The notes beneath the pieces are model-generated. The model made no database searches, was not told where the DNA came from, and was given only the letters and a program-made list of their open reading frames with translations. Shown here one piece after another: positions 1 to 64,000 of a stretch of 64,000 nt of DNA. This DNA comes from Methylocystis sp. L43 (GTDB taxonomy: Bacteria; Pseudomonadota; Alphaproteobacteria; Rhizobiales; Beijerinckiaceae): positions 1 through 64,000 of the forward strand of contig NZ_JADNRA010000015.1 of assembly GCF_015709525.1 (NCBI RefSeq). Direction: 5' to 3'. The first letter of the stretch is position 1; each line of letters opens with the position of its first letter. The position numbers and the translations under genes were made by a program.

Positions 1-2
1 GG

Positions 3-500
3 CGGAACGAATGCGATGACGCCGCCACAGCCGACAGTCTCACGCGCCATCTCGCCTGGCTCGACAAGGAGATCGAAGCGCTCGAGGACGGCATTCGCGC
101 CGCCATTGCCGCCGACGAGTCCTTGCGCAAAGCCGAGCGGCGTCTGCGAAGCGTGCCCGGCATTGGTCCCGTCGCCGCCGTCACCTTGTTGGCGCTGATG
201 CCAGAACTTGGGCGCCGCTCGCCAAAAGCCATTGCGGCGCTCGCAGGGCTTGCGCCCTTCAACAACGATAGTGGAAAGCGTCGTGGTCAGCGCATGATCA
301 AAGGCGGGCGGACGCGTGTGCGCAAAGCCCTCTACATGGCGGCGCTGGCCGCCGCCAATTCGAAGACGCGTTTGGGCGATTTTGCCCGCAAACTACGCGC
401 CGCCGGAAAACCGCCAAAACTGGTTCTCATTGCGCTCGCACGAAAAATCCTCGTTATTCTCAATGCCATCTGCCGCGAAAATGCGTCCTTCGCATGCTAA
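3..500 (+). CDS. IS110-family transposase, C-terminal part (5' end outside window)
   Basis: The frame is open from base 3, so this is the tail of a longer gene cut by the window edge; about 165 residues are visible. The segment RSVPGIGPVAAVTLLALMPE followed by AIAALAGLAPFNNDSGKRRG is the C-terminal Transposase_20 (IS116/IS110/IS902) domain, with the conserved C-terminal serine region at NDSGKRRG. Family members are usually about 320-400 residues, with an N-terminal RuvC-like DEDD domain that would lie upstream of the window. IS110 elements lack typical terminal inverted repeats, so the element end cannot be placed. Whether the copy is intact cannot be judged here. Confidence 0.88.
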   Translation, partial: RNECDDAATADSLTRHLAWLDKEIEALEDGIRAAIAADESLRKAERRLRSVPGIGPVAAVTLLALMPELGRRSPKAIAALAGLAPFNNDSGKRRGQRMIKGGRTRVRKALYMAALAAANSKTRLGDFARKLRAAGKPPKLVLIALARKILVILNAICRENASFAC

Positions 501-592
501 CCAATACACAGTTGCCCGATCGCGCGTCATACGCGCGTCGGGAATGACAGGCGAGCGGAATGCGTCTGAGACGCTCGCGCCAGCGAACCTCG

Positions 593-1687
593 CTACGTGC
601 CGACTTTGCGAAGCAGCGCCTCGAGCCCTTCGGGGAAAATCAGATCGTGCGAGACCGCGATCTCGTCCGCGCTCCACCAGCGCCAGCCGAGCACATGGAT
701 TTTTTCCTCCTCGGTCAGGTCGCGTGGCTCAATCGCGAAGCGTTCGGTGCGGATGAGATAATAGCGCTCCACCGCCTGATGCCAGTCGTCGCCGATCTCC
801 ATCGGAAATTCGCGCGTCGCGACGACCGGACCGGGATCGAGAAGCGAGAGGCCCGTCTCTTCATAGACCTCCCGACGCAGCGCCGACTTGAAGCTCTCGC
901 CCTCCATGACCGCGCCGCCCGGCGTCGCCCAGAAGTGATGATGTCCGAGCGCCAGAAAATGCGGCGTGAGCCCACCGGCGTAGCGCATCAGCAGGACGTC
1001 GTTATCCTGATCGACGATCAAGGCGCGCGCGGCTTCGCGACGCGGCAGTTCACGGCCGTCCCATGGCGCGGCGATTTCGGCGCGTCCCTCCGGCGTCGCC
1101 CAGTCGACGAGCGACCATTTTCCGTCCTCATAGGCGATCCAATTCGGCGTGGCGTTGAGCACCGGATGCTCGCGCTTTTCGTCGAGCTTCTTGCCGGCGG
1201 CGAGGCGCCAGGCGATGTCGAGCACGCCGGCATGGGCGACGACCAGCACGGTCTCGCCGGCGCTCTCCTTGGCGATCTGGGTCAAGGCCTTGCGCACCCG
1301 CTCGGCGAAATGTTCCAGGCTTTCGCCTTGCGGCGCGGCGAAATCCGGCCGGCGAGTCAGATAGTTCGGATAGATGTCGGCGTGCGTCGCCTGCACTTCC
1401 GCATGGGTGTGGCCCTGCCAAACGCCGTCGTCTTTCTCGCGCAGCGCCGGGGTCTTGGCGACGTCGAGTCCCCGCGCGCCGGCGATCGGCCTCGCTGTCG
1501 CGAGCGCGCGGCGCAGGTCGCTCGAATAGACTCTGTCGAAATGCGCGCCGGCGAGCTCCTTCGCCAGGGCCGCCGCCTGCGCGCGTCCGCGGGCGTTCAG
1601 CGCAATGTCGAACTGGCCCTGAAAGCGCCTTTCGATATTCCAGTTGGTCTCGCCGTGCCGTGCGAGACACAGAAGCGTGCGGGGCAT
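593..1687 (-). CDS. Histidine phosphatase-Nudix hydrolase fusion protein
   Basis: This 364-residue protein joins two hydrolase domains. Residues 1-200 are a histidine phosphatase (phosphoglycerate mutase-like) domain: the RHG motif is RHGETNWN at 10-17 with phospho-accepting H11, and the second catalytic histidine is H152 in VVAHAG. Residues 215-364 are a Nudix domain with a complete Nudix box (G258, E264, R272-E273, E276-E277, G279; pattern GX5EX7REUXEEXGU). In mycobacterial MutT1 the same two domains occur in the opposite order and act on 8-oxo-GTP and dinucleoside polyphosphates. By analogy this may be a nucleotide house-cleaning enzyme, but the substrate is not shown by sequence. ATG start; it stands alone. 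Confidence 0.9.
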   Translation of the reverse strand: MPRTLLCLARHGETNWNIERRFQGQFDIALNARGRAQAAALAKELAGAHFDRVYSSDLRRALATARPIAGARGLDVAKTPALREKDDGVWQGHTHAEVQATHADIYPNYLTRRPDFAAPQGESLEHFAERVRKALTQIAKESAGETVLVVAHAGVLDIAWRLAAGKKLDEKREHPVLNATPNWIAYEDGKWSLVDWATPEGRAEIAAPWDGRELPRREAARALIVDQDNDVLLMRYAGGLTPHFLALGHHHFWATPGGAVMEGESFKSALRREVYEETGLSLLDPGPVVATREFPMEIGDDWHQAVERYYLIRTERFAIEPRDLTEEEKIHVLGWRWWSADEIAVSHDLIFPEGLEALLRKVGT

Positions 1688-1929
1688 GTCGTTTCGGATT
1701 TAAGGCGCAGGAGTCGCTGTGCAAAGTCGCCGGGCGTCTACGCCCGCGGCGTCCGGCGTTCTAGGGCCTTGCAGTGCAAAAGTCAGTCCGCATTCGCGGG
1801 GTCGCGGCGAATAACCGCAAGCGCGTTGGCGCGCGCTGCGCAGAAGTGGCGGCTTTCCAGGCGGGAAAGCGCGGCATAAACTTATGGGATTAATGGCTTA
1901 TTGGGCCATTTACCCAGATGCGGCGTGAT

Positions 1930-2184
1930 CTAATGTCTCAGGCCGGTGGTGAATTCCCCCGCCCGCAGCCTTGCGGGCAGCGTTTCGGCGAAGGCCGCCA
2001 CCGATTCCTCTCCATAGGTCGCCACCAGTTCGCGCAGCGCCGCGCAGAGGGCGGCATGCGCGAAGGAATCGCTTTCAATCCCCGCGAGAATCGCCTCGGC
2101 GAAGGCCTCGGTGACATAGGCGAGGGCGGCTCGGTGCTGGTCCCCGCCCAAGTCGTAGAGCGAGGCGACGTTCAATTCGTTCAT
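1930..2184 (-). CDS. Hypothetical protein, 84 aa
   Basis: This is a short predicted soluble, mostly helical acidic protein starting MNELNVASLYDLGGDQHRAA. It has no signal peptide, membrane segment or motif that I recognise. It is flanked on the left by about 240 bases without a clear gene and on the right by an intergenic repeat. The open frame on the opposite strand over the same bases has less protein-like, arginine- and glutamine-rich composition. It is likely a conserved small protein of the order, but I cannot name the family. Confidence 0.55.
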   Translation of the reverse strand: MNELNVASLYDLGGDQHRAALAYVTEAFAEAILAGIESDSFAHAALCAALRELVATYGEESVAAFAETLPARLRAGEFTTGLRH

Positions 2185-2260
2185 GACGCCACTCTAGAGA
2201 AGCCGCCCGCGCCGCGCGAGGCGACGCTCGCCGAAAGGTTAATTTCGCACATCGGCGCTT

Positions 2261-2373
2261 AGAGCAGGTTCCGAAAAAGTTGACAGACTTTTTCGATGAG
2301 AACCTGCTCCAATATTTTGACTTTGAGCGATTCCTTATCGATCACATGATTCCATGCGATCGGGAAGCGCTCT
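2261..2373. repeat. Double-hairpin intergenic repeat
   Basis: Two imperfect inverted repeats lie back to back. The first pairs GAGCAGGTTC near 2262 with GAACCTGCTC near 2300. The second pairs AGCGATTCC near 2327 with GGGAAGCGCT near 2362. The stop codon of the TIGR02301 gene lies in its right edge. The form is that of a dispersed palindromic repeat of Rhizobiales-type genomes; no second complete copy was found in this window. Confidence 0.6.
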
Positions 2374-2977
2374 AAGGGTTTCCGTAGCGATAGGTGATGT
2401 CGCGGGTCAGCCGGGAGGCCTCCGCCAGATAGCGGGAGATCACCGTCTTGGCGTTGGGCGTGCAGGCGCGATAGGTCAGCTCATAGCCGCGAAATCCGTG
2501 GTTGAAGGACGCCATGAGCCTCTGGCGGCGCGCGCCGTTGGGGGCGTCGGCGTCGAGCAGGGCCGACATCTTCCCCCGCCATTCCTCGCCGTCGCCCGAC
2601 CCGCAGAGGTCGCGCAGGAAGGCCAGCGCGCCGAGGACTTCCGAGAGCCGCGTGATCTGCGGATCATAGGGCGGCGGCGGCCCCTCCGGTCCGCTCGGCG
2701 TCGCCGGCGCTCCGGTCGTCCCTGGCGCGCCGGGCGCCCCGGGCGCCTGCTGATTTTGGCGCTTCGTCTGGGTCTGCGCGGCGCCGTCCCGCTTGCGCGG
2801 CGGCGGACGCTCGGACCGCCGCGGCGCGCTGGGCGCGCGCCTGGCGCGGCGGGGGCCGTCGTAGCCGCCGCCGAAGAGGAAATCGAAAGGATCCTGCGCG
2901 GCGGCCTCGGCCGAAAAAAGCGCCGCGGCCGCCGCCACAACGAGCGCCGCCGTCGCGCGCTTTGCTTGCCCTGTCAT
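2372..2977 (-). CDS. TIGR02301 family protein (secreted, proline-rich linker)
   Basis: This 201-residue protein starts [18 protein letters not shown], with a signal peptide probably cut after SAEAAAQ. Residues about 30-105 are a low-complexity linker rich in Pro, Ala, Arg and Gly. The C-terminal 95 residues are the conserved TIGR02301 domain ([16 protein letters not shown], then [18 protein letters not shown] and [18 protein letters not shown]). The family is alphaproteobacterial and of unknown function. The start was chosen because ATG overlaps the pdxH stop by four bases, implying translational coupling, and because it yields a proper signal peptide. A longer upstream extension would run through pdxH. 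Confidence 0.85.
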
Positions 2978-3588
2978 GGATAGAGCCGCTCCTTTTGCCA
3001 ATCTTGACCCGGCTCGGCCCGGAAAAAGCGGACGCGGTCGTGGAGCCGGAACGGCCGATCGGACCAGAATTCCATCGCGACCGGCGCAATTCGAAAGCCG
3101 CGCCAATAAGGCGGGCGAGGGATGCCGCCCAACGCATATTTTGCGGCGAAGACGGCGACGGACCTTTCGAGCGCGAACCGGCTTTCCAGCGGGCGCGACT
3201 GCTGGCTCGCCCAGGCGCCGATGCGAGAATCCCGCGGCCGGCTGGCGAAATATTCGTCCGCCTCGGCGTCGCTGACGCGGCTGACGGGTCCGCGCAGCCG
3301 CACCTGCCGGCGAAGCGACTTCCAGTGAAAAAGCCCCGCCGCCTGCATATTGGCCTCAAGTTGGCGCCCCTTGGCGCTCTCGGCGTTGGTGTAGAAGACG
3401 AAGCCCTCTGGCGTCCATTCCTTCAGAAGCACCATGCGCGCGTCGGGCAGGCCCTGAGCGTCGGCCGTCGCCAAGACCATCGCCTCGGGATCGTTCGGCT
3501 CCTTGAGTTGAGCCTCCTGGAACCATTGACCAAACAATGCGAAAGGTTCGGCGGCCTCGACAAAGTCACCCGACGTTAACGCGTTCAA
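2974..3588 (-). CDS. pdxH: Pyridoxamine 5'-phosphate oxidase
   Basis: The enzyme oxidises pyridoxamine or pyridoxine 5'-phosphate to pyridoxal 5'-phosphate with FMN and O2, the last step of vitamin B6 synthesis and salvage, in the cytoplasm. Family signatures are [18 protein letters not shown] and [19 protein letters not shown] (FMN and substrate contacts), [14 protein letters not shown], and the C-terminal [10 protein letters not shown] ending in ERLYP. The length of about 204 aa is usual. I chose the TTG at 3588 (MNALTSGDF) because an AAGGA element lies about 8 bases upstream; a TTG six codons earlier is possible. Its stop overlaps the start of the TIGR02301 gene. Confidence 0.95.
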
Positions 3589-3689
3589 GCGAGAATCCTT
3601 TCTCAAGCCGAGTCAAAGATCGGCGCTTCAAAGGTGGCGCTTTGCAGTTTCAGTGCGTCAGACATACCGCCGCTTGCGTCATTGCTCAA

Positions 3690-4139
3690 ATGTCGCGCGG
3701 CGCAAAGCTCATTGTCCTGACGGCGACGGCCGGCAGCCTCGCCGGCTGCTCGATCGCCGTGCCCATGGCCTCGGACCCTTCCGTCATGTGGAATTCGGAA
3801 CGCGTCGCCTCGGACGTCACAAGCGCGATTCCAAAGTCTCCTCCGAAACTGTCCGGCGCGCTCGATTCGGAAGATCAACGCCGCGCCATCGCCGCGCTAA
3901 GCACCGCGCTCGACCCGCAAGGAAGCGGGACGAGCGTCAATTGGGACAATCCGCAGAGCGGCGCCAAGGGCTCCTTCACCCCGGTGGGCCAGCCCTATCC
4001 GCTGGAAGGCAGGATCTGCCGCGCCTTTCATGGCGACGTCGTCGTGAAAGAGACTGAGGAAAGCTTTCAGGGCGCGGCCTGTCGCGAAAAAACCGCTGAA
4101 TGGGCGCTCACCGAGGTGAAACGCTCCAGGAAAGGATGA
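3690..4139 (+). CDS. RT0821/Lpp0805-type surface lipoprotein
   Basis: This 149-residue protein starts MSRGAKLIVLTATAGSLAGC, a lipoprotein signal with lipobox LAGC. The mature part carries SVNWDNPQSGAKGSFTP and RICRAFHGDVVVK followed by a conserved Cys (GAACREKT). This matches the pattern of the RT0821/Lpp0805 family of small surface antigens (16/17-kDa antigen-like). It probably sits in the outer membrane facing the periplasm. It is followed one base later by another small envelope gene, so the two may be cotranscribed. Confidence 0.75.
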   Translation: MSRGAKLIVLTATAGSLAGCSIAVPMASDPSVMWNSERVASDVTSAIPKSPPKLSGALDSEDQRRAIAALSTALDPQGSGTSVNWDNPQSGAKGSFTPVGQPYPLEGRICRAFHGDVVVKETEESFQGAACREKTAEWALTEVKRSRKG

Positions 4140-4140
4140 C

Positions 4141-4425
4141 ATGTCGGCGCCCTTTGGCAAACGACTTATTGTGGCGACCATCGCCGCGCTCCTCGCGATT
4201 CCGGCGTTCTTTTTCGTCGCGCGCGCCATCACGGCGTGGCGGCAAGGCTACGACTGGGCGGAAATGGATTGGGACGACAAGGGCCATACGTCGATGACGG
4301 ATTTCCTGCGCGCCGCTGACGTGGGCAAGCGGCCGATCGACGTCAATGGTCAGTCTTGCGTCGAATATTTCATCTACAGGGACGGGATCACGGTGAAGAT
4401 CGTCTGTCCGCAACGCCGAAGCTAA
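4141..4425 (+). CDS. Small membrane-anchored hypothetical protein, 94 aa
   Basis: It starts MSAPFGKRLIVATIAALLAI and has a single N-terminal hydrophobic helix (about residues 8-29), followed by a polar periplasmic segment with two cysteines (SCVEYFIY and KIVCPQ) that could form a disulfide. It begins one base after the surface lipoprotein stop and overlaps the convergent FAD oxidase gene by four bases at its end. I do not recognise the family. Confidence 0.65.
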   Translation: MSAPFGKRLIVATIAALLAIPAFFFVARAITAWRQGYDWAEMDWDDKGHTSMTDFLRAADVGKRPIDVNGQSCVEYFIYRDGITVKIVCPQRRS

Positions 4426-5846
4426 AGCAACACGCCCGGATTGAGGATGCCGTTCGGGTCGAGCGCCGCCTTGATGGCGCGCATGGCGTCGAGCGCGACC
4501 GGATCTTTTGTCTCTCGTAAAAGATCGCGTTTTAGACGCCCAATTCCATGTTCGGCGGAAATCGAGCCGCCGAACTCATGCACGACGCCGTGGACGATGG
4601 CGTTGACCTCCGCCCAGCGCGCGATGAATTCCGCCTTGTCGGCGCCGATAGGCTGCGAGACGTTATAGTGGATGTTGCCGTCGCCCATATGGCCGAAGGG
4701 CACCGGCCGCGCCTGCGGGAAGGCGGCGCGCAGCCTTTGCCCCGCCTCCTCGATGAAGTTGGGAATTACATTCACGGGAACGGCGATGTCGTGCTTGATC
4801 GAGCCGCCTTCGCGCTTTTGCGATTCGGACAGGCTTTCGCGCAGCTTCCACAGCGCGCGCGCCTGATCCAGCGATTGCGCGAGGGTTGCGTCCTGGGCCA
4901 AATCCGCCTCGATCGCCGCGGTGAGAATCTCGGCGGCGGCGCGCTCCGCTTCGCCATCGGCGAAGGCGGCAAGCTCGATCAGCGCATACCAATCGTGCGG
5001 CTGCGCCAGAGGATCGCGCGTCCCGGGAATGTGACGCAGGACGAGTTCGAGCCCCACTCGCGACACGAGTTCGAAGGCGTGGAGCATCGGACCCGCGCGG
5101 CCTTTGACGAAGTTCAGCAGTTGCAGCGCCTGAGCGGGATCGCGAAGCCCGAGAAAGGCGACGGCGTGGGAGCGCGGTGAGGGGAAAAGCTTTAGCGTTG
5201 CCGCGGTAATGACGCCGAGCGTGCCTTCCGAACCGACAAAAAGCCGCGTCAGATCATAGCCGGTGTTGTCTTTGCGCAGCGCGCCGAGCGTCGAGAGCAG
5301 CCGGCCGTCGGCAAGCGCGACTTCGACGCCCAGCACAAGGTCGCGCATTGAGCCATAGGCGAGGACATGCACGCCGCCGGCGTTGGTCGAGAGATTGCCG
5401 CCGATGGTGCAGCTACCTTCGGACGCGAGCGAAAGCGGGAAGTAGCGGTCGGCGACCTGCGCGGCGTCTTGCGCCTGCGACAGCGTTACGCCGGCCTCGA
5501 CCGTCATCGCGTCGGCCGTCCCATCGACGGCGCGAATCTGATTGAGCTTTTCCAGCGAAAGCACGACGGATGCGCCGCTTGGGTCGGGGGTCTGGCCGCC
5601 GACGAGTCCGGTATTGCCGCCTTGGGGCGTTACGGACGCGCCCGTTTCATTGCACAGCGCCAGGACGCCGGCGACTTCTTGCGGGCTTTTTGGCTTGAGA
5701 ACGCAGAGCGCGCGGCCATGATAGAGGTCGCGAGGCTCAGCTAGATAGGGGGACATCGCCGTCGCATCCGTTACGACGGCCGCCTCGCCGACAATGGCCG
5801 CGAGACGAGAAAGCAAAAGAGGCGCGTCAGACCGAATGGCTGTCAC
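4422..5846 (-). CDS. FAD-linked 2-hydroxyacid dehydrogenase (GlcD / D-2-hydroxyglutarate dehydrogenase-like)
   Basis: This 474-residue protein has the PCMH-type FAD-binding domain in its N-terminal half (TPQGGNTGLVGGQTPD near residue 73; EGSCTIGGNLSTNAGGV near 143; FVGSEGTLGVIT near 205) and a FAD-oxidase C domain ending in FGHMGDGNIHYNV and SAEHGIGRLK, the usual metal and substrate-binding histidines. Relatives oxidise D-lactate, glycolate or D-2-hydroxyglutarate and pass electrons to a quinone or flavoprotein acceptor. No partner genes (glcE, glcF) are adjacent, which favours the single-subunit D-2-hydroxyglutarate or D-lactate dehydrogenase type. The start is GTG. Confidence 0.88.
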   Translation of the reverse strand: MTAIRSDAPLLLSRLAAIVGEAAVVTDATAMSPYLAEPRDLYHGRALCVLKPKSPQEVAGVLALCNETGASVTPQGGNTGLVGGQTPDPSGASVVLSLEKLNQIRAVDGTADAMTVEAGVTLSQAQDAAQVADRYFPLSLASEGSCTIGGNLSTNAGGVHVLAYGSMRDLVLGVEVALADGRLLSTLGALRKDNTGYDLTRLFVGSEGTLGVITAATLKLFPSPRSHAVAFLGLRDPAQALQLLNFVKGRAGPMLHAFELVSRVGLELVLRHIPGTRDPLAQPHDWYALIELAAFADGEAERAAAEILTAAIEADLAQDATLAQSLDQARALWKLRESLSESQKREGGSIKHDIAVPVNVIPNFIEEAGQRLRAAFPQARPVPFGHMGDGNIHYNVSQPIGADKAEFIARWAEVNAIVHGVVHEFGGSISAEHGIGRLKRDLLRETKDPVALDAMRAIKAALDPNGILNPGVLL

Positions 5847-5879
5847 AGCAGTAAGATGCGCCCTTTTTGTCGCGCTGTC

Positions 5880-5999
5880 TTAGCGATAGTGACGGCGGCG
5901 ATCATCTTTGCGGCGGGCATAGACATAAGCGCGCATGGCGACCGGCGCGCTTGCGAGGACGATACTGCATAATGTCGCGGCGATAAGCGCATTCATCAT
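5880..5999 (-). CDS. Very small membrane protein, 39 aa
   Basis: A 39-codon frame starts MMNALIAATLCSIVLASAPV, ends in a basic tail (YVYARRKDDRRRHYR) and stops with TAA. A strong Shine-Dalgarno element (AAGGAGAA) lies 5-6 bases upstream of the ATG. The composition is one hydrophobic helix followed by a highly charged C-terminus, as in many bacterial small membrane proteins. No homologue is recognised. The calling rests on the ribosome binding site and composition only. Confidence 0.5.
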   Translation of the reverse strand: MMNALIAATLCSIVLASAPVAMRAYVYARRKDDRRRHYR

Positions 6000-6182
6000 G
6001 ACGTTCTCCTTCCAGATCACGGAAATCATTTGAATTTCCGGCTACGCTGGATCACTCGCAAATCCTATGCCTGATTTGGGCGGCCGGCAACTGCTCAGGG
6101 CGGAGCCGCTGCGTCGCAATGTCGCTTCTTGACGCTCCTGTGACATTCTTGGCACGCAAGAGCGGCGCAGGCGCCGACAATT

Positions 6183-7454
6183 TCATCCAAGCAGCCGACG
6201 TTTCGCGGATTTGCGTCCACTCGACTTCTCAAAAACCGCCACGATCTCGACATGCGCCGCATAGCGGAACTGGTCGAGCGGCGTGATTTCCCGGATGACG
6301 TACCCGCCCTTGAGCAAAATTGCGGCGTCGCGGGCGAAACTTTGTGCATGGCAGGAGACGGCGACGACGATCGGAACGTCCGATCGCGCGATTTCAGCCG
6401 CCTGCGCGGCGGCGCCGGCGCGCGGCGGATCGAACACGACGGCGTCGAACCCATTGAGTTCGCTGGCGCTGAGCGGTCGCGTAAAGAGATCGCGGGCGAC
6501 GCCTTCGAGTGTGCGCAGGCCTGGCGTCGCATGCGCCGCGCCGCGCATCGCCGCCAGTGCGCCGGCGTCTGTATCATAGGCTTTCACTTGCGCGCGCCGC
6601 GCCAGCCGAAGCGCGAAGGCGCCGACGCCGCAAAACAGATCGGCGACGTTTTGCGCTTTCGCCGTCGCGCTCAGAACGCGGGCCGCGAGCGTTTGTTCGC
6701 CGGCCTCCGTCGCCTGCAGGAAGGCGCCAGGGGGAAGCGTGAGCGTCGCTTCGCCGATTTTGATCTGCGGCGCCCGGCGGAGCGCGACAAGCTTGCCGTG
6801 ATTCGTCAGCCGCGCGAGATCAAGCGCCTCAGCCGCGGCGAGCAGCGCGCCGGTTTCCGTCTCGGAGAGCGGCCCGCCGCCGCGCAGCTCGACGTCCAAA
6901 CCGCCGAGGGTCGCCGTGACCGCGATGTCGAGCGGCTTGCCGCGCGACGCGAGAATCGCCGCGATCGCGCGGGCGGCGGGCAGCGCTCCGGCAAGTTCGG
7001 GCGCGAGCACTGGACAGGTCTCGATCTCGACGATTCGATGCGAGCGCGCCGCCATATAGCCGACGCGCGCCTTGCCGGCGTCGAACCGCGCATGGAAGGT
7101 CACGCGGCGCCGGCCGGCGCCATGCGCGTCGACGATCGGCGCGACGTCGAGCGTCAGCCCCGCATTTGCGAGCGCCGTCTCGACGAGACTGCGCTTCCAC
7201 GCCGCATAGGCGTCGGCGCGCAGCGTTTGAACGGCGCAGCCGCCACAATCCTCAAAGTGCGGACAGATCGGCGCGATGCGCTGCGGCGACGCTTCGACGA
7301 TGTCGACGAGGCGCGCGTGCTCGCCGTCGACCTCCGCCGTCACGGTCTCGCCGGATAGCGCATAGGGAATGAAGACGCGCCGCTCGCCAAGCAGCGCCAC
7401 GCCCTCGCCGCGATTGCCGAGCCGCTCGATGACGAGTCGCTGCGGGCCAATCAC
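6183..7454 (-). CDS. Class I SAM-dependent RNA methyltransferase (RlmD/RumA-type uracil-5 methyltransferase)
   Basis: The protein of about 423 residues is predicted to methylate C5 of a uridine in 23S rRNA (possibly tRNA). Features in order are a short TRAM-like N-terminal region; cysteines of a 4Fe-4S site in CPHFEDCGGCAVQ (about residues 64-73) plus a fourth Cys in IETCPVL; the SAM motif VADLFCGVGAFALRLA; DAVVFDPPRAGA; and catalytic Cys in VVAVSCHAQSFARD. A GTG four codons upstream is also in frame but falls inside a palindromic repeat and has no ribosome site. I chose the GTG at 7454, preceded by GAGGGG. Confidence 0.88.
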   Translation of the reverse strand: MIGPQRLVIERLGNRGEGVALLGERRVFIPYALSGETVTAEVDGEHARLVDIVEASPQRIAPICPHFEDCGGCAVQTLRADAYAAWKRSLVETALANAGLTLDVAPIVDAHGAGRRRVTFHARFDAGKARVGYMAARSHRIVEIETCPVLAPELAGALPAARAIAAILASRGKPLDIAVTATLGGLDVELRGGGPLSETETGALLAAAEALDLARLTNHGKLVALRRAPQIKIGEATLTLPPGAFLQATEAGEQTLAARVLSATAKAQNVADLFCGVGAFALRLARRAQVKAYDTDAGALAAMRGAAHATPGLRTLEGVARDLFTRPLSASELNGFDAVVFDPPRAGAAAQAAEIARSDVPIVVAVSCHAQSFARDAAILLKGGYVIREITPLDQFRYAAHVEIVAVFEKSSGRKSAKRRLLG

Positions 7455-7458
7455 CAAG

Positions 7459-7596
7459 CCCCTCACCTTACCTCTCCCCGCAAGCGGGGAGAGGGGACGG
7501 CAGGCGTTCCGCGAAATAATCGCGCGCTTGCTCTGTCCCGAAGGCGTGGCGCCGATATCCCTTCTCCCCGCTTGCGGGGAGAAGTGAGATGAGGGG
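7459..7596. repeat. Paired palindromic (REP-like) intergenic element
   Basis: Two near-perfect palindromes, at 7471-7494 (CCTCTCCCCG...CGGGGAGAGG) and 7561-7584 (CTTCTCCCCG...CGGGGAGAAG), sit inside a larger inverted arrangement whose outer ends are CCCCTCAC and GTGAGATGAGGGG. The element fills the gap between the two rRNA methyltransferase genes. A diverged relative lies at 60484-60620. Confidence 0.75.
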
Positions 7597-7634
7597 CCGA
7601 GGGTTTGGCCTGACTTTCAAACAATCCGTTTGTC

Positions 7635-8363
7635 CTAACCAAACGTGGCGTGAACGAGAAACTCACGATTGCCGTCGCCGCCCTCGATCGGGGACGACAC
7701 GACGCCCGAAACGCGCCAGCCAAGAGCTTCGATTTCGTCTTCGATACGCGCGCAGACTTGTGCGTGAATCTTCTCGTCGCGCACCACGCCCTTCTTCACC
7801 GCCGTGCGCCCGGCTTCGAACTGCGGCTTGATCAGCGCGACAAGATCGGCGCGCGGCCCCGCGAGCGAAAGAACATGCGGCAGCAGGACGCTAAGCGAAA
7901 TGAAGCTTGCGTCGATCACGATCAGGCTCGGCGCCTCGGTCATATGCGCCGCCGTCAGCGCCCGCGCGTCCTGCCCTTCAAACGACGTGACACGCGGATC
8001 TCCACGCAGCCTTTCGTGCAATTGCCCGTGACCGACGTCGGCCGCGACGACATGGCGCGCGCCGCGATTCAGCAGTAAGTCGGTAAAGCCGCCCGTCGAG
8101 GCGCCGACGTCGAGACAGAAGCGCCCTTCGGGATCAACGCCGAAATGATCGAGCGCGTGGGCAAGCTTCACGCCGCCGCGCGACACCCAGGGGTAGGCCG
8201 CTTGCGCGACAATATGGGCGTCGGCGGCGATCGGCTCGGAGGGCTTTTTGACAATGCGTCCGTCGACGGTGACAAGCCCGGCTTCGATCGCCTCGCGCGC
8301 CTTGGCGCGACTCTCGAAAAGCCCTCGCGCGTGGAGAGCTGTGTCGGCGCGGCTCGCGGCCAT
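7635..8363 (-). CDS. tlyA: TlyA family rRNA (cytidine-2'-O)-methyltransferase
   Basis: This protein of about 242 residues has an N-terminal S4 RNA-binding domain (ARGLFESRAKAREAIEAGLV) followed by a FtsJ-like Rossmann methyltransferase domain. The SAM motif is CLDVGASTGGFTDLLL, followed by VIDASFISLSVLLP and ALIKPQFEAGR. Family members 2'-O-methylate cytidines in 16S and/or 23S rRNA. An ATG two codons upstream overlaps the preceding stop, but the GGGAG ribosome site is better spaced for the ATG at 8363. The gene is the third in a tightly packed run behind an ABC exporter pair. Confidence 0.92.
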   Translation of the reverse strand: MAASRADTALHARGLFESRAKAREAIEAGLVTVDGRIVKKPSEPIAADAHIVAQAAYPWVSRGGVKLAHALDHFGVDPEGRFCLDVGASTGGFTDLLLNRGARHVVAADVGHGQLHERLRGDPRVTSFEGQDARALTAAHMTEAPSLIVIDASFISLSVLLPHVLSLAGPRADLVALIKPQFEAGRTAVKKGVVRDEKIHAQVCARIEDEIEALGWRVSGVVSSPIEGGDGNREFLVHATFG

Positions 8364-8365
8364 CG

Positions 8366-9178
8366 TCATTCTCCCGTCTGCAGCAGCGTGCCGGCCCGCC
8401 GCGCGCTTTTCAGCAGCAGGCCGAACGCCGCCGATGCGGCCGCGAACAACACGACGTCGATCGCGAAGCCCTGCGCCAGCAGATCCCAGCGGACGACGTG
8501 ATCGATCAATACGGCGCGCAGACCTTCGAACACATAGGTCGGCGGCAGCATCCAGGAGATCGGCTGCAGCCAGTTGGGCAGCGTGGTCACAGGATAATAG
8601 ACGGCGCCGAGCGGCTGCACGAAGAACATCAGCGACCAGACGAGGTTTTCCGCGCCAAGTCCATAACGCAGCAGAATGCCGGAGACGAAGAGACCGATGC
8701 TCCAGGCGAACAACATCAGCACGACGAAGAAGGCGGCGAAAGCGATCCCGAGCGCCCAGAGATTGAAACCGAAGAACAGGATCGCAAAAATCGTGACGGG
8801 AAGCACGCCGACGGCGAGTCGAATGAGGCTCAAGGCCACAAGCGCGCCGACGAACTCCGCCGGCCGCAGCGGGCTCATCAGAATGTTGGGGAGATTGCGC
8901 GACCACAATTCCTCGATGAAGGAGAAGCAGAAGCCCTGTTGTCCGCGCAGCAGAATGTCCCACAGAAGAATGGCGCCGATCAGCGTGCCGGCGGCCTGCG
9001 CCGCGCCGCCGGGCGCCGCGAGCGCGCCGGCGCGCACGAGATAGGTCTGCAGAAATCCCCAGGTGAGGAGCTGGACGGTCGGCCAATAGATGATGTCGAG
9101 CACGCGCGTGTATGACGCGCGTAAGAGATAGGCGTAGCGCAGCACCATCGCGCCGATACGCTTGAAGGAAACATTCAT
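8366..9178 (-). CDS. ABC-2 type transporter permease
   Basis: This 270-residue integral membrane protein has about six hydrophobic helices, a typical ABC-2 permease. It includes LRGQQGFCFSFIEELWSRNL followed by PLRPAEFVGALVALS, the conserved ABC-2 region, and the motif QPLGAVYYPVTTLPNWLQ ahead of the last helices. Its ATG overlaps the stop of the ATP-binding partner by four bases, so the two are translationally coupled. The substrate is unknown; drugs, lipids or polysaccharide are usual for the family. Confidence 0.92.
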   Translation of the reverse strand: MNVSFKRIGAMVLRYAYLLRASYTRVLDIIYWPTVQLLTWGFLQTYLVRAGALAAPGGAAQAAGTLIGAILLWDILLRGQQGFCFSFIEELWSRNLPNILMSPLRPAEFVGALVALSLIRLAVGVLPVTIFAILFFGFNLWALGIAFAAFFVVLMLFAWSIGLFVSGILLRYGLGAENLVWSLMFFVQPLGAVYYPVTTLPNWLQPISWMLPPTYVFEGLRAVLIDHVVRWDLLAQGFAIDVVLFAAASAAFGLLLKSARRAGTLLQTGE

Positions 9179-9939
9179 GCCGGCGCTCCGTCCACGCGGC
9201 CGCGGGCGACGTCGAGAAACACTTCTTCGAGCGTGTCGCGGCCATAGCGCGCCAGGAGGTTCGCGGGCGAATCATCGTCGACGAGCGTCCCGTCCTTCAA
9301 CATCAGCACCCGGTCGCACAGACGTTCGACCTCGCTCATATTGTGGGACGCGAGGAGGATCGCGCAATTATGCGTGCGCCGATGCGCCTCTAACCGCGCG
9401 CGCACCCAGTCCGCCGTGTCCGGGTCGAGTGACGCCGTCGGTTCGTCCAGCAGCAAGAGCTGCGGGTCGTTGATTAGCGATTTGGCGATGGCGACGCGCG
9501 TTTTCTGGCCTGCGGAAAGCCGTCCGGTCTGGCGGTCGAGAAAATCGCCAAGCGCCAGATCCTTTGCAAGCTGATCGATCTTCGCGTCGAGATCCTTGAC
9601 GTCGTAGAGCATGCCGAAGACGCGCAAATTCTGTCGCACGGTAAGGCGATGGGGCATGTCGACATAGGGACTTTCGAAGTTCATCCGGCCGAGCGCGCCG
9701 TAGCGCTCGCGCGACATGTCGCAGCCGAAAGCGTGGACCGAACCTTGGGTCGGCTCGATCAGCCCCATCACCATGCCGATCGTCGTGGTCTTGCCGGCGC
9801 CATTGCCGCCGAGCAGGCCGGTGACGGAGCCGGCCTCCAGCGAGAAGTCGAGCGGACCGACCACCCGGCGCTTGTCGTAACTCTTCGAAAGGCCGGCGAC
9901 GGCGAGCGTCGGCCTTGGCGCGACTGGATTTTGGGACAT
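9175..9939 (-). CDS. ABC transporter ATP-binding protein (ABC-2 exporter)
   Basis: This 254-residue nucleotide-binding subunit has Walker A GGNGAGKTT near residue 44, the signature LSAGQKTRVAIAKSLI, Walker B LLLLDEPTASLDPDT and the H-loop LLASHNMSEVERLCDR. The signature reads LSAGQ instead of the commoner LSGGQ. It is first in the run that continues with the permease and tlyA, all on the same strand with 4-base overlap or a 2-base gap. Its role is to power export by the adjacent permease at the inner membrane. Confidence 0.93.
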   Translation of the reverse strand: MSQNPVAPRPTLAVAGLSKSYDKRRVVGPLDFSLEAGSVTGLLGGNGAGKTTTIGMVMGLIEPTQGSVHAFGCDMSRERYGALGRMNFESPYVDMPHRLTVRQNLRVFGMLYDVKDLDAKIDQLAKDLALGDFLDRQTGRLSAGQKTRVAIAKSLINDPQLLLLDEPTASLDPDTADWVRARLEAHRRTHNCAILLASHNMSEVERLCDRVLMLKDGTLVDDDSPANLLARYGRDTLEEVFLDVARGRVDGAPA

Positions 9940-9979
9940 GGAGGTTATTAAGCTCGCCGCGGGCCGCCTCGCAAGGGCG

Positions 9980-10849
9980 TCACTTCTGACAGAAGGGACA
10001 ATAAAACGTTGAGCGGCCGGACTGAACGACGCGCGTGATCGTCCCCTTGCAGCCCGGGGTCGGGCAGGCGGCGCCTTCGCGGTCGTAGACGCGGAAACTG
10101 TGCTGGAAGTAGCCGAGCGAGCCGTCGATCTGGCGATGATCGCGCAGCGACGATCCGCCCGCCTTCAGCGCATCGGTCAAGACATCCTTGATCGCCTCCG
10201 GCAGCCGCGCCAGCGCCGCCGTCGGCCGGCCGCTGGCGAGAACAAGCGATCCCGCCGCGCGCAGCGGCGAAATATGGGCGCGATGCAGCGCCTCGCAGAC
10301 ATAGATATTGCCGAGGCCGGCGATCAGGCGCTGATCGAGCAGCAGCGCCTTCGTCGGCGCCGCGCGTCCGCGAAAGGCCCGGGCAAGGAACGCGGCGTCG
10401 AGCGCGCCATTCAAAGGTTCGACGCCGAGGCCGCGAAAGAGCTTGTCTTCATCGATCGCATGCGTGGCGATGAGCAGCATGTAGCCGAAGCGGCGCGGAT
10501 CGTTGTAGACGACGCGCCGCGCATGATCGAGATGCAAGACGACATGGTCATGCGCGGCGTTTTTGTCGCGCTTGTGGTGAAACGCGCCGGGCGTTTCTTC
10601 ATCGATCCGAAACGAGCCGCTCATGCCAAGATGCATGATCAGCGAATGGCCGTCATCGAGATCGGCGAGGAGATATTTCGCGCGACGGCGAAGGTCGAGA
10701 ACGCGCCGGTCCTGAAGACGCGCGGCAAAGCGTTCGGGGAAAGGAAAGCGCAGATCACGGCGCCTCAGCTCGACGCGCTCGATCGTCGCGCCGACGAGCG
10801 CGGGCGCCAATCCCCGTCGCACGGTTTCGACTTCGGGCAGCTCTGGCAT
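9980..10849 (-). CDS. mutM: Formamidopyrimidine-DNA glycosylase
   Basis: This base-excision repair enzyme removes 8-oxoguanine and formamidopyrimidines and nicks the abasic site. The start [13 protein letters not shown] places the catalytic N-terminal proline right after the initiator Met and the catalytic Glu next; upstream in-frame sequence is not conserved-looking. The H2TH region is [19 protein letters not shown], and the C-terminal zinc finger uses the Cys pairs CPTPGC and CPFC. At 289 aa it is of normal length. It is divergent from ubiE-ubiB, a neighbourhood common in Rhizobiales. Confidence 0.96.
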
Positions 10850-10960
10850 GAAGTGGGTTGATCCCGTCAAAGCGCCGGCGGGCTGGGACGGCGCGGGCGT
10901 AGCCACCGGCTCGGCGACAGGCTATACCCTCCCCTTCCTTCCTCGTCACCCGAGCGCCTG

Positions 10961-11728
10961 ATGATTGATCGAACTTCCGAGCGAGAGGGCTCGACCCATT
11001 TCGGCTATTCCGAGGTTCCCTTGAACGAGAAACAGGGCCTCGTCGACGACGTCTTCCACAAGGTTGCGCGGCGCTACGATATTATGAACGACCTCATGTC
11101 GGGCGGCATGCACCGGCTGTGGAAGGACACGCTCGTCGCCAAGGTCAATGCGCGGGGGCGCAAGGACTTTCGCCATCTCGACGTCGCGGGCGGCACGGGC
11201 GACGTCGCTTTTCGCATCTCCGCGAGCGCGGCGCATGACGCGGAAATCGTCGTGCTCGACATCAATGGCGACATGCTCGAAGTGGGCCGCGATCGCGCGC
11301 GCGAGCGCGGCGTTTCCGGCGTCGAATTCGTGCAGGCCAACGCCGAATCGCTGCCCTTTCCCGATGCGCATTTCGACAGCTACACGGTCGCTTTCGGCAT
11401 TCGCAACGTGCCGCGCATCGACGTCGCCCTCGCCGAAGCCTATCGCGTGCTGAAGCCCGGCGGCCGCTTCCTGTGCCTTGAGTTTTCGCAGGTCGCCGTT
11501 CCGGGCCTCGACAAGCTCTACGAAGCCTATTCGTTCAACGTCATTCCGGCGATCGGCAAGCTTGTCGCGGGAGATTCTGAGCCCTATCGCTATCTCGTCG
11601 AATCGATCCGCAAATTCCCGAGCGCGGAAGAATTCGAACGGATGATCCGCAAGGCGGGCTTTCGGCGCACTGGCTTTGAGCGTTTGACGGGCGGCGTGGT
11701 GGCGATCCATTCGGGCTGGAAGAGCTGA
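10961..11728 (+). CDS. ubiE: Ubiquinone/menaquinone biosynthesis C-methyltransferase
   Basis: This 255-residue SAM-dependent methyltransferase carries out the C-methylation step of ubiquinone synthesis. The family block is [20 protein letters not shown], the SAM motif is [12 protein letters not shown], and the UbiE signature is [20 protein letters not shown]. The C-terminus [12 protein letters not shown] is typical. It is followed 125 bases later by ubiB on the same strand. The intervening gap carries a palindromic repeat, so cotranscription is likely but not assured. Confidence 0.96.
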
Positions 11729-11792
11729 TCTCTAACGAGCGCGCTGTGAAAAATCGGGACCCGGTGACGCCGCGCTCTAATCTTTTAGTTTC

Positions 11793-11835
11793 GATCACGC
11801 TATTTCGGGCGATTCCGCCCAAATGCAGCGTGATC
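11793..11835. repeat. Palindromic intergenic repeat (GATCACGCT type)
   Basis: A long hairpin pairs GATCACGCT with AGCGTGATC around a GGGCG/CGCCC inner stem. It lies just upstream of the ubiB start. A partial, one-armed relative ending GCGGCGTGATCTAA is at about 1910-1933, which suggests a dispersed family. Confidence 0.65.
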
Positions 11836-11853
11836 TAAAGAGCGGCGGCGTTC

Positions 11854-13413
11854 GTGATCCTTGGCGTCGGTCATTTCTATCGTCTGGCGCGCGCCGCCTA
11901 CATCATGGCGCGCGAAGGCGTCTTTGCGCTCCTCGATCCGGCGCTGCTGCCGCCGGCGGCGGCGCCGCTCGTGCGCTTCGCCAATCTCTTCGCGGGCGGC
12001 AAGCGCGACGGGACCGGGCGAGCGCTGGTGCGCGCGCTGGCGCAAATCGGTCCCTCCTATGTGAAGCTCGGGCAATTTCTGGCGACGCGCCCCGACATCG
12101 TCGGGGGTGAGATCGCCGATGCGCTGACCGCGCTGCAGGACCGGATGGAGCCGTTCGGCCGCGACAAGGCCGTCGCGATCATCGAAAAGTCGCTGGGCCG
12201 CAGCATCGACGAGCTGTTTGTGTCTTTTGGCGAGCCTGTCGCCGCCGCCTCCGTCGCGCAGGTGCATGTCGCCCAGGCGCAATACAAGGAGGGCGTGCGC
12301 AAGGTTGCGGTGAAAGTGCTGCGGCCGGGGATCGAAGGCCGCTTCGCGCTCGATCTGCGCGACATGTATCGCGTGGCGCGGCTGGCTGAGCGCTATTCCT
12401 CGGAAGCGCGCCGGCTGCGCATGATCGAGGTCGTCGATACGCTCGCGCGCACCGTCAGGCTTGAAACCGACTTTCGTCTCGAGGCGGCGGCGGCGTCCGA
12501 ATTCGCCGACAATGTCGCCGGCGATCCGGAGATTCACGTGCCCAGCGTCGATTGGAGCCGCACCGATCGCGAAGTGCTGACGCTCGAATGGGTCGACGGC
12601 GTTCCGCTCTCGGACATCGAGCGGGTCGCCGCTGAAGGTTACGACCTCAAGGCGATCGGCCGCAACGTGCTGCAGTCGTTCCTGCGCCATGCGATGCGCG
12701 ACGGCTTTTTTCACGCCGACATGCATCAGGGCAATCTCTTCGTCGACAAGAGGGGACGGCTCGTCGCCATCGACTTCGGCATCATGGGACGGCTGGGCCT
12801 GAAGGAGCGTCGGTTCCTGGCCGAAATCCTCTACGGCTTCATCATTCGCGATTATAAGCGCGTCGCCGAGGTACATTTCGAGGCGGGCTATGTTCCGGCC
12901 AAGCATTCGATCGAAGAATTTTCGCAGGCGCTGCGCGCGATCGGCGAGCCGATGCATACGATCAACGCCGCCGATATTTCGATGGCGCGGCTGCTGACTC
13001 TGCTCTTCGAAGTGACGGCGCTCTTTGACATGCGCACGCGCACCGAGCTGGTGCTGCTGCAAAAAACCATGGTCGTCGCCGAGGGCGTCGCCCGCGCCTA
13101 TGATCCCAAGCTCGACATCTGGAAGACCTGCGATCCGGTGGTGCGCTCCTGGATCGAGGAGAATCTCGGCGTCAAGGCGAAGATCGAGGACGCGAGTAGA
13201 AGTCTCACGGAGCTGGCGAAGCTCGCGACCCATCTACCCCGGACGTTGGCGGAGGCGGAGCTCGCCATCCACCGCGTGTCAGAAATGGCGGATGAAGGCG
13301 TCGAATTGTCGGACCGCTCACTTAACGCGCTTGAGGGGATGAGACGCCGATCGGACCGCTGGTTCGTGCTGGCGGTGATCGCTGTGGCGCTTTTAGCGAT
13401 CTGGCTATTTTAA
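11854..13413 (+). CDS. ubiB: Ubiquinone biosynthesis atypical kinase/ATPase UbiB
   Basis: This 519-residue ADCK/ABC1-family protein kinase-like ATPase is needed for aerobic ubiquinone synthesis. The KxGQ motif is SYVKLGQFLATRPD near residue 70, the Ala-rich nucleotide loop is AAASVAQVHVAQ near 130, and the catalytic-loop equivalent is FFHADMHQGNLFVD with IDFGIMG after it. The C-terminal hydrophobic helix WFVLAVIAVALLAIWLF anchors it in the membrane. It starts at GTG 11854. Its position after ubiE supports a shared role in quinone synthesis. Confidence 0.95.
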   Translation: MILGVGHFYRLARAAYIMAREGVFALLDPALLPPAAAPLVRFANLFAGGKRDGTGRALVRALAQIGPSYVKLGQFLATRPDIVGGEIADALTALQDRMEPFGRDKAVAIIEKSLGRSIDELFVSFGEPVAAASVAQVHVAQAQYKEGVRKVAVKVLRPGIEGRFALDLRDMYRVARLAERYSSEARRLRMIEVVDTLARTVRLETDFRLEAAAASEFADNVAGDPEIHVPSVDWSRTDREVLTLEWVDGVPLSDIERVAAEGYDLKAIGRNVLQSFLRHAMRDGFFHADMHQGNLFVDKRGRLVAIDFGIMGRLGLKERRFLAEILYGFIIRDYKRVAEVHFEAGYVPAKHSIEEFSQALRAIGEPMHTINAADISMARLLTLLFEVTALFDMRTRTELVLLQKTMVVAEGVARAYDPKLDIWKTCDPVVRSWIEENLGVKAKIEDASRSLTELAKLATHLPRTLAEAELAIHRVSEMADEGVELSDRSLNALEGMRRRSDRWFVLAVIAVALLAIWLF

Positions 13414-13563
13414 AGAGGCGAATTTAGCCAACGTCGCTAAGAGCGCAACTTGCCATCGAAGATCGACGCGCGCTCGAACGCATCCTGAAAGAGACCGTTG
13501 CGCGACTTGGCCTGACGCGAATGCCGCTCGACTGAGAACTCTCAGCTCAAACGAGGAGACGCC

Positions 13564-13965
13564 ATGAACGCTCAACCGATGGAAATCGCCGAAAGCTGCC
13601 TGCGCGGGGCCGAAAGCAACAGCATGAGCTTTCCTGAAATCGTCGGGAAGCTGATGCAGGCAGGGTTTGAGAGCTACGCCATCGATTTCCGCCGCGCAAC
13701 GGCGACTTATTACCTGACGGATGGCGAAAGCGTGGTTTTCTCCACGCCACGGCTCGAAGCGCCGATCGCTCCGACGCTCGACACAAACATTGTGCGGACC
13801 GCCATAAGGGAAGCCCAACAATCTGCGCCCGGCTACACATACTTAGGATTCTGTAAGAAGGTCATGGCAGGCGGTTGCGCAGGATATGTTGTGTCGTTCT
13901 CCGGTCGCCGCGCCGTATATTTTGGCCGCACAGCCGAGACGCATATCGAACACTTCCCTCAGTAG
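13564..13965 (+). CDS. DUF1398 family protein
   Basis: This 133-residue protein starts MNAQPMEIAESCLRGAESNS after a good ribosome site (GAGGAG, 6 bases). The pattern FPEIVGKLMQAGFESYAIDF, TATYYLTDGESV and a C-terminal region around GAGGCAGY-like FCKKVMAGGCAGYVVSFSG matches the DUF1398 (YbcV-like) family, whose function is unknown. It is a cytoplasmic single gene between ubiB and a terminator-like hairpin. Confidence 0.75.
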   Translation: MNAQPMEIAESCLRGAESNSMSFPEIVGKLMQAGFESYAIDFRRATATYYLTDGESVVFSTPRLEAPIAPTLDTNIVRTAIREAQQSAPGYTYLGFCKKVMAGGCAGYVVSFSGRRAVYFGRTAETHIEHFPQ

Positions 13966-14038
13966 GGGGTCGATTCCGTCGCAGGCAATCCTTAGCTTTC
14001 GGCCGCTGCGCGGGCGCGTGCCGCCACTACGGCTTCGA

Positions 14039-14071
14039 AGCGCCGCCCGCGTTACATATGGGGGCGGCGCT
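14039..14071. terminator. Terminator-like hairpin between convergent genes
   Basis: A 10-bp stem (AGCGCCGCCC / GGGCGGCGCT) with a 13-base loop lies between the ends of the DUF1398 gene and the convergent FKBP gene. It is followed on the plus strand by CTGTTT, a weak U-tract. It could serve the plus-strand gene or both. Confidence 0.45.
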
Positions 14072-14097
14072 CTGTTTGGTGAATACGCGGCCCGGCG

Positions 14098-14535
14098 CTA
14101 CTTCACCCCGACCAGCTCCACGTCGAAGATCAGCCAGGCGTTCGGCGGAATGACGCCGCCGGCGCCGCGCGCCCCGTAGCCGAGTTCCGGCGGAATGACC
14201 AGCGTGCGCTTGCCGCCGACCTTCATGGTTTCGACGCCCTCGTCCCAGCCCTTGATCACTTGGCCCTGGCCGAGCGGGAATGCGAACGGCTCACCCCGAT
14301 CGCGCGAGGAGTCGAATTTCTTGCCCTTCTCGCCATTGTTGTAGAGCCAGCCGGTGTAGTGCACGACCGCGGTCTGGCCGAGCTTGGGGGTCGCGCCCGT
14401 CCCGACCTTCGTGTCCTTGTACTGAAGGCCGGTTAGGCTTTTCGTCATCTGCTCTTCCGTGCGCGCTTCAACGGTGAGCGCGAGGCTCGCGACTGCGGCA
14501 AATGCGGCCAGAACCGTTTTGGAGACAAGGCGCAT
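14098..14535 (-). CDS. FKBP-type peptidyl-prolyl cis-trans isomerase, exported
   Basis: This 145-residue protein has an N-terminal signal peptide (MRLVSKTVLAAFAAVASLAL, cut near VEA) and one FKBP domain: VVHYTGWLYNNGEKGKKFDS, FPLGQGQVIKGWDEGV, KRTLVIPPELGYGARG and PPNAWLIFDVELV. It is predicted to catalyse prolyl isomerisation during protein folding in the periplasm. The active-site aromatic and Asp positions of FKBPs are present. It is a single gene ending near a bidirectional hairpin. Confidence 0.94.
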   Translation of the reverse strand: MRLVSKTVLAAFAAVASLALTVEARTEEQMTKSLTGLQYKDTKVGTGATPKLGQTAVVHYTGWLYNNGEKGKKFDSSRDRGEPFAFPLGQGQVIKGWDEGVETMKVGGKRTLVIPPELGYGARGAGGVIPPNAWLIFDVELVGVK

Positions 14536-14597
14536 CTTTCGTTCCTCCAGCTTGTTTGAATCGCCGATCGAGCGCCTCAGGTCGAGGAAACCCGAAC

Positions 14598-15599
14598 TTA
14601 TTCCAGCACGCCAGTGTCGCGGGCGAGTTGCAGCAAATCCTTCTGCGGCCGCGCGCCGACGTGAGAAATGATCTCCGCCGCGGCGAGCGCGCCGAGCATG
14701 GCGCTGCGTTCATGCGGCAAGTCCTGCGTATAGCCGGCGAGAAAGCCGGCGGCGAAGAGGTCGCCGGCGCCGGTCGTGTCGACGACCGCATCGACAGAAC
14801 AGGCCGGCGCGGCGAGGGCGCTCGCGCCATTCGCGACGACACAGCCCTTTTCCGACCGCGTGACGACGCCAAGAAGCCCGTCTTCGGCGCGCAGCGCCGC
14901 GAGGGCGGTCTCGAAATCGCCGGTCTGATAGAGCGCGTGCAATTCGCTTTCATTGGCGAAAACGATGTCGACGACGCGGTCGCGGATGAGAGAGAGAAAT
15001 TCGCCGCGATAGCGATCGACGCAGAAACTGTCGGAAAGTGTAATCGCCACCTTGCGTCCGTTGGCGCGCGAGATCTTCGCCGCCTTCAGGAAGGCTTCCT
15101 TGGCGCCGGGCGGGTCCCAGAGGTAGCCCTCCATGTAGAGGACCTTCGCGCGCGCGACCGTCTCCTCGTCGATGTCCGTGGGGGCGAGCGCCTGACAGGC
15201 GCCCAGAAACGTGTTCATCGTGCGCTGGCCGTCCGGCGTCACGAAAATCAAGCAGCGCGCGGTCGCGGCGCCGTCGGCGGCCGCCGGCGTGTCGAAGGCG
15301 ACTCCGGCCTTGCGGATGTCATGCGCGAATTCGCGTCCCGCGTCGTCTTCCTTGACCTTGCCGACGAATCCGGCGGCGCGCCCCAGGCTCGCAAGGCCCG
15401 CCATGGTGTTGGCGGCCGAGCCGCCGGAAATAACCGTCGTCGGGCCCATCGCCGTATAAAGCTCAGCGGCCCGCGCTTCGTCGACGAGCGTCATCGAGCC
15501 TTTGCGCAGTCCGGCCTGCAGCAAATCGTCGTCCTCGGCGCGCGCGATCGTATCGACGATGGCGTTGCCAATGCCCAGAACATCAAATGATAAGGTCAT
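14598..15599 (-). CDS. Adenosine kinase-like PfkB family sugar/nucleoside kinase
   Basis: This 333-residue protein starts MTLSFDVLGIGNAIVDTIAR. PfkB signatures are GGSAANTMAGLASLGRAAGF near residue 59 and the ATP and catalytic motif DTTGAGDLFAAGFLAGY near 277, with the catalytic Asp in GAGD. Alphaproteobacterial members of this subgroup are usually annotated as adenosine kinase (AMP from adenosine), but the substrate is not proven from sequence. It is a single gene, with a 160-base gap upstream that shows no other feature. Confidence 0.88.
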   Translation of the reverse strand: MTLSFDVLGIGNAIVDTIARAEDDDLLQAGLRKGSMTLVDEARAAELYTAMGPTTVISGGSAANTMAGLASLGRAAGFVGKVKEDDAGREFAHDIRKAGVAFDTPAAADGAATARCLIFVTPDGQRTMNTFLGACQALAPTDIDEETVARAKVLYMEGYLWDPPGAKEAFLKAAKISRANGRKVAITLSDSFCVDRYRGEFLSLIRDRVVDIVFANESELHALYQTGDFETALAALRAEDGLLGVVTRSEKGCVVANGASALAAPACSVDAVVDTTGAGDLFAAGFLAGYTQDLPHERSAMLGALAAAEIISHVGARPQKDLLQLARDTGVLE

Positions 15600-15762
15600 G
15601 AGCGTCGTTAATCCGTTTAGTGAATGGGCAATCGGGCGTCTGGCGCGCCGCAGGCGCGTTGTCTAGCATTGCGGCGCGGTCCCGTCGATCACATGCGAGG
15701 CATTCGCGAAATCCGCGAACTCAGGCGACCGAGCGCCGCGCCTTCCGAGTTTGGATTTGCGG

Positions 15763-16293
15763 CTAGCGGCTAATCGGCGACAGGATCACTTCGATGATGA
15801 TGACGAACAGCGCCGCCGCGAAGAAAGCCGGCGCCGGGCGCAGCGACACGTGCCGGAACAGGAAGGCATACATGAACACCATCCAAATCAGAATCGGAAA
15901 GAGCAGAAAGCGCAGCAGCTTTTCGGTCGGCAAGGGCGGCGGCAGGGCGATGCCGAAGAGGAGGTGCAGGACAGTATAGATGAGCGCCGCAAGCCCGCTC
16001 ATGATGGCCAGCGCGGTGGCGGTGCGCTGAAACTTTGCGTCTTCTTTCAGAACGCGCAGCAGGCCGTATGTCCCGCCGTAGAGAAGGACCACGCTCATCA
16101 CGCCGTAGATCAGGCTCCCGAGCAGCGAGTGGTTGAACGATTGCGCGATCGCCTGAAGCACGCCATAGGCGCCGAAAGCGCCCCACATCAATTCGCGCGA
16201 ATCCGGCAGCGAGAGCTGCGACGCTTCGAGATTGATCATCTTGAGCACGGTCTGCGGCGTCTGCTGATTGAGAAGCGGAATATTGATCGGCAT
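15763..16293 (-). CDS. Multi-pass membrane protein, unknown family
   Basis: This 176-residue protein starts MPINIPLLNQQTPQTVLKMI. A cytoplasmic segment is followed by four hydrophobic helices (around LLGSLIYGVMSVVLLYGG, ALAIMSGLAALIYTVLHLLF, LFPILIWMVFMYAFL and FFAAALFVIIIEVIL). It resembles small Yip1- or DUF-type inner membrane proteins, but I cannot assign a family. The start at 16293 excludes an arginine- and proline-rich upstream extension. It lies downstream of the glycosyltransferase on the same strand, separated by 187 bases. Confidence 0.75.
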   Translation of the reverse strand: MPINIPLLNQQTPQTVLKMINLEASQLSLPDSRELMWGAFGAYGVLQAIAQSFNHSLLGSLIYGVMSVVLLYGGTYGLLRVLKEDAKFQRTATALAIMSGLAALIYTVLHLLFGIALPPPLPTEKLLRFLLFPILIWMVFMYAFLFRHVSLRPAPAFFAAALFVIIIEVILSPISR

Positions 16294-16480
16294 GGAGAGC
16301 GTTTCCGTTTTTGGCGTGCGAGAAGGCGAAGGCCTTACCCGCATTGGAAGCGAAAAGCCGTGCGGCCCAGCGCGCAACAACAGCGCTGGCCGGGCCGCAC
16401 GGCCAATTGGCGCCTCTCTAACACGCTTTGGCGGAGCGCGGAAATCCGGCGATTCTCATGGTGCAACGCAAACTGGCAGG

Positions 16481-17908
16481 CTAGGGCAGGCGCCGGCTCC
16501 AGTCCTCGCGCGCGACCACCTCGACGATGCGTCGAGCGGCGTCGCGCCAGGCGACGCGCAAGACCTGGTCCGGGTCGGCGACGCGGCCGCCGTCGAGAAA
16601 GTCGGCGATCGTCTCCGCCAGCGCCTTGGCGTTATTGACCTGAAAATAGAGCGCGCCGGCCCGTCCGACCTCGCGAAAGACCGGGATGTCGCTGCAGATG
16701 ACCGGGCGGCCGCGGCGCGCCGCCTCGACGATCGGCAGGCCGAACCCTTCGGCATAGGACGGGAAGATCAGCGCCGCCGCGCGGTCGTAGAGAAACGAAA
16801 GCTCGTCGTCGTCCGCGTCGTCGAACCAGAACAGCCGACGGCCGAATTCCTTATGTCCGAGAATTTCGCTTGCCACCGCTTCTTCAAACCAGCCGCGCCG
16901 GCCGACGAAGACGATCCGGACGTCGCGGCCTCTCGCCCAGAGGTCTTCACAGGCGCGAAGGGCGACGCGCTGCCCCTTGCGCGGTTCGATCGTGCCGACG
17001 GCGAGAAAGACCGGCGCATCGCCGGCGACCGCCGCTTTGACCTTGTCGCGCGGCGCGGCGTCTGCGCGCAGCGCCAGATCGGAGCCGCAATGAAACCAGC
17101 CGATCTTCAGGCCGGGACGATGCGGCAGCCCTTGCGCAGCGACATAGTCGGCGAGTTCGTCGGCGACGGTTCGCGAAATCGCCAGGAAACTGTCGCTTTC
17201 GAGGAGCGCCTTGCGCAGCCAGGCGCGATAGCGCGGCACCGTCACTTCGTGGCAGGCGTGCGGATAAAGCTCGGGAATGAGATCGAAGATGCAGGTGACG
17301 ACCTCGCCGCCCGCGTCCCGAATCTGCGCGAAAACCGGCGCGAGTTCGTCGAAGGCGTTCCAGCTGTCGGAAAGCATCAGAAAGCGATCGCCTCCGGTGA
17401 TCGCGATCTCGGAGTCGGGCGCAGCGTCTGCGCCGACAAGTTCGGCGATGAAGCCATTGGCGGTCAGCAGACGGCCGCCTTCGCAGCGCACCGCCAGAAC
17501 CGGCAGGTCGAAGCTTTCGCCGCTGTAGAGGCCGCGCGTCACTTCCTTGACGACGCGCTGAATGCCGGTGCCGGCGTCGCGCTTGATCGTTCCCGTCACG
17601 TCGACCAGCAACCGCCGCGCCGGCAGCGGCGCGCCTCGAGCGGGCGGAGCGCCCTGGTCGGAGGCCACTGGCGTCGTCGCGTCGGGCGGCGTCGGGCGAA
17701 AGCGCGCGACGAGACCGTTCGCGGCGTCGGCGAAGAACGCTTCGATCGGTCGGAGAAAGCGATAGATGTGGCCGGAGACCGAGTAGATCAGCCGATAGCG
17801 CTCATGGGTCAGATGCAGGAGTTCGGCGCGTAAATGATCGAGCTGAAATTCGAGCAGGCGGATGCGTTCGCGCTCCTGCTCGCGCTCCTGGTTTTCCTGC
17901 TCGCTCAT
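16481..17908 (-). CDS. Glycosyltransferase (GT4-like) with N-terminal coiled coil
   Basis: This 475-residue protein begins with a charged coiled-coil segment (residues 1-45, rich in Glu, Arg and Leu). A GT-B fold follows: DVTGTIKRDAGTGIQRVVKE near residue 105, FLAVGTIEPRKGQRVALRAC near 283, and the donor-binding region FPSYAEGFGLPIVEAARRG, which contains the E-x7-E motif of retaining GT4 enzymes. It starts 10 bases after the stop of the epimerase/reductase gene and so is the third gene of a gmd-reductase-glycosyltransferase operon. This suggests transfer of the GDP-6-deoxyhexose made upstream, for LPS or exopolysaccharide. Confidence 0.88.
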   Translation of the reverse strand: MSEQENQEREQERERIRLLEFQLDHLRAELLHLTHERYRLIYSVSGHIYRFLRPIEAFFADAANGLVARFRPTPPDATTPVASDQGAPPARGAPLPARRLLVDVTGTIKRDAGTGIQRVVKEVTRGLYSGESFDLPVLAVRCEGGRLLTANGFIAELVGADAAPDSEIAITGGDRFLMLSDSWNAFDELAPVFAQIRDAGGEVVTCIFDLIPELYPHACHEVTVPRYRAWLRKALLESDSFLAISRTVADELADYVAAQGLPHRPGLKIGWFHCGSDLALRADAAPRDKVKAAVAGDAPVFLAVGTIEPRKGQRVALRACEDLWARGRDVRIVFVGRRGWFEEAVASEILGHKEFGRRLFWFDDADDDELSFLYDRAAALIFPSYAEGFGLPIVEAARRGRPVICSDIPVFREVGRAGALYFQVNNAKALAETIADFLDGGRVADPDQVLRVAWRDAARRIVEVVAREDWSRRLP

Positions 17909-17918
17909 GGCCGCTTGA

Positions 17919-18905
17919 TCATGACGCCTTCGCGGCCTGCGCTTCCGCCGCGCGGGCGTCGTCGAGCAGCGCCTGCAGCATGTCGTCGATGTCGTGGCGC
18001 GGACGCCAGCCGGTCGCGTCGGTCAGTCGCGTCGCGTCGCAGGCGACGCTGGCGATGTCGCTTGCAGGGCGCAGCAGCGCCGAATCGACCTTGATCTCAA
18101 ATGGCGCCTTGGCTCGTCCGCGCAGCCGCTCGAGCAGCGCTTCCATGCGATGCGCCCTTCCGGACGCGATGTTGAAGATCGAGACGGAGGCGGGCAGATC
18201 CCGCGCACTTGCGATCAGCCGCATATAGGCGTCGATCACGTCGCGCACATCGAGGAAATCGCGCGCCTTGGACAGATCGCCGACCTTGAGGCGGGGCTCG
18301 GCGCGTCCCGCCTCGATCGCCGCGATCTGCGCGGCGAAGGAGGCGAGCGCGAAGTTACGATTGCGCTGGCCCGGCCCGGAATGGTTGACCGGCCGCGCCA
18401 CGATGAGCCGCCCTCGGGGCGCAAGCAGATCCGCGAGCGCGCTCTCGGCGGCGACTTTCGAGCGGCTGTAGACGTCGACCGGCCGCAATGGAGCGTCTTC
18501 GCTCAAGACGCCGTCACGAAAGCTTGCGCCATAGGCCGCCGCCGTCGAGGCGAAAAGAAAAACGGCCTCGGGGCAGTGACGGGCGACCGCCGCCCCGAGT
18601 GCGAAAGAGCCATGAAAATTCACCCGCCAAGTCAGTTCGGCGGCGTGCAGCGCCTGCGCGATCGACGATTGACCGGCGAGATGGACGATGAGATCGGGAC
18701 GCAAGCGCGCGATGATCGCATCGATCGCCGCTTCGTCGACGAGATCCGCGATGGCTGCGGCGAAAGCCTCATGGCCGCCGCGTTCGCCGGGACGCAGCAG
18801 CAGCGAGCGCGTCGCCTGCGGATAGGCCTCGGCCAGGGCGGCGCAGAGGTGGCCGCCGACAAATCCGGCGCCGCCCGTCACCAAGATGCGCTCGAAGGCT
18901 GCCAT
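17919..18905 (-). CDS. NAD-dependent epimerase/reductase, probably GDP-4-keto-6-deoxymannose reductase (RMD-like)
   Basis: This 328-residue SDR-family sugar nucleotide enzyme has the Rossmann motif TGGAGFVGGHLCAAL, catalytic Ser region FLFASTAAAYG and Tyr-Lys motif VYSRSKVAAE. It lies 20 bases downstream of gmd on the same strand. That position and the family make it the likely second step, reducing GDP-4-keto-6-deoxy-D-mannose to GDP-D-rhamnose (or a related sugar). The exact product cannot be read from sequence; GDP-fucose synthases and GDP-6-deoxytalose reductases are relatives. Confidence 0.82.
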   Translation of the reverse strand: MAAFERILVTGGAGFVGGHLCAALAEAYPQATRSLLLRPGERGGHEAFAAAIADLVDEAAIDAIIARLRPDLIVHLAGQSSIAQALHAAELTWRVNFHGSFALGAAVARHCPEAVFLFASTAAAYGASFRDGVLSEDAPLRPVDVYSRSKVAAESALADLLAPRGRLIVARPVNHSGPGQRNRNFALASFAAQIAAIEAGRAEPRLKVGDLSKARDFLDVRDVIDAYMRLIASARDLPASVSIFNIASGRAHRMEALLERLRGRAKAPFEIKVDSALLRPASDIASVACDATRLTDATGWRPRHDIDDMLQALLDDARAAEAQAAKAS

Positions 18906-18925
18906 CGCGGGCGCCCTTTTTCGGG

Positions 18926-19921
<996 letters not shown>

Positions 19922-20124
19922 TCAAAAGGGGCCGGCCTCCGTGGCGAAGGCGAAACCTTCGCGGCGGCGCGGCCTTAGGGCAGTCTCGCGCAGCCGCGAG
20001 CGGCGCAAAAGGCGCGCGTAACGGAATTACAGAATCAGGGCGCCTGAAGCAAGAGCGTGGGCGGGAACAGGCCGGACGGCGGCAGGCGCCGCCGTCGGCA
20101 GTGTCGAGAATGGCGTTAGTCCGC

Positions 20125-20469
20125 TTACGCCGGCTTGTCGGGCGGCGGCAGCTTGCCTTCCGGCGTCGCCTTGTCGATCGCTTCCGGCAAATACTGGGCG
20201 AGCAGCGCTTTCGCCTTGTCGACGTCGATGCCGGCGTTCTTGGCGATTTCCATCAGCTTATCGGCGTTGACCACCTTGCTGATGTCCATCTCGCTGATCT
20301 TTTCATTGGGACCGAGGCCGACCCAGGAGTGGATCTGCTTCCCCAGGCCGGAGTTCTCGAAATTCTTGACGACGCCGTCGAGGCCGCCCTGCTTCTCCAC
20401 ATAATCCTTAATAAGGTTCAGGGCTTCAGCCCCGATCACGCCGCCAGCGATCGCTTTGAGCCAACTCAT
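20125..20469 (-). CDS. YidB/DUF937-like small protein
   Basis: This 114-residue protein starts MSWLKAIAGGVIGAEALNLI. The repeated pattern (GGLDGVVKNFENSGLGKQIH, SWVGLGPNEKISEMDISKVV) is characteristic of YidB/DUF937 proteins, with a C-terminal helical segment and a short Pro-Lys tail. The function is unknown. A ribosome site (GGGAGAA) precedes the ATG. No operon partner is apparent. Confidence 0.75.
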   Translation of the reverse strand: MSWLKAIAGGVIGAEALNLIKDYVEKQGGLDGVVKNFENSGLGKQIHSWVGLGPNEKISEMDISKVVNADKLMEIAKNAGIDVDKAKALLAQYLPEAIDKATPEGKLPPPDKPA

Positions 20470-20599
20470 GACTATTCTCCCTTTTTAAAAAAGCGCGCGC
20501 TTTGCGCCGCGCTAGCTGAGATAAGGCGGGGCATAGGCTTTACAATGGCGGGGGATGGGCAGGAGATCGGGCAGGCGATCGCGACACAGCCTAAGCCAT

Positions 20600-21538
20600 T
20601 CATTCAAATAGAAGATCCTCCCTGCGTTCGCCCCAGCGTCGGATTTCTTCCCAAATGTCAGGGGCGGTTTCGGCGTAGCGGAAAAGATGGCGGTCTTGCG
20701 CGTCGATCACGCCCTCGTCGACCAGGAAATCGACGTTAAAGGCGCGTCGCCAATAGTTTTCCCCCACGAGAATGATGGGGATCGGCTTGACCTTGCCGGT
20801 CTGCACCAGCGTGAGCGTCTCGAACAATTCGTCGAACGTGCCGAAGCCTCCGGGAAAGGCCACCAACGCCCGCGCGCGCAGCATAAAATGCAGCTTGCGC
20901 AGTGCGAAATAGCGGAAGCGCAGGCAAAGCGATGGCGTGACATAGCTGTTGGGCAGCTGCTCATGCGGGAGGGTGATGTTGAGCCCCACCGTCTCGGCCC
21001 CGGCGTCGAAGGCGCCGCGGTTCGCGGCCTCCATAATGCCCGGTCCGCCGCCGGTGACGATCGCGAGGCGCGGCCAGTCGCCGCTCTCGCGGGCGGCGCC
21101 AACCAGAGCGCCGAACTCGCGCGCGATTTGATAATAGCGCGAATTTTCGCACACGCGTTTCGCCACCGCGAGCTGTTTGGCGACGGCCGCGTCATTGGGA
21201 TTGGCTGTCGCGCGCGCCTGCGCTTCGGCGAGGCGGCTTTCCGCTAAGGCGGGTTCGACGATGCGAGTCGAGCCGAAAACCACGATCGTATCGGTGACGC
21301 CATGGCGTCGCAGCAGCAGTTCGGCCTTGAGGTATTCGAGCTCGAGGCGCGGACCGCGCGCTTGGGCCGACGTCAGGAAATGAATGTCCTCGTCGGCCTT
21401 GCGATAGGACGGACTGGAGAGGATCGCCTGCAGCCGCTTGGCGGCGGCGAGGTCCGGGATGTGCGGCGCGGGGAGTGCGGACGGCGCCCGCCCATCGGGT
21501 TCAGGCCGAGAATTTCGCTCTTCATCGCTTGCGCTCAA
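20600..21538 (-). CDS. TIGR00730 / LOG family Rossmann-fold protein
   Basis: This 312-residue protein has the LOG-family motifs VTGGGPGIMEAANRGAFDAG and FPGGFGTFDELFETLTLVQ (the PGGxGTxxE phosphoribohydrolase motif). LOG enzymes hydrolyse nucleoside 5'-monophosphates to base and ribose 5-phosphate. This longer version has an N-terminal extension of about 90 residues, as in the YgdH/PpnN-like and decarboxylase-annotated members. The start is TTG at 21538, preceded by AGGAG at 7 bases spacing. Its in vivo substrate is unknown. Confidence 0.88.
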   Translation of the reverse strand: MSASDEERNSRPEPDGRAPSALPAPHIPDLAAAKRLQAILSSPSYRKADEDIHFLTSAQARGPRLELEYLKAELLLRRHGVTDTIVVFGSTRIVEPALAESRLAEAQARATANPNDAAVAKQLAVAKRVCENSRYYQIAREFGALVGAARESGDWPRLAIVTGGGPGIMEAANRGAFDAGAETVGLNITLPHEQLPNSYVTPSLCLRFRYFALRKLHFMLRARALVAFPGGFGTFDELFETLTLVQTGKVKPIPIILVGENYWRRAFNVDFLVDEGVIDAQDRHLFRYAETAPDIWEEIRRWGERREDLLFE

Positions 21539-21661
21539 TCATACTCTCCTTTGGCGCCCATACTCTCCTTGGCGCTTTTCTTTATTTCCGGATAGGTCCG
21601 GCGTATATGACCCGCCGGACGCCGGACGGCGAAGATTGATCGAGGAGCAGGGCGGGAGCGC

Positions 21662-22408
21662 ATGGCCGGGCATAGTCAATTCAAGAACATCATGCACAAG
21701 AAGGGCAAGCAGGACGCGATCCGCTCCAAGCTGTTTTCAAAGCTCGCCCGAGAAATCACCGTCGCCGCCAAGATGGGCCTGCCCGACCCGAACATGAACG
21801 CGCGGCTGCGCGCCGCCGTTCTCGCCGCCCGGGCGGAGAACATGCCAAAGGACAATATCGAACGCGCGATCAAGAAGGCGTCCGGCGCCGACGCCGAAAA
21901 TTACGATGAAGTGCGTTACGAGGGCTATGCGCCGGGCGGCGTCGCCGTCATCGTCGAGGCGCTGACCGACAATCGCAACCGCACGGCGGGCGAGGTGCGC
22001 TCCTATTTCACCAAGGCTGGCGGCGCGCTGGCCGAGACCGGCGCCGTGTCCTTCATGTTTGACCGCGTCGGCCTCGTCGAGTTCGACAAGAAGGCGGCGA
22101 CGGAAGATGCGATGATGGAGGCGGCGATCGACGCCGGCGCCGACGACGTCTCGACGGCCGACGAGACGCATGAAGTGATCACGTCCGTCGAATCGCTGCG
22201 CGACGTCGCCAAGGCTCTCGAGGAGAAATTCGGCGAGCCGCGCAAGGCGGCGCTCGTCTGGCGACCGCAGAACACGATCAAGGTCGACGATGATTCGGGC
22301 GAGAAGGTCCTCAAGCTCGTCGGCTTGCTCGAGGACAATGACGACGTGCAGAACGTCTACGCCAATTTCGAGGTCTCCGACGCGCTGGTCGCCAAGCTCT
22401 CGGGCTAA
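21662..22408 (+). CDS. YebC/PmpR family protein (TACO1-like)
   Basis: This 248-residue protein starts [19 protein letters not shown], the conserved YebC N-terminus, followed by [36 protein letters not shown] and [20 protein letters not shown]. Members are annotated as transcriptional regulators, and more recent work links the family to translation of proline-rich stretches. It is often near ruvC, which is absent here. It is followed 42 bases later by a TetR gene. Confidence 0.95.
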
Positions 22409-22450
22409 TCCGGCGACGGGCGATGACGCCGATCCGCGCCGGGGTGAGAG

Positions 22451-23071
22451 ATGCACAATAAGCGAGGCTATCACCACGGGTCGCTCAAACAGGCGCTGAT
22501 CGACGCCGCTTTGGACATTCTCGCCGAAGGCGGAACATCGGCGCTGACGCTCACCGAGGCGGCGCGCCGCGCCGGCGTTTCGCCCGCCGCCCCTTACCGT
22601 CACTTCAGCGGTCGCGACGCGCTGATGAGCGAACTGGCGCGCCGCGGTTTCGAGACCTTTGGCGCACGGATTGAAACGGCATGGGACGAAGGCCGGCCCG
22701 ACGCCAGAAGCGCGATGCGCGCCATGTGCGCCGCCTATCTCAAATTTGCGCGCGAAGAGCCCGGGCTCTACGCGGCGATGTTTGCGCAGGCGAAGACGCT
22801 TGCCGATCCGGGAGCGGGCGGCGCCGCCGACCATGCGCTGGAGATCCTTTGGCGCGCCGTGGTGGCCTGGCTGCAGCAGGCGGGCGCGCCGGCGCAGGGC
22901 GCGCGCTACGCGGCGCTGCAAATATGGTCGCTCGCCCATGGCGTCGCGATGCTGACCATCTCGGGTCATTTCGATCCCGTCAAAAGCGCGGATCCGGCGC
23001 TGGTGCTCGAGAGCGCCGCGCAAGGCGTCATGGAGAGCGCCGCTGCGCGCGCGAAAGCCGCGCCAGCTTAA
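22451..23071 (+). CDS. TetR/AcrR family transcriptional regulator
   Basis: This 206-residue protein has an N-terminal TetR helix-turn-helix (ALTLTEAARRAGVSPAAPYR then HFSGRDALMSELARRGFE) and a C-terminal WHG-type effector domain (ARYAALQIWSLAHGVAMLTI). It probably represses an unidentified target; no obvious efflux or enzyme target is divergently placed. It is close behind yebC on the same strand. Confidence 0.92.
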   Translation: MHNKRGYHHGSLKQALIDAALDILAEGGTSALTLTEAARRAGVSPAAPYRHFSGRDALMSELARRGFETFGARIETAWDEGRPDARSAMRAMCAAYLKFAREEPGLYAAMFAQAKTLADPGAGGAADHALEILWRAVVAWLQQAGAPAQGARYAALQIWSLAHGVAMLTISGHFDPVKSADPALVLESAAQGVMESAAARAKAAPA

Positions 23072-23176
23072 TCTCTTAATAAAGCGCGACCGGGCGCCAA
23101 ATTACGCGCCGGCTTTAATCCTTCATTAACGTTAACGCCCTCAAATGACGCAAATCCTAATTGCGTGAGGGCTCCC

Positions 23177-23977
23177 GTGACGCAAGCGTCATCCCGACAC
23201 ATCCGCTTCAGAGGCAGGTCCTTTCCCGTCCTGACGCTGGAGCCCGAGCAGCCGATCGAAGGCTGGTTCGAGCAGCTCGACGCGCTGCTTGAGCAGTCGC
23301 CCGCGTTTTTCAGCCGGAAGTCGATCGTCATCGACCTCGCCAAGCTGACGATTGAGCGGCCACAACTCACCGAGCTCCTCGAAAATCTCACCCGGCGCGG
23401 CATACGCCTCATGGGATTGTCGGGGGTCGACCCGTCATGGGCCAGCGACGATCTGCCGCCGATTCTGGCCGGCGGTCGCGCTACCCCGCAACCGCCGCCG
23501 GACGTCAGCGCAACGCGCGCCAAAGACGCAAGCCCTGGAACGCTGTCCCCAAGCGAAGAAGCAGCCTTCGAGGATATCGCCAACGCGCTCGGCGCCGGCG
23601 GCGCACAGTCCGTCGATTCCAAATCGTCCGAGCCGCCGGCCCCCTCGGCTGCGCCGCTGATCCTGCTGGAGCCGGTGCGCTCCGGGCAGTCGATTTATCA
23701 CCCGGACGGCGACGTGACCGTGATCGGCTCCGTCGCGTCGGGCGCGGAAATCATGGCGGGCGGCTCCGTGCATATCTACGGGACGCTGCGCGGCCGCGCG
23801 ATGGCCGGCGCCTATGGCGAAAAACGCGCGCGAATTTTCTGCCGCAAGCTCGAAGCCGAGCTGCTCTCGGTTTGCGGCGTTTATCTGACCGCCGACGAGA
23901 TCTCGGCGAATGTTCAGAGCCAATCCATCCAGGCCTGGCTCGAAAACGAGACGGTCAAGATCGCGCGGCTCGATTAA
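23177..23977 (+). CDS. minC: Septum site-determining protein MinC
   Basis: MinC is an FtsZ polymerisation inhibitor that, with MinD, blocks polar septa. The N-terminal domain contains RGRSFPVLTLEPEQPIEGWF. A proline- and alanine-rich linker (residues about 95-160) leads to the C-terminal beta-helix PDGDVTVIGSVASGAEIMAG with GSVHIYGTLRGRAMAG. The GTG at 23177 was chosen because GAGG lies 6 bases upstream; a GTG four codons earlier is in frame. It is first gene of minCDE, with 13 bases to minD. Confidence 0.95.
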   Translation: MTQASSRHIRFRGRSFPVLTLEPEQPIEGWFEQLDALLEQSPAFFSRKSIVIDLAKLTIERPQLTELLENLTRRGIRLMGLSGVDPSWASDDLPPILAGGRATPQPPPDVSATRAKDASPGTLSPSEEAAFEDIANALGAGGAQSVDSKSSEPPAPSAAPLILLEPVRSGQSIYHPDGDVTVIGSVASGAEIMAGGSVHIYGTLRGRAMAGAYGEKRARIFCRKLEAELLSVCGVYLTADEISANVQSQSIQAWLENETVKIARLD

Positions 23978-23990
23978 GAGAGGACGAACA

Positions 23991-24806
23991 ATGGCCAAGA
24001 CTTTGGTGGTGACCTCCGGCAAAGGAGGCGTCGGAAAGACAACGTCGACCGCGGCTCTCGGGGCCGCGCTGGCCCAACAGGGTCACAAGGTCGCGGTCGT
24101 CGACTTCGACGTCGGCCTGCGCAACCTCGATCTCGTCATGGGCGCCGAGCGGCGCGTGGTGTTTGATCTCATCAACGTCGCGCAGGGCGACGCGAAGCTG
24201 CATCAGGCGCTCATCCGCGACAAGCGCTTGAACAATCTCTATCTGCTGCCCGCGTCGCAGACGCGCGACAAGGACGCCTTGACCGAAGAGGGCGTGCAGC
24301 GCGTCATCAATGAATTGCGCGAGAAGTTCGACTGGATCGTCTGCGACAGTCCCGCCGGCATCGAACGCGGCGCGACGCTCGCGATGCGCTTCGCCGACGT
24401 CGCGGTGGTCGTCGCCAATCCGGAAGTCTCCTCGGTGCGCGATTCCGATCGCATCATCGGATTGCTCGACGCCAAGACCGAACGCGCCGAAAAGGGCGAA
24501 CGCGTCGAGAAGCATCTGCTGCTGACGCGCTATGACGCGCAGCGCGCCGGCCGCGGCGAGATGCTCAGCGTCGACGACGTGCTCGAAATTCTCTCGATAC
24601 CGCTGCTTGGGATCGTGCCGGAGAGCGAAGACGTCCTGCGCGCCTCGAACGTCGGCGCGCCGATCATTCTTCACAACGCCATGAGCCCCGCGGCGCGCGC
24701 CTATTCGGAAGCGGCGAAGAGGCTGTGCGGCGAAAAACTGCCGGTGAATATTCCCGCGGACAAGCGGGGACTCTTCGTTCGGCTCTTTGGTCGGAGGGCG
24801 GCATGA
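23991..24806 (+). CDS. minD: Septum site-determining ATPase MinD
   Basis: This 271-residue ParA-type ATPase has the deviant Walker A GKGGVGKTT (K11 and K16), the switch region DFDVGLRNLDLVMGAERRVV, and VCDSPAGIERGA. The C-terminal amphipathic membrane-targeting helix is KRGLFVRLFGRRAA. It recruits MinC to the membrane and is displaced by MinE to give pole-to-pole oscillation. Its stop overlaps the minE start by four bases. Confidence 0.97.
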   Translation: MAKTLVVTSGKGGVGKTTSTAALGAALAQQGHKVAVVDFDVGLRNLDLVMGAERRVVFDLINVAQGDAKLHQALIRDKRLNNLYLLPASQTRDKDALTEEGVQRVINELREKFDWIVCDSPAGIERGATLAMRFADVAVVVANPEVSSVRDSDRIIGLLDAKTERAEKGERVEKHLLLTRYDAQRAGRGEMLSVDDVLEILSIPLLGIVPESEDVLRASNVGAPIILHNAMSPAARAYSEAAKRLCGEKLPVNIPADKRGLFVRLFGRRAA

Positions 24807-25123
24807 ATATTTTCGGATTGTTCGGGCGTCGCGGCGCCACCGCGCCGGTTGCGCGCGAGCGCCTGCAGATCCTTCTCGCGCATGAACGCAAATCCGCGCG
24901 CGATTCGGATCTCATCGCCGTGCTGCACAAGGAAGTCCTCATCGCGATCTCCAAGCACATCAACGTCGACCCCGAAAAGGTCATGGTGAAGATGCATCGC
25001 AAGGAAGACATGTCGCTGCTCGAAATCGACATCGAGATCGAGCCGGCGGCGACGCTCGAAAGCGACGTGGCCTTCGTGGATGACGCCGTGCTTGAAGATG
25101 ATCTGAGCGGCAAGGCGGCCTGA
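24803..25123 (+). CDS. minE: Cell division topological specificity factor MinE
   Basis: This 106-residue protein has an N-terminal membrane-binding segment MNIFGLFGRRG, the anti-MinCD region RLQILLAHERKSARDSDLIA, and the topological specificity domain with LHKEVLIAISKHINVDPEKV. Its acidic C-terminal tail is longer than in the E. coli protein (88 aa). The ATG overlaps the minD stop. The operon ends at the strong hairpin 25 bases downstream. Confidence 0.96.
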   Translation: MNIFGLFGRRGATAPVARERLQILLAHERKSARDSDLIAVLHKEVLIAISKHINVDPEKVMVKMHRKEDMSLLEIDIEIEPAATLESDVAFVDDAVLEDDLSGKAA

Positions 25124-25147
25124 TTTCCCGACGCGAAACGCGTGACG

Positions 25148-25178
25148 GCGCCGCGCCAATTTCTTGGCGCGGCGCTTT
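25148..25178 (+). terminator. Intrinsic terminator after minE
   Basis: A perfect 12-bp stem (GCGCCGCGCCAA / TTGGCGCGGCGC) with the tetraloop TTTC is followed by TTT. It lies 25 bases after the minE stop on the same strand. The U-tract is short, but the stem is very stable. Confidence 0.75.
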
Positions 25179-25261
25179 CCCTTGCGCCAATGTTAATGCA
25201 TATTACATTGGTGTCGGCCCCGCTTTGGCGGCGGGCGGCCGTTGACCAACTGGAGCCCATC

Positions 25262-25744
25262 ATGAGCTGCCATCGTTATTCTCGCATGTCGTCATCCGGA
25301 GAGGGCGGGGCGCCCTGGGGGCATCACGGACGAATGTCCTGGAGGCCCTACGAGATCGCAGCGGTGATCCTCGGCTTTTTCATCTTCTGGCCGCTCGGCC
25401 TCGCCATATTGGTCTGGAAGCTTTGGCAGCGCAGCCAGGGCTTTGAAGGCGATTTCTTCGCCTTCGCCCAGGAGCAGGGCGCGCGGGTGAAGGACGCCGT
25501 GAGCGGCGTCGCCCGGGAGGGTTCGGCCGCTTGGGGCGGTCCCGCCTTCATGCGCTCGACCGGCAATATCGCTTTCGACGAATGGCGCGAAGGCGAACTC
25601 GCGCGGCTTGAGGAAGAGCGCCGCAAACTCGCCGAAGCGGAGCGCGACTTCGCTGAACATATCGACCAGCTGCGCCGCGCCCGCGATCGCGAGGAGTTCG
25701 AATCCTTCATGCGCGGCCGCAAAGGCGAGGATAAAGGCGCGTAA
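25262..25744 (+). CDS. DUF2852 domain-containing membrane protein
   Basis: This 160-residue protein starts MSCHRYSRMSSSGEGGAPWG. One transmembrane helix (AVILGFFIFWPLGLAILVWK) is followed by KLWQRSQGFEGDFFAFAQ and a long charged coiled-coil tail (RLEEERRKLAEAERDFAEHI). This is the DUF2852 layout, a family confined largely to alphaproteobacteria with unknown function. A longer in-frame extension exists upstream but lacks a plausible start and would run through the minE terminator. Confidence 0.82.
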   Translation: MSCHRYSRMSSSGEGGAPWGHHGRMSWRPYEIAAVILGFFIFWPLGLAILVWKLWQRSQGFEGDFFAFAQEQGARVKDAVSGVAREGSAAWGGPAFMRSTGNIAFDEWREGELARLEEERRKLAEAERDFAEHIDQLRRARDREEFESFMRGRKGEDKGA

Positions 25745-25783
25745 CGCGGGTTAAGGCTGCGCAAGCGCTGACCTGAACAGAAG

Positions 25784-25815
25784 AGGCGCAAATCGGCATT
25801 GTCCGATTTGCGCCT
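25784..25815. terminator. Bidirectional terminator-like hairpin
   Basis: A perfect 13-bp stem (AGGCGCAAATCGG / CCGATTTGCGCCT) with a 6-base loop lies between the convergent DUF2852 and SH3b genes. It could terminate both. A related hairpin with the same left arm lies at 28293-28317, so it may be a dispersed repeat doing terminator duty. Confidence 0.6.
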
Positions 25816-25850
25816 TCGCGCGCCGGCCTTTTCTCGCCTCGCCCGCGTTC

Positions 25851-26336
25851 TTAACGGGGAATGACGGACCGTTGGCGCGCTAGAAGACCCCCTCTGACGA
25901 ATCCGGTCTTGCCCTGATAAGAGACGCGGCACCAGCCCCTGCCGAGTCCACTTCTGCAGCGAAGGACATCGACCTTTTTGCCGCCGGGAATCACCGTGAT
26001 AACGGAGGAAAACATGCTGGCGCGCCGTTTTAGGCTGGCTGCGTCAGTCGTCACAACTGGCGCAACGATGACCTGCGATCCGGACGTCCCGAGCGCAGGC
26101 GCGTTCACCCACCCCGTCTTCGAACCATAGCGGACTTGGCACCAGCTGTGGCGCCAGCCCGGGTCGCAGCTCAACACCTGCACATCAGATCCGGCCGGAA
26201 TCTGACCGATTCTACGCCATGACACGCCCGGTCCAGAGCGTAAGACGGCCGGACTTTGGGCGGTGGCGGCCTGAGCCACATCCTGGACAAGAAAAGCGAC
26301 GAGGCCGACTGTCGCTGCAACGAGCATGTTTCTCAT
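25851..26336 (-). CDS. Exported protein with two bacterial SH3 domains
   Basis: This 161-residue protein starts MRNMLVAATVGLVAFLVQDV (signal peptide, cut near AQA). Two SH3b repeats follow: one with LRSGPGVSWRRIGQIPAGSD and CQVRYGSKTGWVNA, the other with RASMFSSVITVIPGGKKVDV and CRVSYQGKTGFVRG. Each repeat carries a pair of cysteines that could form disulfides. It is presumably periplasmic; SH3b domains often bind peptidoglycan or peptides. ATG at 26336 has GGGAG about 7 bases upstream. Confidence 0.85.
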   Translation of the reverse strand: MRNMLVAATVGLVAFLVQDVAQAATAQSPAVLRSGPGVSWRRIGQIPAGSDVQVLSCDPGWRHSWCQVRYGSKTGWVNAPALGTSGSQVIVAPVVTTDAASLKRRASMFSSVITVIPGGKKVDVLRCRSGLGRGWCRVSYQGKTGFVRGGLLARQRSVIPR

Positions 26337-26657
26337 AGCGAACTCTCCCACTTACGGACGACAAGCTTCTTCCTACTCACGCCACACCGGCATATCAGGC
26401 GAGCGAAGGAGATTGGTCCGTTTGACGGTCCCTCAGCAATGCTCCAACTTGTTCTTTCGTTGTTCTGGAGACGAGAAAAGACAAGTGCAGCCCTTGACGT
26501 TTTTCAATTGGGATAAACCTAAAGCTTTTCTAGTGAGATTGCACAAACTTTTCGCCGGCGAAGCGCGACTCGCCCACGGTCGAGCGTTGCGCCGCTCCGC
26601 GATTTTGGATTCAAACCGCGTCAGCCTCGGTCGGAGACACGCCTCTACTGAATTGGC
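26337..26657. other. Gene-free, AT-richer intergenic stretch
   Basis: These 321 bases carry no convincing gene. They are visibly richer in A and T than the surroundings (26 of the 60 bases in 26461-26520 are G or C). A plus-strand open frame through it has no ribosome site and an atypical composition. The promoter of the SH3b gene should lie at the left end. Confidence 0.5.
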
Positions 26658-28172
26658 TCAGAACGGATCTGACGTCGCCACGTCCTGGTATGCTTCGAGC
26701 GCGAGCGACAGTCTTTTGTCCTCACCAACTGCAGGCTGCGCGATACGCCCGGCGGCAAAGGCGATCATGGGATCGGCGCCAGGCGGCAGATGACGCGCTT
26801 CATCAAGCAGGAACTCAGCTCTCGCCTGCTCATCGTGAATTTCGCCAAGGCAATTTTGCATCTGCTCCAAGCGTTCCAGGAGGCTTCGAAGCGCCTTCCG
26901 CCCGCTTACAAGTTTTGCGGCGGACTTGAAAAAGCCTGCCATATAACGAAGCTTCTTCGCCCGAATGCGAACTTTGTGCTGCGCCTCTGGATCGAGATCG
27001 CCAAGATTGCGCGCCGATTTTACAAATTTGCGCAGGCGCTTCTTCAAGGCGCGACCGGCAAAACGTCCAATCGGCTGACGCCAACGGCTTTCGTCGGCCC
27101 GCCACGATCCCTCCTCGATCCAGGCCGCCAGATCGATGAGAAGCATCCTCAATCGCGGCGAGTCCACGGCGGCGTTCACCCTGCCATGCGCGTCATCTCT
27201 CTTGGCGTCGGTGCGATCGGCGAGTTGGCGTGCGCCTGGACAGCCGCCCGTCTCATCCGCTGCTTCGAAGTCTTGCTGAAACACATCCAGATCACGCGCC
27301 TCGCCAAAGACATGGGCGATCCATTTGAGTTCATCATCGAGACGCTGATAATCAGGATCGTTAACGATCGGCTTGAAGAGCTGGAGAGCAGCCCGTAAGC
27401 GCCGCAGCGCGATCCGCCCTTGGTGAACGGCTTCGACTCGATCATCGCCTCTCAGGGCATGGGTATTGAGGATGAAGTCATGCAGGCAGGCGTGGCAGAC
27501 GAGTTGGAACGCCTCGGCGCAGTTCATGCGCGTTGTCATTTTGGGTTGGCGTCCCTTGAACGCGCGACCCCACGCGTCCTTGGCCAGAAGATGCCCGCGC
27601 TCGGCTTTGCTGATCAAAGAGAGAGTGATGGGCGCGTCAGCGCAGAGAGCGCCAGCAAATTCGAACAATGTCTTGCGCTCGCCGCTTTTGAGCTCAAGCT
27701 CCAATTCGCTAAATCGCTGCGTGCGGCTTTCTGTTCTGATCTCGCCGATGTCGAGCGCGGCTTCCAGCTCGCTTTCATGCAAAGTTATCACTGAAGTTTC
27801 TCGTTCCACGTCAACGTCGAGATTGCGACGCAGATGGTCCCGCACCTTCGCTTTTCTAAAAAACCGCGCCAAGGGCGAGCGTCGAATGGTCGCCAGGTCA
27901 GGCGCGTCCCCTTCGGTCGCAGCTTCGAATTCATCCCGATCCAGCGTGGAGGGCTTCTCGCGCTTAACCGTCTGTATGCTTTCCTGCCCGTCTTGGCGCA
28001 CACGCAACGTCACCGCGTGACGCCAGAGATAATCATCCGCCGTATCGAAATAATGCGAGACGAGGCGTCGCCGCGCTGTCGCTTCCTTTGTGTCCTCGCG
28101 GAGCGCCGCCTGTACAGCGGCTAAGGCTTCTGGAGGAAAAACGAATTTAAGTTCGGACTCGACATTATCCAT
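26658..28172 (-). CDS. CYTH-CHAD domain protein (inorganic triphosphatase-like)
   Basis: This 504-residue protein has an N-terminal CYTH domain (about 1-205) with the hallmark ExExK as E5, E7, K9 in VESELKFVF; RKAKVRDHLRRNL and the RFSELELELK strand supply tunnel charges. A CHAD domain (about 215-495) follows, with conserved basic helices: DRVEAVHQGRIALRRLRAAL and HKVRIRAKKLRYMAGFF. CYTH enzymes hydrolyse triphosphate, and CHAD binds polyphosphate granules, so a role in polyphosphate metabolism is the likely inference. It stands alone in an AT-richer stretch with codon use less GC-biased than its neighbours. Confidence 0.92.
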   Translation of the reverse strand: MDNVESELKFVFPPEALAAVQAALREDTKEATARRRLVSHYFDTADDYLWRHAVTLRVRQDGQESIQTVKREKPSTLDRDEFEAATEGDAPDLATIRRSPLARFFRKAKVRDHLRRNLDVDVERETSVITLHESELEAALDIGEIRTESRTQRFSELELELKSGERKTLFEFAGALCADAPITLSLISKAERGHLLAKDAWGRAFKGRQPKMTTRMNCAEAFQLVCHACLHDFILNTHALRGDDRVEAVHQGRIALRRLRAALQLFKPIVNDPDYQRLDDELKWIAHVFGEARDLDVFQQDFEAADETGGCPGARQLADRTDAKRDDAHGRVNAAVDSPRLRMLLIDLAAWIEEGSWRADESRWRQPIGRFAGRALKKRLRKFVKSARNLGDLDPEAQHKVRIRAKKLRYMAGFFKSAAKLVSGRKALRSLLERLEQMQNCLGEIHDEQARAEFLLDEARHLPPGADPMIAFAAGRIAQPAVGEDKRLSLALEAYQDVATSDPF

Positions 28173-28524
28173 GGAGAGACCTCCGACTCATACGAGCTAG
28201 GGTCGCCGCCGGCAGAGGGAAGCAAGGAGGAACGCGTATTTGGTTCAACGGATGCCGCTTTCCTGCAGAACGGCGGTGGCGAACGCGCGAGGCGCAAATC
28301 GGCACAGCTGATTTGCGTCGAAGAGCGGCTTATACAGAAGCGCGCAACTACGATGACTTATTGCGACTTATCCGTTATAGGTAGCAGATGTCCTTCGTCG
28401 AAGACGCTAGGACCGAGCGCCATGTCCAAGGCGTATTGCCAATACTAAAGGACGCTTGTGCCGAGGCGGGTCTTTCGAGCGACCTTCCTTGCCATATACG
28501 TCAACAGAAAGACCTTCAGCTTCA
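28173..28524. other. Intergenic stretch with one hairpin and no clear gene
   Basis: These 352 bases separate the divergent CYTH-CHAD gene and the hypothetical gene at 28525. They contain the hairpin at 28293-28317 and a 54-codon frame at 28388-28552 that I do not accept as a gene. Base composition is low in GC (27 of 60 in 28321-28380). Confidence 0.5.
28293..28317. repeat. Hairpin related to the 25784 element
   Basis: The stem is CGCAAATC / GATTTGCG with a 9-base loop. The left side GAGGCGCAAATCGG is identical to that of the hairpin at 25784-25815. The shared arm suggests two members of one repeat family flanking the SH3b and CYTH-CHAD genes. Confidence 0.5.
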
Positions 28525-29106
28525 ATGCGCCAGCCCACTCGTCCGTTCATAACGGCCTATAAAGGTCGGTCTCCCAAATCTCGCACTTCGAATCCGTGGA
28601 AGATCAACGAGCCTGAAAATGCGAGTGTGAGTCCAACGCTGAATGCCGCCAGCGCTTCGGCCGCTCCCGAGGTCGAACGTGACGCCTCATATTTGGCGGC
28701 GCTAAACGCGGCGGACGCGGTTTTCGGCGCCAAAGCGCCAGAACGTCCCCAAATTCTCTCGCCATCGACGGGCCTGCCGGGGCGCGTGCTCCCGAACCTG
28801 TTGCAAAACGAGGTCGTAAACGATCTTCCGGCGAGAGGCGCGTCAACTCGGACGCGTCGTGCGCGCCAGCCGGCCAAAGTTGCAGAGGCTGTTCCTGCGG
28901 AACCAAAAAAGGCGAAGCCGCAGGCCGCGCCGCTAACAGCAGTGACCCCGATATTCACGGCGCCGCGCGCAAAAGAACCGGAACCGGAAGTCATTCTCAA
29001 TACATCGTCGCGGCCGATCAGGAAGATTCGCAGGAAATGGGTTTTGAAGACTGAACTCAAGGCCGGCGAAACATGGAAGCGGCGCTTGAGCAGATTTGCT
29101 CGCTGA
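28525..29106 (+). CDS. Hypothetical basic, low-complexity protein, 193 aa
   Basis: It starts MRQPTRPFITAYKGRSPKSR. An Ala-, Pro- and Ser-rich middle (including ASYLAALNAADAVFGAKAPE) is followed by a basic C-terminus (RPIRKIRRKWVLKTELKAGE). It has no signal peptide or membrane helix and appears largely disordered with positively charged ends, which could suit nucleic-acid or polyanion binding; that is only an inference. I do not recognise a family. It is neighbour to the CYTH-CHAD gene in the same AT-richer stretch. Confidence 0.55.
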   Translation: MRQPTRPFITAYKGRSPKSRTSNPWKINEPENASVSPTLNAASASAAPEVERDASYLAALNAADAVFGAKAPERPQILSPSTGLPGRVLPNLLQNEVVNDLPARGASTRTRRARQPAKVAEAVPAEPKKAKPQAAPLTAVTPIFTAPRAKEPEPEVILNTSSRPIRKIRRKWVLKTELKAGETWKRRLSRFAR

Positions 29107-29253
29107 TCACGCTCCTTTTGCAGCCGCGCTCATGAGCAGCGCATTCCGTCCAGCTTTCCGTGCGTGTGGATCGCCCGCCACAGTCCTCAAATATTTGAGC
29201 ATTAACCACACTTCTCGACCCTGAATTAACGGCCCGGCGCCCATCCTCGCGGC

Positions 29254-30198
29254 ATGGTCCGCCGCGCCCATCCATCGTTGCTCGTGCCGGCGCTCGTCGC
29301 GGCGACGCTTTCCGCTTGCTCGATCGGGCAGAAGCCTCAGCGGCCGGCCTGGCGCACCCAGGCTGAAAACGCCTGTCTCGCGGAAAGACGCGTCAACCCT
29401 TCCGAGTTCATCGCGCTCGCGCCCGAAGTCGACGGTCCGGGCATTTGCGGCCTCACCAAGCCGTTCAAAGTGACGGCGCTGCAGGGCGGGGCCGTTTCGT
29501 TCAACGCGACCGCCACCCTCGACTGCTCGATGGTCGCCGAACTCGACGCCTGGCTCGCGGATGCCGTCCAGCCCGCCGCCCAGGCGCGCTTCAGACAGCA
29601 GGTGGTTCAGATCAATTCAATGGGCTCTTACGCCTGCCGCGGCATGAACAATCAGCGGGGCGCGCAGCTTTCTGAGCATTCCTTCGGCAATGCGCTGGAC
29701 ATCGGCGGCTTCGTGCTCGCCGACGGCCGCGAGATCACCCTTGTGCGCGACTGGCGCCACGGCGACGAACAGACGCGGGCCTTCCTGATGGACGTGCATC
29801 GCGGCTCATGCGGGCATTTCTCGACGGTGCTGTCGCCGGGCTCCAATGCCTTTCACTACAACCATATTCATGTCGATCTGGCGATGCACGGCCGCTCCGG
29901 ACGCAGCATCTGCAAGCCCGAGCCGCAAGAGACGTTGCCGCCGCCCGACCTGTCGCCGCTGATCGCCCAGGGGCGCGCGCCGCCTGCGCCGGATGACGAG
30001 ACTGATAATGACACGACGGGCAAGCCGCCGCTCGCCGCGTTCGAAGGACCTGGAGTCGGCGCGCGGGACGGGTTCGGCCCTGTGGCCGGACCTGAGGCCT
30101 ATGCGCCGCCGCCGCTTCCGCCGCGCCGCGGCGGCATCGGCCAGCTCATCGAAGATCCGGATCAGACGTCGAGCATCGGCCGCCGGCGACGACTATAA
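29254..30198 (+). CDS. Extensin-like domain lipoprotein
   Basis: This 314-residue protein starts MVRRAHPSLLVPALVAATLS with lipobox LSAC. The extensin-like C-terminal domain spans about residues 40-215: SYACRGMNNQRGAQLSEHSF, NALDIGGFVLADGREITL, and FHYNHIHVDLAMHGRSGRSI. The conserved His and Asp residues resemble those of LAS/D-Ala-D-Ala carboxypeptidase-type metallopeptidases, so a cell-wall function is likely. The last 90 residues are Pro-rich and probably unstructured. Its stop overlaps the convergent hicA gene by six bases. Confidence 0.86.
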   Translation: MVRRAHPSLLVPALVAATLSACSIGQKPQRPAWRTQAENACLAERRVNPSEFIALAPEVDGPGICGLTKPFKVTALQGGAVSFNATATLDCSMVAELDAWLADAVQPAAQARFRQQVVQINSMGSYACRGMNNQRGAQLSEHSFGNALDIGGFVLADGREITLVRDWRHGDEQTRAFLMDVHRGSCGHFSTVLSPGSNAFHYNHIHVDLAMHGRSGRSICKPEPQETLPPPDLSPLIAQGRAPPAPDDETDNDTTGKPPLAAFEGPGVGARDGFGPVAGPEAYAPPPLPPRRGGIGQLIEDPDQTSSIGRRRRL

Positions 30199-30405
30199 AT
30201 CTTCCCGCGTCAGTCCTGTTCGTTTGGCTATCCTCGCCAACATTCGTGGCCCGATCTCCTCGCCATCGTGAAACGCAAATATGAAATCAGGAAACCCACT
30301 TTTGGCATACGTCCGGTGAGAGCCGGCGGATCGCTTTTCCGTCCAACCTTTTCTTTCTAGCGCTGCACGAAGACGCTTCGCCTTTACGCTCGGCCATGGC
30401 GTCAT
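30193..30405 (-). CDS. hicA: HicA-type toxin (mRNA interferase)
   Basis: This 70-residue protein has a dsRBD-like HicA fold: KAKRLRAALERKGWTEKRSA, then GSHRTYAKSG with the candidate catalytic histidine H30. The C-terminal GPRMLARIAKRTGLTREDL is the usual helix. HicA toxins cleave mRNA and are neutralised by HicB. Its start overlaps the upstream antitoxin stop by four bases. The order is antitoxin first, unlike the E. coli hicAB order. Confidence 0.88.
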   Translation of the reverse strand: MTPWPSVKAKRLRAALERKGWTEKRSAGSHRTYAKSGFPDFIFAFHDGEEIGPRMLARIAKRTGLTREDL

Positions 30406-30608
30406 GCAGCCGCGAAAGTAATATGAATCGGCTCAGTCGGGCGTTCGCCATGTTCAATGCGGTCTGCGATGACGCGCAGGGCCAGCGCCTCCACCTGAGC
30501 GATGGCCTCCTCCCGGGTCGTGGCGTATTTCAACGCGCCGGGAATTTCCAGGATTTCGGCGATCCAGCGGCCGTCCACCTCCTGCTCGGTCTCCACAGTC
30601 AGCTTCAT
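30402..30608 (-). CDS. hicB: HicB-type antitoxin
   Basis: This 68-residue protein starts MKLTVETEQEVDGRWIAEIL, followed by IPGALKYATTREEAIAQVEA. It is a truncated RNase H-like HicB fold without an obvious C-terminal HTH or ribbon-helix-helix DNA-binding domain. It should bind and block the HicA encoded by the overlapping downstream gene. Lack of a DNA-binding domain suggests autoregulation may differ from two-domain HicB proteins. Confidence 0.85.
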   Translation of the reverse strand: MKLTVETEQEVDGRWIAEILEIPGALKYATTREEAIAQVEALALRVIADRIEHGERPTEPIHITFAAA

Positions 30609-30617
30609 CGCCCTTCC

Positions 30618-30899
30618 TCAGCGCTTGCTCGCGCCCACATTGACGAGCCGCAGAACGAGCCACGCCGGCACGACGAAAATGGCGCCGGCGAGCACATAGC
30701 TGACAAGCTCCCTCACCGCGCCGAAGCCCAGCTGATAGATGCGGTCGAAGAACGCCTGCACGCCGCGAAAAATGTCGATCGGCCGCAGTTCGAGCCACAT
30801 CAGCAGGGCGCCGACGACGAGCGAAATGACGAACAACCGCGCGAGAATGTTGAGCGGCGAGCCGCCGAGGAAATTTTCAAGCGTGTTGTTCGACGCCAT
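30618..30899 (-). CDS. DUF6460 family small membrane protein
   Basis: This 93-residue protein starts MASNNTLENFLGGSPLNILA, the DUF6460-type N-terminus. Two hydrophobic segments (LFVISLVVGALLMWLEL and VSYVLAGAIFVVPAWLVLRL) are joined by an amphipathic stretch. It is predicted to be in the inner membrane, with unknown function. The ATG at 30899 has AGGAAA upstream; an upstream in-frame extension of 43 residues is possible but looks non-conserved. It lies 9 bases upstream of hicB on the same strand. Confidence 0.75.
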   Translation of the reverse strand: MASNNTLENFLGGSPLNILARLFVISLVVGALLMWLELRPIDIFRGVQAFFDRIYQLGFGAVRELVSYVLAGAIFVVPAWLVLRLVNVGASKR

Positions 30900-31064
30900 C
30901 TGGTTGGTTTCCTGTGAAATTTTATCGGAGTTCGGCAGAACCAGCACGTCATGCGCGGCCTCTGGCCGCTCAGGCCGGGGCGGCTTGTCGAGATGCGGCC
31001 AATTGGCGAAGGGTCCCTGATCAGCCACGGGGGCGCTCCTGCGGACGCGTCGTCACTCTGGTCC

Positions 31065-31499
31065 TCACGGAGCGCCTCCGGGCGAGGTCTCTTCGCGGAA
31101 CAGGCGCATTATGCGGCGCAGAAAGCGCTCGGTAAAGGAGAGCGCGCGCTCGAATTCCTCTTCGCTCGGCGCCATGTTCGGCCTGGCCGCCGGGGGAACG
31201 GGCGCACCCTCGGCGCGCGCTTTGAGCGCGGCGTTCTCCTTGCGCAGACGGTCGATCTCCGCCTCAAACGCGGTGCGCTCCTCGGCGCCCAGCCGACACG
31301 CCGTGACGCCGTCCTTGACCGAACAATAGGACAGGGCGCCGGTCTCCTTGTTCAGCCGGACATAGCCGCCCTCGGCAGGGGTGAGCGTGAAGCGCTCGCC
31401 TTCCGGCGCGATGATGGGCGGCGGCGTTTCGGCGGCCGCCGGCGCTCCGAAGGACGCGGCGAGGACAATCGCGAGGAAGAGATGCTGTGCTTTGCCCAT
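31065..31499 (-). CDS. Exported hypothetical protein with coiled-coil segment, 144 aa
   Basis: It starts MGKAQHLFLAIVLAASFGAP, a signal peptide cut near AAAE. The mature part has GYVRLNKETGALSYCSVKDG and a coiled-coil helix (FEAEIDRLRKENAALKARAE), then a helical C-terminus (FTERFLRRIMRLFREE). I do not recognise the family, although similar short periplasmic proteins are frequent in Rhizobiales. It is divergent from hsp20. Confidence 0.7.
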   Translation of the reverse strand: MGKAQHLFLAIVLAASFGAPAAAETPPPIIAPEGERFTLTPAEGGYVRLNKETGALSYCSVKDGVTACRLGAEERTAFEAEIDRLRKENAALKARAEGAPVPPAARPNMAPSEEEFERALSFTERFLRRIMRLFREETSPGGAP

Positions 31500-31582
31500 G
31501 GTCGCCGCTCTTAAGGGGAAGCTTGCTCGCACATGGGCGTTTGTCGTTCGCGCGTCAATGGCGGGCGCGCGCATCGGCCGCG

Positions 31583-31611
31583 CTTGAATGGCTCGGCCGG
31601 CTCGGCCATAT
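31583..31611 (+). promoter_or_regulatory. Sigma-32 (RpoH)-like heat-shock promoter of hsp20
   Basis: The -35 element CTTGAAT (31583-31589), a 14-base spacer and the -10 element GGCCATAT (31604-31611) match the heat-shock consensus CTTGAAA-N14-CCCCATNT at all but three positions. It lies about 60 bases upstream of the hsp20 ATG. Confidence 0.6.
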
Positions 31612-31672
31612 AGCTGAAGCCGGAGCGCTTCACGGGCTCTGGCCGAAGAGGCGCCAACAGGGCTTCAACGAC

Positions 31673-32098
31673 ATGTCGCGTCCGCCGCTCAATTCGCCGT
31701 TCCTGCTCGGCTTCGATGAGATCGAAAGGGCGCTCGACCGCGTCGCCCGCACCGCCTCCGACGGCTACCCTCCCTATAATATCGAGCGCATTCCGCGCGT
31801 CGAGAGCGCGCCGGAGCGGCTTCGGATCACACTGGCCGTCGCGGGCTTCACCCGCGACCAGCTCGACGTCTCGCTCGAAGAGAATCAGCTTGTCATCCGC
31901 GGGCGGCAAACCGAGGATCGAGAGCGGCATTTCCTGCATCGCGGCATCGCCGCGCGGCAGTTTCAGCGCGCCTTTCTCCTGGCCGAAGGAATGCAGGTGC
32001 TCGGGGCCGATCTCGTCAATGGGCTGCTCTCCATCGACCTGGCGCGGCCCGAGCCGGCGCGGGTCATCAAAAAGATCGAAATCGCGGCTCGCGACTGA
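31673..32098 (+). CDS. Hsp20/alpha-crystallin family small heat-shock protein
   Basis: This 141-residue holdase chaperone has the N-terminus PFLLGFDEIERALDRVARTA, the alpha-crystallin domain RITLAVAGFTRDQLDVSLEE, the IRGRQTEDRERHFLHRGIAA region and the strand GLLSIDLARPEPARVIKKIE. It resembles class A rhizobial small heat-shock proteins (IbpA-like). A good RpoH-type promoter is upstream. ATG at 31673 was chosen because the preceding extension contains the promoter. Confidence 0.95.
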   Translation: MSRPPLNSPFLLGFDEIERALDRVARTASDGYPPYNIERIPRVESAPERLRITLAVAGFTRDQLDVSLEENQLVIRGRQTEDRERHFLHRGIAARQFQRAFLLAEGMQVLGADLVNGLLSIDLARPEPARVIKKIEIAARD

Positions 32099-32237
32099 GC
32101 GACTTCCCGATCACATTGCCCGCCTTCTCGCCAGGATCGACGCCCAGGATCAACGCCCAGGCGACAAATGTCGTCGCCGTCACCGCTTGCCGACGCCATT
32201 TGCTTGAGAGCCTGCGCAGAAAGCCCTATCAGGTGTC

Positions 32238-33557
32238 ATGTTCGAGCTAGCCGTCGCGCTTGTGTTGATAGTCATCAACGGGATTTTCTCGTTGTCAGAA
32301 CTCGCGATCGTTTCGTCGCGCAAAGTGCGGCTGAAGACTTTGGCCGCCGAAGGGCGCCGCGGCGCCGCCGCCGCCCTGGCGCTGGCGGAAAATCCGGGAC
32401 GCTTCCTCTCCACCGTTCAGATCGGGATCACGCTCGTCGGAATCCTCGCGGGCGCCTTTTCAGGCGCCGCGCTCGGTCAGCGGCTTTCGCAAGAGCTGCG
32501 CGCGCTGGGTCTATCGGACAGTGCGGCGGATTGGATCGGCTATGGCGGCGTCATCGGCGTCATCACCTATCTTTCCGTCGTGATCGGCGAATTGCTGCCC
32601 AAGAACATCGCGCTGCGCCATGCGGAAGCCATCGCCTGCCGCATGGCCGCGCCGATGGCGTTGCTTTCCACTCTGGTCACGCCGGTGGTCTGGCTGCTCG
32701 ATGAGTCGACGAAGCTGATCTTGCTGTTCGTCGGCCAGGCCAACGAGCTTCAGTCCTGGGTCACCGATGAGGAAATCAAGACCTTCGTCGCCGAGGCGCA
32801 TTCGGCGGGGGCGATCGAGGCCGACGAACAGCAGATGATCGCGGGCGTGCTGCGGCTGGGCGACCGCGCCGCGCGGGCGCTGATGACCCCGCGCACGGAG
32901 GTGGACTGGCTCAATCTCAGCGAGCCGGAGAACATTCTGCGCGAGAGGCTCATCGAGACGTCCCATGCGCGCCTGCCGGTCAGTCGGGGCGATATGGACG
33001 ACATGATCGGCGTCCTGCTGATCCGAGACCTGCTGGGACCCGCGCTGCGCGGCGAGCCGCTCGACCTCGAATCCCATGTCCGGTCGGCGCCGGTCGTGCC
33101 CGATTCGATCGACGCGCTCGACGCCCTGAATGTTCTGCGCGAAGCCGAGACGCCGATGGCGCTCGTGCACGACGAATATGGCCATTTCGAAGGCGTTGTG
33201 ACGCCCGCCGATATTCTCGACGCCATCGCCGGCGCGTTCAGGTCCGACGAGGGGCATGAGGAGCCCGAGGCGCTTCAGCGCGAAGACGGCAGCTGGCTAC
33301 TCGCCGGCTGGATGCCGGTCGACGAAATGGCCGAGCTTTTGCACGTTGCGCTGCCCGAGAACAGGAGCTTTGAAACGGTGGCCGGCCTTGTCCTCGATGG
33401 GCTCATTCGGTTTCCGACTCTCGGCGAAACGGTGGAGAAGCTCGGATGGCGCTTCGAAGTCATCGATCTCGACGGACGCCGTCTCGACAAGGTGCTGGCG
33501 TCAAAGCTCCCCACCGAGGGCCACAACGGCGCACGCACGAGAGAATCTAACGGCTGA
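32238..33557 (+). CDS. CNNM/CorC-HlyC family transporter-like protein (DUF21-CBS-CorC)
   Basis: This 439-residue protein has an N-terminal DUF21 membrane domain (about 1-190, starting MFELAVALVLIVINGIFSLS), a tandem CBS pair (about 205-335, including ARALMTPRTEVDWLNLS and TPMALVHDEYGHFEGVVTPA), and a C-terminal CorC_HlyC domain (about 350-430). Relatives are linked to Mg/Co efflux or regulation; 'hemolysin' labels are historical. It lies between hsp20 and the DUF1150 gene, reading with hsp20. Confidence 0.92.
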   Translation: MFELAVALVLIVINGIFSLSELAIVSSRKVRLKTLAAEGRRGAAAALALAENPGRFLSTVQIGITLVGILAGAFSGAALGQRLSQELRALGLSDSAADWIGYGGVIGVITYLSVVIGELLPKNIALRHAEAIACRMAAPMALLSTLVTPVVWLLDESTKLILLFVGQANELQSWVTDEEIKTFVAEAHSAGAIEADEQQMIAGVLRLGDRAARALMTPRTEVDWLNLSEPENILRERLIETSHARLPVSRGDMDDMIGVLLIRDLLGPALRGEPLDLESHVRSAPVVPDSIDALDALNVLREAETPMALVHDEYGHFEGVVTPADILDAIAGAFRSDEGHEEPEALQREDGSWLLAGWMPVDEMAELLHVALPENRSFETVAGLVLDGLIRFPTLGETVEKLGWRFEVIDLDGRRLDKVLASKLPTEGHNGARTRESNG

Positions 33558-33627
33558 GTTGCGGGAGGGGTCGTCGCGTTCGCCCGGGCGGCAGGCGCGC
33601 CGGCGGCGCGCCTCTGTCGTGGGCAGG

Positions 33628-33897
33628 TTAGTGCAGGCTCACCATCTGCAGATGATTTTCACGAGCGTTGCCGATGCAGCCTTCTTCCGAATCCGCAAGC
33701 ACGATCGGCGCGCCATCCGCACCGAAAAGCGCAAAGATCGTCAGCCCCGGCGCGATCTGCGGCGCCTGCGGGTAAAGCCGGTTGACGTCTTCCGAGCGCA
33801 TCGATCGCACATAAGCGATGAGGCCATCGCCAAGATGCGCGAACTGCTCGGGCGTCAGCGGAGACTCTCTGGTTTCGGTCGCGGTTTTCATTTCCAT
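33628..33897 (-). CDS. DUF1150 family protein
   Basis: This 89-residue protein starts MEMKTATETRESPLTPEQFA. The conserved core IAYVRSMRSEDVNRLYPQA, IAPGLTIFALFGADGAPIVL and the C-terminal ENHLQMVSLH match DUF1150, an alphaproteobacterial family often next to Hsp20 genes. The function is unknown. The ATG at 33897 has GGAGG 5 bases upstream; an in-frame TTG four codons earlier is less likely. A close match to a heat-shock promoter lies about 70 bases upstream. Confidence 0.88.
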   Translation of the reverse strand: MEMKTATETRESPLTPEQFAHLGDGLIAYVRSMRSEDVNRLYPQAPQIAPGLTIFALFGADGAPIVLADSEEGCIGNARENHLQMVSLH

Positions 33898-33966
33898 CTC
33901 TACCTCCAATGGCGGTCCTTTCGCCCCCGCCGACGGCGCCCATTAGGCGGCGCGCCGTCCGAAATT

Positions 33967-33995
33967 AGATGGGGCATGATTTGGAGATTTTGAAG
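33967..33995 (-). promoter_or_regulatory. Sigma-32 (RpoH)-like promoter of the DUF1150 gene
   Basis: Reading on the minus strand, the -35 element is CTTCAAA (33995-33989), the spacer is 14 bases, and the -10 element is CCCCATCT (33974-33967), a perfect match to CCCCATNT. The -35 differs from CTTGAAA at one base. It sits in the gap between sucB and the DUF1150 gene. Confidence 0.65.
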
Positions 33996-34004
33996 GGGTC
34001 GCGG

Positions 34005-35285
34005 CTACAGGCCGAGCGCCAGCCGTGCAGGATCTTCGAGCAATTCCTTGACTCGCACCAGGAACGTCACGGCTTCTTTTCCATCGACGACACGGTGATC
34101 GTAGGACAGCGCCAGATACATCATCGGCCGCGCTTCGATCTTGCCGTCAACGACCACAGGGCGTTCCTGAATCTTGTGCATGCCGAGAATGCCCGATTGC
34201 GGCGCATTCAGGATCGGCGTGGACATCAGCGAACCATAGACGCCGCCATTCGAAATCGTGAAGGTGCCGCCCTGCAGATCGGCGATGTCGAGGGCGCCCT
34301 CGCGCGCCCTGCGACCGAGCTCCGCAATGGCGCGTTCGATCTCGGCGAGCGACAGACGGTCGGCGTCGCGCACCACCGGGACGACGAGTCCCTTCTGCGT
34401 GCCGACGGCGACGCCGATGTGGCAGAAGCGCTTATAGATGATGTCCGATCCGTCGATCTCCGCATTGACGCTCGGCACTTCTTCCAGAGCCTGGCAGCAG
34501 GCCTTCACGAAGAAGCCCATGAAGCCCAGCTTCACGCCGTGCCGCTTCTCGAACGCCTCCTTGTAGCGTTTGCGCAATTCGATGAGCGTCGACATGTCGA
34601 CTTCATTGAACGTCGTCAGAATGGCGGCGGTGTTTTGCGCTTCTTTCAGACGACGCGCGATCGTCTGACGCAAGCGCGACATTTTCACCCGTTCTTCGCG
34701 GTGGCCGTCTTCCTGCGGAACGGGAGCGCGAGGCGGCGGCGCCTCGACTCGCGCTTCCTGGGAAGCATGCTCTTGCGCGCGGGCGTCTTGCGCGGGCTGC
34801 GGGGCAGCCGCCTGACGTGCGGCGAATTGAACGACGTCGGACTTCAGCGCCTGACCGCGCTTGCCGCTGCCGGGAACCTGAGCGATGTCGATTCCCTGTT
34901 CAACGGCGATCTTGGCGGCGGAGGGCGCTGGGGGCATCGTCGTCGCGAGCGGCGTCGACGCCGACTTAGGCGCAGGCGCGGCGGGGGCGGGCGCTGGTTT
35001 GGGCGCCGCGCTTTTGCCGGCGGTTTCGCCGCTCTTCGCCGGCGCCGCGGCGCCCTCGGCGATCTGACCGAGCAGCGCGCCAGGGCCAACGGTTTCGCCC
35101 TCCTTGGCGACGATCTCGGCGAGCACGCCGGCGGCGGGGGCGTTGACTTCGAGCGTCACTTTGTCGGTTTCGAGTTCGGCGAGCGCCTCGTCGGCGCGCA
35201 CCGCATCGCCCGCCTTCTTGAACCAGCGGCCGATCGTCGCTTCAGTCACCGATTCGCCCAAGGTCGGCACGCGTATTTCAGCCAT
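34005..35285 (-). CDS. sucB: 2-oxoglutarate dehydrogenase E2, dihydrolipoyl succinyltransferase
   Basis: This 426-residue E2 core enzyme has an N-terminal lipoyl domain with lipoyl-lysine K42 in [11 protein letters not shown], an Ala/Pro linker, a peripheral subunit-binding domain ([20 protein letters not shown]), and a C-terminal acyltransferase domain with the catalytic region [17 protein letters not shown]. It transfers succinyl groups to CoA in the TCA cycle. It follows sucA by 27 bases; the E3 gene (lpd), often next, is not here. Confidence 0.96.
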
Positions 35286-35312
35286 CGGCTCTCTCTTCGC
35301 TCGCGTCGCGTC

Positions 35313-38303
35313 TCAAGGCGCGAACGCTTCCTCCAGGAACAATCTCAGCTGTGCGAGGTGCCGGGACATGGTGCCCGTGGCCGTCGACGCCGAGGCGGCG
35401 CGTCCAACGTAGCGGGCGCGCCTCGACTTGCCGCCGATCTGCGTCAGCACCCATTCGAGATAGGAGTCGACGAAGGACCAGGCGCCCATGTTCTTGGGCT
35501 CTTCCTGGCACCACACGACGTCGGCCTCCTTGAAGCGCCCGAGCGCCGCGACGAGACCCTTGAGCGGAAAAGGATAGAGCTGCTCGACCCGCAGCAGATA
35601 CACGTCGTCGACGCCGCGTTTCTCGCGTTCGTCCAGGAGATCGTAATAGACCTTGCCCGAACACAAAATGACCCGGCGAATGTTTTCGTCGGCTTTGAGG
35701 ACGAACGTCTCGGTCGGCGACGTTTCGGCGTCGTCGAGGAGCAGCCGCTGGAAGCTCGAGGCCATGCCCATTTCGCCGAGCCGCGAGACGGCGCGCTTAT
35801 GGCGCAGAAGCGATTTCGGGGTCATCAGCACCAGCGGCTTGCGGAAGCTTCTGTGCAGCTGACGGCGAAGGATATGGAAGTAGTTCGCGGGAGTCGTGCA
35901 ATTGGCCACCTGCATATTGTCTTCGGCGCACAGCTGCAGATAGCGCTCGAGCCGCGCGGAGGAATGTTCCGGGCCCTGGCCTTCGTAGCCATGCGGCAGA
36001 AGGCAGACGAGTCCCGACATGCGCAGCCACTTGCGCTCGGCCGATGAAATGAACTGGTCGAAGACGACCTGCGCGCCATTGGCGAAATCGCCGAATTGCG
36101 CCTCCCACAACACCAGCGCGTCCGGTTCGGCCAGCGAATAGCCATATTCGAAGCCGAGCACCGCCTCTTCAGAAAGCATCGAATTGACGACTTCGTAGCG
36201 GCCCTGGCCTTCGGCGATGTGATTGAAAGGCAGATAGCGCGCTTCATTCTCCTGATCGATGAGCACGCTGTGACGTTGCGAAAAGGTGCCGCGCTCGCTG
36301 TCCTGTCCGGAGAGCCGCACATTGTAGCCTTCATAGAGCAGCGAACTGATCGCCAGCGCTTCGGCCGTCGCCCAGTCGATCGGCCCGCCATGTTCGATGG
36401 CCGCCTTCCGATTGTCGAGAAAACGCTGGATCGTGCGGTGCGCGTGAAAATCAGGCGGCGTCGACGTGATCTCGGCGCCGATGTGCTGCAGCGTCTCGAG
36501 CGCCACGCCGGTCTGTCCGCGCCGCTCGTTCTCCGAGAGTTGCCAGCCTGATTTCTTTCCCGCCCAGCGGCCGTCGAGCCAATCCGCCTTGTTGGGCTTG
36601 TAGCTCTGGCCCGCTTCGAACTCTTCGTTGAGCCGCGTGCGCCAGTCTTCCTTCATGCGATCGACGTCTTCGCGAGTCGTCACGCCTTCCGCGATCAGAC
36701 GGTCCGCATAGATATCGAGCGCCGTGCGGTGCGCCCGGATTTTCTTATACATCAGCGGCTGGGTGAATCCCGGCTCGTCGCCCTCATTATGGCCGAAGCG
36801 GCGATAGCACCACATGTCGATGACGACGGGCTTTTGGAACTGCTGGCGGAATTCGGCGGCGACGCGCGCGGCGAAGACGACGGCCTCGGGGTCATCGCCG
36901 TTCACGTGAAGAATCGGCGCCTCGACCATCTTCGCGACATCGGACGGATAGGGCGAGGACCGCGAGTAGCGCGGATAGGTGGTGAAGCCGATCTGATTAT
37001 TGATGATGAAGTGGATCGAGCCGCCGGTGCGATGCCCCTTCAATCCGGAAAGCCCGAAACATTCCGCGACGACGCCCTGGCCGGCGAAGGCCGCGTCGCC
37101 GTGGATGAGGAGCGGCATCACCGAGCGGCGGTCGCCGTCGGCGCAATGATGCTGATCCTGCTTCGCGCGCACTTTGCCGAGCACGACCGGATCGACAATT
37201 TCGAGATGTGACGGATTGGCCGTGAGCGAGAGATGCACCTTGTTGTCGTCGAACACGCGATCCGACGACGCGCCGAGGTGATATTTGACGTCGCCCGATC
37301 CTTCGACTTCATCGGGCAGGAAGGAGCCACCTTTAAATTCGTGAAACAGAGCCCGGTGCGGCTTCGCCATCACCTGCGAAAGCAAGTTGAGACGGCCGCG
37401 GTGGGCCATGCCGAGAACGATTTCCTGCACGCCGAGCGCGCCGCCGCGCTTGATGATCTGCTCCAGCGCCGGAACAATGGATTCAGCGCCGTCGAGACCG
37501 AAGCGCTTCGTGCCGGTGTATTTGACGTCGAGGAACTTCTCGAAACCTTCCGCCTCGACGAGCTTGTTGAGAATGGCGCGTTTGCCTTCCTGCGTGAAGA
37601 CGATCTCCTTCTTCGGACCTTCGATGCGCGCCTGCAGCCAGGCCTTCTCCTCCGGATTGGAGATATGCATGAATTCGAAGCCGATCGTCCCGCAATAGGT
37701 GCGGCGCAGGATCGTGACCATTTCAAACAGCGTGGCGTATCGCATCCCCAACACGCCATCGAGGAAGATTTTGCGCTCGTAGTCCTCGTCGGTGAACCCG
37801 TAGGTCTGCGGATTGAGTTCGCCGTGGTCGTAGCGCTGCTCCAGCCCGAGCGGATCGAGATTGGCGTGCAGATGGCCGCGCATGCGATAGGCGCGGATCA
37901 TCATCAGGGCGCGCACGGAGTCGCGCGTCGCCCGCAACACGTCCTCGCCGCCGGGCGTCGGCGCGGGGACAGGAGCGACTGGCGATTTTGCAGGCGCCGG
38001 CGCCTCGCCGACGATCGCGTTCACCCACTCGCCGTTTTGCGGCTGCGGCCAATCGCGCCGCGCCCAGCTCGGGCCGTCGGCGACGATCTTCTCCTGTGGT
38101 CGCAGGCCCATCTCAGCGAAGAAATTGCGCCAATCGGCGCTGACCGAGGAGGGATCGGCCTCATAGGACGCAAGCAGGCTCTCCAGATAGCCCGCGTTCG
38201 CCCCCTGCAGAAAGGATGTCGAAGCAAGAAAATCATTTTGCGGCGAGCGCGCGCCCACCGGAGCGGCGGGTCCGGCGCCGCCATTGGTTTCAAAACGCGC
38301 CAT
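35313..38303 (-). CDS. sucA: 2-oxoglutarate dehydrogenase E1 component
   Basis: This 996-residue thiamine-diphosphate enzyme decarboxylates 2-oxoglutarate and succinylates the E2 lipoyl group. The N-terminus FLQGANAGYLESLLASYEAD is the E2-binding segment. The core includes LGMAHRGRLNLLSQVMAKPH, HGDAAFAGQGVVAECFGLSG, and the C-terminal transketolase-like HGYEGQGPEHSSARLERYLQ. The ATG at 38303 has GGGAAA upstream at 7 bases, better than a TTG five codons earlier. It is the second gene of sucD-sucA-sucB. Confidence 0.97.
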   Translation of the reverse strand: MARFETNGGAGPAAPVGARSPQNDFLASTSFLQGANAGYLESLLASYEADPSSVSADWRNFFAEMGLRPQEKIVADGPSWARRDWPQPQNGEWVNAIVGEAPAPAKSPVAPVPAPTPGGEDVLRATRDSVRALMMIRAYRMRGHLHANLDPLGLEQRYDHGELNPQTYGFTDEDYERKIFLDGVLGMRYATLFEMVTILRRTYCGTIGFEFMHISNPEEKAWLQARIEGPKKEIVFTQEGKRAILNKLVEAEGFEKFLDVKYTGTKRFGLDGAESIVPALEQIIKRGGALGVQEIVLGMAHRGRLNLLSQVMAKPHRALFHEFKGGSFLPDEVEGSGDVKYHLGASSDRVFDDNKVHLSLTANPSHLEIVDPVVLGKVRAKQDQHHCADGDRRSVMPLLIHGDAAFAGQGVVAECFGLSGLKGHRTGGSIHFIINNQIGFTTYPRYSRSSPYPSDVAKMVEAPILHVNGDDPEAVVFAARVAAEFRQQFQKPVVIDMWCYRRFGHNEGDEPGFTQPLMYKKIRAHRTALDIYADRLIAEGVTTREDVDRMKEDWRTRLNEEFEAGQSYKPNKADWLDGRWAGKKSGWQLSENERRGQTGVALETLQHIGAEITSTPPDFHAHRTIQRFLDNRKAAIEHGGPIDWATAEALAISSLLYEGYNVRLSGQDSERGTFSQRHSVLIDQENEARYLPFNHIAEGQGRYEVVNSMLSEEAVLGFEYGYSLAEPDALVLWEAQFGDFANGAQVVFDQFISSAERKWLRMSGLVCLLPHGYEGQGPEHSSARLERYLQLCAEDNMQVANCTTPANYFHILRRQLHRSFRKPLVLMTPKSLLRHKRAVSRLGEMGMASSFQRLLLDDAETSPTETFVLKADENIRRVILCSGKVYYDLLDEREKRGVDDVYLLRVEQLYPFPLKGLVAALGRFKEADVVWCQEEPKNMGAWSFVDSYLEWVLTQIGGKSRRARYVGRAASASTATGTMSRHLAQLRLFLEEAFAP

Positions 38304-38371
38304 CTCAATCTTTCCCAAAAGCGCCGGCGCTCAAAGCCCGACGACTTTCGAAGCGATGAGCGGGCGAGCCG

Positions 38372-39256
38372 CTAGCCCTTCAGCGCTTCGACCAAAGTCT
38401 TTCCCAGCCTGGCAGGCGAGGGCGACACTTTGATGCCCGCCGACTCCATGGCTGCGATTTTACTTTCGGCGTCGCCTTTGCCGCCCGAGACGATCGCGCC
38501 CGCATGGCCCATACGGCGGCCGGGAGGCGCGGTACGGCCCGCGATGAACCCGACCATTGGCTTCTTGCGGCCGCGCTTCGCCTCGTCTTTCAAGAATTGG
38601 GCCGCGTCTTCCTCCGCCGCCCCGCCGATCTCGCCGATCATGATGATGGACTTAGTTGCCTCGTCTGCGAGAAACAACTCCAGCACTTCGATAAAATCCG
38701 TGCCTTTGACGGGATCGCCGCCGATGCCGACGGCGGTCGTTTGACCTAAGCCTTCGCGCGTCGTCTGGAACACCGCCTCATAGGTGAGCGTGCCGGAGCG
38801 CGACACGACGCCGACCGAGCCGGGCGAGAAAATATTGCCGGGCATGATGCCGATCTTGCTCTCGCCGGCGGTGACGACGCCCGGGCAGTTCGGGCCGATC
38901 AGCCGGGACTTGGAGCCGCAAAGCGCGCGCTTGACGCGGATCATGTCCTGAACCGGCACGCCCTCGGTGATGCAGACGATGAGCGGGATCTCCGCCTCGA
39001 TCGCCTCGCAGATGGCGTCGGCCGCGCCCGGCGGGGGCACATAGACCACGGACGCGTCGGCGCCGGTCTTTTCGCGCGCCTCAAGGACCGTGTCGAAGAC
39101 CGGAAGATCGAGATGGATCGAGCCGCCTTTGCCGGGCGAGACGCCGCCGACCATTTTGGTGCCGTAGTCGAGCGCCTGGACGGAATGGAAGGTGGCGGTC
39201 TTGCCGGTGAAGCCTTGGGTGATGACTTTGGTGTTCTTGTCGATCAGCACGGACAT
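38372..39256 (-). CDS. sucD: Succinyl-CoA synthetase alpha subunit
   Basis: This 294-residue ADP/GDP-forming ligase subunit starts [20 protein letters not shown] (CoA-binding Rossmann domain). It carries [20 protein letters not shown] and the phospho-histidine region [19 protein letters not shown]. The malate thiokinase subunit MtkB is a paralogue in serine-cycle methylotrophs, but [20 protein letters not shown] and [20 protein letters not shown] fit SucD better. sucC would normally precede it, but the upstream neighbour is rplA. The spacing to sucA is 68 bases. Confidence 0.93.
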
Positions 39257-39460
39257 GAAGCGCAAATCCCGAGAGCAAGCGAAAACGGCGCGCGCGCCTT
39301 TGAATAAGCGAAAAACCGGAGCCGCCGCCCGTCGTCGCCCGCGCGGAACCTATTGACAAAAGCTCAGCCGCACAAGGCGGCGAAGGCCCCTGCGACAGGG
39401 GGCCGCGTCGCGCTCTCACCCGTCTGTTTTGGCGCGCCAAGCCTTTACGTTGGATGAACC

Positions 39461-39494
39461 AAAAAAAAGCCGGCGGTCACCCGCCGGCTTTTTT
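39461..39494 (-). terminator. Intrinsic terminator of the rplK-rplA operon
   Basis: The hairpin AGCCGGCGG / CCGCCGGCT is flanked by A8 on the left and T6 on the right, so it reads as a rho-independent terminator on both strands. It lies just downstream of rplA (minus strand) and upstream of sucD, isolating the two operons. Confidence 0.9.
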
Positions 39495-39511
39495 GTCGAA
39501 AGGACTTCGCC

Positions 39512-40216
39512 TCAGTGCGGGGCGGCGCCCAGGCTGGATACGTCGACCTTCACGCCCGGCCCCTGGGTGGAGCTGAGCGCGACGCGCTGAATGTAAGTGC
39601 CTTTGGCGCCCTGCGGCTTCGCCTTGGCCACGGCGTCGACGAAAGCCTTGATGTTCTCGACGAGCTTGCCGTCATCGAACGAGGCCTTGCCGACCGTGCC
39701 CTGCACGATGCCGGCCTTCTCGACGCGAAACTCGACCGCGCCGCCCTTTGAGGCCTTCACCGCCCCGGCGACGTCCATCGTCACCGTCCCGACCTTCGGG
39801 TTCGGCATCAGGCCGCGCGGGCCCAGCACCTTGCCGAGACGGCCGACGAGCGGCATCATGTCCGGCGTCGCGATGCAGCGGTCGAAGTCGATCGTTCCGC
39901 CCTGCACCGTCGTGACGAGATCCTCGGCGCCGACGACGTCGGCGCCCGCCGCCGTCGCTTCATCGGCCTTGGCGCCGCGCGCGAAAACCGCGACGCGCAG
40001 GACGCGGCCGGTGCCGTTCGGCAGATTGACGACGCCGCGCACCATCTGGTCGGCGTGTTTGGGGTCGACGCCGAGATTCATGGCGATTTCGACAGATTCG
40101 TCGAACTTGGCCTTGGCGCGCTCGCGCACGAGCTTCACCGCCTCGTCAATCGCATAGAGCTTGGTGCGTTCGATGCCCTCGCGGGACTTGGCAATACGTT
40201 TTCCGACATGCGCCAT
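39512..40216 (-). CDS. rplA: 50S ribosomal protein L1
   Basis: This 234-residue L1-stalk protein starts [20 protein letters not shown]. It contains DKVTV-like [20 protein letters not shown] core residues and the signature [20 protein letters not shown]. In many bacteria L1 represses its own operon by binding the rplK leader. The ATG follows the rplK stop by four bases, so the two are cotranslated. It is terminated by a strong hairpin. Confidence 0.97.
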
Positions 40217-40220
40217 GGTC

Positions 40221-40667
40221 TTACTCCACCACCTCAAGGCCCATCGCGCGGGCGGAGCCGGCGATCATCGACATCGCGGATTCAATCGAAGCGCAGTTGA
40301 GATCGACGATCTTCTTTTCCGCGATGTCGCGGATCTGCGCCTGTGTGATCTTTCCGACGACGTTGCGGCCCGGCAATTTGGAGCCGGAGGCAGGCTTCTT
40401 GCCGATCTTGAGGCCCACCGCCTTCTTCAGGAAGAAGCTGACCGGCGGCTGCTTCATTTCGAAGGTGAAGGAGCGGTCCTGATAGGCGGTGATGACGACG
40501 GGGATGGGCGTCCCCTTCTCGATCTGTCCCGTCTTGGCGTTGAACGCCTTGCAGAACTCCATGATGTTGAGGCCGCGCTGGCCGAGCGCGGGACCGATCG
40601 GCGGCGACGGATTGGCCGCGCCAGCCGGCACTTGCAGTTTGATATAGCCGGCGATTTTCTTCGCCAT
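40221..40667 (-). CDS. rplK: 50S ribosomal protein L11
   Basis: This 148-residue protein starts [20 protein letters not shown]. The L11 signatures are [20 protein letters not shown] and the C-terminal rRNA-binding [20 protein letters not shown]. It forms the GTPase-associated region with 23S rRNA. The leader to the right (40668-40804) contains a perfect hairpin CCCCGA-N5-TCGGGG at 40747-40763, which may be part of ribosomal autoregulation. It is separated from nusG by two other genes. Confidence 0.97.
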
Positions 40668-40804
40668 TTGCTTTCTCCAACGATTGGCGCCCGCCGCGAT
40701 TTTTCACGCGTCGGCGCCGGTTGCAGTTCGTGGTCCGGCCTGGACTCCCCGATGGCGTCGGGGCAGACCCGCCACGTTGGTTTTCGTTTCCATTGGAGGG
40801 AACG

Positions 40805-40828
40805 AAAAAAGCCCTCGGCGAGAGGGCT
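40805..40828 (-). terminator. Intrinsic terminator upstream of rplK leader
   Basis: On the minus strand the stem AGCCCTC / GAGGGCT is followed by six U (TTTTTT, ending 40805). It lies 56 bases downstream of the coiled-coil gene stop at 40884 and separates that gene from rplK. Confidence 0.88.
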
Positions 40829-40883
40829 AGCGACTTATACTGACGAGACTGGGAAAAGCAACTGATTGCTGCTGACGCGAGCC

Positions 40884-41252
40884 TCAATGCCCCTCGGGCG
40901 TGAGGCCTACATGCTCTTCGAGCCGGCGCAGGCGCTCTTCGAATTCGGTCAGCAGAACGCCGTGCCCAATTTGCGAGGAATGATATTCCATCACCGAGCG
41001 GCGCAGTCCGGAAATCTGGTCGCTCAGGCGCTTCTCCTGCGCCTTAAGGCGCTCATCGATGCGCTCTTCGAGATTCATCAGGTCGGAGGCGACATCCGCG
41101 CGCAGCGAATGGATCTCGGAGCGAACATCAGCAATATCGCTCCGCGTCGCCATGACGTCGCGAATGGCGGAAACTTCGCCGCGAAGGCCGTCCACCTTCC
41201 CGTCGATCTTGCGCAGCAGCGCCAGCGTAAAATTTTCGGGCTCGTCGCTCAT
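40884..41252 (-). CDS. Coiled-coil hypothetical protein, 122 aa
   Basis: It starts MSDEPENFTLALLRKIDGKV, then almost continuous heptad-like helix (SDIADVRSEIHSLRADVASD, LEERIDERLKAQEKRLSDQI) and a C-terminal helix EFEERLRRLEEHVGLTPEG. It has no signal peptide or membrane segment. It is the type of short coiled-coil protein often found alone in Rhizobiales, with unknown function. It has its own terminator and splits the usual nusG-rplK arrangement. Confidence 0.72.
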   Translation of the reverse strand: MSDEPENFTLALLRKIDGKVDGLRGEVSAIRDVMATRSDIADVRSEIHSLRADVASDLMNLEERIDERLKAQEKRLSDQISGLRRSVMEYHSSQIGHGVLLTEFEERLRRLEEHVGLTPEGH

Positions 41253-41351
41253 CGCGGCTTCCATCGACTGCGGAGATGCGCCGACCCAACATAGCGCCGC
41301 ATTGCGCCTTTGTCTTCGGCTACCCACCTCCATCGAGGAAAGGAAGCCTGC

Positions 41352-41612
41352 ATGTCAGATTACGCAAAGCGCCTCGCCTTCATGGCCGCCGGACTCGCGG
41401 CGATGATCTTCTCCAATTTATACATGGAAGAGACGCTGCTCGGCTGGGCTGGCCTGCTCGCGGGGATCGGCTTCTATTATTATGGATGGCGTGGCGTTTG
41501 CCCGGCGTGCCGAGCTCAGCGTTGCGCCGTGGCGCCCCCTGAGCGGAAAGATGCGCCCGCGGACGGCGGCGCCAAGGGAGAAAGCGGGCCGGACAGCGCG
41601 GCCGCGCATTAG
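41352..41612 (+). CDS. Small membrane protein with CxxC pair, 86 aa
   Basis: It starts MSDYAKRLAFMAAGLAAMIF. Two hydrophobic segments (FMAAGLAAMIFSNLYM and LLGWAGLLAGIGFYYYGW) are followed by GVCPACRAQRCA, a CxxC-x4-C group that might bind zinc or form disulfides. A polar disordered tail ends it. It is on the strand opposite nusG, which ends three bases away. I do not know the family. Confidence 0.65.
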   Translation: MSDYAKRLAFMAAGLAAMIFSNLYMEETLLGWAGLLAGIGFYYYGWRGVCPACRAQRCAVAPPERKDAPADGGAKGESGPDSAAAH

Positions 41613-41615
41613 GCC

Positions 41616-42146
41616 TTATACCTTCTCCACCTGGGCGAACTCCAGCTCGACGGGAGTCGGCCGGCCGAAGATTGACACGGCGACCTTGAGGCGCGAACGC
41701 GCCTCGTCGATTTCCTCGACGAGGCCGTTGAAAGAGGCGAAAGGCCCGTCGGCGACGCGCACCGTCTCGCCCACCTCGAACATGATCGTCGGCTTTGGCC
41801 GCTCGACGCCATCCGCGACCTGGCCCTTGATGCGCAGGGCCTCTTCCTCGCTGATCGGCATCGGCTTGTTGTCGGCGCCGAGAAAGCCCGTGACCTTCGG
41901 CGTATTCTTGATGAGCGAGAACACCTGATCGGTGAGTTCGCATTTCACCAGCACATAGCCGGGGAAGAATTTGCGCTCGGCGGAGACCTTGCGTCCGCGC
42001 CGCACTTCCATGACCTGTTCGGTCGGGACCAGAATCTCTTCGAATTGGTCGGCGAGTCCGCGCTGCGCCGCGCCCTCGCGTATCGCCTCGGCGACCTTCT
42101 TTTCGAAGTTCGAATAGGCGTGAACGATGTACCAGCGCATGCTCAT
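41616..42146 (-). CDS. nusG: Transcription termination/antitermination protein NusG
   Basis: This 176-residue protein starts [20 protein letters not shown] (NGN domain, which binds the RNA polymerase clamp). It contains [20 protein letters not shown] and a C-terminal KOW domain [20 protein letters not shown] that contacts Rho or ribosomal S10. It follows secE by 24 bases, the conserved secE-nusG pair. The downstream neighbour on the same strand is not rplK but a coiled-coil gene. Confidence 0.97.
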
Positions 42147-42170
42147 AGCGGCGCGACTAGCTCCAATTGT

Positions 42171-42362
42171 CTATCGACCGACGCCCAGCATCAACCCGAC
42201 GCCGAAACGCAGCGCCGAATCGACGACGACGAAAAAAAGGCTTGCGAATAGCACCATCAGGATGACGAGGCCGGTCGTGATGAGCGTCTCACGCCGCGAA
42301 GGCCAGGTGACCTTGCCCGCCTCGGCGCGGACTTCCTGCAGGAATTGAAACGGATTGACCAT
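42171..42362 (-). CDS. secE: Preprotein translocase subunit SecE
   Basis: This 63-residue single-helix subunit of the SecYEG channel contains the conserved amphipathic segment FLQEVRAEAGKVTWPSRRET, followed by one transmembrane helix (GLVILMVLFASLFFVVVDSA). This is the short form typical of most bacteria outside the enterics. It is upstream of nusG on the same strand. No tRNA-Trp gene, which often precedes secE, is visible in the 199 bases upstream. Confidence 0.95.
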   Translation of the reverse strand: MVNPFQFLQEVRAEAGKVTWPSRRETLITTGLVILMVLFASLFFVVVDSALRFGVGLMLGVGR

Positions 42363-42561
42363 TCGGCTACCGGGCTGTGCGGGGGCGTGCGATCCACCCC
42401 TCGGAACTCACGTCGCGAATGACTCGCGCCGTAAAACGATCGCGGCGCGGGACCTGCCGGCCGCGCGCCACGAATTCAAGCGGCTTATAGCCCCTTAGCG
42501 CCGCGCCGCCAAGCGAAAAACGCGTGAGCCTCGATCCACCGACGCCGGGTCGTCCTGCCGC

Positions 42562-43785
42562 TCACGGCGTCGCGTCGGCAGGTTGGCGGGCGGCGCTGGC
42601 CTTCGCCAGCTCGACGAGATCGGGCGGCAGCAATCGCGCCTCCTCTTCGGTGATGGACGCCACCCTCGCCGCGAGGTTCGAGCCGAGGCGCGCCATCGCT
42701 TCTTTCAGGTTTGGAGGATCGTAGGAACGATTGGCGCCATAGATGTTGCAGCTGCGGCCGAGCTTGGCCAGCACGCTCCAATGGACCTTCTCATTGACCT
42801 GTTCCTCGGCGGGATCGCCGCCGGAGCTGAAAAAACTGTTGGCGGGCGCTCCGGCCGGAAACATCTCGCGGCTGCGCGGAAAATTCCTGTCGATCGGAAA
42901 TTTCTCGGCCGAGTCGGGAATGTTCCCGTCGATATCCGGTTTCAGCGTGCGCCTGATCGCCGCTTCGTCGAAGGAGAGTCCGGTGAGCGCCTGCGTGCGC
43001 GCAATCATCCAGATCAATGCGATGTCCGAAAGGCCAGATTCCGGATAGCCGCCGCCGACGTTGCAGTGGACGCCCGGAAACCAGTTCTGCTCGATGTTGG
43101 AGGGGCGCGGATCTTTCTTCTTCACCGTCCAGAAAGTCGGCGTAAAGGGACGGCGGCGCTCGTCGACGCCGATCGCGTGCAGCGCGTGGTCGACATGCGG
43201 ACCGAGCTGCGTGTCCTCAAAACCGCCGAACACCGCCAGCGTGAAGTAGCGGCCGAGCGGCGCAAGCCCGCTGAAACCGGCGGGCACGCCATATGAGCCG
43301 ACGGTGTCGAACACGCCGAGCAGCTTGATGCGATTGTTCGCCTGAACGTCGGGACCGCTCGGCGGCGCGCCGAGCCGCGACGCCTTTTTCGCGCTCTTGT
43401 TGGCCTGCACGATGTCGAAAATGCTTTTGTCTGTCGTCTTTCGGATGCCGCAGTCGCCAATCAGCCCGGCCAAGGCGCGGGCGGCATAGGCGCCGCGCGA
43501 AAAGCCGTAGATATACAGCTCCTGATCGTCCCGATAATTGTCGACGACCCAATTGTAGGCGTTTTGCACGATGGTCCGCAGGCCGAGGCCGGCGGCGCCG
43601 CCGACGATCTTGAATCCTTCAGCGCCGACGCCGGAGAAATAGCGGACGTTCTGTTCGACGCCGTCCGCGCCCTTCGGCGGGATGAGCTTCTCGGAGACTT
43701 TCTCGTCCCAGGACTTCTTGCAGATGTTGGTGAAATCGCGCGGCGTATTCCATGTGCCGTCGAGCAAGACAATGTTGCGAATCAT
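42562..43785 (-). CDS. DUF2235 domain protein (predicted alpha/beta hydrolase)
   Basis: This 407-residue protein starts MIRNIVLLDGTWNTP. The nucleophile motif is GFSRGAYAARALAGLI with S96, and LLGVFDTVGSYGVP plus WFPGVHCNVGGGYPESGLSD supply the likely Asp and His of the triad. DUF2235 covers uncharacterised hydrolases and some type VI phospholipase effectors (Tle1); no VgrG or immunity gene is adjacent here. A strong GGAGG lies upstream of the ATG. No signal peptide is visible. Confidence 0.86.
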   Translation of the reverse strand: MIRNIVLLDGTWNTPRDFTNICKKSWDEKVSEKLIPPKGADGVEQNVRYFSGVGAEGFKIVGGAAGLGLRTIVQNAYNWVVDNYRDDQELYIYGFSRGAYAARALAGLIGDCGIRKTTDKSIFDIVQANKSAKKASRLGAPPSGPDVQANNRIKLLGVFDTVGSYGVPAGFSGLAPLGRYFTLAVFGGFEDTQLGPHVDHALHAIGVDERRRPFTPTFWTVKKKDPRPSNIEQNWFPGVHCNVGGGYPESGLSDIALIWMIARTQALTGLSFDEAAIRRTLKPDIDGNIPDSAEKFPIDRNFPRSREMFPAGAPANSFFSSGGDPAEEQVNEKVHWSVLAKLGRSCNIYGANRSYDPPNLKEAMARLGSNLAARVASITEEEARLLPPDLVELAKASAARQPADATP

Positions 43786-43957
43786 TTTTCCTCCAATACG
43801 CACGCGAAGCCTAAACAATTGCGAAGACATAAGCGCCGTGGCGCGTTTGGATCGTGACGCTCTTTGGCGGCCTTCGCAAGCGAACAGGAAATATTTGCCC
43901 AGCAAGCCCGCTCCCCGCTATGAGAAGCGAAACCTCAGCCAAGCATTGGAGAAACGG

Positions 43958-44296
43958 ATGCGCGCAGGTTTGCTTTTCTTCGCCGCATGCGCCGCGGCGG
44001 GCCTTGCCGGCTGCAACGCCGCGCGCCAACCGCAGATCGTTCCTCCCGGACCAGCAGGCCCGCCGCCGCGGATGGGCGAATCGCCTCCGCCGGACGCCCC
44101 GGGCTGCGCCGGCGCGGTCGCGCGCTATCGCTCCGTCATCGACAATGATCTCGCGATGGGACACGTCAACAACAGCGTCCATGCTCAGATCTCGAATGAG
44201 ATCGGCGAGGCGGCGTCAGCCTGCTCCAACGGTCAGGATGGCCGCGCGATGTCGCTCCTGCGCGCGTCGAAATCGCGTCACGGCTATCCAGGGTGA
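43958..44296 (+). CDS. Small lipoprotein, 112 aa
   Basis: It starts MRAGLLFFAACAAAGLAGC with lipobox LAGC, so it is a predicted lipoprotein. A Pro-rich linker (PPGPAGPPPRMGESPPPD) precedes a helical domain with two cysteines (GCAGAVARYRSVIDNDLAMG and SACSNGQDGRAMSLLR). I do not recognise the family. It is divergent from the DUF2235 gene. Confidence 0.72.
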   Translation: MRAGLLFFAACAAAGLAGCNAARQPQIVPPGPAGPPPRMGESPPPDAPGCAGAVARYRSVIDNDLAMGHVNNSVHAQISNEIGEAASACSNGQDGRAMSLLRASKSRHGYPG

Positions 44297-44420
44297 GCCG
44301 CGCGCCCCCTGCGACATCAGCTTGGAAGCGCTCCAGACTAGATTGATTGACCTCATGTTTTGGCCTTCTTACTTTCGATGTGGACGCGGCGGGACCGTCG
44401 GCGCTCAGCGAACTCGGGAG

Positions 44421-44762
44421 ATGCGGTTTTTGAAGCGCGATTATTTTCTGGGGGTCCTCGTGGCCTCGGCTTTGAGCATCTCCAGCGCCGCTGCGGCTGA
44501 AAACGCCTTCACGCTCACGATCAAGGACCACCGCTTCGAACCGGCCGAACTTCGCGTTCCAGCCAATCAGTCGGCGACGCTGACGGTGAAGAATCTCGAC
44601 GCCACGCCCGAAGAGTTTGAAAGCAAGAGCCTGCGGATCGAGAAGGTGATTCCCGGCAATAGCGAAGCGACCTTCACGCTTCGGCCGCTGAAGGCCGGCC
44701 GCTACAAATTCGTCGGCGAGTTCCATGAGGACGCCGCCAAGGGCGAGGTCATCGCGGAATAG
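44421..44762 (+). CDS. Cupredoxin-fold periplasmic protein paired with FTR1
   Basis: This 113-residue protein has a signal peptide (MRFLKRDYFLGVLVASALSI, cut near AAAAE) and a cupredoxin-1 fold: FTLTIKDHRFEPAELRVPAN, ATLTVKNLDATPEEFESKSL and GRYKFVGEFHED. The mature part contains no Cys and no Met, so it cannot form a type 1 copper site. It resembles the cupredoxin part of EfeO/P19-type iron proteins. It ends two bases before the FTR1 permease, so it likely delivers or oxidises iron for it. Confidence 0.85.
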   Translation: MRFLKRDYFLGVLVASALSISSAAAAENAFTLTIKDHRFEPAELRVPANQSATLTVKNLDATPEEFESKSLRIEKVIPGNSEATFTLRPLKAGRYKFVGEFHEDAAKGEVIAE

Positions 44763-44764
44763 GC

Positions 44765-45598
44765 ATGCTCGGCGCGCTCATCATCGTCTTTCGCGAGGCC
44801 ATCGAGGCCGGTCTCATCGTCGGCATCGTTCTGGCCGTGACGCGCGGCGTCGCCGGCTCGCGCGGCTTCGTCGCGGCCGGCGTCGGAATCGGCGCGCTCG
44901 GCGCGATTATCGTCGCCGCCTTCGCAGACAGGCTCTCGCAGGCCTTCGCCGGCAGCGGCCAGGAACTCTTCAACGCGGCGATCCTTGCGATCGCGGTCGT
45001 CATGCTCGTCTGGCACAACATCTGGATGGCGCAGCACGGGCGCGAGCTGGCGCAGAACCTTTCCGACGTCGGGCGGGCGGTCGCGCGTGGCGACCAGACG
45101 CTCTTCGCGCTGACCGCCGTCGTGGGACTCGCCGTGCTGCGCGAAGGCGCCGAAGTGGCGCTGTTTCTCTACGGCATTCTCGCATCGGGCGAATCCGGCT
45201 GGGACGTCTTCGCCGGCGGACTCGCCGGACTGGCGCTCGGCGCGGTGACGAGCGTCGCGACATTCTATGGGCTCCTCGCAATCCCGCCGCGCCGCCTGTT
45301 CGCCGTAACGACATGGCTTATCACGCTGCTCGCCGCCGGCCTCGCGGCGCAATGCGTCGCTTTTCTGCAGCAGGCGGGCTTTGTGACGGCGCTCTCCGAC
45401 ACCGCCTGGGACTCATCGTGGCTTTTGTCGGATAAGAGCATCGTCGGCCGGGTGCTGCACACGCTGATCGGTTACGCCGACCAGCCTTCCGGCATGCAGG
45501 TCGCGGTGTATCTCGCGACGCTCGCCGTCATCGTCGCCGCCACGAAATTTTTTGCCGCGCGGCCGCCCTCGGCCTCGGTGGGCGCTCCGGCGGAGTAG
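44765..45598 (+). CDS. FTR1/EfeU-family iron permease
   Basis: This 277-residue, seven-helix membrane protein carries the two REXXE iron motifs, R10-E14 (REAIE) and R126-E130 (REGAE), and the conserved HN pair (LVWHNIWM) near residue 84. It is predicted to import iron across the inner membrane together with the cupredoxin encoded two bases upstream. No DyP peroxidase (EfeB) or M75 peptidase domain is nearby, so this is a minimal two-gene system. It is convergent with the PBP gene. Confidence 0.93.
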   Translation: MLGALIIVFREAIEAGLIVGIVLAVTRGVAGSRGFVAAGVGIGALGAIIVAAFADRLSQAFAGSGQELFNAAILAIAVVMLVWHNIWMAQHGRELAQNLSDVGRAVARGDQTLFALTAVVGLAVLREGAEVALFLYGILASGESGWDVFAGGLAGLALGAVTSVATFYGLLAIPPRRLFAVTTWLITLLAAGLAAQCVAFLQQAGFVTALSDTAWDSSWLLSDKSIVGRVLHTLIGYADQPSGMQVAVYLATLAVIVAATKFFAARPPSASVGAPAE

Positions 45599-45631
45599 CG
45601 CCGGTCGCCGGCGCGGCGAGCGATCGCCGTC

Positions 45632-47881
45632 TCAGCCGCCGCCAAAGAGATCCTCAAAAATGCTTCTTTCCGGCGCCCCGCGCCTCTGCCGCGGCCGTTC
45701 GATCGAGCCGACCGTGGGGATGTCTTCCGGCGGCAGAAGATCGTCGATCGCGCGCGGCGGCGACCTGGGCGGAGCATCGCGCGGCGCGGGCGACGCCTCC
45801 GCTACGGGCGGTTGGTCGAGCGAGTCGCCGGGAATATGCGCAGGCGGTCGCGGCGCCGGCGCCATTCTGGCGGATGGCGGCCGGGGCGCGGGCTTCGACT
45901 CCCCGGTGAACAAGCCGATGAGGTCATCCATCGGCTTGGCGATCTCCTCGGGGAGCGCAATGTTCTCCGACCGCCATGCGCCTGAGGGCAGCCCGGCGAC
46001 GGGCTGGCCCTTCAAGGCGACGCTCATGAAGCGGCTCCAGATTTCGACCGGCAGATTGCCCCCTGAGGCTTTTTTGGTCGGCGAGTTGTCGTCATTGCCG
46101 AGCCAGACGCCCGCCACCAGGCGGCCGGTGTAGCCGACGAACCACGCGTCGCGGAAATCCTGGCTCGTGCCGGTTTTGCCCGCGGCGTCCCATCCCGGAA
46201 GCTCCGCCTTGCGGGCGGTGCCGGTGAGCAGCGTCTCCCGCATCATGTCGTTCATCATCGCCACATATTGCGGCGCGATGACGCGGCCGAGCGATGCGTT
46301 CTTGCGCTGATAGAGAGTCTTGCCGGCGGCGGTCTTCACCTTGAGAATGACATGCGGCTGGACGCCGATCCCGCCATTGGCGAAGGGCGTATAGGCGGCG
46401 ACGAGCTCCAACGGCGTCACCTCCGACGTGCCGAGCGCGATCGAGGCGTTCGCCTGCAGGTCGGACTGGACGCCGAGGCGATGCGCGGTCTTGGCCACGG
46501 CCTTGGGGCCGACTTCGAGGCCGACGCGCACGGCGACGGTGTTGAGCGACAGCGACAGCGCCTTGGTGAGGGTGACGGGCCCGAGATACTGGCGGCTGTA
46601 GTTTTCGGGCCGCCAGCCTTTGACGTCGAGCGGACCATCCTCGCGCACCGACTCAGGGGTAAGTCCCTGTTCGAGCCCCGTCAGATAGACAAAGGGTTTG
46701 AAGGCGGAGCCGGGTTGGCGTTTCGCCGAGACCGCGCGATTGAACTGGCTGGCCGAATAGTCGCGTCCGCCGACGAGGGCGCGAATCGCGCCGGTGGGAT
46801 CGAGGGCGACGATCGCGCCCTGAGCGACGCCGAATTTCGCGCCTTTCTCGTCGAGCTCTTGCTTGAGCGCGCCTTCCGCCGCCATCTCCAAGCGCGCGTC
46901 GATCGTCGTCGTGACGACGATGTCTTGGTCGATGGCCCCGATGGTGTCGTCGAGCATGTCCATGACATAGTCGGCGGCGTAATTGATCGACCCGGCGCCG
47001 ATGTCCTGGCGGGCGCGCGCCGGATGCGAAAGCGCCGCCTTCGCCATCGCTTCGGTGATGTGGCCCTCCTGCGCCATGGCCGCGATCACCTGCGCCGCGC
47101 GTTCGGCCGCCCCATCCGGATTGCGGTCTGGGGCGAGCTTGCTCGGCGCCTTCATCAGCCCTGCGAGGACGGCGGCTTCTGACAGGGTGATGGTCTTCGC
47201 GCCATGGCCGAAATAGCGCTCGGCGGCGGCTTCGACGCCATAGGCGCCGGAGCCGAAATAGACGCGGTTGAGATAGAGCTCGAGGATCTGATCCTTGGAA
47301 TATTTGCGCTCTAGCCAGAGGGCAAGGATCGCCTCCTGGATCTTGCGCGAGATGGTTCGCTCCTGAGTCAGGAACAGATTTTTGGCGAGCTGCTGCGTCA
47401 GGGTCGAGCCGCCCTGCATGCCGCCGCGCCCTGTGACGTTGCGCACGATGGCGCGGCCGATGCCGATCGGATCGACGCCCCAATGCGAATAGAAGCGGCG
47501 ATCCTCGATGGCGATGAAGGCTTTGGGGACATAGGGCGGGAGGTCCGCGAGCCGGACCGCCGCGCCGCCGGTGTCGCCGCGGTTGGCGAGGAGTTCGCCG
47601 TTCACGTCGAGGATCGCGATATTGGGCGGGCGCTTGGGCACCGCGAGCTGGTCGATCGGCGGCAGGCGCGCGCCGTAATAGACGGCGAGGCCGCCACCGG
47701 CGATGGCCCCCCAGAGCGCCAGCGTGAAGCTCCAATAGATGAGCGCGCCAAAGAGCGAGCGCGAGCGGCGCCGCGGCTTCTTGCGGGCGCGCGCACGGGG
47801 CGGCGGGCGGCGCTCGGCGCGCAATTCGCCGTCTTCGTCGTCGTCGAACCGCGGTTCGCGACGCTTGTCGATGCGCGCCAT
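45632..47881 (-). CDS. Class A penicillin-binding protein (PBP1A family)
   Basis: This 749-residue bifunctional peptidoglycan synthase has a basic cytoplasmic tail and one membrane helix (about 43-68). The GT51 transglycosylase domain has catalytic E126 in FIAIEDRRFYSHWGVD and GGSTLTQQLAKNLFLTQER. The transpeptidase domain has S392-x-x-K395 in QPGSAFKPF, an SLNT motif and AGKTGTSQDFRDAWFVGYTG. The final 90 residues are Pro-rich and disordered. It polymerises and cross-links peptidoglycan in the periplasm. It is convergent with the FTR1 gene. Confidence 0.95.
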   Translation of the reverse strand: MARIDKRREPRFDDDEDGELRAERRPPPRARARKKPRRRSRSLFGALIYWSFTLALWGAIAGGGLAVYYGARLPPIDQLAVPKRPPNIAILDVNGELLANRGDTGGAAVRLADLPPYVPKAFIAIEDRRFYSHWGVDPIGIGRAIVRNVTGRGGMQGGSTLTQQLAKNLFLTQERTISRKIQEAILALWLERKYSKDQILELYLNRVYFGSGAYGVEAAAERYFGHGAKTITLSEAAVLAGLMKAPSKLAPDRNPDGAAERAAQVIAAMAQEGHITEAMAKAALSHPARARQDIGAGSINYAADYVMDMLDDTIGAIDQDIVVTTTIDARLEMAAEGALKQELDEKGAKFGVAQGAIVALDPTGAIRALVGGRDYSASQFNRAVSAKRQPGSAFKPFVYLTGLEQGLTPESVREDGPLDVKGWRPENYSRQYLGPVTLTKALSLSLNTVAVRVGLEVGPKAVAKTAHRLGVQSDLQANASIALGTSEVTPLELVAAYTPFANGGIGVQPHVILKVKTAAGKTLYQRKNASLGRVIAPQYVAMMNDMMRETLLTGTARKAELPGWDAAGKTGTSQDFRDAWFVGYTGRLVAGVWLGNDDNSPTKKASGGNLPVEIWSRFMSVALKGQPVAGLPSGAWRSENIALPEEIAKPMDDLIGLFTGESKPAPRPPSARMAPAPRPPAHIPGDSLDQPPVAEASPAPRDAPPRSPPRAIDDLLPPEDIPTVGSIERPRQRRGAPERSIFEDLFGGG

Positions 47882-48031
47882 CGGAGTGCTCGCCTGTCGC
47901 CGCCGCAGGGGCCGAAATGCCTGATGAAGCGTAACGAAGGCCGTTTAAGGGCCGGTTAAGGGCGGCGTCCTAATGCCGTCCAGCATTTGAGCGCGGTTAG
48001 GCTGTGGCCGAACCGACACAGGTAAGGAAAA

Positions 48032-48100
48032 ATGAAGCAATCATCTTACGCCGCGCTAGACGCAGGCGCCTCTCCTGCTAACGTTAAGCTAATTTACTAA
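48032..48100 (+). CDS. Candidate 22-codon leader peptide upstream of the TonB receptor
   Basis: The frame encodes MKQSSYAALDAGASPANVK then LIY and ends TAA. An AAGGA element is just upstream, though close to the ATG (3 bases). It ends immediately before the palindrome at 48101. It is offered only as a candidate leader, since frames of this length arise by chance. Confidence 0.25.
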   Translation: MKQSSYAALDAGASPANVKLIY

Positions 48101-48114
48101 AGAGTGCATACTCT
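48101..48114 (+). promoter_or_regulatory. Candidate operator palindrome
   Basis: AGAGT-GCAT-ACTCT has perfect 5-base arms. It lies about 40 bases upstream of the TonB receptor start, between the short frame and the hairpin. It could be a repressor site or chance; no known consensus (Fur, Irr, RirA) was recognised. Confidence 0.3.
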
Positions 48115-48124
48115 GCGGCTCGCG

Positions 48125-48143
48125 CCCAGAGCTAAGCTCTGGG
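48125..48143 (+). promoter_or_regulatory. Hairpin overlapping the ribosome binding site of the TonB receptor gene
   Basis: The perfect 8-bp stem CCCAGAGC / GCTCTGGG with loop TAA has a 3' arm that shares its GGG with the purine-rich ribosome site GGGGGGA (48141-48147), six bases before the ATG. Folding would partly hide the site, so translational control is possible. Confidence 0.5.
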
Positions 48144-48153
48144 GGGATCGCCG

Positions 48154-50637
48154 ATGCGCCACATGCGCCGAACGCCAGCTATTTTCAGCGTCGTCTTCCT
48201 CGGCGGGGTCTGGGCGTCTGTCGCGCTCGCCCAACAGGCGCTGCCGACGATCGAGGTCGGCGGCGCTCGGCGGCAGGCAAGCGCTGCGCGGCCCGGCCCA
48301 CCCGGTCCAGGCCGCGCGCTCGCGCCCGCGCCCGCGCAACAACCGTCCTCGACGCTGCTTGCCTTGCGCGACGCTCCGCGCGTTCCGAGCGCCATGCAGC
48401 CGGCGCCGGGCGCGGAGATCGCAACCCTCTCGCGCGCGCAAATCGATAAATCGGTCAATTCGCTGACGACCATGGGCGTGGTGAAATATATGCCGAGCGT
48501 CACCGTGCGCGAGCGCTTTATTGGCGACCGCAACGGCATACTGTCCCTGCGCACGAACAGCACGCTCGCTGGCGCGCAGACCATGGTGTTCGCCGACAAC
48601 GTGCTGCTGTCGAATTATCTCGGAAACAGCCCCAGCTTTCCGCCGCGCTGGGGGATGGTTTCGCCTGCCGAAATCGAGCGTGTGGACATCATGTACGGGC
48701 CGTTTTCGGCGGCCTACCCGGGCAATTCAATCAGCGGCGTTATGACGATCACGACGCGGATGCCGGAGAAATTCGAGGTCCATTATCAGGGCGACGGCGC
48801 GTTTCAGAACTTCGGCATCTTTGGCGCCAAGGAAAACAACCTCTCAGGCCATATGAATTTGTTGATTGGCGATAAGATTAACAATTTGAGATATTGGGTC
48901 GGTTACGACTGGCTCGACGCGCGCGGTCAGTCCGCTGATTTTACGGTCGCCAACCCGACGGTAGGGAGCGGCGGAACGCCCGTCATCGCCAAGGGATGGT
49001 TCGACGTTGACCCGCAAGGGCGCCCGCGCCTCATTGCCGCGCTGAACGGTCGCGACCATTCGCAGCAACATCTTGGCAAGGTCAAACTCGATTACGAGTT
49101 CCTACCCAATGTGCACGCCAAATATCAGACGGGCTTGTGGTCTTTCGTCTCCGACGCGGTTGTGACTCCCTTCCTGCGTCGCGCCGACAATGGCGCAGAA
49201 TTCTATAATTCGCCAAGTAACGCCGTGCAGTTCGGCCCTTGGCGTTTCAATCTGCCGGCCACAAATCCGACGCACGCCAACGCCAGCCATCTGATGCAGG
49301 CGGCGTCGTTGGTAAAGAAGGATGGCGGCGTTTTCGATTTCGACATCACCGGCACGTCCTATAATTTCCTCCGGGACTATCGCCACGCCGCCGTTCGCTA
49401 TGGCGTGCAGCCGGGCGGCACGAATGTCGTGCAAACCGGCACATATTGGCGCACGCTTGACGCGCGCGGCACGTGGCGTCCCGAATGGGATCTTTTCGGC
49501 AAGCACGAAGTGTCGATGGGCGGCCATTGGGATGTTTATTCGCTGGCCTCGACGCAGACCAATACGCCAGTCTTCACTGACACGTTCTTCACCTCGATTC
49601 AGGCGGTTAACACCGGCAAGACGTCAACTAAGGGCGTCTATGTCCAGGACGCATGGCGCTTTCATCCCGACTGGCTGATCAGCGCCGGAGGGCGCGGCGA
49701 CTTCTGGGAAGCCTTCAACGGCATGAACCAGACGCTGACGGGCTTCAACACCTTCGGCGTTCGAGCGGCGCCGACTTTCTTCACCAATCGTTACAAGCAG
49801 TCCTTCTCGCCGAGCGGCGGACTCGTATGGAATGTGTCGCGGGATTTTGTGATGCGCGGCGCGATCGGACGAGCCTACCGCTATCCGACGGTCAATGAAT
49901 TGTTCCAAAACCTCGTGACCCCGAACGCCATCACCATCGCCAATCCCGATCTTCAGCCCGAGATTTCGACGGTCTATGAGCTGAGCGGAGAATATACGCT
50001 TGAGAACCTGTGGGGGTCGATCGGCTGGGCGCGGCCGCGCGTCACCCTATTCATGGACGATCGCTGGAACTCCATCGCCAACCTCATCGATCCGGCTCTT
50101 CGAACCAGCGCCAATGTCAATGTCGACAAGGTGCGTTTCCGCGGCGTTGAGGGCGCGATCGACATGAAGGACTTCTTGACGGAACGCCTCGACATTAATG
50201 GCAGCGTGACCTTCACCGACGCGAAAACCCTATCCAATTGGCGCCAGCCCAATACGCAGGGCATGCAGTTCCTGCGCATTCCGCGCATCCGCCTGCGCGG
50301 TCTTGCCGTCTATACGCCGCCGTGGGAGCCCAATCTCATCCTGTCGGCGGGCGTGCGATACCAAACCGCCGCCTTCAACAACCTCGACAATTCTGACTTC
50401 AACCATGACGTGCTTGCCGGCGGCTCCAGTTCGTTCCTGTTTTTCGACGCCAAGGCGAGCTACCGGCTTACGCCCGAGTGGACGCTCGCGGCGGGCGTCG
50501 ACAATATCGGCCGCTATAAGGCCTATGCCTTCCACCCCTATCCGCAACGCACCTATTATCTGAGCTTGCGATACGACTTCGCCGAAAAGACTCCAGGCGG
50601 TTTCATGAAATCCCTGCCGGGTCTAAATGCTTTGTGA
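48154..50637 (+). CDS. TonB-dependent outer membrane receptor
   Basis: This 827-residue protein has a signal peptide (to about ASVALA), a TonB-box-like start QALPTIEVGGAR, and a Pro/Ala-rich linker to about residue 75. The plug domain (about 85-210) includes AEIERVDIMYGPFSAAYPGN, and the barrel contains RQSFSPSGG-type strands and PNLQPE-like NPDLQPEISTVYELSG. The last strand is TYYLSLRYDF, unusually followed by an 18-residue tail. The substrate (siderophore, metal chelate or cofactor) cannot be read from sequence. The leader upstream is structured. Confidence 0.93.
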   Translation: MRHMRRTPAIFSVVFLGGVWASVALAQQALPTIEVGGARRQASAARPGPPGPGRALAPAPAQQPSSTLLALRDAPRVPSAMQPAPGAEIATLSRAQIDKSVNSLTTMGVVKYMPSVTVRERFIGDRNGILSLRTNSTLAGAQTMVFADNVLLSNYLGNSPSFPPRWGMVSPAEIERVDIMYGPFSAAYPGNSISGVMTITTRMPEKFEVHYQGDGAFQNFGIFGAKENNLSGHMNLLIGDKINNLRYWVGYDWLDARGQSADFTVANPTVGSGGTPVIAKGWFDVDPQGRPRLIAALNGRDHSQQHLGKVKLDYEFLPNVHAKYQTGLWSFVSDAVVTPFLRRADNGAEFYNSPSNAVQFGPWRFNLPATNPTHANASHLMQAASLVKKDGGVFDFDITGTSYNFLRDYRHAAVRYGVQPGGTNVVQTGTYWRTLDARGTWRPEWDLFGKHEVSMGGHWDVYSLASTQTNTPVFTDTFFTSIQAVNTGKTSTKGVYVQDAWRFHPDWLISAGGRGDFWEAFNGMNQTLTGFNTFGVRAAPTFFTNRYKQSFSPSGGLVWNVSRDFVMRGAIGRAYRYPTVNELFQNLVTPNAITIANPDLQPEISTVYELSGEYTLENLWGSIGWARPRVTLFMDDRWNSIANLIDPALRTSANVNVDKVRFRGVEGAIDMKDFLTERLDINGSVTFTDAKTLSNWRQPNTQGMQFLRIPRIRLRGLAVYTPPWEPNLILSAGVRYQTAAFNNLDNSDFNHDVLAGGSSSFLFFDAKASYRLTPEWTLAAGVDNIGRYKAYAFHPYPQRTYYLSLRYDFAEKTPGGFMKSLPGLNAL

Positions 50638-50786
50638 CGACGTCATTGCGCAGCGCCCGGCCGAAATTCGTGGACGAACCCCCGGCGGCGCGTCACCCGC
50701 CCTTGCGCTTCGCGTCCTGCCGCGCCAAAGTCTTCGCCCCGGCGCGGCGGCCTGCCGCGCCGCAATAATATGCGGATTTTCCGGCG

Positions 50787-51905
50787 ATGAAGGTCACCAT
50801 CGAGAGAGCGGCGCTGTTGCGGGCGCTCGGCCATGTTCACCGCGTGGTGGAGCGACGCACGACCATTCCGATCCTGGCGAACGTGCTGCTGTCCGCCAAG
50901 GACGGGGCGCTGACCCTCAAGGCCACCGACCTCGATCTTGAGATTACCGAGAAGACCGCGGCGGAGGTCTCCCAACCCGGCGCGACGACGCTGCCGGCGC
51001 ATACGCTCTATGACATCGTGCGCAAACTGCCGGAGGGCGCGCAGGTCTCTTTGGAGGCCACCGGCGACGCGGGACAGCTGACGCTGCGCTCGGGGCGTTC
51101 GCGGTTCAACCTCTCCAGCCTTCCCGAGAGCGATTTTCCCGACGTCACCTCCGGCGACTTCAGCCACAAGTTCGCGCTCGCGCCGGCGGATCTCAAGCGG
51201 CTGATCGAAAAGACGCAGTTCGCCATCTCTTCCGAAGAGACCCGCTACTACCTCAACGGCATCTATCTCCACACACTTGACGTCGAGGGCCGGCCGATGC
51301 TCCGGGCCGTCGCGACCGACGGCCATCGTCTGGCGCGGCTGGAGCTTCCCGCGCCCGAAGGCAGCGCGGGCATGCCGGGAATCATCCTGCCGCGCAAGGC
51401 CGTCACCGAAGTGCAGCGTCTCATCGAGGATGCGCAGGGAGAGGTTTCAGTCGAGCTTTCGATCAACAAGATGCGGTTCACCTTCGGCGACGCGCTGCTG
51501 ACGACGAAACTGATCGACGGCACATTTCCAGATTACGGGCGCGTCATTCCCGCCGGCAATGACAAGCGGCTCACTGTGGAGCGCGACGTCTTCGCCAAGG
51601 CGGTCGATCGCGTTTCGACGATCTCCTCCGAGCGCGGCCGCGCCGTCAAACTCTCCCTCTCCGACAGCAAGCTCGTGCTGTCCGTCACCAATCCAGACCA
51701 GGGCTCGGCGGTTGAAGAACTTGAAGCCGACTATGACGGGCCGCCGCTCGATATCGGCTTCAACGCCCGCTACCTCCTGGACATCACCCAGCAGCTCGAC
51801 AGCGACACGGCGCTGTTCAAGCTCGCCGACCCCGGCTCGCCGACGCTGGTGCAGGACCGCGACGGGGCCACTGCGCTCTACGTCTTGATGCCGATGCGCG
51901 TTTAA
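50787..51905 (+). CDS. dnaN: DNA polymerase III beta subunit (sliding clamp)
   Basis: This 372-residue protein starts MKVTIERAALLRALGHVHRV, followed by TTIPILANVLLSAKDGALTL, then the middle domain EETRYYLNGIYLHTLDVEGR with VATDGHRLARLELP. The C-terminal MPMRV preserves the conserved MPMR end that lines the hydrophobic cleft. It clamps polymerases on DNA. dnaA and recF are not adjacent, so this is not the dnaA-dnaN origin arrangement. No terminator is visible before the next gene. Confidence 0.97.
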   Translation: MKVTIERAALLRALGHVHRVVERRTTIPILANVLLSAKDGALTLKATDLDLEITEKTAAEVSQPGATTLPAHTLYDIVRKLPEGAQVSLEATGDAGQLTLRSGRSRFNLSSLPESDFPDVTSGDFSHKFALAPADLKRLIEKTQFAISSEETRYYLNGIYLHTLDVEGRPMLRAVATDGHRLARLELPAPEGSAGMPGIILPRKAVTEVQRLIEDAQGEVSVELSINKMRFTFGDALLTTKLIDGTFPDYGRVIPAGNDKRLTVERDVFAKAVDRVSTISSERGRAVKLSLSDSKLVLSVTNPDQGSAVEELEADYDGPPLDIGFNARYLLDITQQLDSDTALFKLADPGSPTLVQDRDGATALYVLMPMRV

Positions 51906-51964
51906 GTCTGGGAACGACGCCTTTAAGTCTTGGAGAGACGCGTTCGGCCCGTTAGGGTCGGCGC

Positions 51965-52816
51965 GTGCTTGTTGAATTCTCTCGCCTCTGGCCGTGGCTT
52001 CTCGCCTGTTTCGCCATCGGCGCCGCCGCCGGGGCGTTGACTCGGCGCGCGCCTGAAAATGGCCTCGTCGCCCGCTGGCTGGTGTGGACCGCGCTCGCTT
52101 TCGGGGTCGGCGTGCTCATCGTCCGGCTCGGCGCGCTCGACGCCGCCGCGCCTTTGGTCGAGGGCGCGCTCGCGGCCTATGCGGCATTGATTATTGGCGC
52201 CGCGCTCGGCGCCTTGGCGCGGCGCCGGTCGATCCGGGCGCATGAGGGCTGGGCCGTAGGGCTGGTCGCCGCCTCGCTCCTCTGGGTCGGAGCGGTCGTG
52301 ATCGGCCAGTCCGACCGCGAACAGGGTCGCCGCTTCGCCGCGCCGCCAAAAAGCGCGGACGCCGACATGCCGACCGCGCCGTCCCAGCCTGCCGACGATA
52401 CGGCGACCGCCGACGCGACCATATCCCCCGTCCACGCACAAGGGCCAAGCGCGCCGGCCACGGCCGTATCCGGTGGCATGACGCTCGTCGACTGCCAGAC
52501 GGCCCTTGAAGCCTCTTCGACGCCCGGCGTGCTGGTCTTTCGCAAAGGCAGCGCGCAACTCACGCCGTCAGCAACGCGCGCGCTCGACAAGGCGGCGACG
52601 ATCATTCGCCGGTGCCCGGAAAACGCGACGATCGCGGTCAGGGGCCATGTTCGCGGTTCGGGCGCGAAAGCGCCCAATGACGCGCTGGCGCAACGGCGCG
52701 CGCAGGCGGCGACCGGCTATCTCGAGGGTCAAGGCGTCGGCGGGCGCCGCCTCGTCGCATCCCGCGGCGATCCGGAGCAGGCGGAAAACCGCGCCCTCAC
52801 CTTTGAGGTTCGATGA
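51965..52816 (+). CDS. OmpA-family C-terminal domain membrane protein
   Basis: This 283-residue protein starts at GTG (MLVEFSRLWPWLLACFAIGA). Three to four hydrophobic helices (to about residue 115) are followed by a Pro/Ala/Thr linker and an OmpA-like domain (about 170-283): LVFRKGSAQLTPSATRALDK, IAVRGHVRGSG and LAQRRAQAATGYLEGQGVGG. This fold binds peptidoglycan in related proteins, so it may tether the inner membrane to the wall. It follows dnaN by 59 bases. Confidence 0.82.
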   Translation: MLVEFSRLWPWLLACFAIGAAAGALTRRAPENGLVARWLVWTALAFGVGVLIVRLGALDAAAPLVEGALAAYAALIIGAALGALARRRSIRAHEGWAVGLVAASLLWVGAVVIGQSDREQGRRFAAPPKSADADMPTAPSQPADDTATADATISPVHAQGPSAPATAVSGGMTLVDCQTALEASSTPGVLVFRKGSAQLTPSATRALDKAATIIRRCPENATIAVRGHVRGSGAKAPNDALAQRRAQAATGYLEGQGVGGRRLVASRGDPEQAENRALTFEVR

Positions 52817-52940
52817 GCAGCGCTCGGCGCCGCAACTTCAGGCGCCGGCGCGCCCGGTGGCGCCAAATTCCAATTCTACGTAAAAAAGCGGCCTCTAAGA
52901 CCGCCTGGCCGAGAACCCGGTCCGCCGCGAAAGGATCGCC

Positions 52941-55394
52941 TTGAACGCTTTTGATCCGCCCAAGGCCGCCCATAAGGCCGTCGTCGCCGCGCTGCGCGAC
53001 GACGTGCAGCGGCGTCTCACTTATACGGTCGGCAAGGACAACGCCGACGCAAGTCCGCGCGACTGGTTCGTCGCGACCGCGCTTGCGACCCGCGATCGGC
53101 TCGTTCCTTCTTGGCTCGCTTCGACGAAGCGCAATTATCAGGAAGACCGGCGGCGCGTTTATTATCTCTCTCTCGAATTTCTCATTGGCCGTCTGCTCAT
53201 CGACACGCTGACGAATCTTGGCCTGACCCAGGCGATGCGCGACGCGCTCGCCGAACTTGGCGTCGATCTCGATATGCTGCGCGCGCTGGAGCCCGATGCG
53301 GCGCTCGGCAATGGCGGGCTCGGGCGCCTCGCCGCCTGTTTCATGGACAGCATGGCGACTCTCGAAATCGCCGCCATGGGATATGGCATTCGCTACGACC
53401 ACGGGCTGTTTCGCCAGACGCTCAAGGACGGCTGGCAGCACGAATATCCCGAAGACTGGCTCTCCTTCGGCAATTCCTGGCAGTTCCCGCGGCCGGAAAT
53501 CACCTATGACGTCGGCTTTTTCGGCCATGTTGAAAGTTCGCGCCTCGCCGACGGCATGCTGGCGCATGTGTGGCGGCCGGGCGAGACCATCGTCGCCGTC
53601 GCCTATGACACGCCTGTCGTCGGGTGGCGCGGCAAACATGTCAACACGCTGCGGCTGTGGTCGGCGAGAGCGCCTGACGCGCTGCGCCTCGACGCCTTCA
53701 ACCAGGGCGATCATGTGGGCGCGCAATCGGAGCAGGCGCGCGCCGAAGCGATCTCCAAAGTTCTTTATCCAAGCGACTCGACGCCCGCGGGACAGGAGCT
53801 GCGGCTGCGGCAGGAATATTTCTTCGCCTCGGCCTCGCTGCAGGATCTGATCCGCCGTCACCTGAGGCAGACCGGCGACATCCACAGGCTTGCCGACAAG
53901 GTGGCGATACAGCTCAACGACACGCATCCGGCGATCGGCGTCGCCGAGCTGATGCGGCTTCTCGTCGACGTCCACGGCGTTGAATGGAAGGAGGCCTGGC
54001 GCATCACCCAGGCGACCTTCTCTTACACCAATCACACGCTTTTGCCGGAAGCGCTCGAAACCTGGCCGGTGCAGCTGATGGAGCGGCTGCTGCCACGCCA
54101 CATGCAGATCATCTATCTCATCAACGCCATGCACCTCGACTGCCTGCGCGCCAAGGGCGCGAGCGACGCGGCGACGCTCTCCTCCGTGTCGCTCATCGAC
54201 GAGCATAACGGACGGCATGTGCGTATGGGCCATCTGGCGTTTCTGGGTTCGCACAAGGTGAATGGCGTCTCGGCGCTGCATAGCGCGCTGGTCAAGGAGA
54301 CGGTGTTCAAGGATTTCCACCGGCTCTACCCCGACCGCATCGTCAACAAGACCAACGGCGTCACCTTCCGCCGCTGGCTACTCGAGGCCAATCCGCCGCT
54401 GTCGCGATTGCTCGCCGACACGATTGGCGCTGGCGTTTTCGATGAGCCGGAGCGACTGATCGAGCTTGAGAAATTCGCCGACGACGCCGAGTTCCAGAAC
54501 CGATTTGCGGCGGCCAAGCGCGAAAACAAGGCGCGCCTTGCGACGACGATCTTCGAGCGCGTCGGCGTCAGAGTCGATCCTGCCGCACTCTTCGACGCGC
54601 AGATCAAGCGCATTCACGAATATAAGCGCCAGCTTTTGAACGTGCTTGAAGCCGTCGCGCTCTATCAGGACATCGTCGCGCAGCCCGCCCGCGAATTTGC
54701 GCCGCGGGTGAAGATCTTCGCCGGCAAGGCGGCGGCGAGCTATCATCAGGCGAAGCTCATCATCAAGCTCGCGAACGATGTGGCGAAGGTCGTGAACGCC
54801 GATCCGGCGACGCGCGAGCTTTTGAAGATCGTGTTCCTGCCGAATTACAATGTGAGCCTCGCCGAGACGATCATTCCGGCGGCTGATCTTTCCGAGCAGA
54901 TTTCGACCGCCGGCATGGAGGCGTCCGGCACCGGCAATATGAAATTCGCGCTCAACGGCGCGCTCACCATCGGCACGCTTGACGGCGCCAATGTCGAAAT
55001 CAGGGAGCGCGTCGGCGACGACAATATCTTCATCTTCGGCCTCACGGCGCAGGAGGTCGAGCAGAGCCGTGCGAAGGGCATCGACGCGCGCGAGACCATC
55101 GCCGCGAGTCCCCGTCTCGCCGAGGCGCTGCGGGCCATCGCCGCCGGCGTCTTTTCGCCCGACGATCCGCATCGCTATGCGCAGCTTGTCGATACGCTGA
55201 CCTATTACGATCACTTTCTGGTCGCGAAGGACTTCGACGCCTATTGGGAGGCGCAGCGCCGCGTCGACGCGCGCTGGCGGGACCAGAAAGCATGGCGGCG
55301 GTCGAGCATTCTCAACACGGCGCGTGTTGCATGGTTTTCCTCCGACCGCACGATCCGCGAATATGCGGAAGAGATCTGGAATGTCGCCGTGTGA
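52941..55394 (+). CDS. glgP: Glycogen/alpha-glucan phosphorylase
   Basis: This 817-residue PLP enzyme releases glucose 1-phosphate from glycogen non-reducing ends. Family blocks are YYLSLEFLIGRLLIDTLTNL, GNGGLGRLAACFMDSMATLE and RIHEYKRQLLNVLEAVALY. The PLP lysine is K668 in ASGTGNMKFALNGALTIGTL. The TTG start at 52941 has AAAGGA 5 bases upstream, the same arrangement as the pdxH start. It is first gene of the glycogen cluster; a palindromic repeat separates it from glgB. Confidence 0.96.
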   Translation: MNAFDPPKAAHKAVVAALRDDVQRRLTYTVGKDNADASPRDWFVATALATRDRLVPSWLASTKRNYQEDRRRVYYLSLEFLIGRLLIDTLTNLGLTQAMRDALAELGVDLDMLRALEPDAALGNGGLGRLAACFMDSMATLEIAAMGYGIRYDHGLFRQTLKDGWQHEYPEDWLSFGNSWQFPRPEITYDVGFFGHVESSRLADGMLAHVWRPGETIVAVAYDTPVVGWRGKHVNTLRLWSARAPDALRLDAFNQGDHVGAQSEQARAEAISKVLYPSDSTPAGQELRLRQEYFFASASLQDLIRRHLRQTGDIHRLADKVAIQLNDTHPAIGVAELMRLLVDVHGVEWKEAWRITQATFSYTNHTLLPEALETWPVQLMERLLPRHMQIIYLINAMHLDCLRAKGASDAATLSSVSLIDEHNGRHVRMGHLAFLGSHKVNGVSALHSALVKETVFKDFHRLYPDRIVNKTNGVTFRRWLLEANPPLSRLLADTIGAGVFDEPERLIELEKFADDAEFQNRFAAAKRENKARLATTIFERVGVRVDPAALFDAQIKRIHEYKRQLLNVLEAVALYQDIVAQPAREFAPRVKIFAGKAAASYHQAKLIIKLANDVAKVVNADPATRELLKIVFLPNYNVSLAETIIPAADLSEQISTAGMEASGTGNMKFALNGALTIGTLDGANVEIRERVGDDNIFIFGLTAQEVEQSRAKGIDARETIAASPRLAEALRAIAAGVFSPDDPHRYAQLVDTLTYYDHFLVAKDFDAYWEAQRRVDARWRDQKAWRRSSILNTARVAWFSSDRTIREYAEEIWNVAV

Positions 55395-55403
55395 GTAAGA
55401 CTG

Positions 55404-55485
55404 CGTCATTGCGAGCGAAGCGAAGCAATCCAGCGTCGTTCGATCATATCTGGATTGCTTCGTCGCTTCGCTCCTCGCAATGACG
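55404..55485. repeat. Inverted-repeat element between glgP and glgB
   Basis: Long inverted arms (CGTCATTGCGAGCGAAGCGA on the left, near-complementary TCGCTTCGCTCCTCGCAATG on the right) enclose a short centre. This is the CGTCATTGCGAG family, a palindromic repeat seen in many proteobacterial genomes. On the RNA it would fold into a strong hairpin just before the glgB ribosome site. Confidence 0.8.
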
Positions 55486-55507
55486 ATGCTGCTTCAAGGA
55501 CGTGAGA

Positions 55508-57715
55508 GTGACAAAAGCCGACTGGCGCGCTTCCGCGGACGACATCGACGCCATCCTCGGCGCGCGCCATGGCGATCCCTTCGCCGTGCTCGGCCTGCAT
55601 GAAACGCCCGCGGGCTATGTCATACGCGCGTTCGTTCCGGGCGCGACGCGAGTGGAGGCGGTTGCGCCCGACGGCGCCATGACCGCGCCGCTGGGTCGCG
55701 TTCACGCCGACGGCTTCTTCGAAGGGCTGACGACGTTGAAGGGGCGCGCGCGCTACCGCCTTGTCGCCTCGAACGACGCGGCGCGATGGGAATTCGCCGA
55801 CCCTTACGCCTTTTCCCCGGTGCTCGGTCCCACAGACGATCATCTGCTCGTCGAAGGCGCGCATCAGAAGCTCTATGACAAGCTCGGCGCGCATGTGCTG
55901 ACGCATGAGGGCGTCGAAGGAACGCATTTCGCCGTCTGGGCGCCGAACGCCAGACGCGTCTCCGTCGTCGGCGACTTCAACCAATGGGACGGCCGCCGTG
56001 CGCAGATGCGCAAGCGGATCGACAGCGGCGTCTGGGAAATCTTCGTTCCCGGCGTCGGGGCGGGCGCGAATTACAAATATGAAATCATCGGGCGGCATGG
56101 CGAGCTCTTGCCGCTCAAAGCCGACCCGCTCGGCTTCGAGGCGGAGCTGCGCCCCTCGACGGCGTCCGTCGTCGCCTCGAACGCGCCCTATCACTGGGGC
56201 GACGAGAGTCACATGCGCGCGCGCGCTGAAGTCGACCCGCGACGTTCGCCCATGTCGGTCTATGAAGTGCATCTGCCGTCGTGGCGACGCGGCGAAAACG
56301 GACGCTTCCTGACCTACGATGAGCTTGCCGATCAGCTCGTGCCCTATGTCGCCGATCTCGGCTTCACCCATATCGAGCTGATGCCGATCAACGAGCATCC
56401 GCTCGACGCCTCCTGGGGCTATCAGCCGATCGGGCTCTTTGCGCCGACGCGGCGGCATGGCGATTCCTATGGCTTTCGCCGCTTCGTCGATCGCGCGCAT
56501 CAGGCGGGCCTCAGCGTCATTCTCGACTGGGTTCCGGCGCATTTTCCGACCGATGAACATGGCCTCGCGCAATTCGACGGCGGGCCGCTCTTTGAGCATT
56601 CTGATCCCAAGCGCGGTTTTCATCCCGACTGGAACACCGCGATCTATGATTATGGGCGTCGCGAAGTGGCGAATTTTCTCATCGCCAGCGCGCTCTATTG
56701 GCTTGATCGCTTCCACATCGACGGGTTGCGCGTCGACGCCGTCGCCTCCATGCTCTATCTCGACTATTCGCGAAAGCCGGGCGAATGGTCGCCCAATCCC
56801 GACGGCTCCAACGACAATCGCGACGCCGTCGCCTTTCTTCAAAGGTTCAATGAACGCGTCTACGCGCTTTATCCGGGCGTCGTGACGATCGCAGAAGAAT
56901 CCACCGCCTGGGGCGGCGTGACGCGGCCGACATATGCCGGCGGCCTCGGCTTCGGCTTCAAATGGAACATGGGGTGGATGAACGATACGCTGCGCTATCT
57001 TTCGTCCGAACCCGTCCATCGCAAATGGCGCCATAGCGAGCTGACCTTCGGCCTGCTCTACGCCTTCACCGAAAACTTCGTGTTGCCGATCTCTCATGAC
57101 GAGGTCGTGCACGGCAAGGGCGCGGTCGTCGGCAAGATTCCCGGCGACGAATGGCGCCGCTTCGCGACCGCCCGCGCCTATTACGGATTCATGTGGGGCC
57201 ACCCCGGCAAGAAGCTTCTGTTTATGGGCCAGGAATTCGGCCAGACGAATGAATGGAATTTCGCGAGCAGCCTCGACTGGTGGTTGCTCGATTTTCCCCC
57301 GCATCGGGGGCTTCAGGCGTTTATCCGCGATCTCAACCGCGTCTATCGCGATCACGAGGCGCTCTATGCGCGCGACTGCGAGGCCGAAGGCTTCCAGTGG
57401 ATCGTCGCGGACGACGCGGAGAGTTCGGTATTCGCCTTCGCGCGTTTTGGCGCGGATCGCTCCCGCGCGATCGTCGTCGTCACGAATTTCACGCCGGTGA
57501 CGCGCAGCGCCTATAGGCTTGGCTTGCCGCGCGCCGGACGCTGGCGTGAACTCGTCAATTCCGACGCTGCGGTTTATGGCGGCTCTGGACTTGGCAATCT
57601 CGGCGCCATTCATGCGCGCGCCGAAGCGTTCCGCGACTTTCCCGCGAGCGCCGAGATTCTTCTGCCGCCGCTTTCGACTCTCTTCTTCGCATTCGAAAGC
57701 GATGCTCTACAATAA
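55508..57715 (+). CDS. glgB: 1,4-alpha-glucan branching enzyme
   Basis: This 735-residue GH13 enzyme cuts alpha-1,4 chains and re-attaches them by alpha-1,6 links. It has an N-terminal CBM48-like region ([12 protein letters not shown]), a second CBM48 ([20 protein letters not shown]) and a catalytic barrel with D410 ([10 protein letters not shown]), E463 (TIAEEST) and D531 (ISHDEVVHG), matching D405/E458/D526 of E. coli. The GTG at 55508 is 7 bases from AAGGA; an earlier GTG at 55502 is too close. It is followed 35 bases later by glgC. Confidence 0.96.
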
Positions 57716-57750
57716 GCGGCGAATCGCGCCGCCGTCGATGGGAACTGGCG

Positions 57751-59013
57751 ATGTCCGCCTTTGAAAATCCGCCCCTGGCGCGCCACGCCATGGCCTATGT
57801 CCTTGCCGGCGGCCGCGGCGCGCGGCTGATGGAATTGACCGACAGGCGCGCCAAGCCCGCAGTTTATTTCGGCGGCAAGTCGCGCATCATCGACTTCGCG
57901 CTCTCCAATGCGCTCAACTCCGGCATCAGGCGCATTTGCGTTGCGACGCAGTACAAGGCGCATAGCCTCATCCGCCATTTGCAGCGCGGCTGGAGCTTCT
58001 TTCGCACCGAACGCAACGAGAGCTTCGATATTCTGCCGGCGAGCCAGCGCGTGTCTGAAGACCACTGGTATCTCGGCACGGCGGACGCCGTCTATCAGAA
58101 CCTCGACATCGTCGAGAGCTATGATCCCAAATATATCGTGCTGCTCGCGGGCGATCACGTCTACAAGATGGATTACGAGCCCATGCTGCAGCAGCATGTG
58201 GATTCCGGCGCCGACGTGACGATTGGCTGTTTCGAGGCGCCGCGCGCAGAGGCGTCCGGCTTCGGCGTCATGCATGTCGACGAAAACGACCGCATCATCT
58301 CCTTCATCGAAAAGCCGCGCGATCCGCCGGCAATGCCGGGACATCCGGACCGTGCGCTCGTCAGCATGGGCATCTATGTTTTCGAGGCGAAGTTTCTCTA
58401 CGAGCAATTGCGCCGCGACGCCGCTGAGACGCTCTCGACGCATGATTTCGGCAAGGATTTGATCCCCTACATCGTCTCGCATGGCAAAGCCGTCGCGCAT
58501 CATTTCGAGCGCTCCTGCGTGCGCGCGGCAAGCGAGCCCAACGCCTATTGGCGTGACGTCGGCACGGTCGACGCCTATTGGGCGGCCAATATCGATCTCA
58601 CCGATTTCACGCCGCAGCTCGATCTTTACGATCGCAACTGGCCGATCTGGACATATGCCGAAATCACCCCGCCGGCGAAATTCGTGCATGATCAGGTCGG
58701 ACGGCGCGGACAGGCGCTGTCCTCGCTCGTCTCGGGCGGCTGTATCGTTTCCGGCTCGACGCTGCGCCGAACGCTGCTCTTTACCGGCGTGCGCGTGAAT
58801 TCCTACGCGACCGTCGAGAACGCCGTCGTCCTGCCCTATGTCGACGTCGGCCGCTCGGCGCGGCTCACCAACGTCGTCGTCGACCGCGGCGTGCAGATCC
58901 CGCAGGGCCTCGTCGTCGGGGAGGACCCGGCGTTCGACGCCGCGCGTTTCCGCCGAACAGAGGGCGGGATCTGTCTCATCACCCAGCCGATGATCGACAG
59001 GCTCTGTGCATGA
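57751..59013 (+). CDS. glgC: Glucose-1-phosphate adenylyltransferase
   Basis: This 420-residue enzyme makes ADP-glucose, the committed step of bacterial glycogen synthesis. It has the nucleotide-binding loop [20 protein letters not shown], substrate blocks [16 protein letters not shown] [16 protein letters not shown] and [24 protein letters not shown], and a C-terminal left-handed beta-helix. It is the main allosteric control point in the family. Its stop overlaps the glgA start by four bases, so the two are translationally coupled. Confidence 0.97.
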
Positions 59014-60467
59014 GTGCGCTGCGCGCGCTCGCCATCGCTTCGGAGATGGCGCCCTTCGTCAAGACCGGCGGGCTCGCCGATGTCGTCGGCGCGCTGCCCC
59101 ATGCGCTCGCCGCTGAAAACATCGAGCTGCGCACGCTGATCCCCGGCTATCCCGACGTAATCGCCACGCTGGGCGCGGGCGAAACGGTTCTTGAGTTCGA
59201 CGACCTCTTTGGCGGTCCGGCCTGGATCCACGCGGCGCGCCATAACGGACTCGCGATTTATGCGCTCATCGCGCCGCATCTTTATGCGCGCGAAGGCGGG
59301 CTCTACACGGGACCGGACGGCGCCGATTATTCCGACAACGCCTTCCGCTTCGCGGCGCTCGCCTGGGCCGGCGCGCAGATCGGGCTCGGCGCGCTCGATG
59401 GATTTACGCCCGATGTCGTGCATGCGCATGACTGGCAGGCGGCGCTCGCGCCGGCCTATATGCATTATGCAGAGCGGCCGCGGCCGGCGACGATCGTCAG
59501 CATCCACAACATCGCGTTCCAGGGGCAGTTTTCCAAGGAGCTGCTCGAGCCGCTGCGACTGCCGCCCCGCGCGTTCGATATCGATGGCGTCGAATATTAC
59601 GGCGCGATCGGTTTCCTGAAGGCTGGCCTGCAACTCGCCGACCGCATCACCACGGTGTCGCCAAGCTATGCGCGCGAGATCGAGACGCCGGAATTCGGCA
59701 TGGGCCTCGAGGGCCTGTTGCGCGCGCGCGCGGATTGCGTGAGCGGCATATTGAACGGCGTCGATGAAGAGACGTGGGATCCCGCGACCGACGCGCATCT
59801 TGGTACGCGCTATGATCATTGGAGCCTGCCGTCGCGCGCCAGGAACAAGGCGGCTTTGCAGAAACGTCTGCGACTGCGCGTCGACCCCGACGCCTTTCTC
59901 CTCGGCGTCGTCAGCCGGCTGTCGTGGCAGAAGGGGCTCGACCTGCTGCTCGACGTTTTGCCGCAGTTCATGCGCGGACGCGCGCAACTCGCGCTGCTCG
60001 GCGCTGGAGATAAAGCGCTGGAGGAAGGATTTGTCGCTGCAGAAGCCGCGCATCCCGGCCGAGTGGGCGTTCATATCGGCTATAGCGAAGAGCTTGCGCA
60101 TATGATCCAGGCGGGCGCCGACGCGTTCCTCGTTCCGTCGCGCTTCGAGCCATGCGGACTGACGCAGCTTTATGCGCTCCGTTATGGCGCCGTGCCGATC
60201 GTTTCGCGCGTCGGCGGGCTGAAAGATACGATCGTCGACGCCAATGAAATGGCGCTGCAGGCCGACGTCGCCACCGGCCTGCAATTTTCGCCAACGACCG
60301 CCGAGGCGCTCGCCCTCGCCTTGCGTGAAGCCGAACGTTTGTTCGAGGACGCCGAGACGTGGCGCAAGATTCAGGTCAACGGCATGAGAACGGACGTCTC
60401 CTGGCGCAATCCGGCGCGCCGCTACGCGAAGCTCTTTCGGGACGCGGCCGCCGCGAGGGTTGGGTGA
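59010..60467 (+). CDS. glgA: Glycogen synthase (ADP-glucose type)
   Basis: This 485-residue GT5 enzyme has the ADP-glucose-binding motif [13 protein letters not shown] (K18), the acceptor region [31 protein letters not shown], the second-domain [11 protein letters not shown] block and the C-terminal [18 protein letters not shown], where the Glu is catalytic. It extends alpha-1,4 chains. The ATG overlaps the glgC stop. A palindromic intergenic element separates it from the following GlgX-MalQ fusion gene. Confidence 0.97.
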
Positions 60468-60483
60468 CTGTTTCGGCGATAAA

Positions 60484-60620
60484 GCCCCCTCCCTGTCCCT
60501 CCCCCGCTTGCGCGGGAGAGGGAACCCTAGCGATCGGCATAGCGCGCGATGTGCGACATGCGCCGCGTCTGCCCCCCTCTTCCGCAAGCGAAGCGCAGCG
60601 GGGGAGGGATGGGGAGGGGG
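60484..60620. repeat. Paired palindromic element between glgA and the glgX-malQ gene
   Basis: The first palindrome is CCTCCCCCGC-TTGC-GCGGGAGAGG, near 60498-60521. A second, less perfect GGGGGAGGGATGGGGAGG-rich arm runs up to 60620. It is a diverged relative of the 7459-7596 element. The right arm provides the purine-rich ribosome site of the next gene. Confidence 0.6.
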
Positions 60621-60621
60621 C

Positions 60622-63600
60622 ATGACCGGCCGCCTCGCCGACGGAACTCCAGAACCGCTTGGCGTCACGCCGGACGCGAGCGGCGCGAATGTCGCGGTGT
60701 TTTCCGCTCACGCCGAGGCGATCGAGATCTGTCTCTTCGATGACGCCGACGAAGAGATCGCCCGCATAAAATTGCCGGCGCGCAGCGGCGACGTCTTTCA
60801 TGGCTATATTGAGGGCCTCACAGAAGGCCAGCGCTATGGCTTTCGCGCCTATGGACCCGATGCGCCGGAGGCGGGCCATCGCTTTAATCCGGCGAAGCTG
60901 CTCGTCGATCCTTACGCGCTCGCGCTCGATCGCGTCTTCACGCTGCATCCTTCGCTATTCGCTTATGGCGACGCCGCGAACGCCGACAGCGCCGCGCATC
61001 TGCCGAAAGCGATCGTCACGAAGCCAGTCCCTGCCGAGTCGCTGCGGCCAAAGCATCCCTGGCGCGATACGATCATCTACGAGCTTCACGTCAAGGGTTT
61101 CACCGCGACCCATCCCGACATCCCGCAACATCTGCGCGGGACCTTCGCCGGTCTCGCGCATGACGCGGGAATCGCGCATCTGACGCGGCTCGGCGTGACG
61201 ACGCTGGAGCTTTTGCCCTGCGCGGCGTGGCTCGACGAGCGTCACCTGCCGCCGCTCGGGCTTTCCAATTACTGGGGCTACAATCCGATCGCCATGATGG
61301 CGCCCGACCCGCGTCTCGCGCCGGGCGGCTGGCGTGAAGTTCGCGAAGCCGTCGACAGACTTCACGGGGCCGGGCTCGAAGTCATTCTCGACGTCGTCTT
61401 CAACCATACCGGCGAAAGCGACGAATTCGGGCCGACCGTCTCGTTCCGAGGATTGGACAACGCCAGCTATTACCGGCTTGCCGACGACGGCGCGCGTTAC
61501 GTCAATGACTCGGCCTGCGGCAATATTCTCGATTGCGGGCGCGCGCCTGTCGTGCGGCTCATCATGGATGCGCTGCGCGCCTGGGCGGTCTATGGCGGCG
61601 TCGATGGCTTTCGCTTCGATCTCGCGACGACGCTCGCGCGTCGCCCTTCGGGATTCGATCGCGACGCGCCATTGCTTTCGGCGCTTCGGCAAGACCCGAT
61701 GCTGCGCGATTTAAAGCTCATCGCCGAGCCCTGGGACATGGGCCCAGGCGGCTATCGGCTCGGCGACTTTCCCGAGCCTTTCGCCGAATGGAACGATCGC
61801 TATCGCGACAGCGCGCGCGGTTTCTGGCGCGGCGACTCCTGCGGCGTCGCCGAACTCGCGACGCGATTCGCCGGCTCGCAGGACGTGTTTGCGCGCAGGT
61901 GCCCCTCACGCAGCGTCAATTTCATTACGGCGCATGACGGCTTCACTTTGCGCGATCTTGTCTCCTACGCGCATAAGCACAATGAAGCGAATGGCGAAGA
62001 GAACCGCGACGGCGCCGACCACAATCTTTCCTGGAACAATGGCGCCGAAGGCGAGAGCGAAGACGCCGCGATCCATGCGGCGCGGGCGCGGGATGCGCGC
62101 AATCTGCTCGCCACGCTCATTTTCTCTCGCGGAACCCCGATGCTGGCCATGGGCGCGGAGTTGGGTAAGACGCAGTCCGGCAACAACAACGCCTATGCGC
62201 AGGACAACGCCCTCTCATGGATTGATTGGGCGCGCGCCGACGATGGACTGATCGAGACGACGGCGAAGCTCATCGCGCTGCGCAAGCGACACTTGGCCTT
62301 GCGCGAGGATCGCTTTCTCGACGGCGCGCCGCGTGACGCTTCGCTTATCCCCGATGTCGAATGGTTGCGTCCCGACGGCGCGCCGATGCGCGAAGACGAC
62401 TGGCGCGACGGCGAGGCGCAAACGCTTGTCGTCGCGTTTTATGCCGAAGACGATCGCGTCATCGTCATTCTGCATCGCGGCGCTGGCGAGATTATCGTGC
62501 GCCCGCTGCCCGCTCGCGACAATCACGGCTGGAAATTGGCGTTCAATTCGGCGAAGGACGGCGCGGACGAAGACATTGAAGGAAGCATTTCCGTCGCGCC
62601 GCGCTCCGTCGCGCTTCTCGTCGAGGAAAGGCGCGCATCGCGCCGGTCTATTGCGCCTGCTTCGGAAGACATCCTCTCGCGTCTCGCCGAGGCGACCGGT
62701 GTTGAACGACAATGGCGAGATGTGGAAGGCGCGCTGCACGACGTTCCGCGCGAGACGGTCTGCGCGCTGCTGGCGCAGCTCGGCTTTCCGGCCGGAACGC
62801 TCGATGAGGCCCGCGAGAGTCTCGCGCGTCTTTCAGACTTTCGCGACAGACGCACGTTGCCGGCGAGCCTTTCGGCGCAGGAGGGCAAGTCCTTCACGCT
62901 TCGGCTCGCCGCGCGCAACGGACGCACGCCGAGCTGGATCGTCGTCACGCAGGAAGACGGAAGCTGTTCGCGCATCGCCCTTCGTGGGGAGAACGCCACG
63001 CCGCTCACATGGCGCGGACTCGACGGGCGCCGCTGCGACGGCGTCGAAGCGCGAATGCCGCCGATGCCTGCCGGTCGTCATCATTTGTCGCTCGACAGCG
63101 TCGACTGTGCGCTCACCGTCGCGCCGCCGGGCTGTTATCTGCCTCACGACGCGGCCCCCGCATTCGGCCTGTCGGCGCAGCTGTATTCCGTTCGCCGCGA
63201 CGGCGATCAGGGAATCGGCGACTTCTCGACGCTTACCGAACTCACGCGCGCCGGCGCCAAAGCCGGCGCCGCGCTTATCGCGATCAATCCGCTGCACGCC
63301 TTGTTTGCGCAAGATCGCACGCGCGTCAGTCCGTATTATCCGTCCGACCGGCGGTTCCTCGATCCGCTCTATATTGATGTCTCCGGATTGGGGCGCATGC
63401 TCGGCGCGCCGATTGATTTCGACGAGAAGACCGCTGCGGGTCTCAGCGGCGCCACGGATGTCGACTATCCCGGCGTTCATGCGCTGAAGATGGTGGCGCT
63501 CGAACGCGCCTTCGCCATCTTCCTTGATCTGTCGCGCCGCCAGCCTGACGCCGCGCCCGCCGCATCGTTCCAGCGCTTCATTGCACAAGGCGGGGCGGCG

Positions 63601-64000
63601 CTTGACCGCTTCTGCTTGTTCGCGGCGATCAGCGAGGCGCGCAACGGCCAAAGCTGGCGGATGTGGCCGCAAGAGCTGCGCGAAGGACGCGCCGCGGCGT
63701 TGACCGCCTTCGCGAGCGAACATGCAACGTGCGTCCAATTTCACCAATTTCTGCAATGGCTCGCCGATGCGCAATTTGCGCATGCGGCGCAGGATGCGCG
63801 CGCCGCCGGTCTGTCGCGCGGCTTCTGCCGCGACCTCGCCATCGGCGCGGCGCCCGACGGCGCCGAGAGCTGGAGCCGCGCGGGCAGTTTCGTCGAGGGT
63901 TTTTCGATCGGCGCGCCGCCCGACGCGTTCAGTCGCGAAGGCCAGAACTGGGGATTGCCGCCGCCAAATCCAATCGAGATGGAGAAAAGCGGCGGCGCCG
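60622..64000 (+). CDS. GlgX-MalQ fusion: glycogen debranching enzyme joined to 4-alpha-glucanotransferase (3' end outside window)
   Basis: One frame stays open for all 1126 codons visible here and runs off the window. Residues 1-670 are a GlgX-type GH13_11 debranching enzyme: CBM48 (GVTPDASGANVAVFSAHAEA), LDVVFNHTGE, D333 (GVDGFRFD), E369 (LIAEPWD) and D439 (TAHDGFTLRDL). Residues about 685 onward are a GH77 MalQ-type domain: LSAQLYSVRRDGDQGIGDF, INPLHALF, PYYPSDRRFLDPLYIDVS and GQNWGLPPPNP. Its three catalytic acids would lie past the window end. I checked every line in frame: no stop separates the two domains. ATG at 60622 follows a GGGAGGGGG ribosome site. Confidence 0.9.
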   Translation, partial: MTGRLADGTPEPLGVTPDASGANVAVFSAHAEAIEICLFDDADEEIARIKLPARSGDVFHGYIEGLTEGQRYGFRAYGPDAPEAGHRFNPAKLLVDPYALALDRVFTLHPSLFAYGDAANADSAAHLPKAIVTKPVPAESLRPKHPWRDTIIYELHVKGFTATHPDIPQHLRGTFAGLAHDAGIAHLTRLGVTTLELLPCAAWLDERHLPPLGLSNYWGYNPIAMMAPDPRLAPGGWREVREAVDRLHGAGLEVILDVVFNHTGESDEFGPTVSFRGLDNASYYRLADDGARYVNDSACGNILDCGRAPVVRLIMDALRAWAVYGGVDGFRFDLATTLARRPSGFDRDAPLLSALRQDPMLRDLKLIAEPWDMGPGGYRLGDFPEPFAEWNDRYRDSARGFWRGDSCGVAELATRFAGSQDVFARRCPSRSVNFITAHDGFTLRDLVSYAHKHNEANGEENRDGADHNLSWNNGAEGESEDAAIHAARARDARNLLATLIFSRGTPMLAMGAELGKTQSGNNNAYAQDNALSWIDWARADDGLIETTAKLIALRKRHLALREDRFLDGAPRDASLIPDVEWLRPDGAPMREDDWRDGEAQTLVVAFYAEDDRVIVILHRGAGEIIVRPLPARDNHGWKLAFNSAKDGADEDIEGSISVAPRSVALLVEERRASRRSIAPASEDILSRLAEATGVERQWRDVEGALHDVPRETVCALLAQLGFPAGTLDEARESLARLSDFRDRRTLPASLSAQEGKSFTLRLAARNGRTPSWIVVTQEDGSCSRIALRGENATPLTWRGLDGRRCDGVEARMPPMPAGRHHLSLDSVDCALTVAPPGCYLPHDAAPAFGLSAQLYSVRRDGDQGIGDFSTLTELTRAGAKAGAALIAINPLHALFAQDRTRVSPYYPSDRRFLDPLYIDVSGLGRMLGAPIDFDEKTAAGLSGATDVDYPGVHALKMVALERAFAIFLDLSRRQPDAAPAASFQRFIAQGGAALDRFCLFAAISEARNGQSWRMWPQELREGRAAALTAFASEHATCVQFHQFLQWLADAQFAHAAQDARAAGLSRGFCRDLAIGAAPDGAESWSRAGSFVEGFSIGAPPDAFSREGQNWGLPPPNPIEMEKSGGA

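Follow-up and report, generated by a model that had tools for sequence, protein, structure and literature searches.

A GlgX–MalQ fusion gene of a known kind follows the glycogen genes of Methylocystis sp. L43 and is predicted to encode a bifunctional glycogen-breakdown enzyme

In E. coli, GlgX (structure 2wsk) and MalQ (4s3p) are separate proteins, with which the two halves of the protein described here, and their catalytic triads, can be aligned. According to PMC11046441, phosphorylase halts short of the branch points and GlgX takes off the short stubs; phosphorylases are said there to be inactive on chains of fewer than five residues, and MalQ lengthens the short glucans freed by GlgX to chains on which phosphorylase can work. 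The same text also states that in some bacteria GlgP can fully degrade linear maltodextrins and that the P. furiosus phosphorylase acts down to maltose, and since some phosphorylases degrade short maltodextrins, MalQ need not be required. Another MalQ fusion of glycogen metabolism mentioned in that source is the GlgB–MalQ protein of Neisseria, in which MalQ is N-terminal and its partner is the branching enzyme, whereas at the locus studied here MalQ is C-terminal and its partner is GlgX. The N-terminal part of a further long model, NF011077 (PRK14507; malto-oligosyltrehalose synthase), is MalQ-like too, but there it precedes a different enzyme instead of following GlgX.

The first-pass annotation of our locus had left it undecided whether GlgX–MalQ fusions had been described before. 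The combination of GlgX and GH77 domains is present in databases already: NCBIfam holds two models so named, NF011082 and NF011083 (PRK14510; bifunctional glycogen debranching protein GlgX/4-alpha-glucanotransferase). As some deposited relatives bear the fusion name as well, this kind of fusion is already known by name. In the titles and abstract openings of the open PMC literature we found no description of an assayed GlgX–MalQ fusion, and no paper on PRK14510.

The window, i.e. the whole stretch of DNA analysed, comprises the first 64,000 nucleotides of contig C14 (74,961 bases; G000:C14:1-64000) in a genome of 4.06 Mb. The frame starting with the ATG at 60622, which had been read as open up to the end of the window, is indeed free of stops through 64000. 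When the contig was read beyond the window, the stop was found at C14:64837-64839, giving a protein of 1405 residues. Profile matches agreed with the earlier description of a complete GlgX, a short linker and a GH77 domain in one chain, and Pfam recovered CBM48, GH13 and GH77 on the full protein. The features are collected in Table 1.

Table 1. Glycogen genes of the window and the parts of the fusion gene
Feature	Coordinates	Strand	Basis or remark
glgP, phosphorylase	52941..55394	+	genome's sole match to phosphorylase model
glgB, branching enzyme	55502..57715	+	
glgC, glucose-1-phosphate adenylyltransferase	57751..59013	+	
glgA, glycogen synthase	59010..60467	+	
glgX-malQ fusion gene	60622..64000 in window; whole gene G000:C14 60622-64839	+	open-frame reading, 1405 aa
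GlgX half, residues 1-667: CBM48, GH13 barrel, C-terminal beta domain	60622..62622	+	TIGR02100, PF02922, 7u39/2wsk alignments
Joining stretch, residues 668-682	62623..62667	+	edges of two profile matches; predicted model
MalQ half, residues 683-1405	62668..64000, continuing beyond window	+	NF008274, TIGR00217, PF02446, 4s3p alignment, fold match

In several alphaproteobacterial genomes glgX and malQ are adjoining separate genes, some of them in the same frame with an intervening stop (e.g. L062 and L063), and a sequencing or assembly error might have erased such a stop here. Against this, the junction (62580-62760) was compared with independent assemblies and the same open frame was seen in 23 further family genomes among the matches listed. 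Because these genomes carry the identical unbroken arrangement, assembly error was ruled out, and we give this explanation next to no chance. Full-length fusions were present in 24 of the 149 family genomes, our own included (among the matches listed), all 24 as a single open frame, and the junction was also crossed by shortened matches in G066, G025, G002 and G131 (family search, matches listed). A database search with residues 560-860, in which 7994 candidates sharing most words were scored, gave at least 93 proteins, 79 of which measure 1340-1475 aa, a length that likewise speaks for a genuine fusion; a few span part of the query only, e.g. P0079, a GlgX of 772 aa.

Within our own genus, five of the six genomes have the fusion; in the sixth, G057, it was absent among the matches listed and GH77 was also not found. 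Wider surveys (again among the matches listed) gave 3 carriers of the fusion in the 337 genomes of the class, namely G000, G471 and G392, and 10 in the 398 genomes of the phylum, own and G017 counted. Named carriers among the best 80 of at least 593 matches include Methylocella silvestris TVC, Falsiroseomonas tokyonensis, F. stagni, an Acidocella MAG and a Magnetococcales MAG. Apparent further fusions in families f39, f51, f73 and f106 were rejected as separate adjoining genes whose supposed open frames had read through stops, and so was G295/L062, where a single match row held a stop.

The GlgX half matched TIGR02100 over residues 8-667 (model positions 2-687 of 688) with 840.6 bits, above the curated cut-off of 640.9, which places it in the GlgX family. 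It also aligned to structures 7u39 and 2wsk, D333 lying opposite residue 336 of 2wsk, which we take to be a catalytic residue of E. coli GlgX. The GH13 Asp/Glu/Asp triad had been assigned to D333, E369 and D439, and correctly so: it is invariant in all 18 proteins of an alignment of database proteins with our own fusion protein, and equally so in the fused genomic rows (34 of 34). These genomic triad counts, like those given below, cover the fused rows of the first locus set, eight later-fetched fused loci lying outside it.

Similarly, the MalQ half exceeded the curated cut-offs of TIGR00217 (malQ; 341.3 bits against 205.65) and PF02446 (370.6 bits against 25), as expected of a MalQ / GH77 protein. 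NF008274, the model of long E. coli-type MalQ, was matched over residues 683-1377 (positions 4-687 of 695) with 501 bits, which misses its cut-off of 806, and the score against NF011077 was higher (624 bits, positions 4-723 of 1693). With the sequence extended past 64000, the GH77 Asp/Glu/Asp triad was located at D1145, E1193 and D1244, all beyond the window. In the alignment with 4s3p (E. coli MalQ), D1145 stands opposite residue 448, presumably a catalytic residue. The triad is kept in 17 of the 18 aligned proteins and in all 35 fused genomic rows. The exception, the database fusion P0089, fails to align at the triad in its C-terminal part and is possibly a frameshifted record. We also noticed that the Pfam GH77 match of the fused proteins G123:C1 and G033:C23 falls into two pieces, with some 30-35 profile positions skipped and the triads kept.

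A model predicted for residues 545-1405 had a mean pLDDT of 85.8, and its best match among solved structures was E. coli MalQ, with a TM-score of 0.89 (target length) or 0.71 (query length). In this model about 11 residues lie between the strand that closes GlgX (662-670) and the helix that opens MalQ (682-692), and confidence in the linker is moderate (blocks of pLDDT 76 and 80).

The protein as a whole shares both domains and their order with NF011082: positions 7-1407 of 1410 correspond to residues 6-1378, a full-length GlgX-then-MalQ match, while the match to NF011083 is restricted to part of the MalQ half. The score of 1741.8 bits against NF011082 lies below the curated cut-off of 2511, so that formally the protein stands outside the equivalog model while having the same architecture. 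The great height of this cut-off above the score of a full-length fusion may explain why relatives are often named after one half only (GlgX, or 4-alpha-glucanotransferase). Among the matches listed, the nearest named proteins are from the methane-oxidising genus Methylocystis; NCBI calls most of the named close Methylocystis relatives GlgX only, and some relatives carry the deposited name 'glycogen debranching enzyme GlgX/4-alpha-glucanotransferase'. Automatic naming thus tends to mask one of the two activities of the fusion.

The first-pass annotation had drawn a parallel to the eukaryotic debranching enzyme AGL/GDB with the order of the halves reversed. The likeness is that a single chain carries, here by prediction, both a transferase activity and one that cleaves alpha-1,6 bonds, and in that respect, as in the reversed order, the parallel stood. 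As described in PMC4837477, however, GDE has a GH13-like transferase at the N-terminus and a GH15-like glucosidase at the C-terminus, and transfer precedes hydrolysis. In our protein the order by Pfam, NCBIfam and fold comparison is GlgX and then GH77, and the stub would be released whole by the GlgX half before the GH77 half disproportionates it. The domain families differ, so that membership of the AGL family was ruled out on the domain layout given in that source; the reactions would also run in the opposite order, and the parallel is an analogy only. Since the kind is named in NCBIfam and GDE is a different solution, our finding soundly describes a genuine protein of known kind. What is modestly new is a second group of same-order fusions, and relatives with a MalQ-less GlgX inside the fusion group.

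We then considered what the gene may do. Judged from its domains and triads, its product is very probably a single bifunctional enzyme that takes part in glycogen breakdown and combines debranching with the recycling of short chains. GlgP would trim the outer chains down to stubs, and the GlgX half would hydrolyse the alpha-1,6 bond, so that the stub comes off as a short maltodextrin. Such short chains would be disproportionated by the MalQ half into longer chains and glucose or maltose, and the lengthened chains could go back to the single phosphorylase for further attack. We infer both activities from the families, and likewise any flow of substrate from one half to the other and any kinetic advantage of a single chain.

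Next, the enzyme complement of the genome was examined. The fusion is the one GH77 protein found, no second GlgX was seen (full matches, among the matches listed), and no TreY scored above the cut-off. The Pfam alpha-amylase model matched two proteins, GlgB and the fusion; as this model matches the known GlgX half weakly, the statement that there is no further GH13 protein leans partly on the other searches. With a single match to the phosphorylase model, a single GH77 protein and two alpha-amylase proteins, debranching and glucanotransfer both seem to depend on the fusion alone. One gene thus appears to supply both debranching and chain recycling, and no back-up for either was found in this genome.

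The fused GH77 was likewise the sole GH77 in all 26 fusion genomes checked (our own, six others, in two of which the match is split into two parts within one frame, and a further nineteen). On the other hand, a GlgX that was scored as bare occurs in 16 related genomes, of which nine have a separate GH77 and seven have none; in G038 and G106, two of the 16, GlgX leaves its contig and its C-terminal end is thus unseen. MalQ therefore seems dispensable in some relatives. The seven genomes would agree with a genuine fusion in which one half has lost its catalytic activity and acts as a binding module, an alternative that we nevertheless consider very improbable: the triads of both halves are intact in every fused genomic row counted above, and no second GH77 was found in the 26 fusion genomes.

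The bifunctional reading is compatible with two views of why the halves are joined. Channelling between them is plausible and, if true, would make the protein a bacterial counterpart of the eukaryotic debranching enzyme by function and not by descent. The halves may also work independently, the fusion just fixing a one-to-one ratio; this alternative, which concerns channelling only and leaves bifunctionality untouched, we regard as fairly probable. It agrees with the short linker and the moderate confidence of the model there, with the relatives that have separate neighbouring genes, and with the loss of the MalQ half in places, while same-order fusions in two groups separated in the trees hint at a gain from linkage.

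To follow the history of the fusion, quick trees were built (LG+G4, with SH-aLRT support only). The locus set had score floors of 250 bits for GlgX and 150 bits for MalQ, weaker matches being left out together with those of fewer than 500 aligned residues and the copies of our own locus (L001, L004 and L024). The first GlgX tree used 96 of 151 GlgX rows, and in the later MalQ trees L037 was swapped for a fuller copy, L168. By their MalQ halves, the alphaproteobacterial fusions formed one group (34 rows, support 100; 36 rows in a wider tree, support 100), and judged from this grouping the fusion is inherited. A branch of support 96 places these halves close to MalQ proteins that are greatly extended at the C-terminus and are probably MalQ-TreY proteins; the 'TreY' label in the tree was judged from the size of the extension and likened to NF011077. 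Within the family of our genome, a C-terminal extension of more than 500 residues was seen in twelve MalQ proteins (L043-L048 and L050-L055).

In the later GlgX tree the alphaproteobacterial fused halves formed one group of 43 rows (support 100) together with 18 rows scored as unfused. Three of these 18 end at a contig edge (L029, L040 and L057), L057 being the front piece of the split fusion of G131. The bare GlgX proteins of the g33 genomes G100, G143 and G071 (L030, L031 and L032) grouped in the first GlgX tree with the fused GlgX of G123 and G033 (support 100), and MalQ is encoded elsewhere in these three genomes (L164, L165 and L166) and comes from another MalQ group, in contrast to the fusion genomes with their sole, fused GH77. 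A bare GlgX inside the fusion group together with a MalQ of a different group elsewhere reads as loss of the MalQ half, with its role passing to the other MalQ.

A second group of fusions with the same order was formed by the Magnetococcales MAG (L086) and six genomes of families f179, f182 and f185 (L194-L199) of the same phylum, the MalQ half of G498 being identical to that of L086. The MalQ nearest to this group, L200 (f182), is a separate gene beside glgX. The group was apart from the alphaproteobacterial one in both the MalQ and the GlgX trees (support 84 in the later GlgX tree), and these separate positions suggest two origins of the fusion. In AU tests, a single origin of all fusions was not rejected for either the MalQ half (p 0.214; 24 of 90 rows left out) or the GlgX half (p 0.254; 12 of 105 rows left out, with the constraint set chosen after the first GlgX tree had been seen), and therefore two origins remain a suggestion. 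A further-reaching and rather doubtful proposal would be that the same-order fusion arose at least twice, in Alphaproteobacteria and in the group including Magnetococcales, the reason being that a linked MalQ site can catch maltodextrins on their release at the GlgX site; the outcome would be a bacterial debranch-and-recycle enzyme by a route unlike that of the eukaryotic GDE.

Finally, we looked at the surroundings of the gene. The order glgP, glgB, glgC, glgA reported upstream was borne out, all four genes pointing the same way as the fusion gene, and its place in the glycogen operon is thereby supported; the genes on the 3' side (an M23 peptidase, an S41 peptidase, ccmC and dsbE) have no relation to glycogen. 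An upstream glgA was seen at 24 of 35 fused loci. For nine of the other eleven only about 1.5 kb of upstream DNA was covered; one locus with this coverage, L021, shares its MalQ half with L081, and there 3 kb of upstream DNA does contain glgA. The remaining two are L056, which begins at a contig edge, and L086, which has glgB upstream. A palindromic repeat of about 143 bp (window 60480-60622) takes up most of the interval from glgA to the fusion gene and abuts the ATG of the latter, and the purine-rich stretch before this start codon is provided by the end of the repeat. The repeat has a strong predicted fold (z -6.4) and gave 48 match rows in its own genome, both strands and partial rows counted; similar DNA was also seen in 14 Azospirillum plasmid records.
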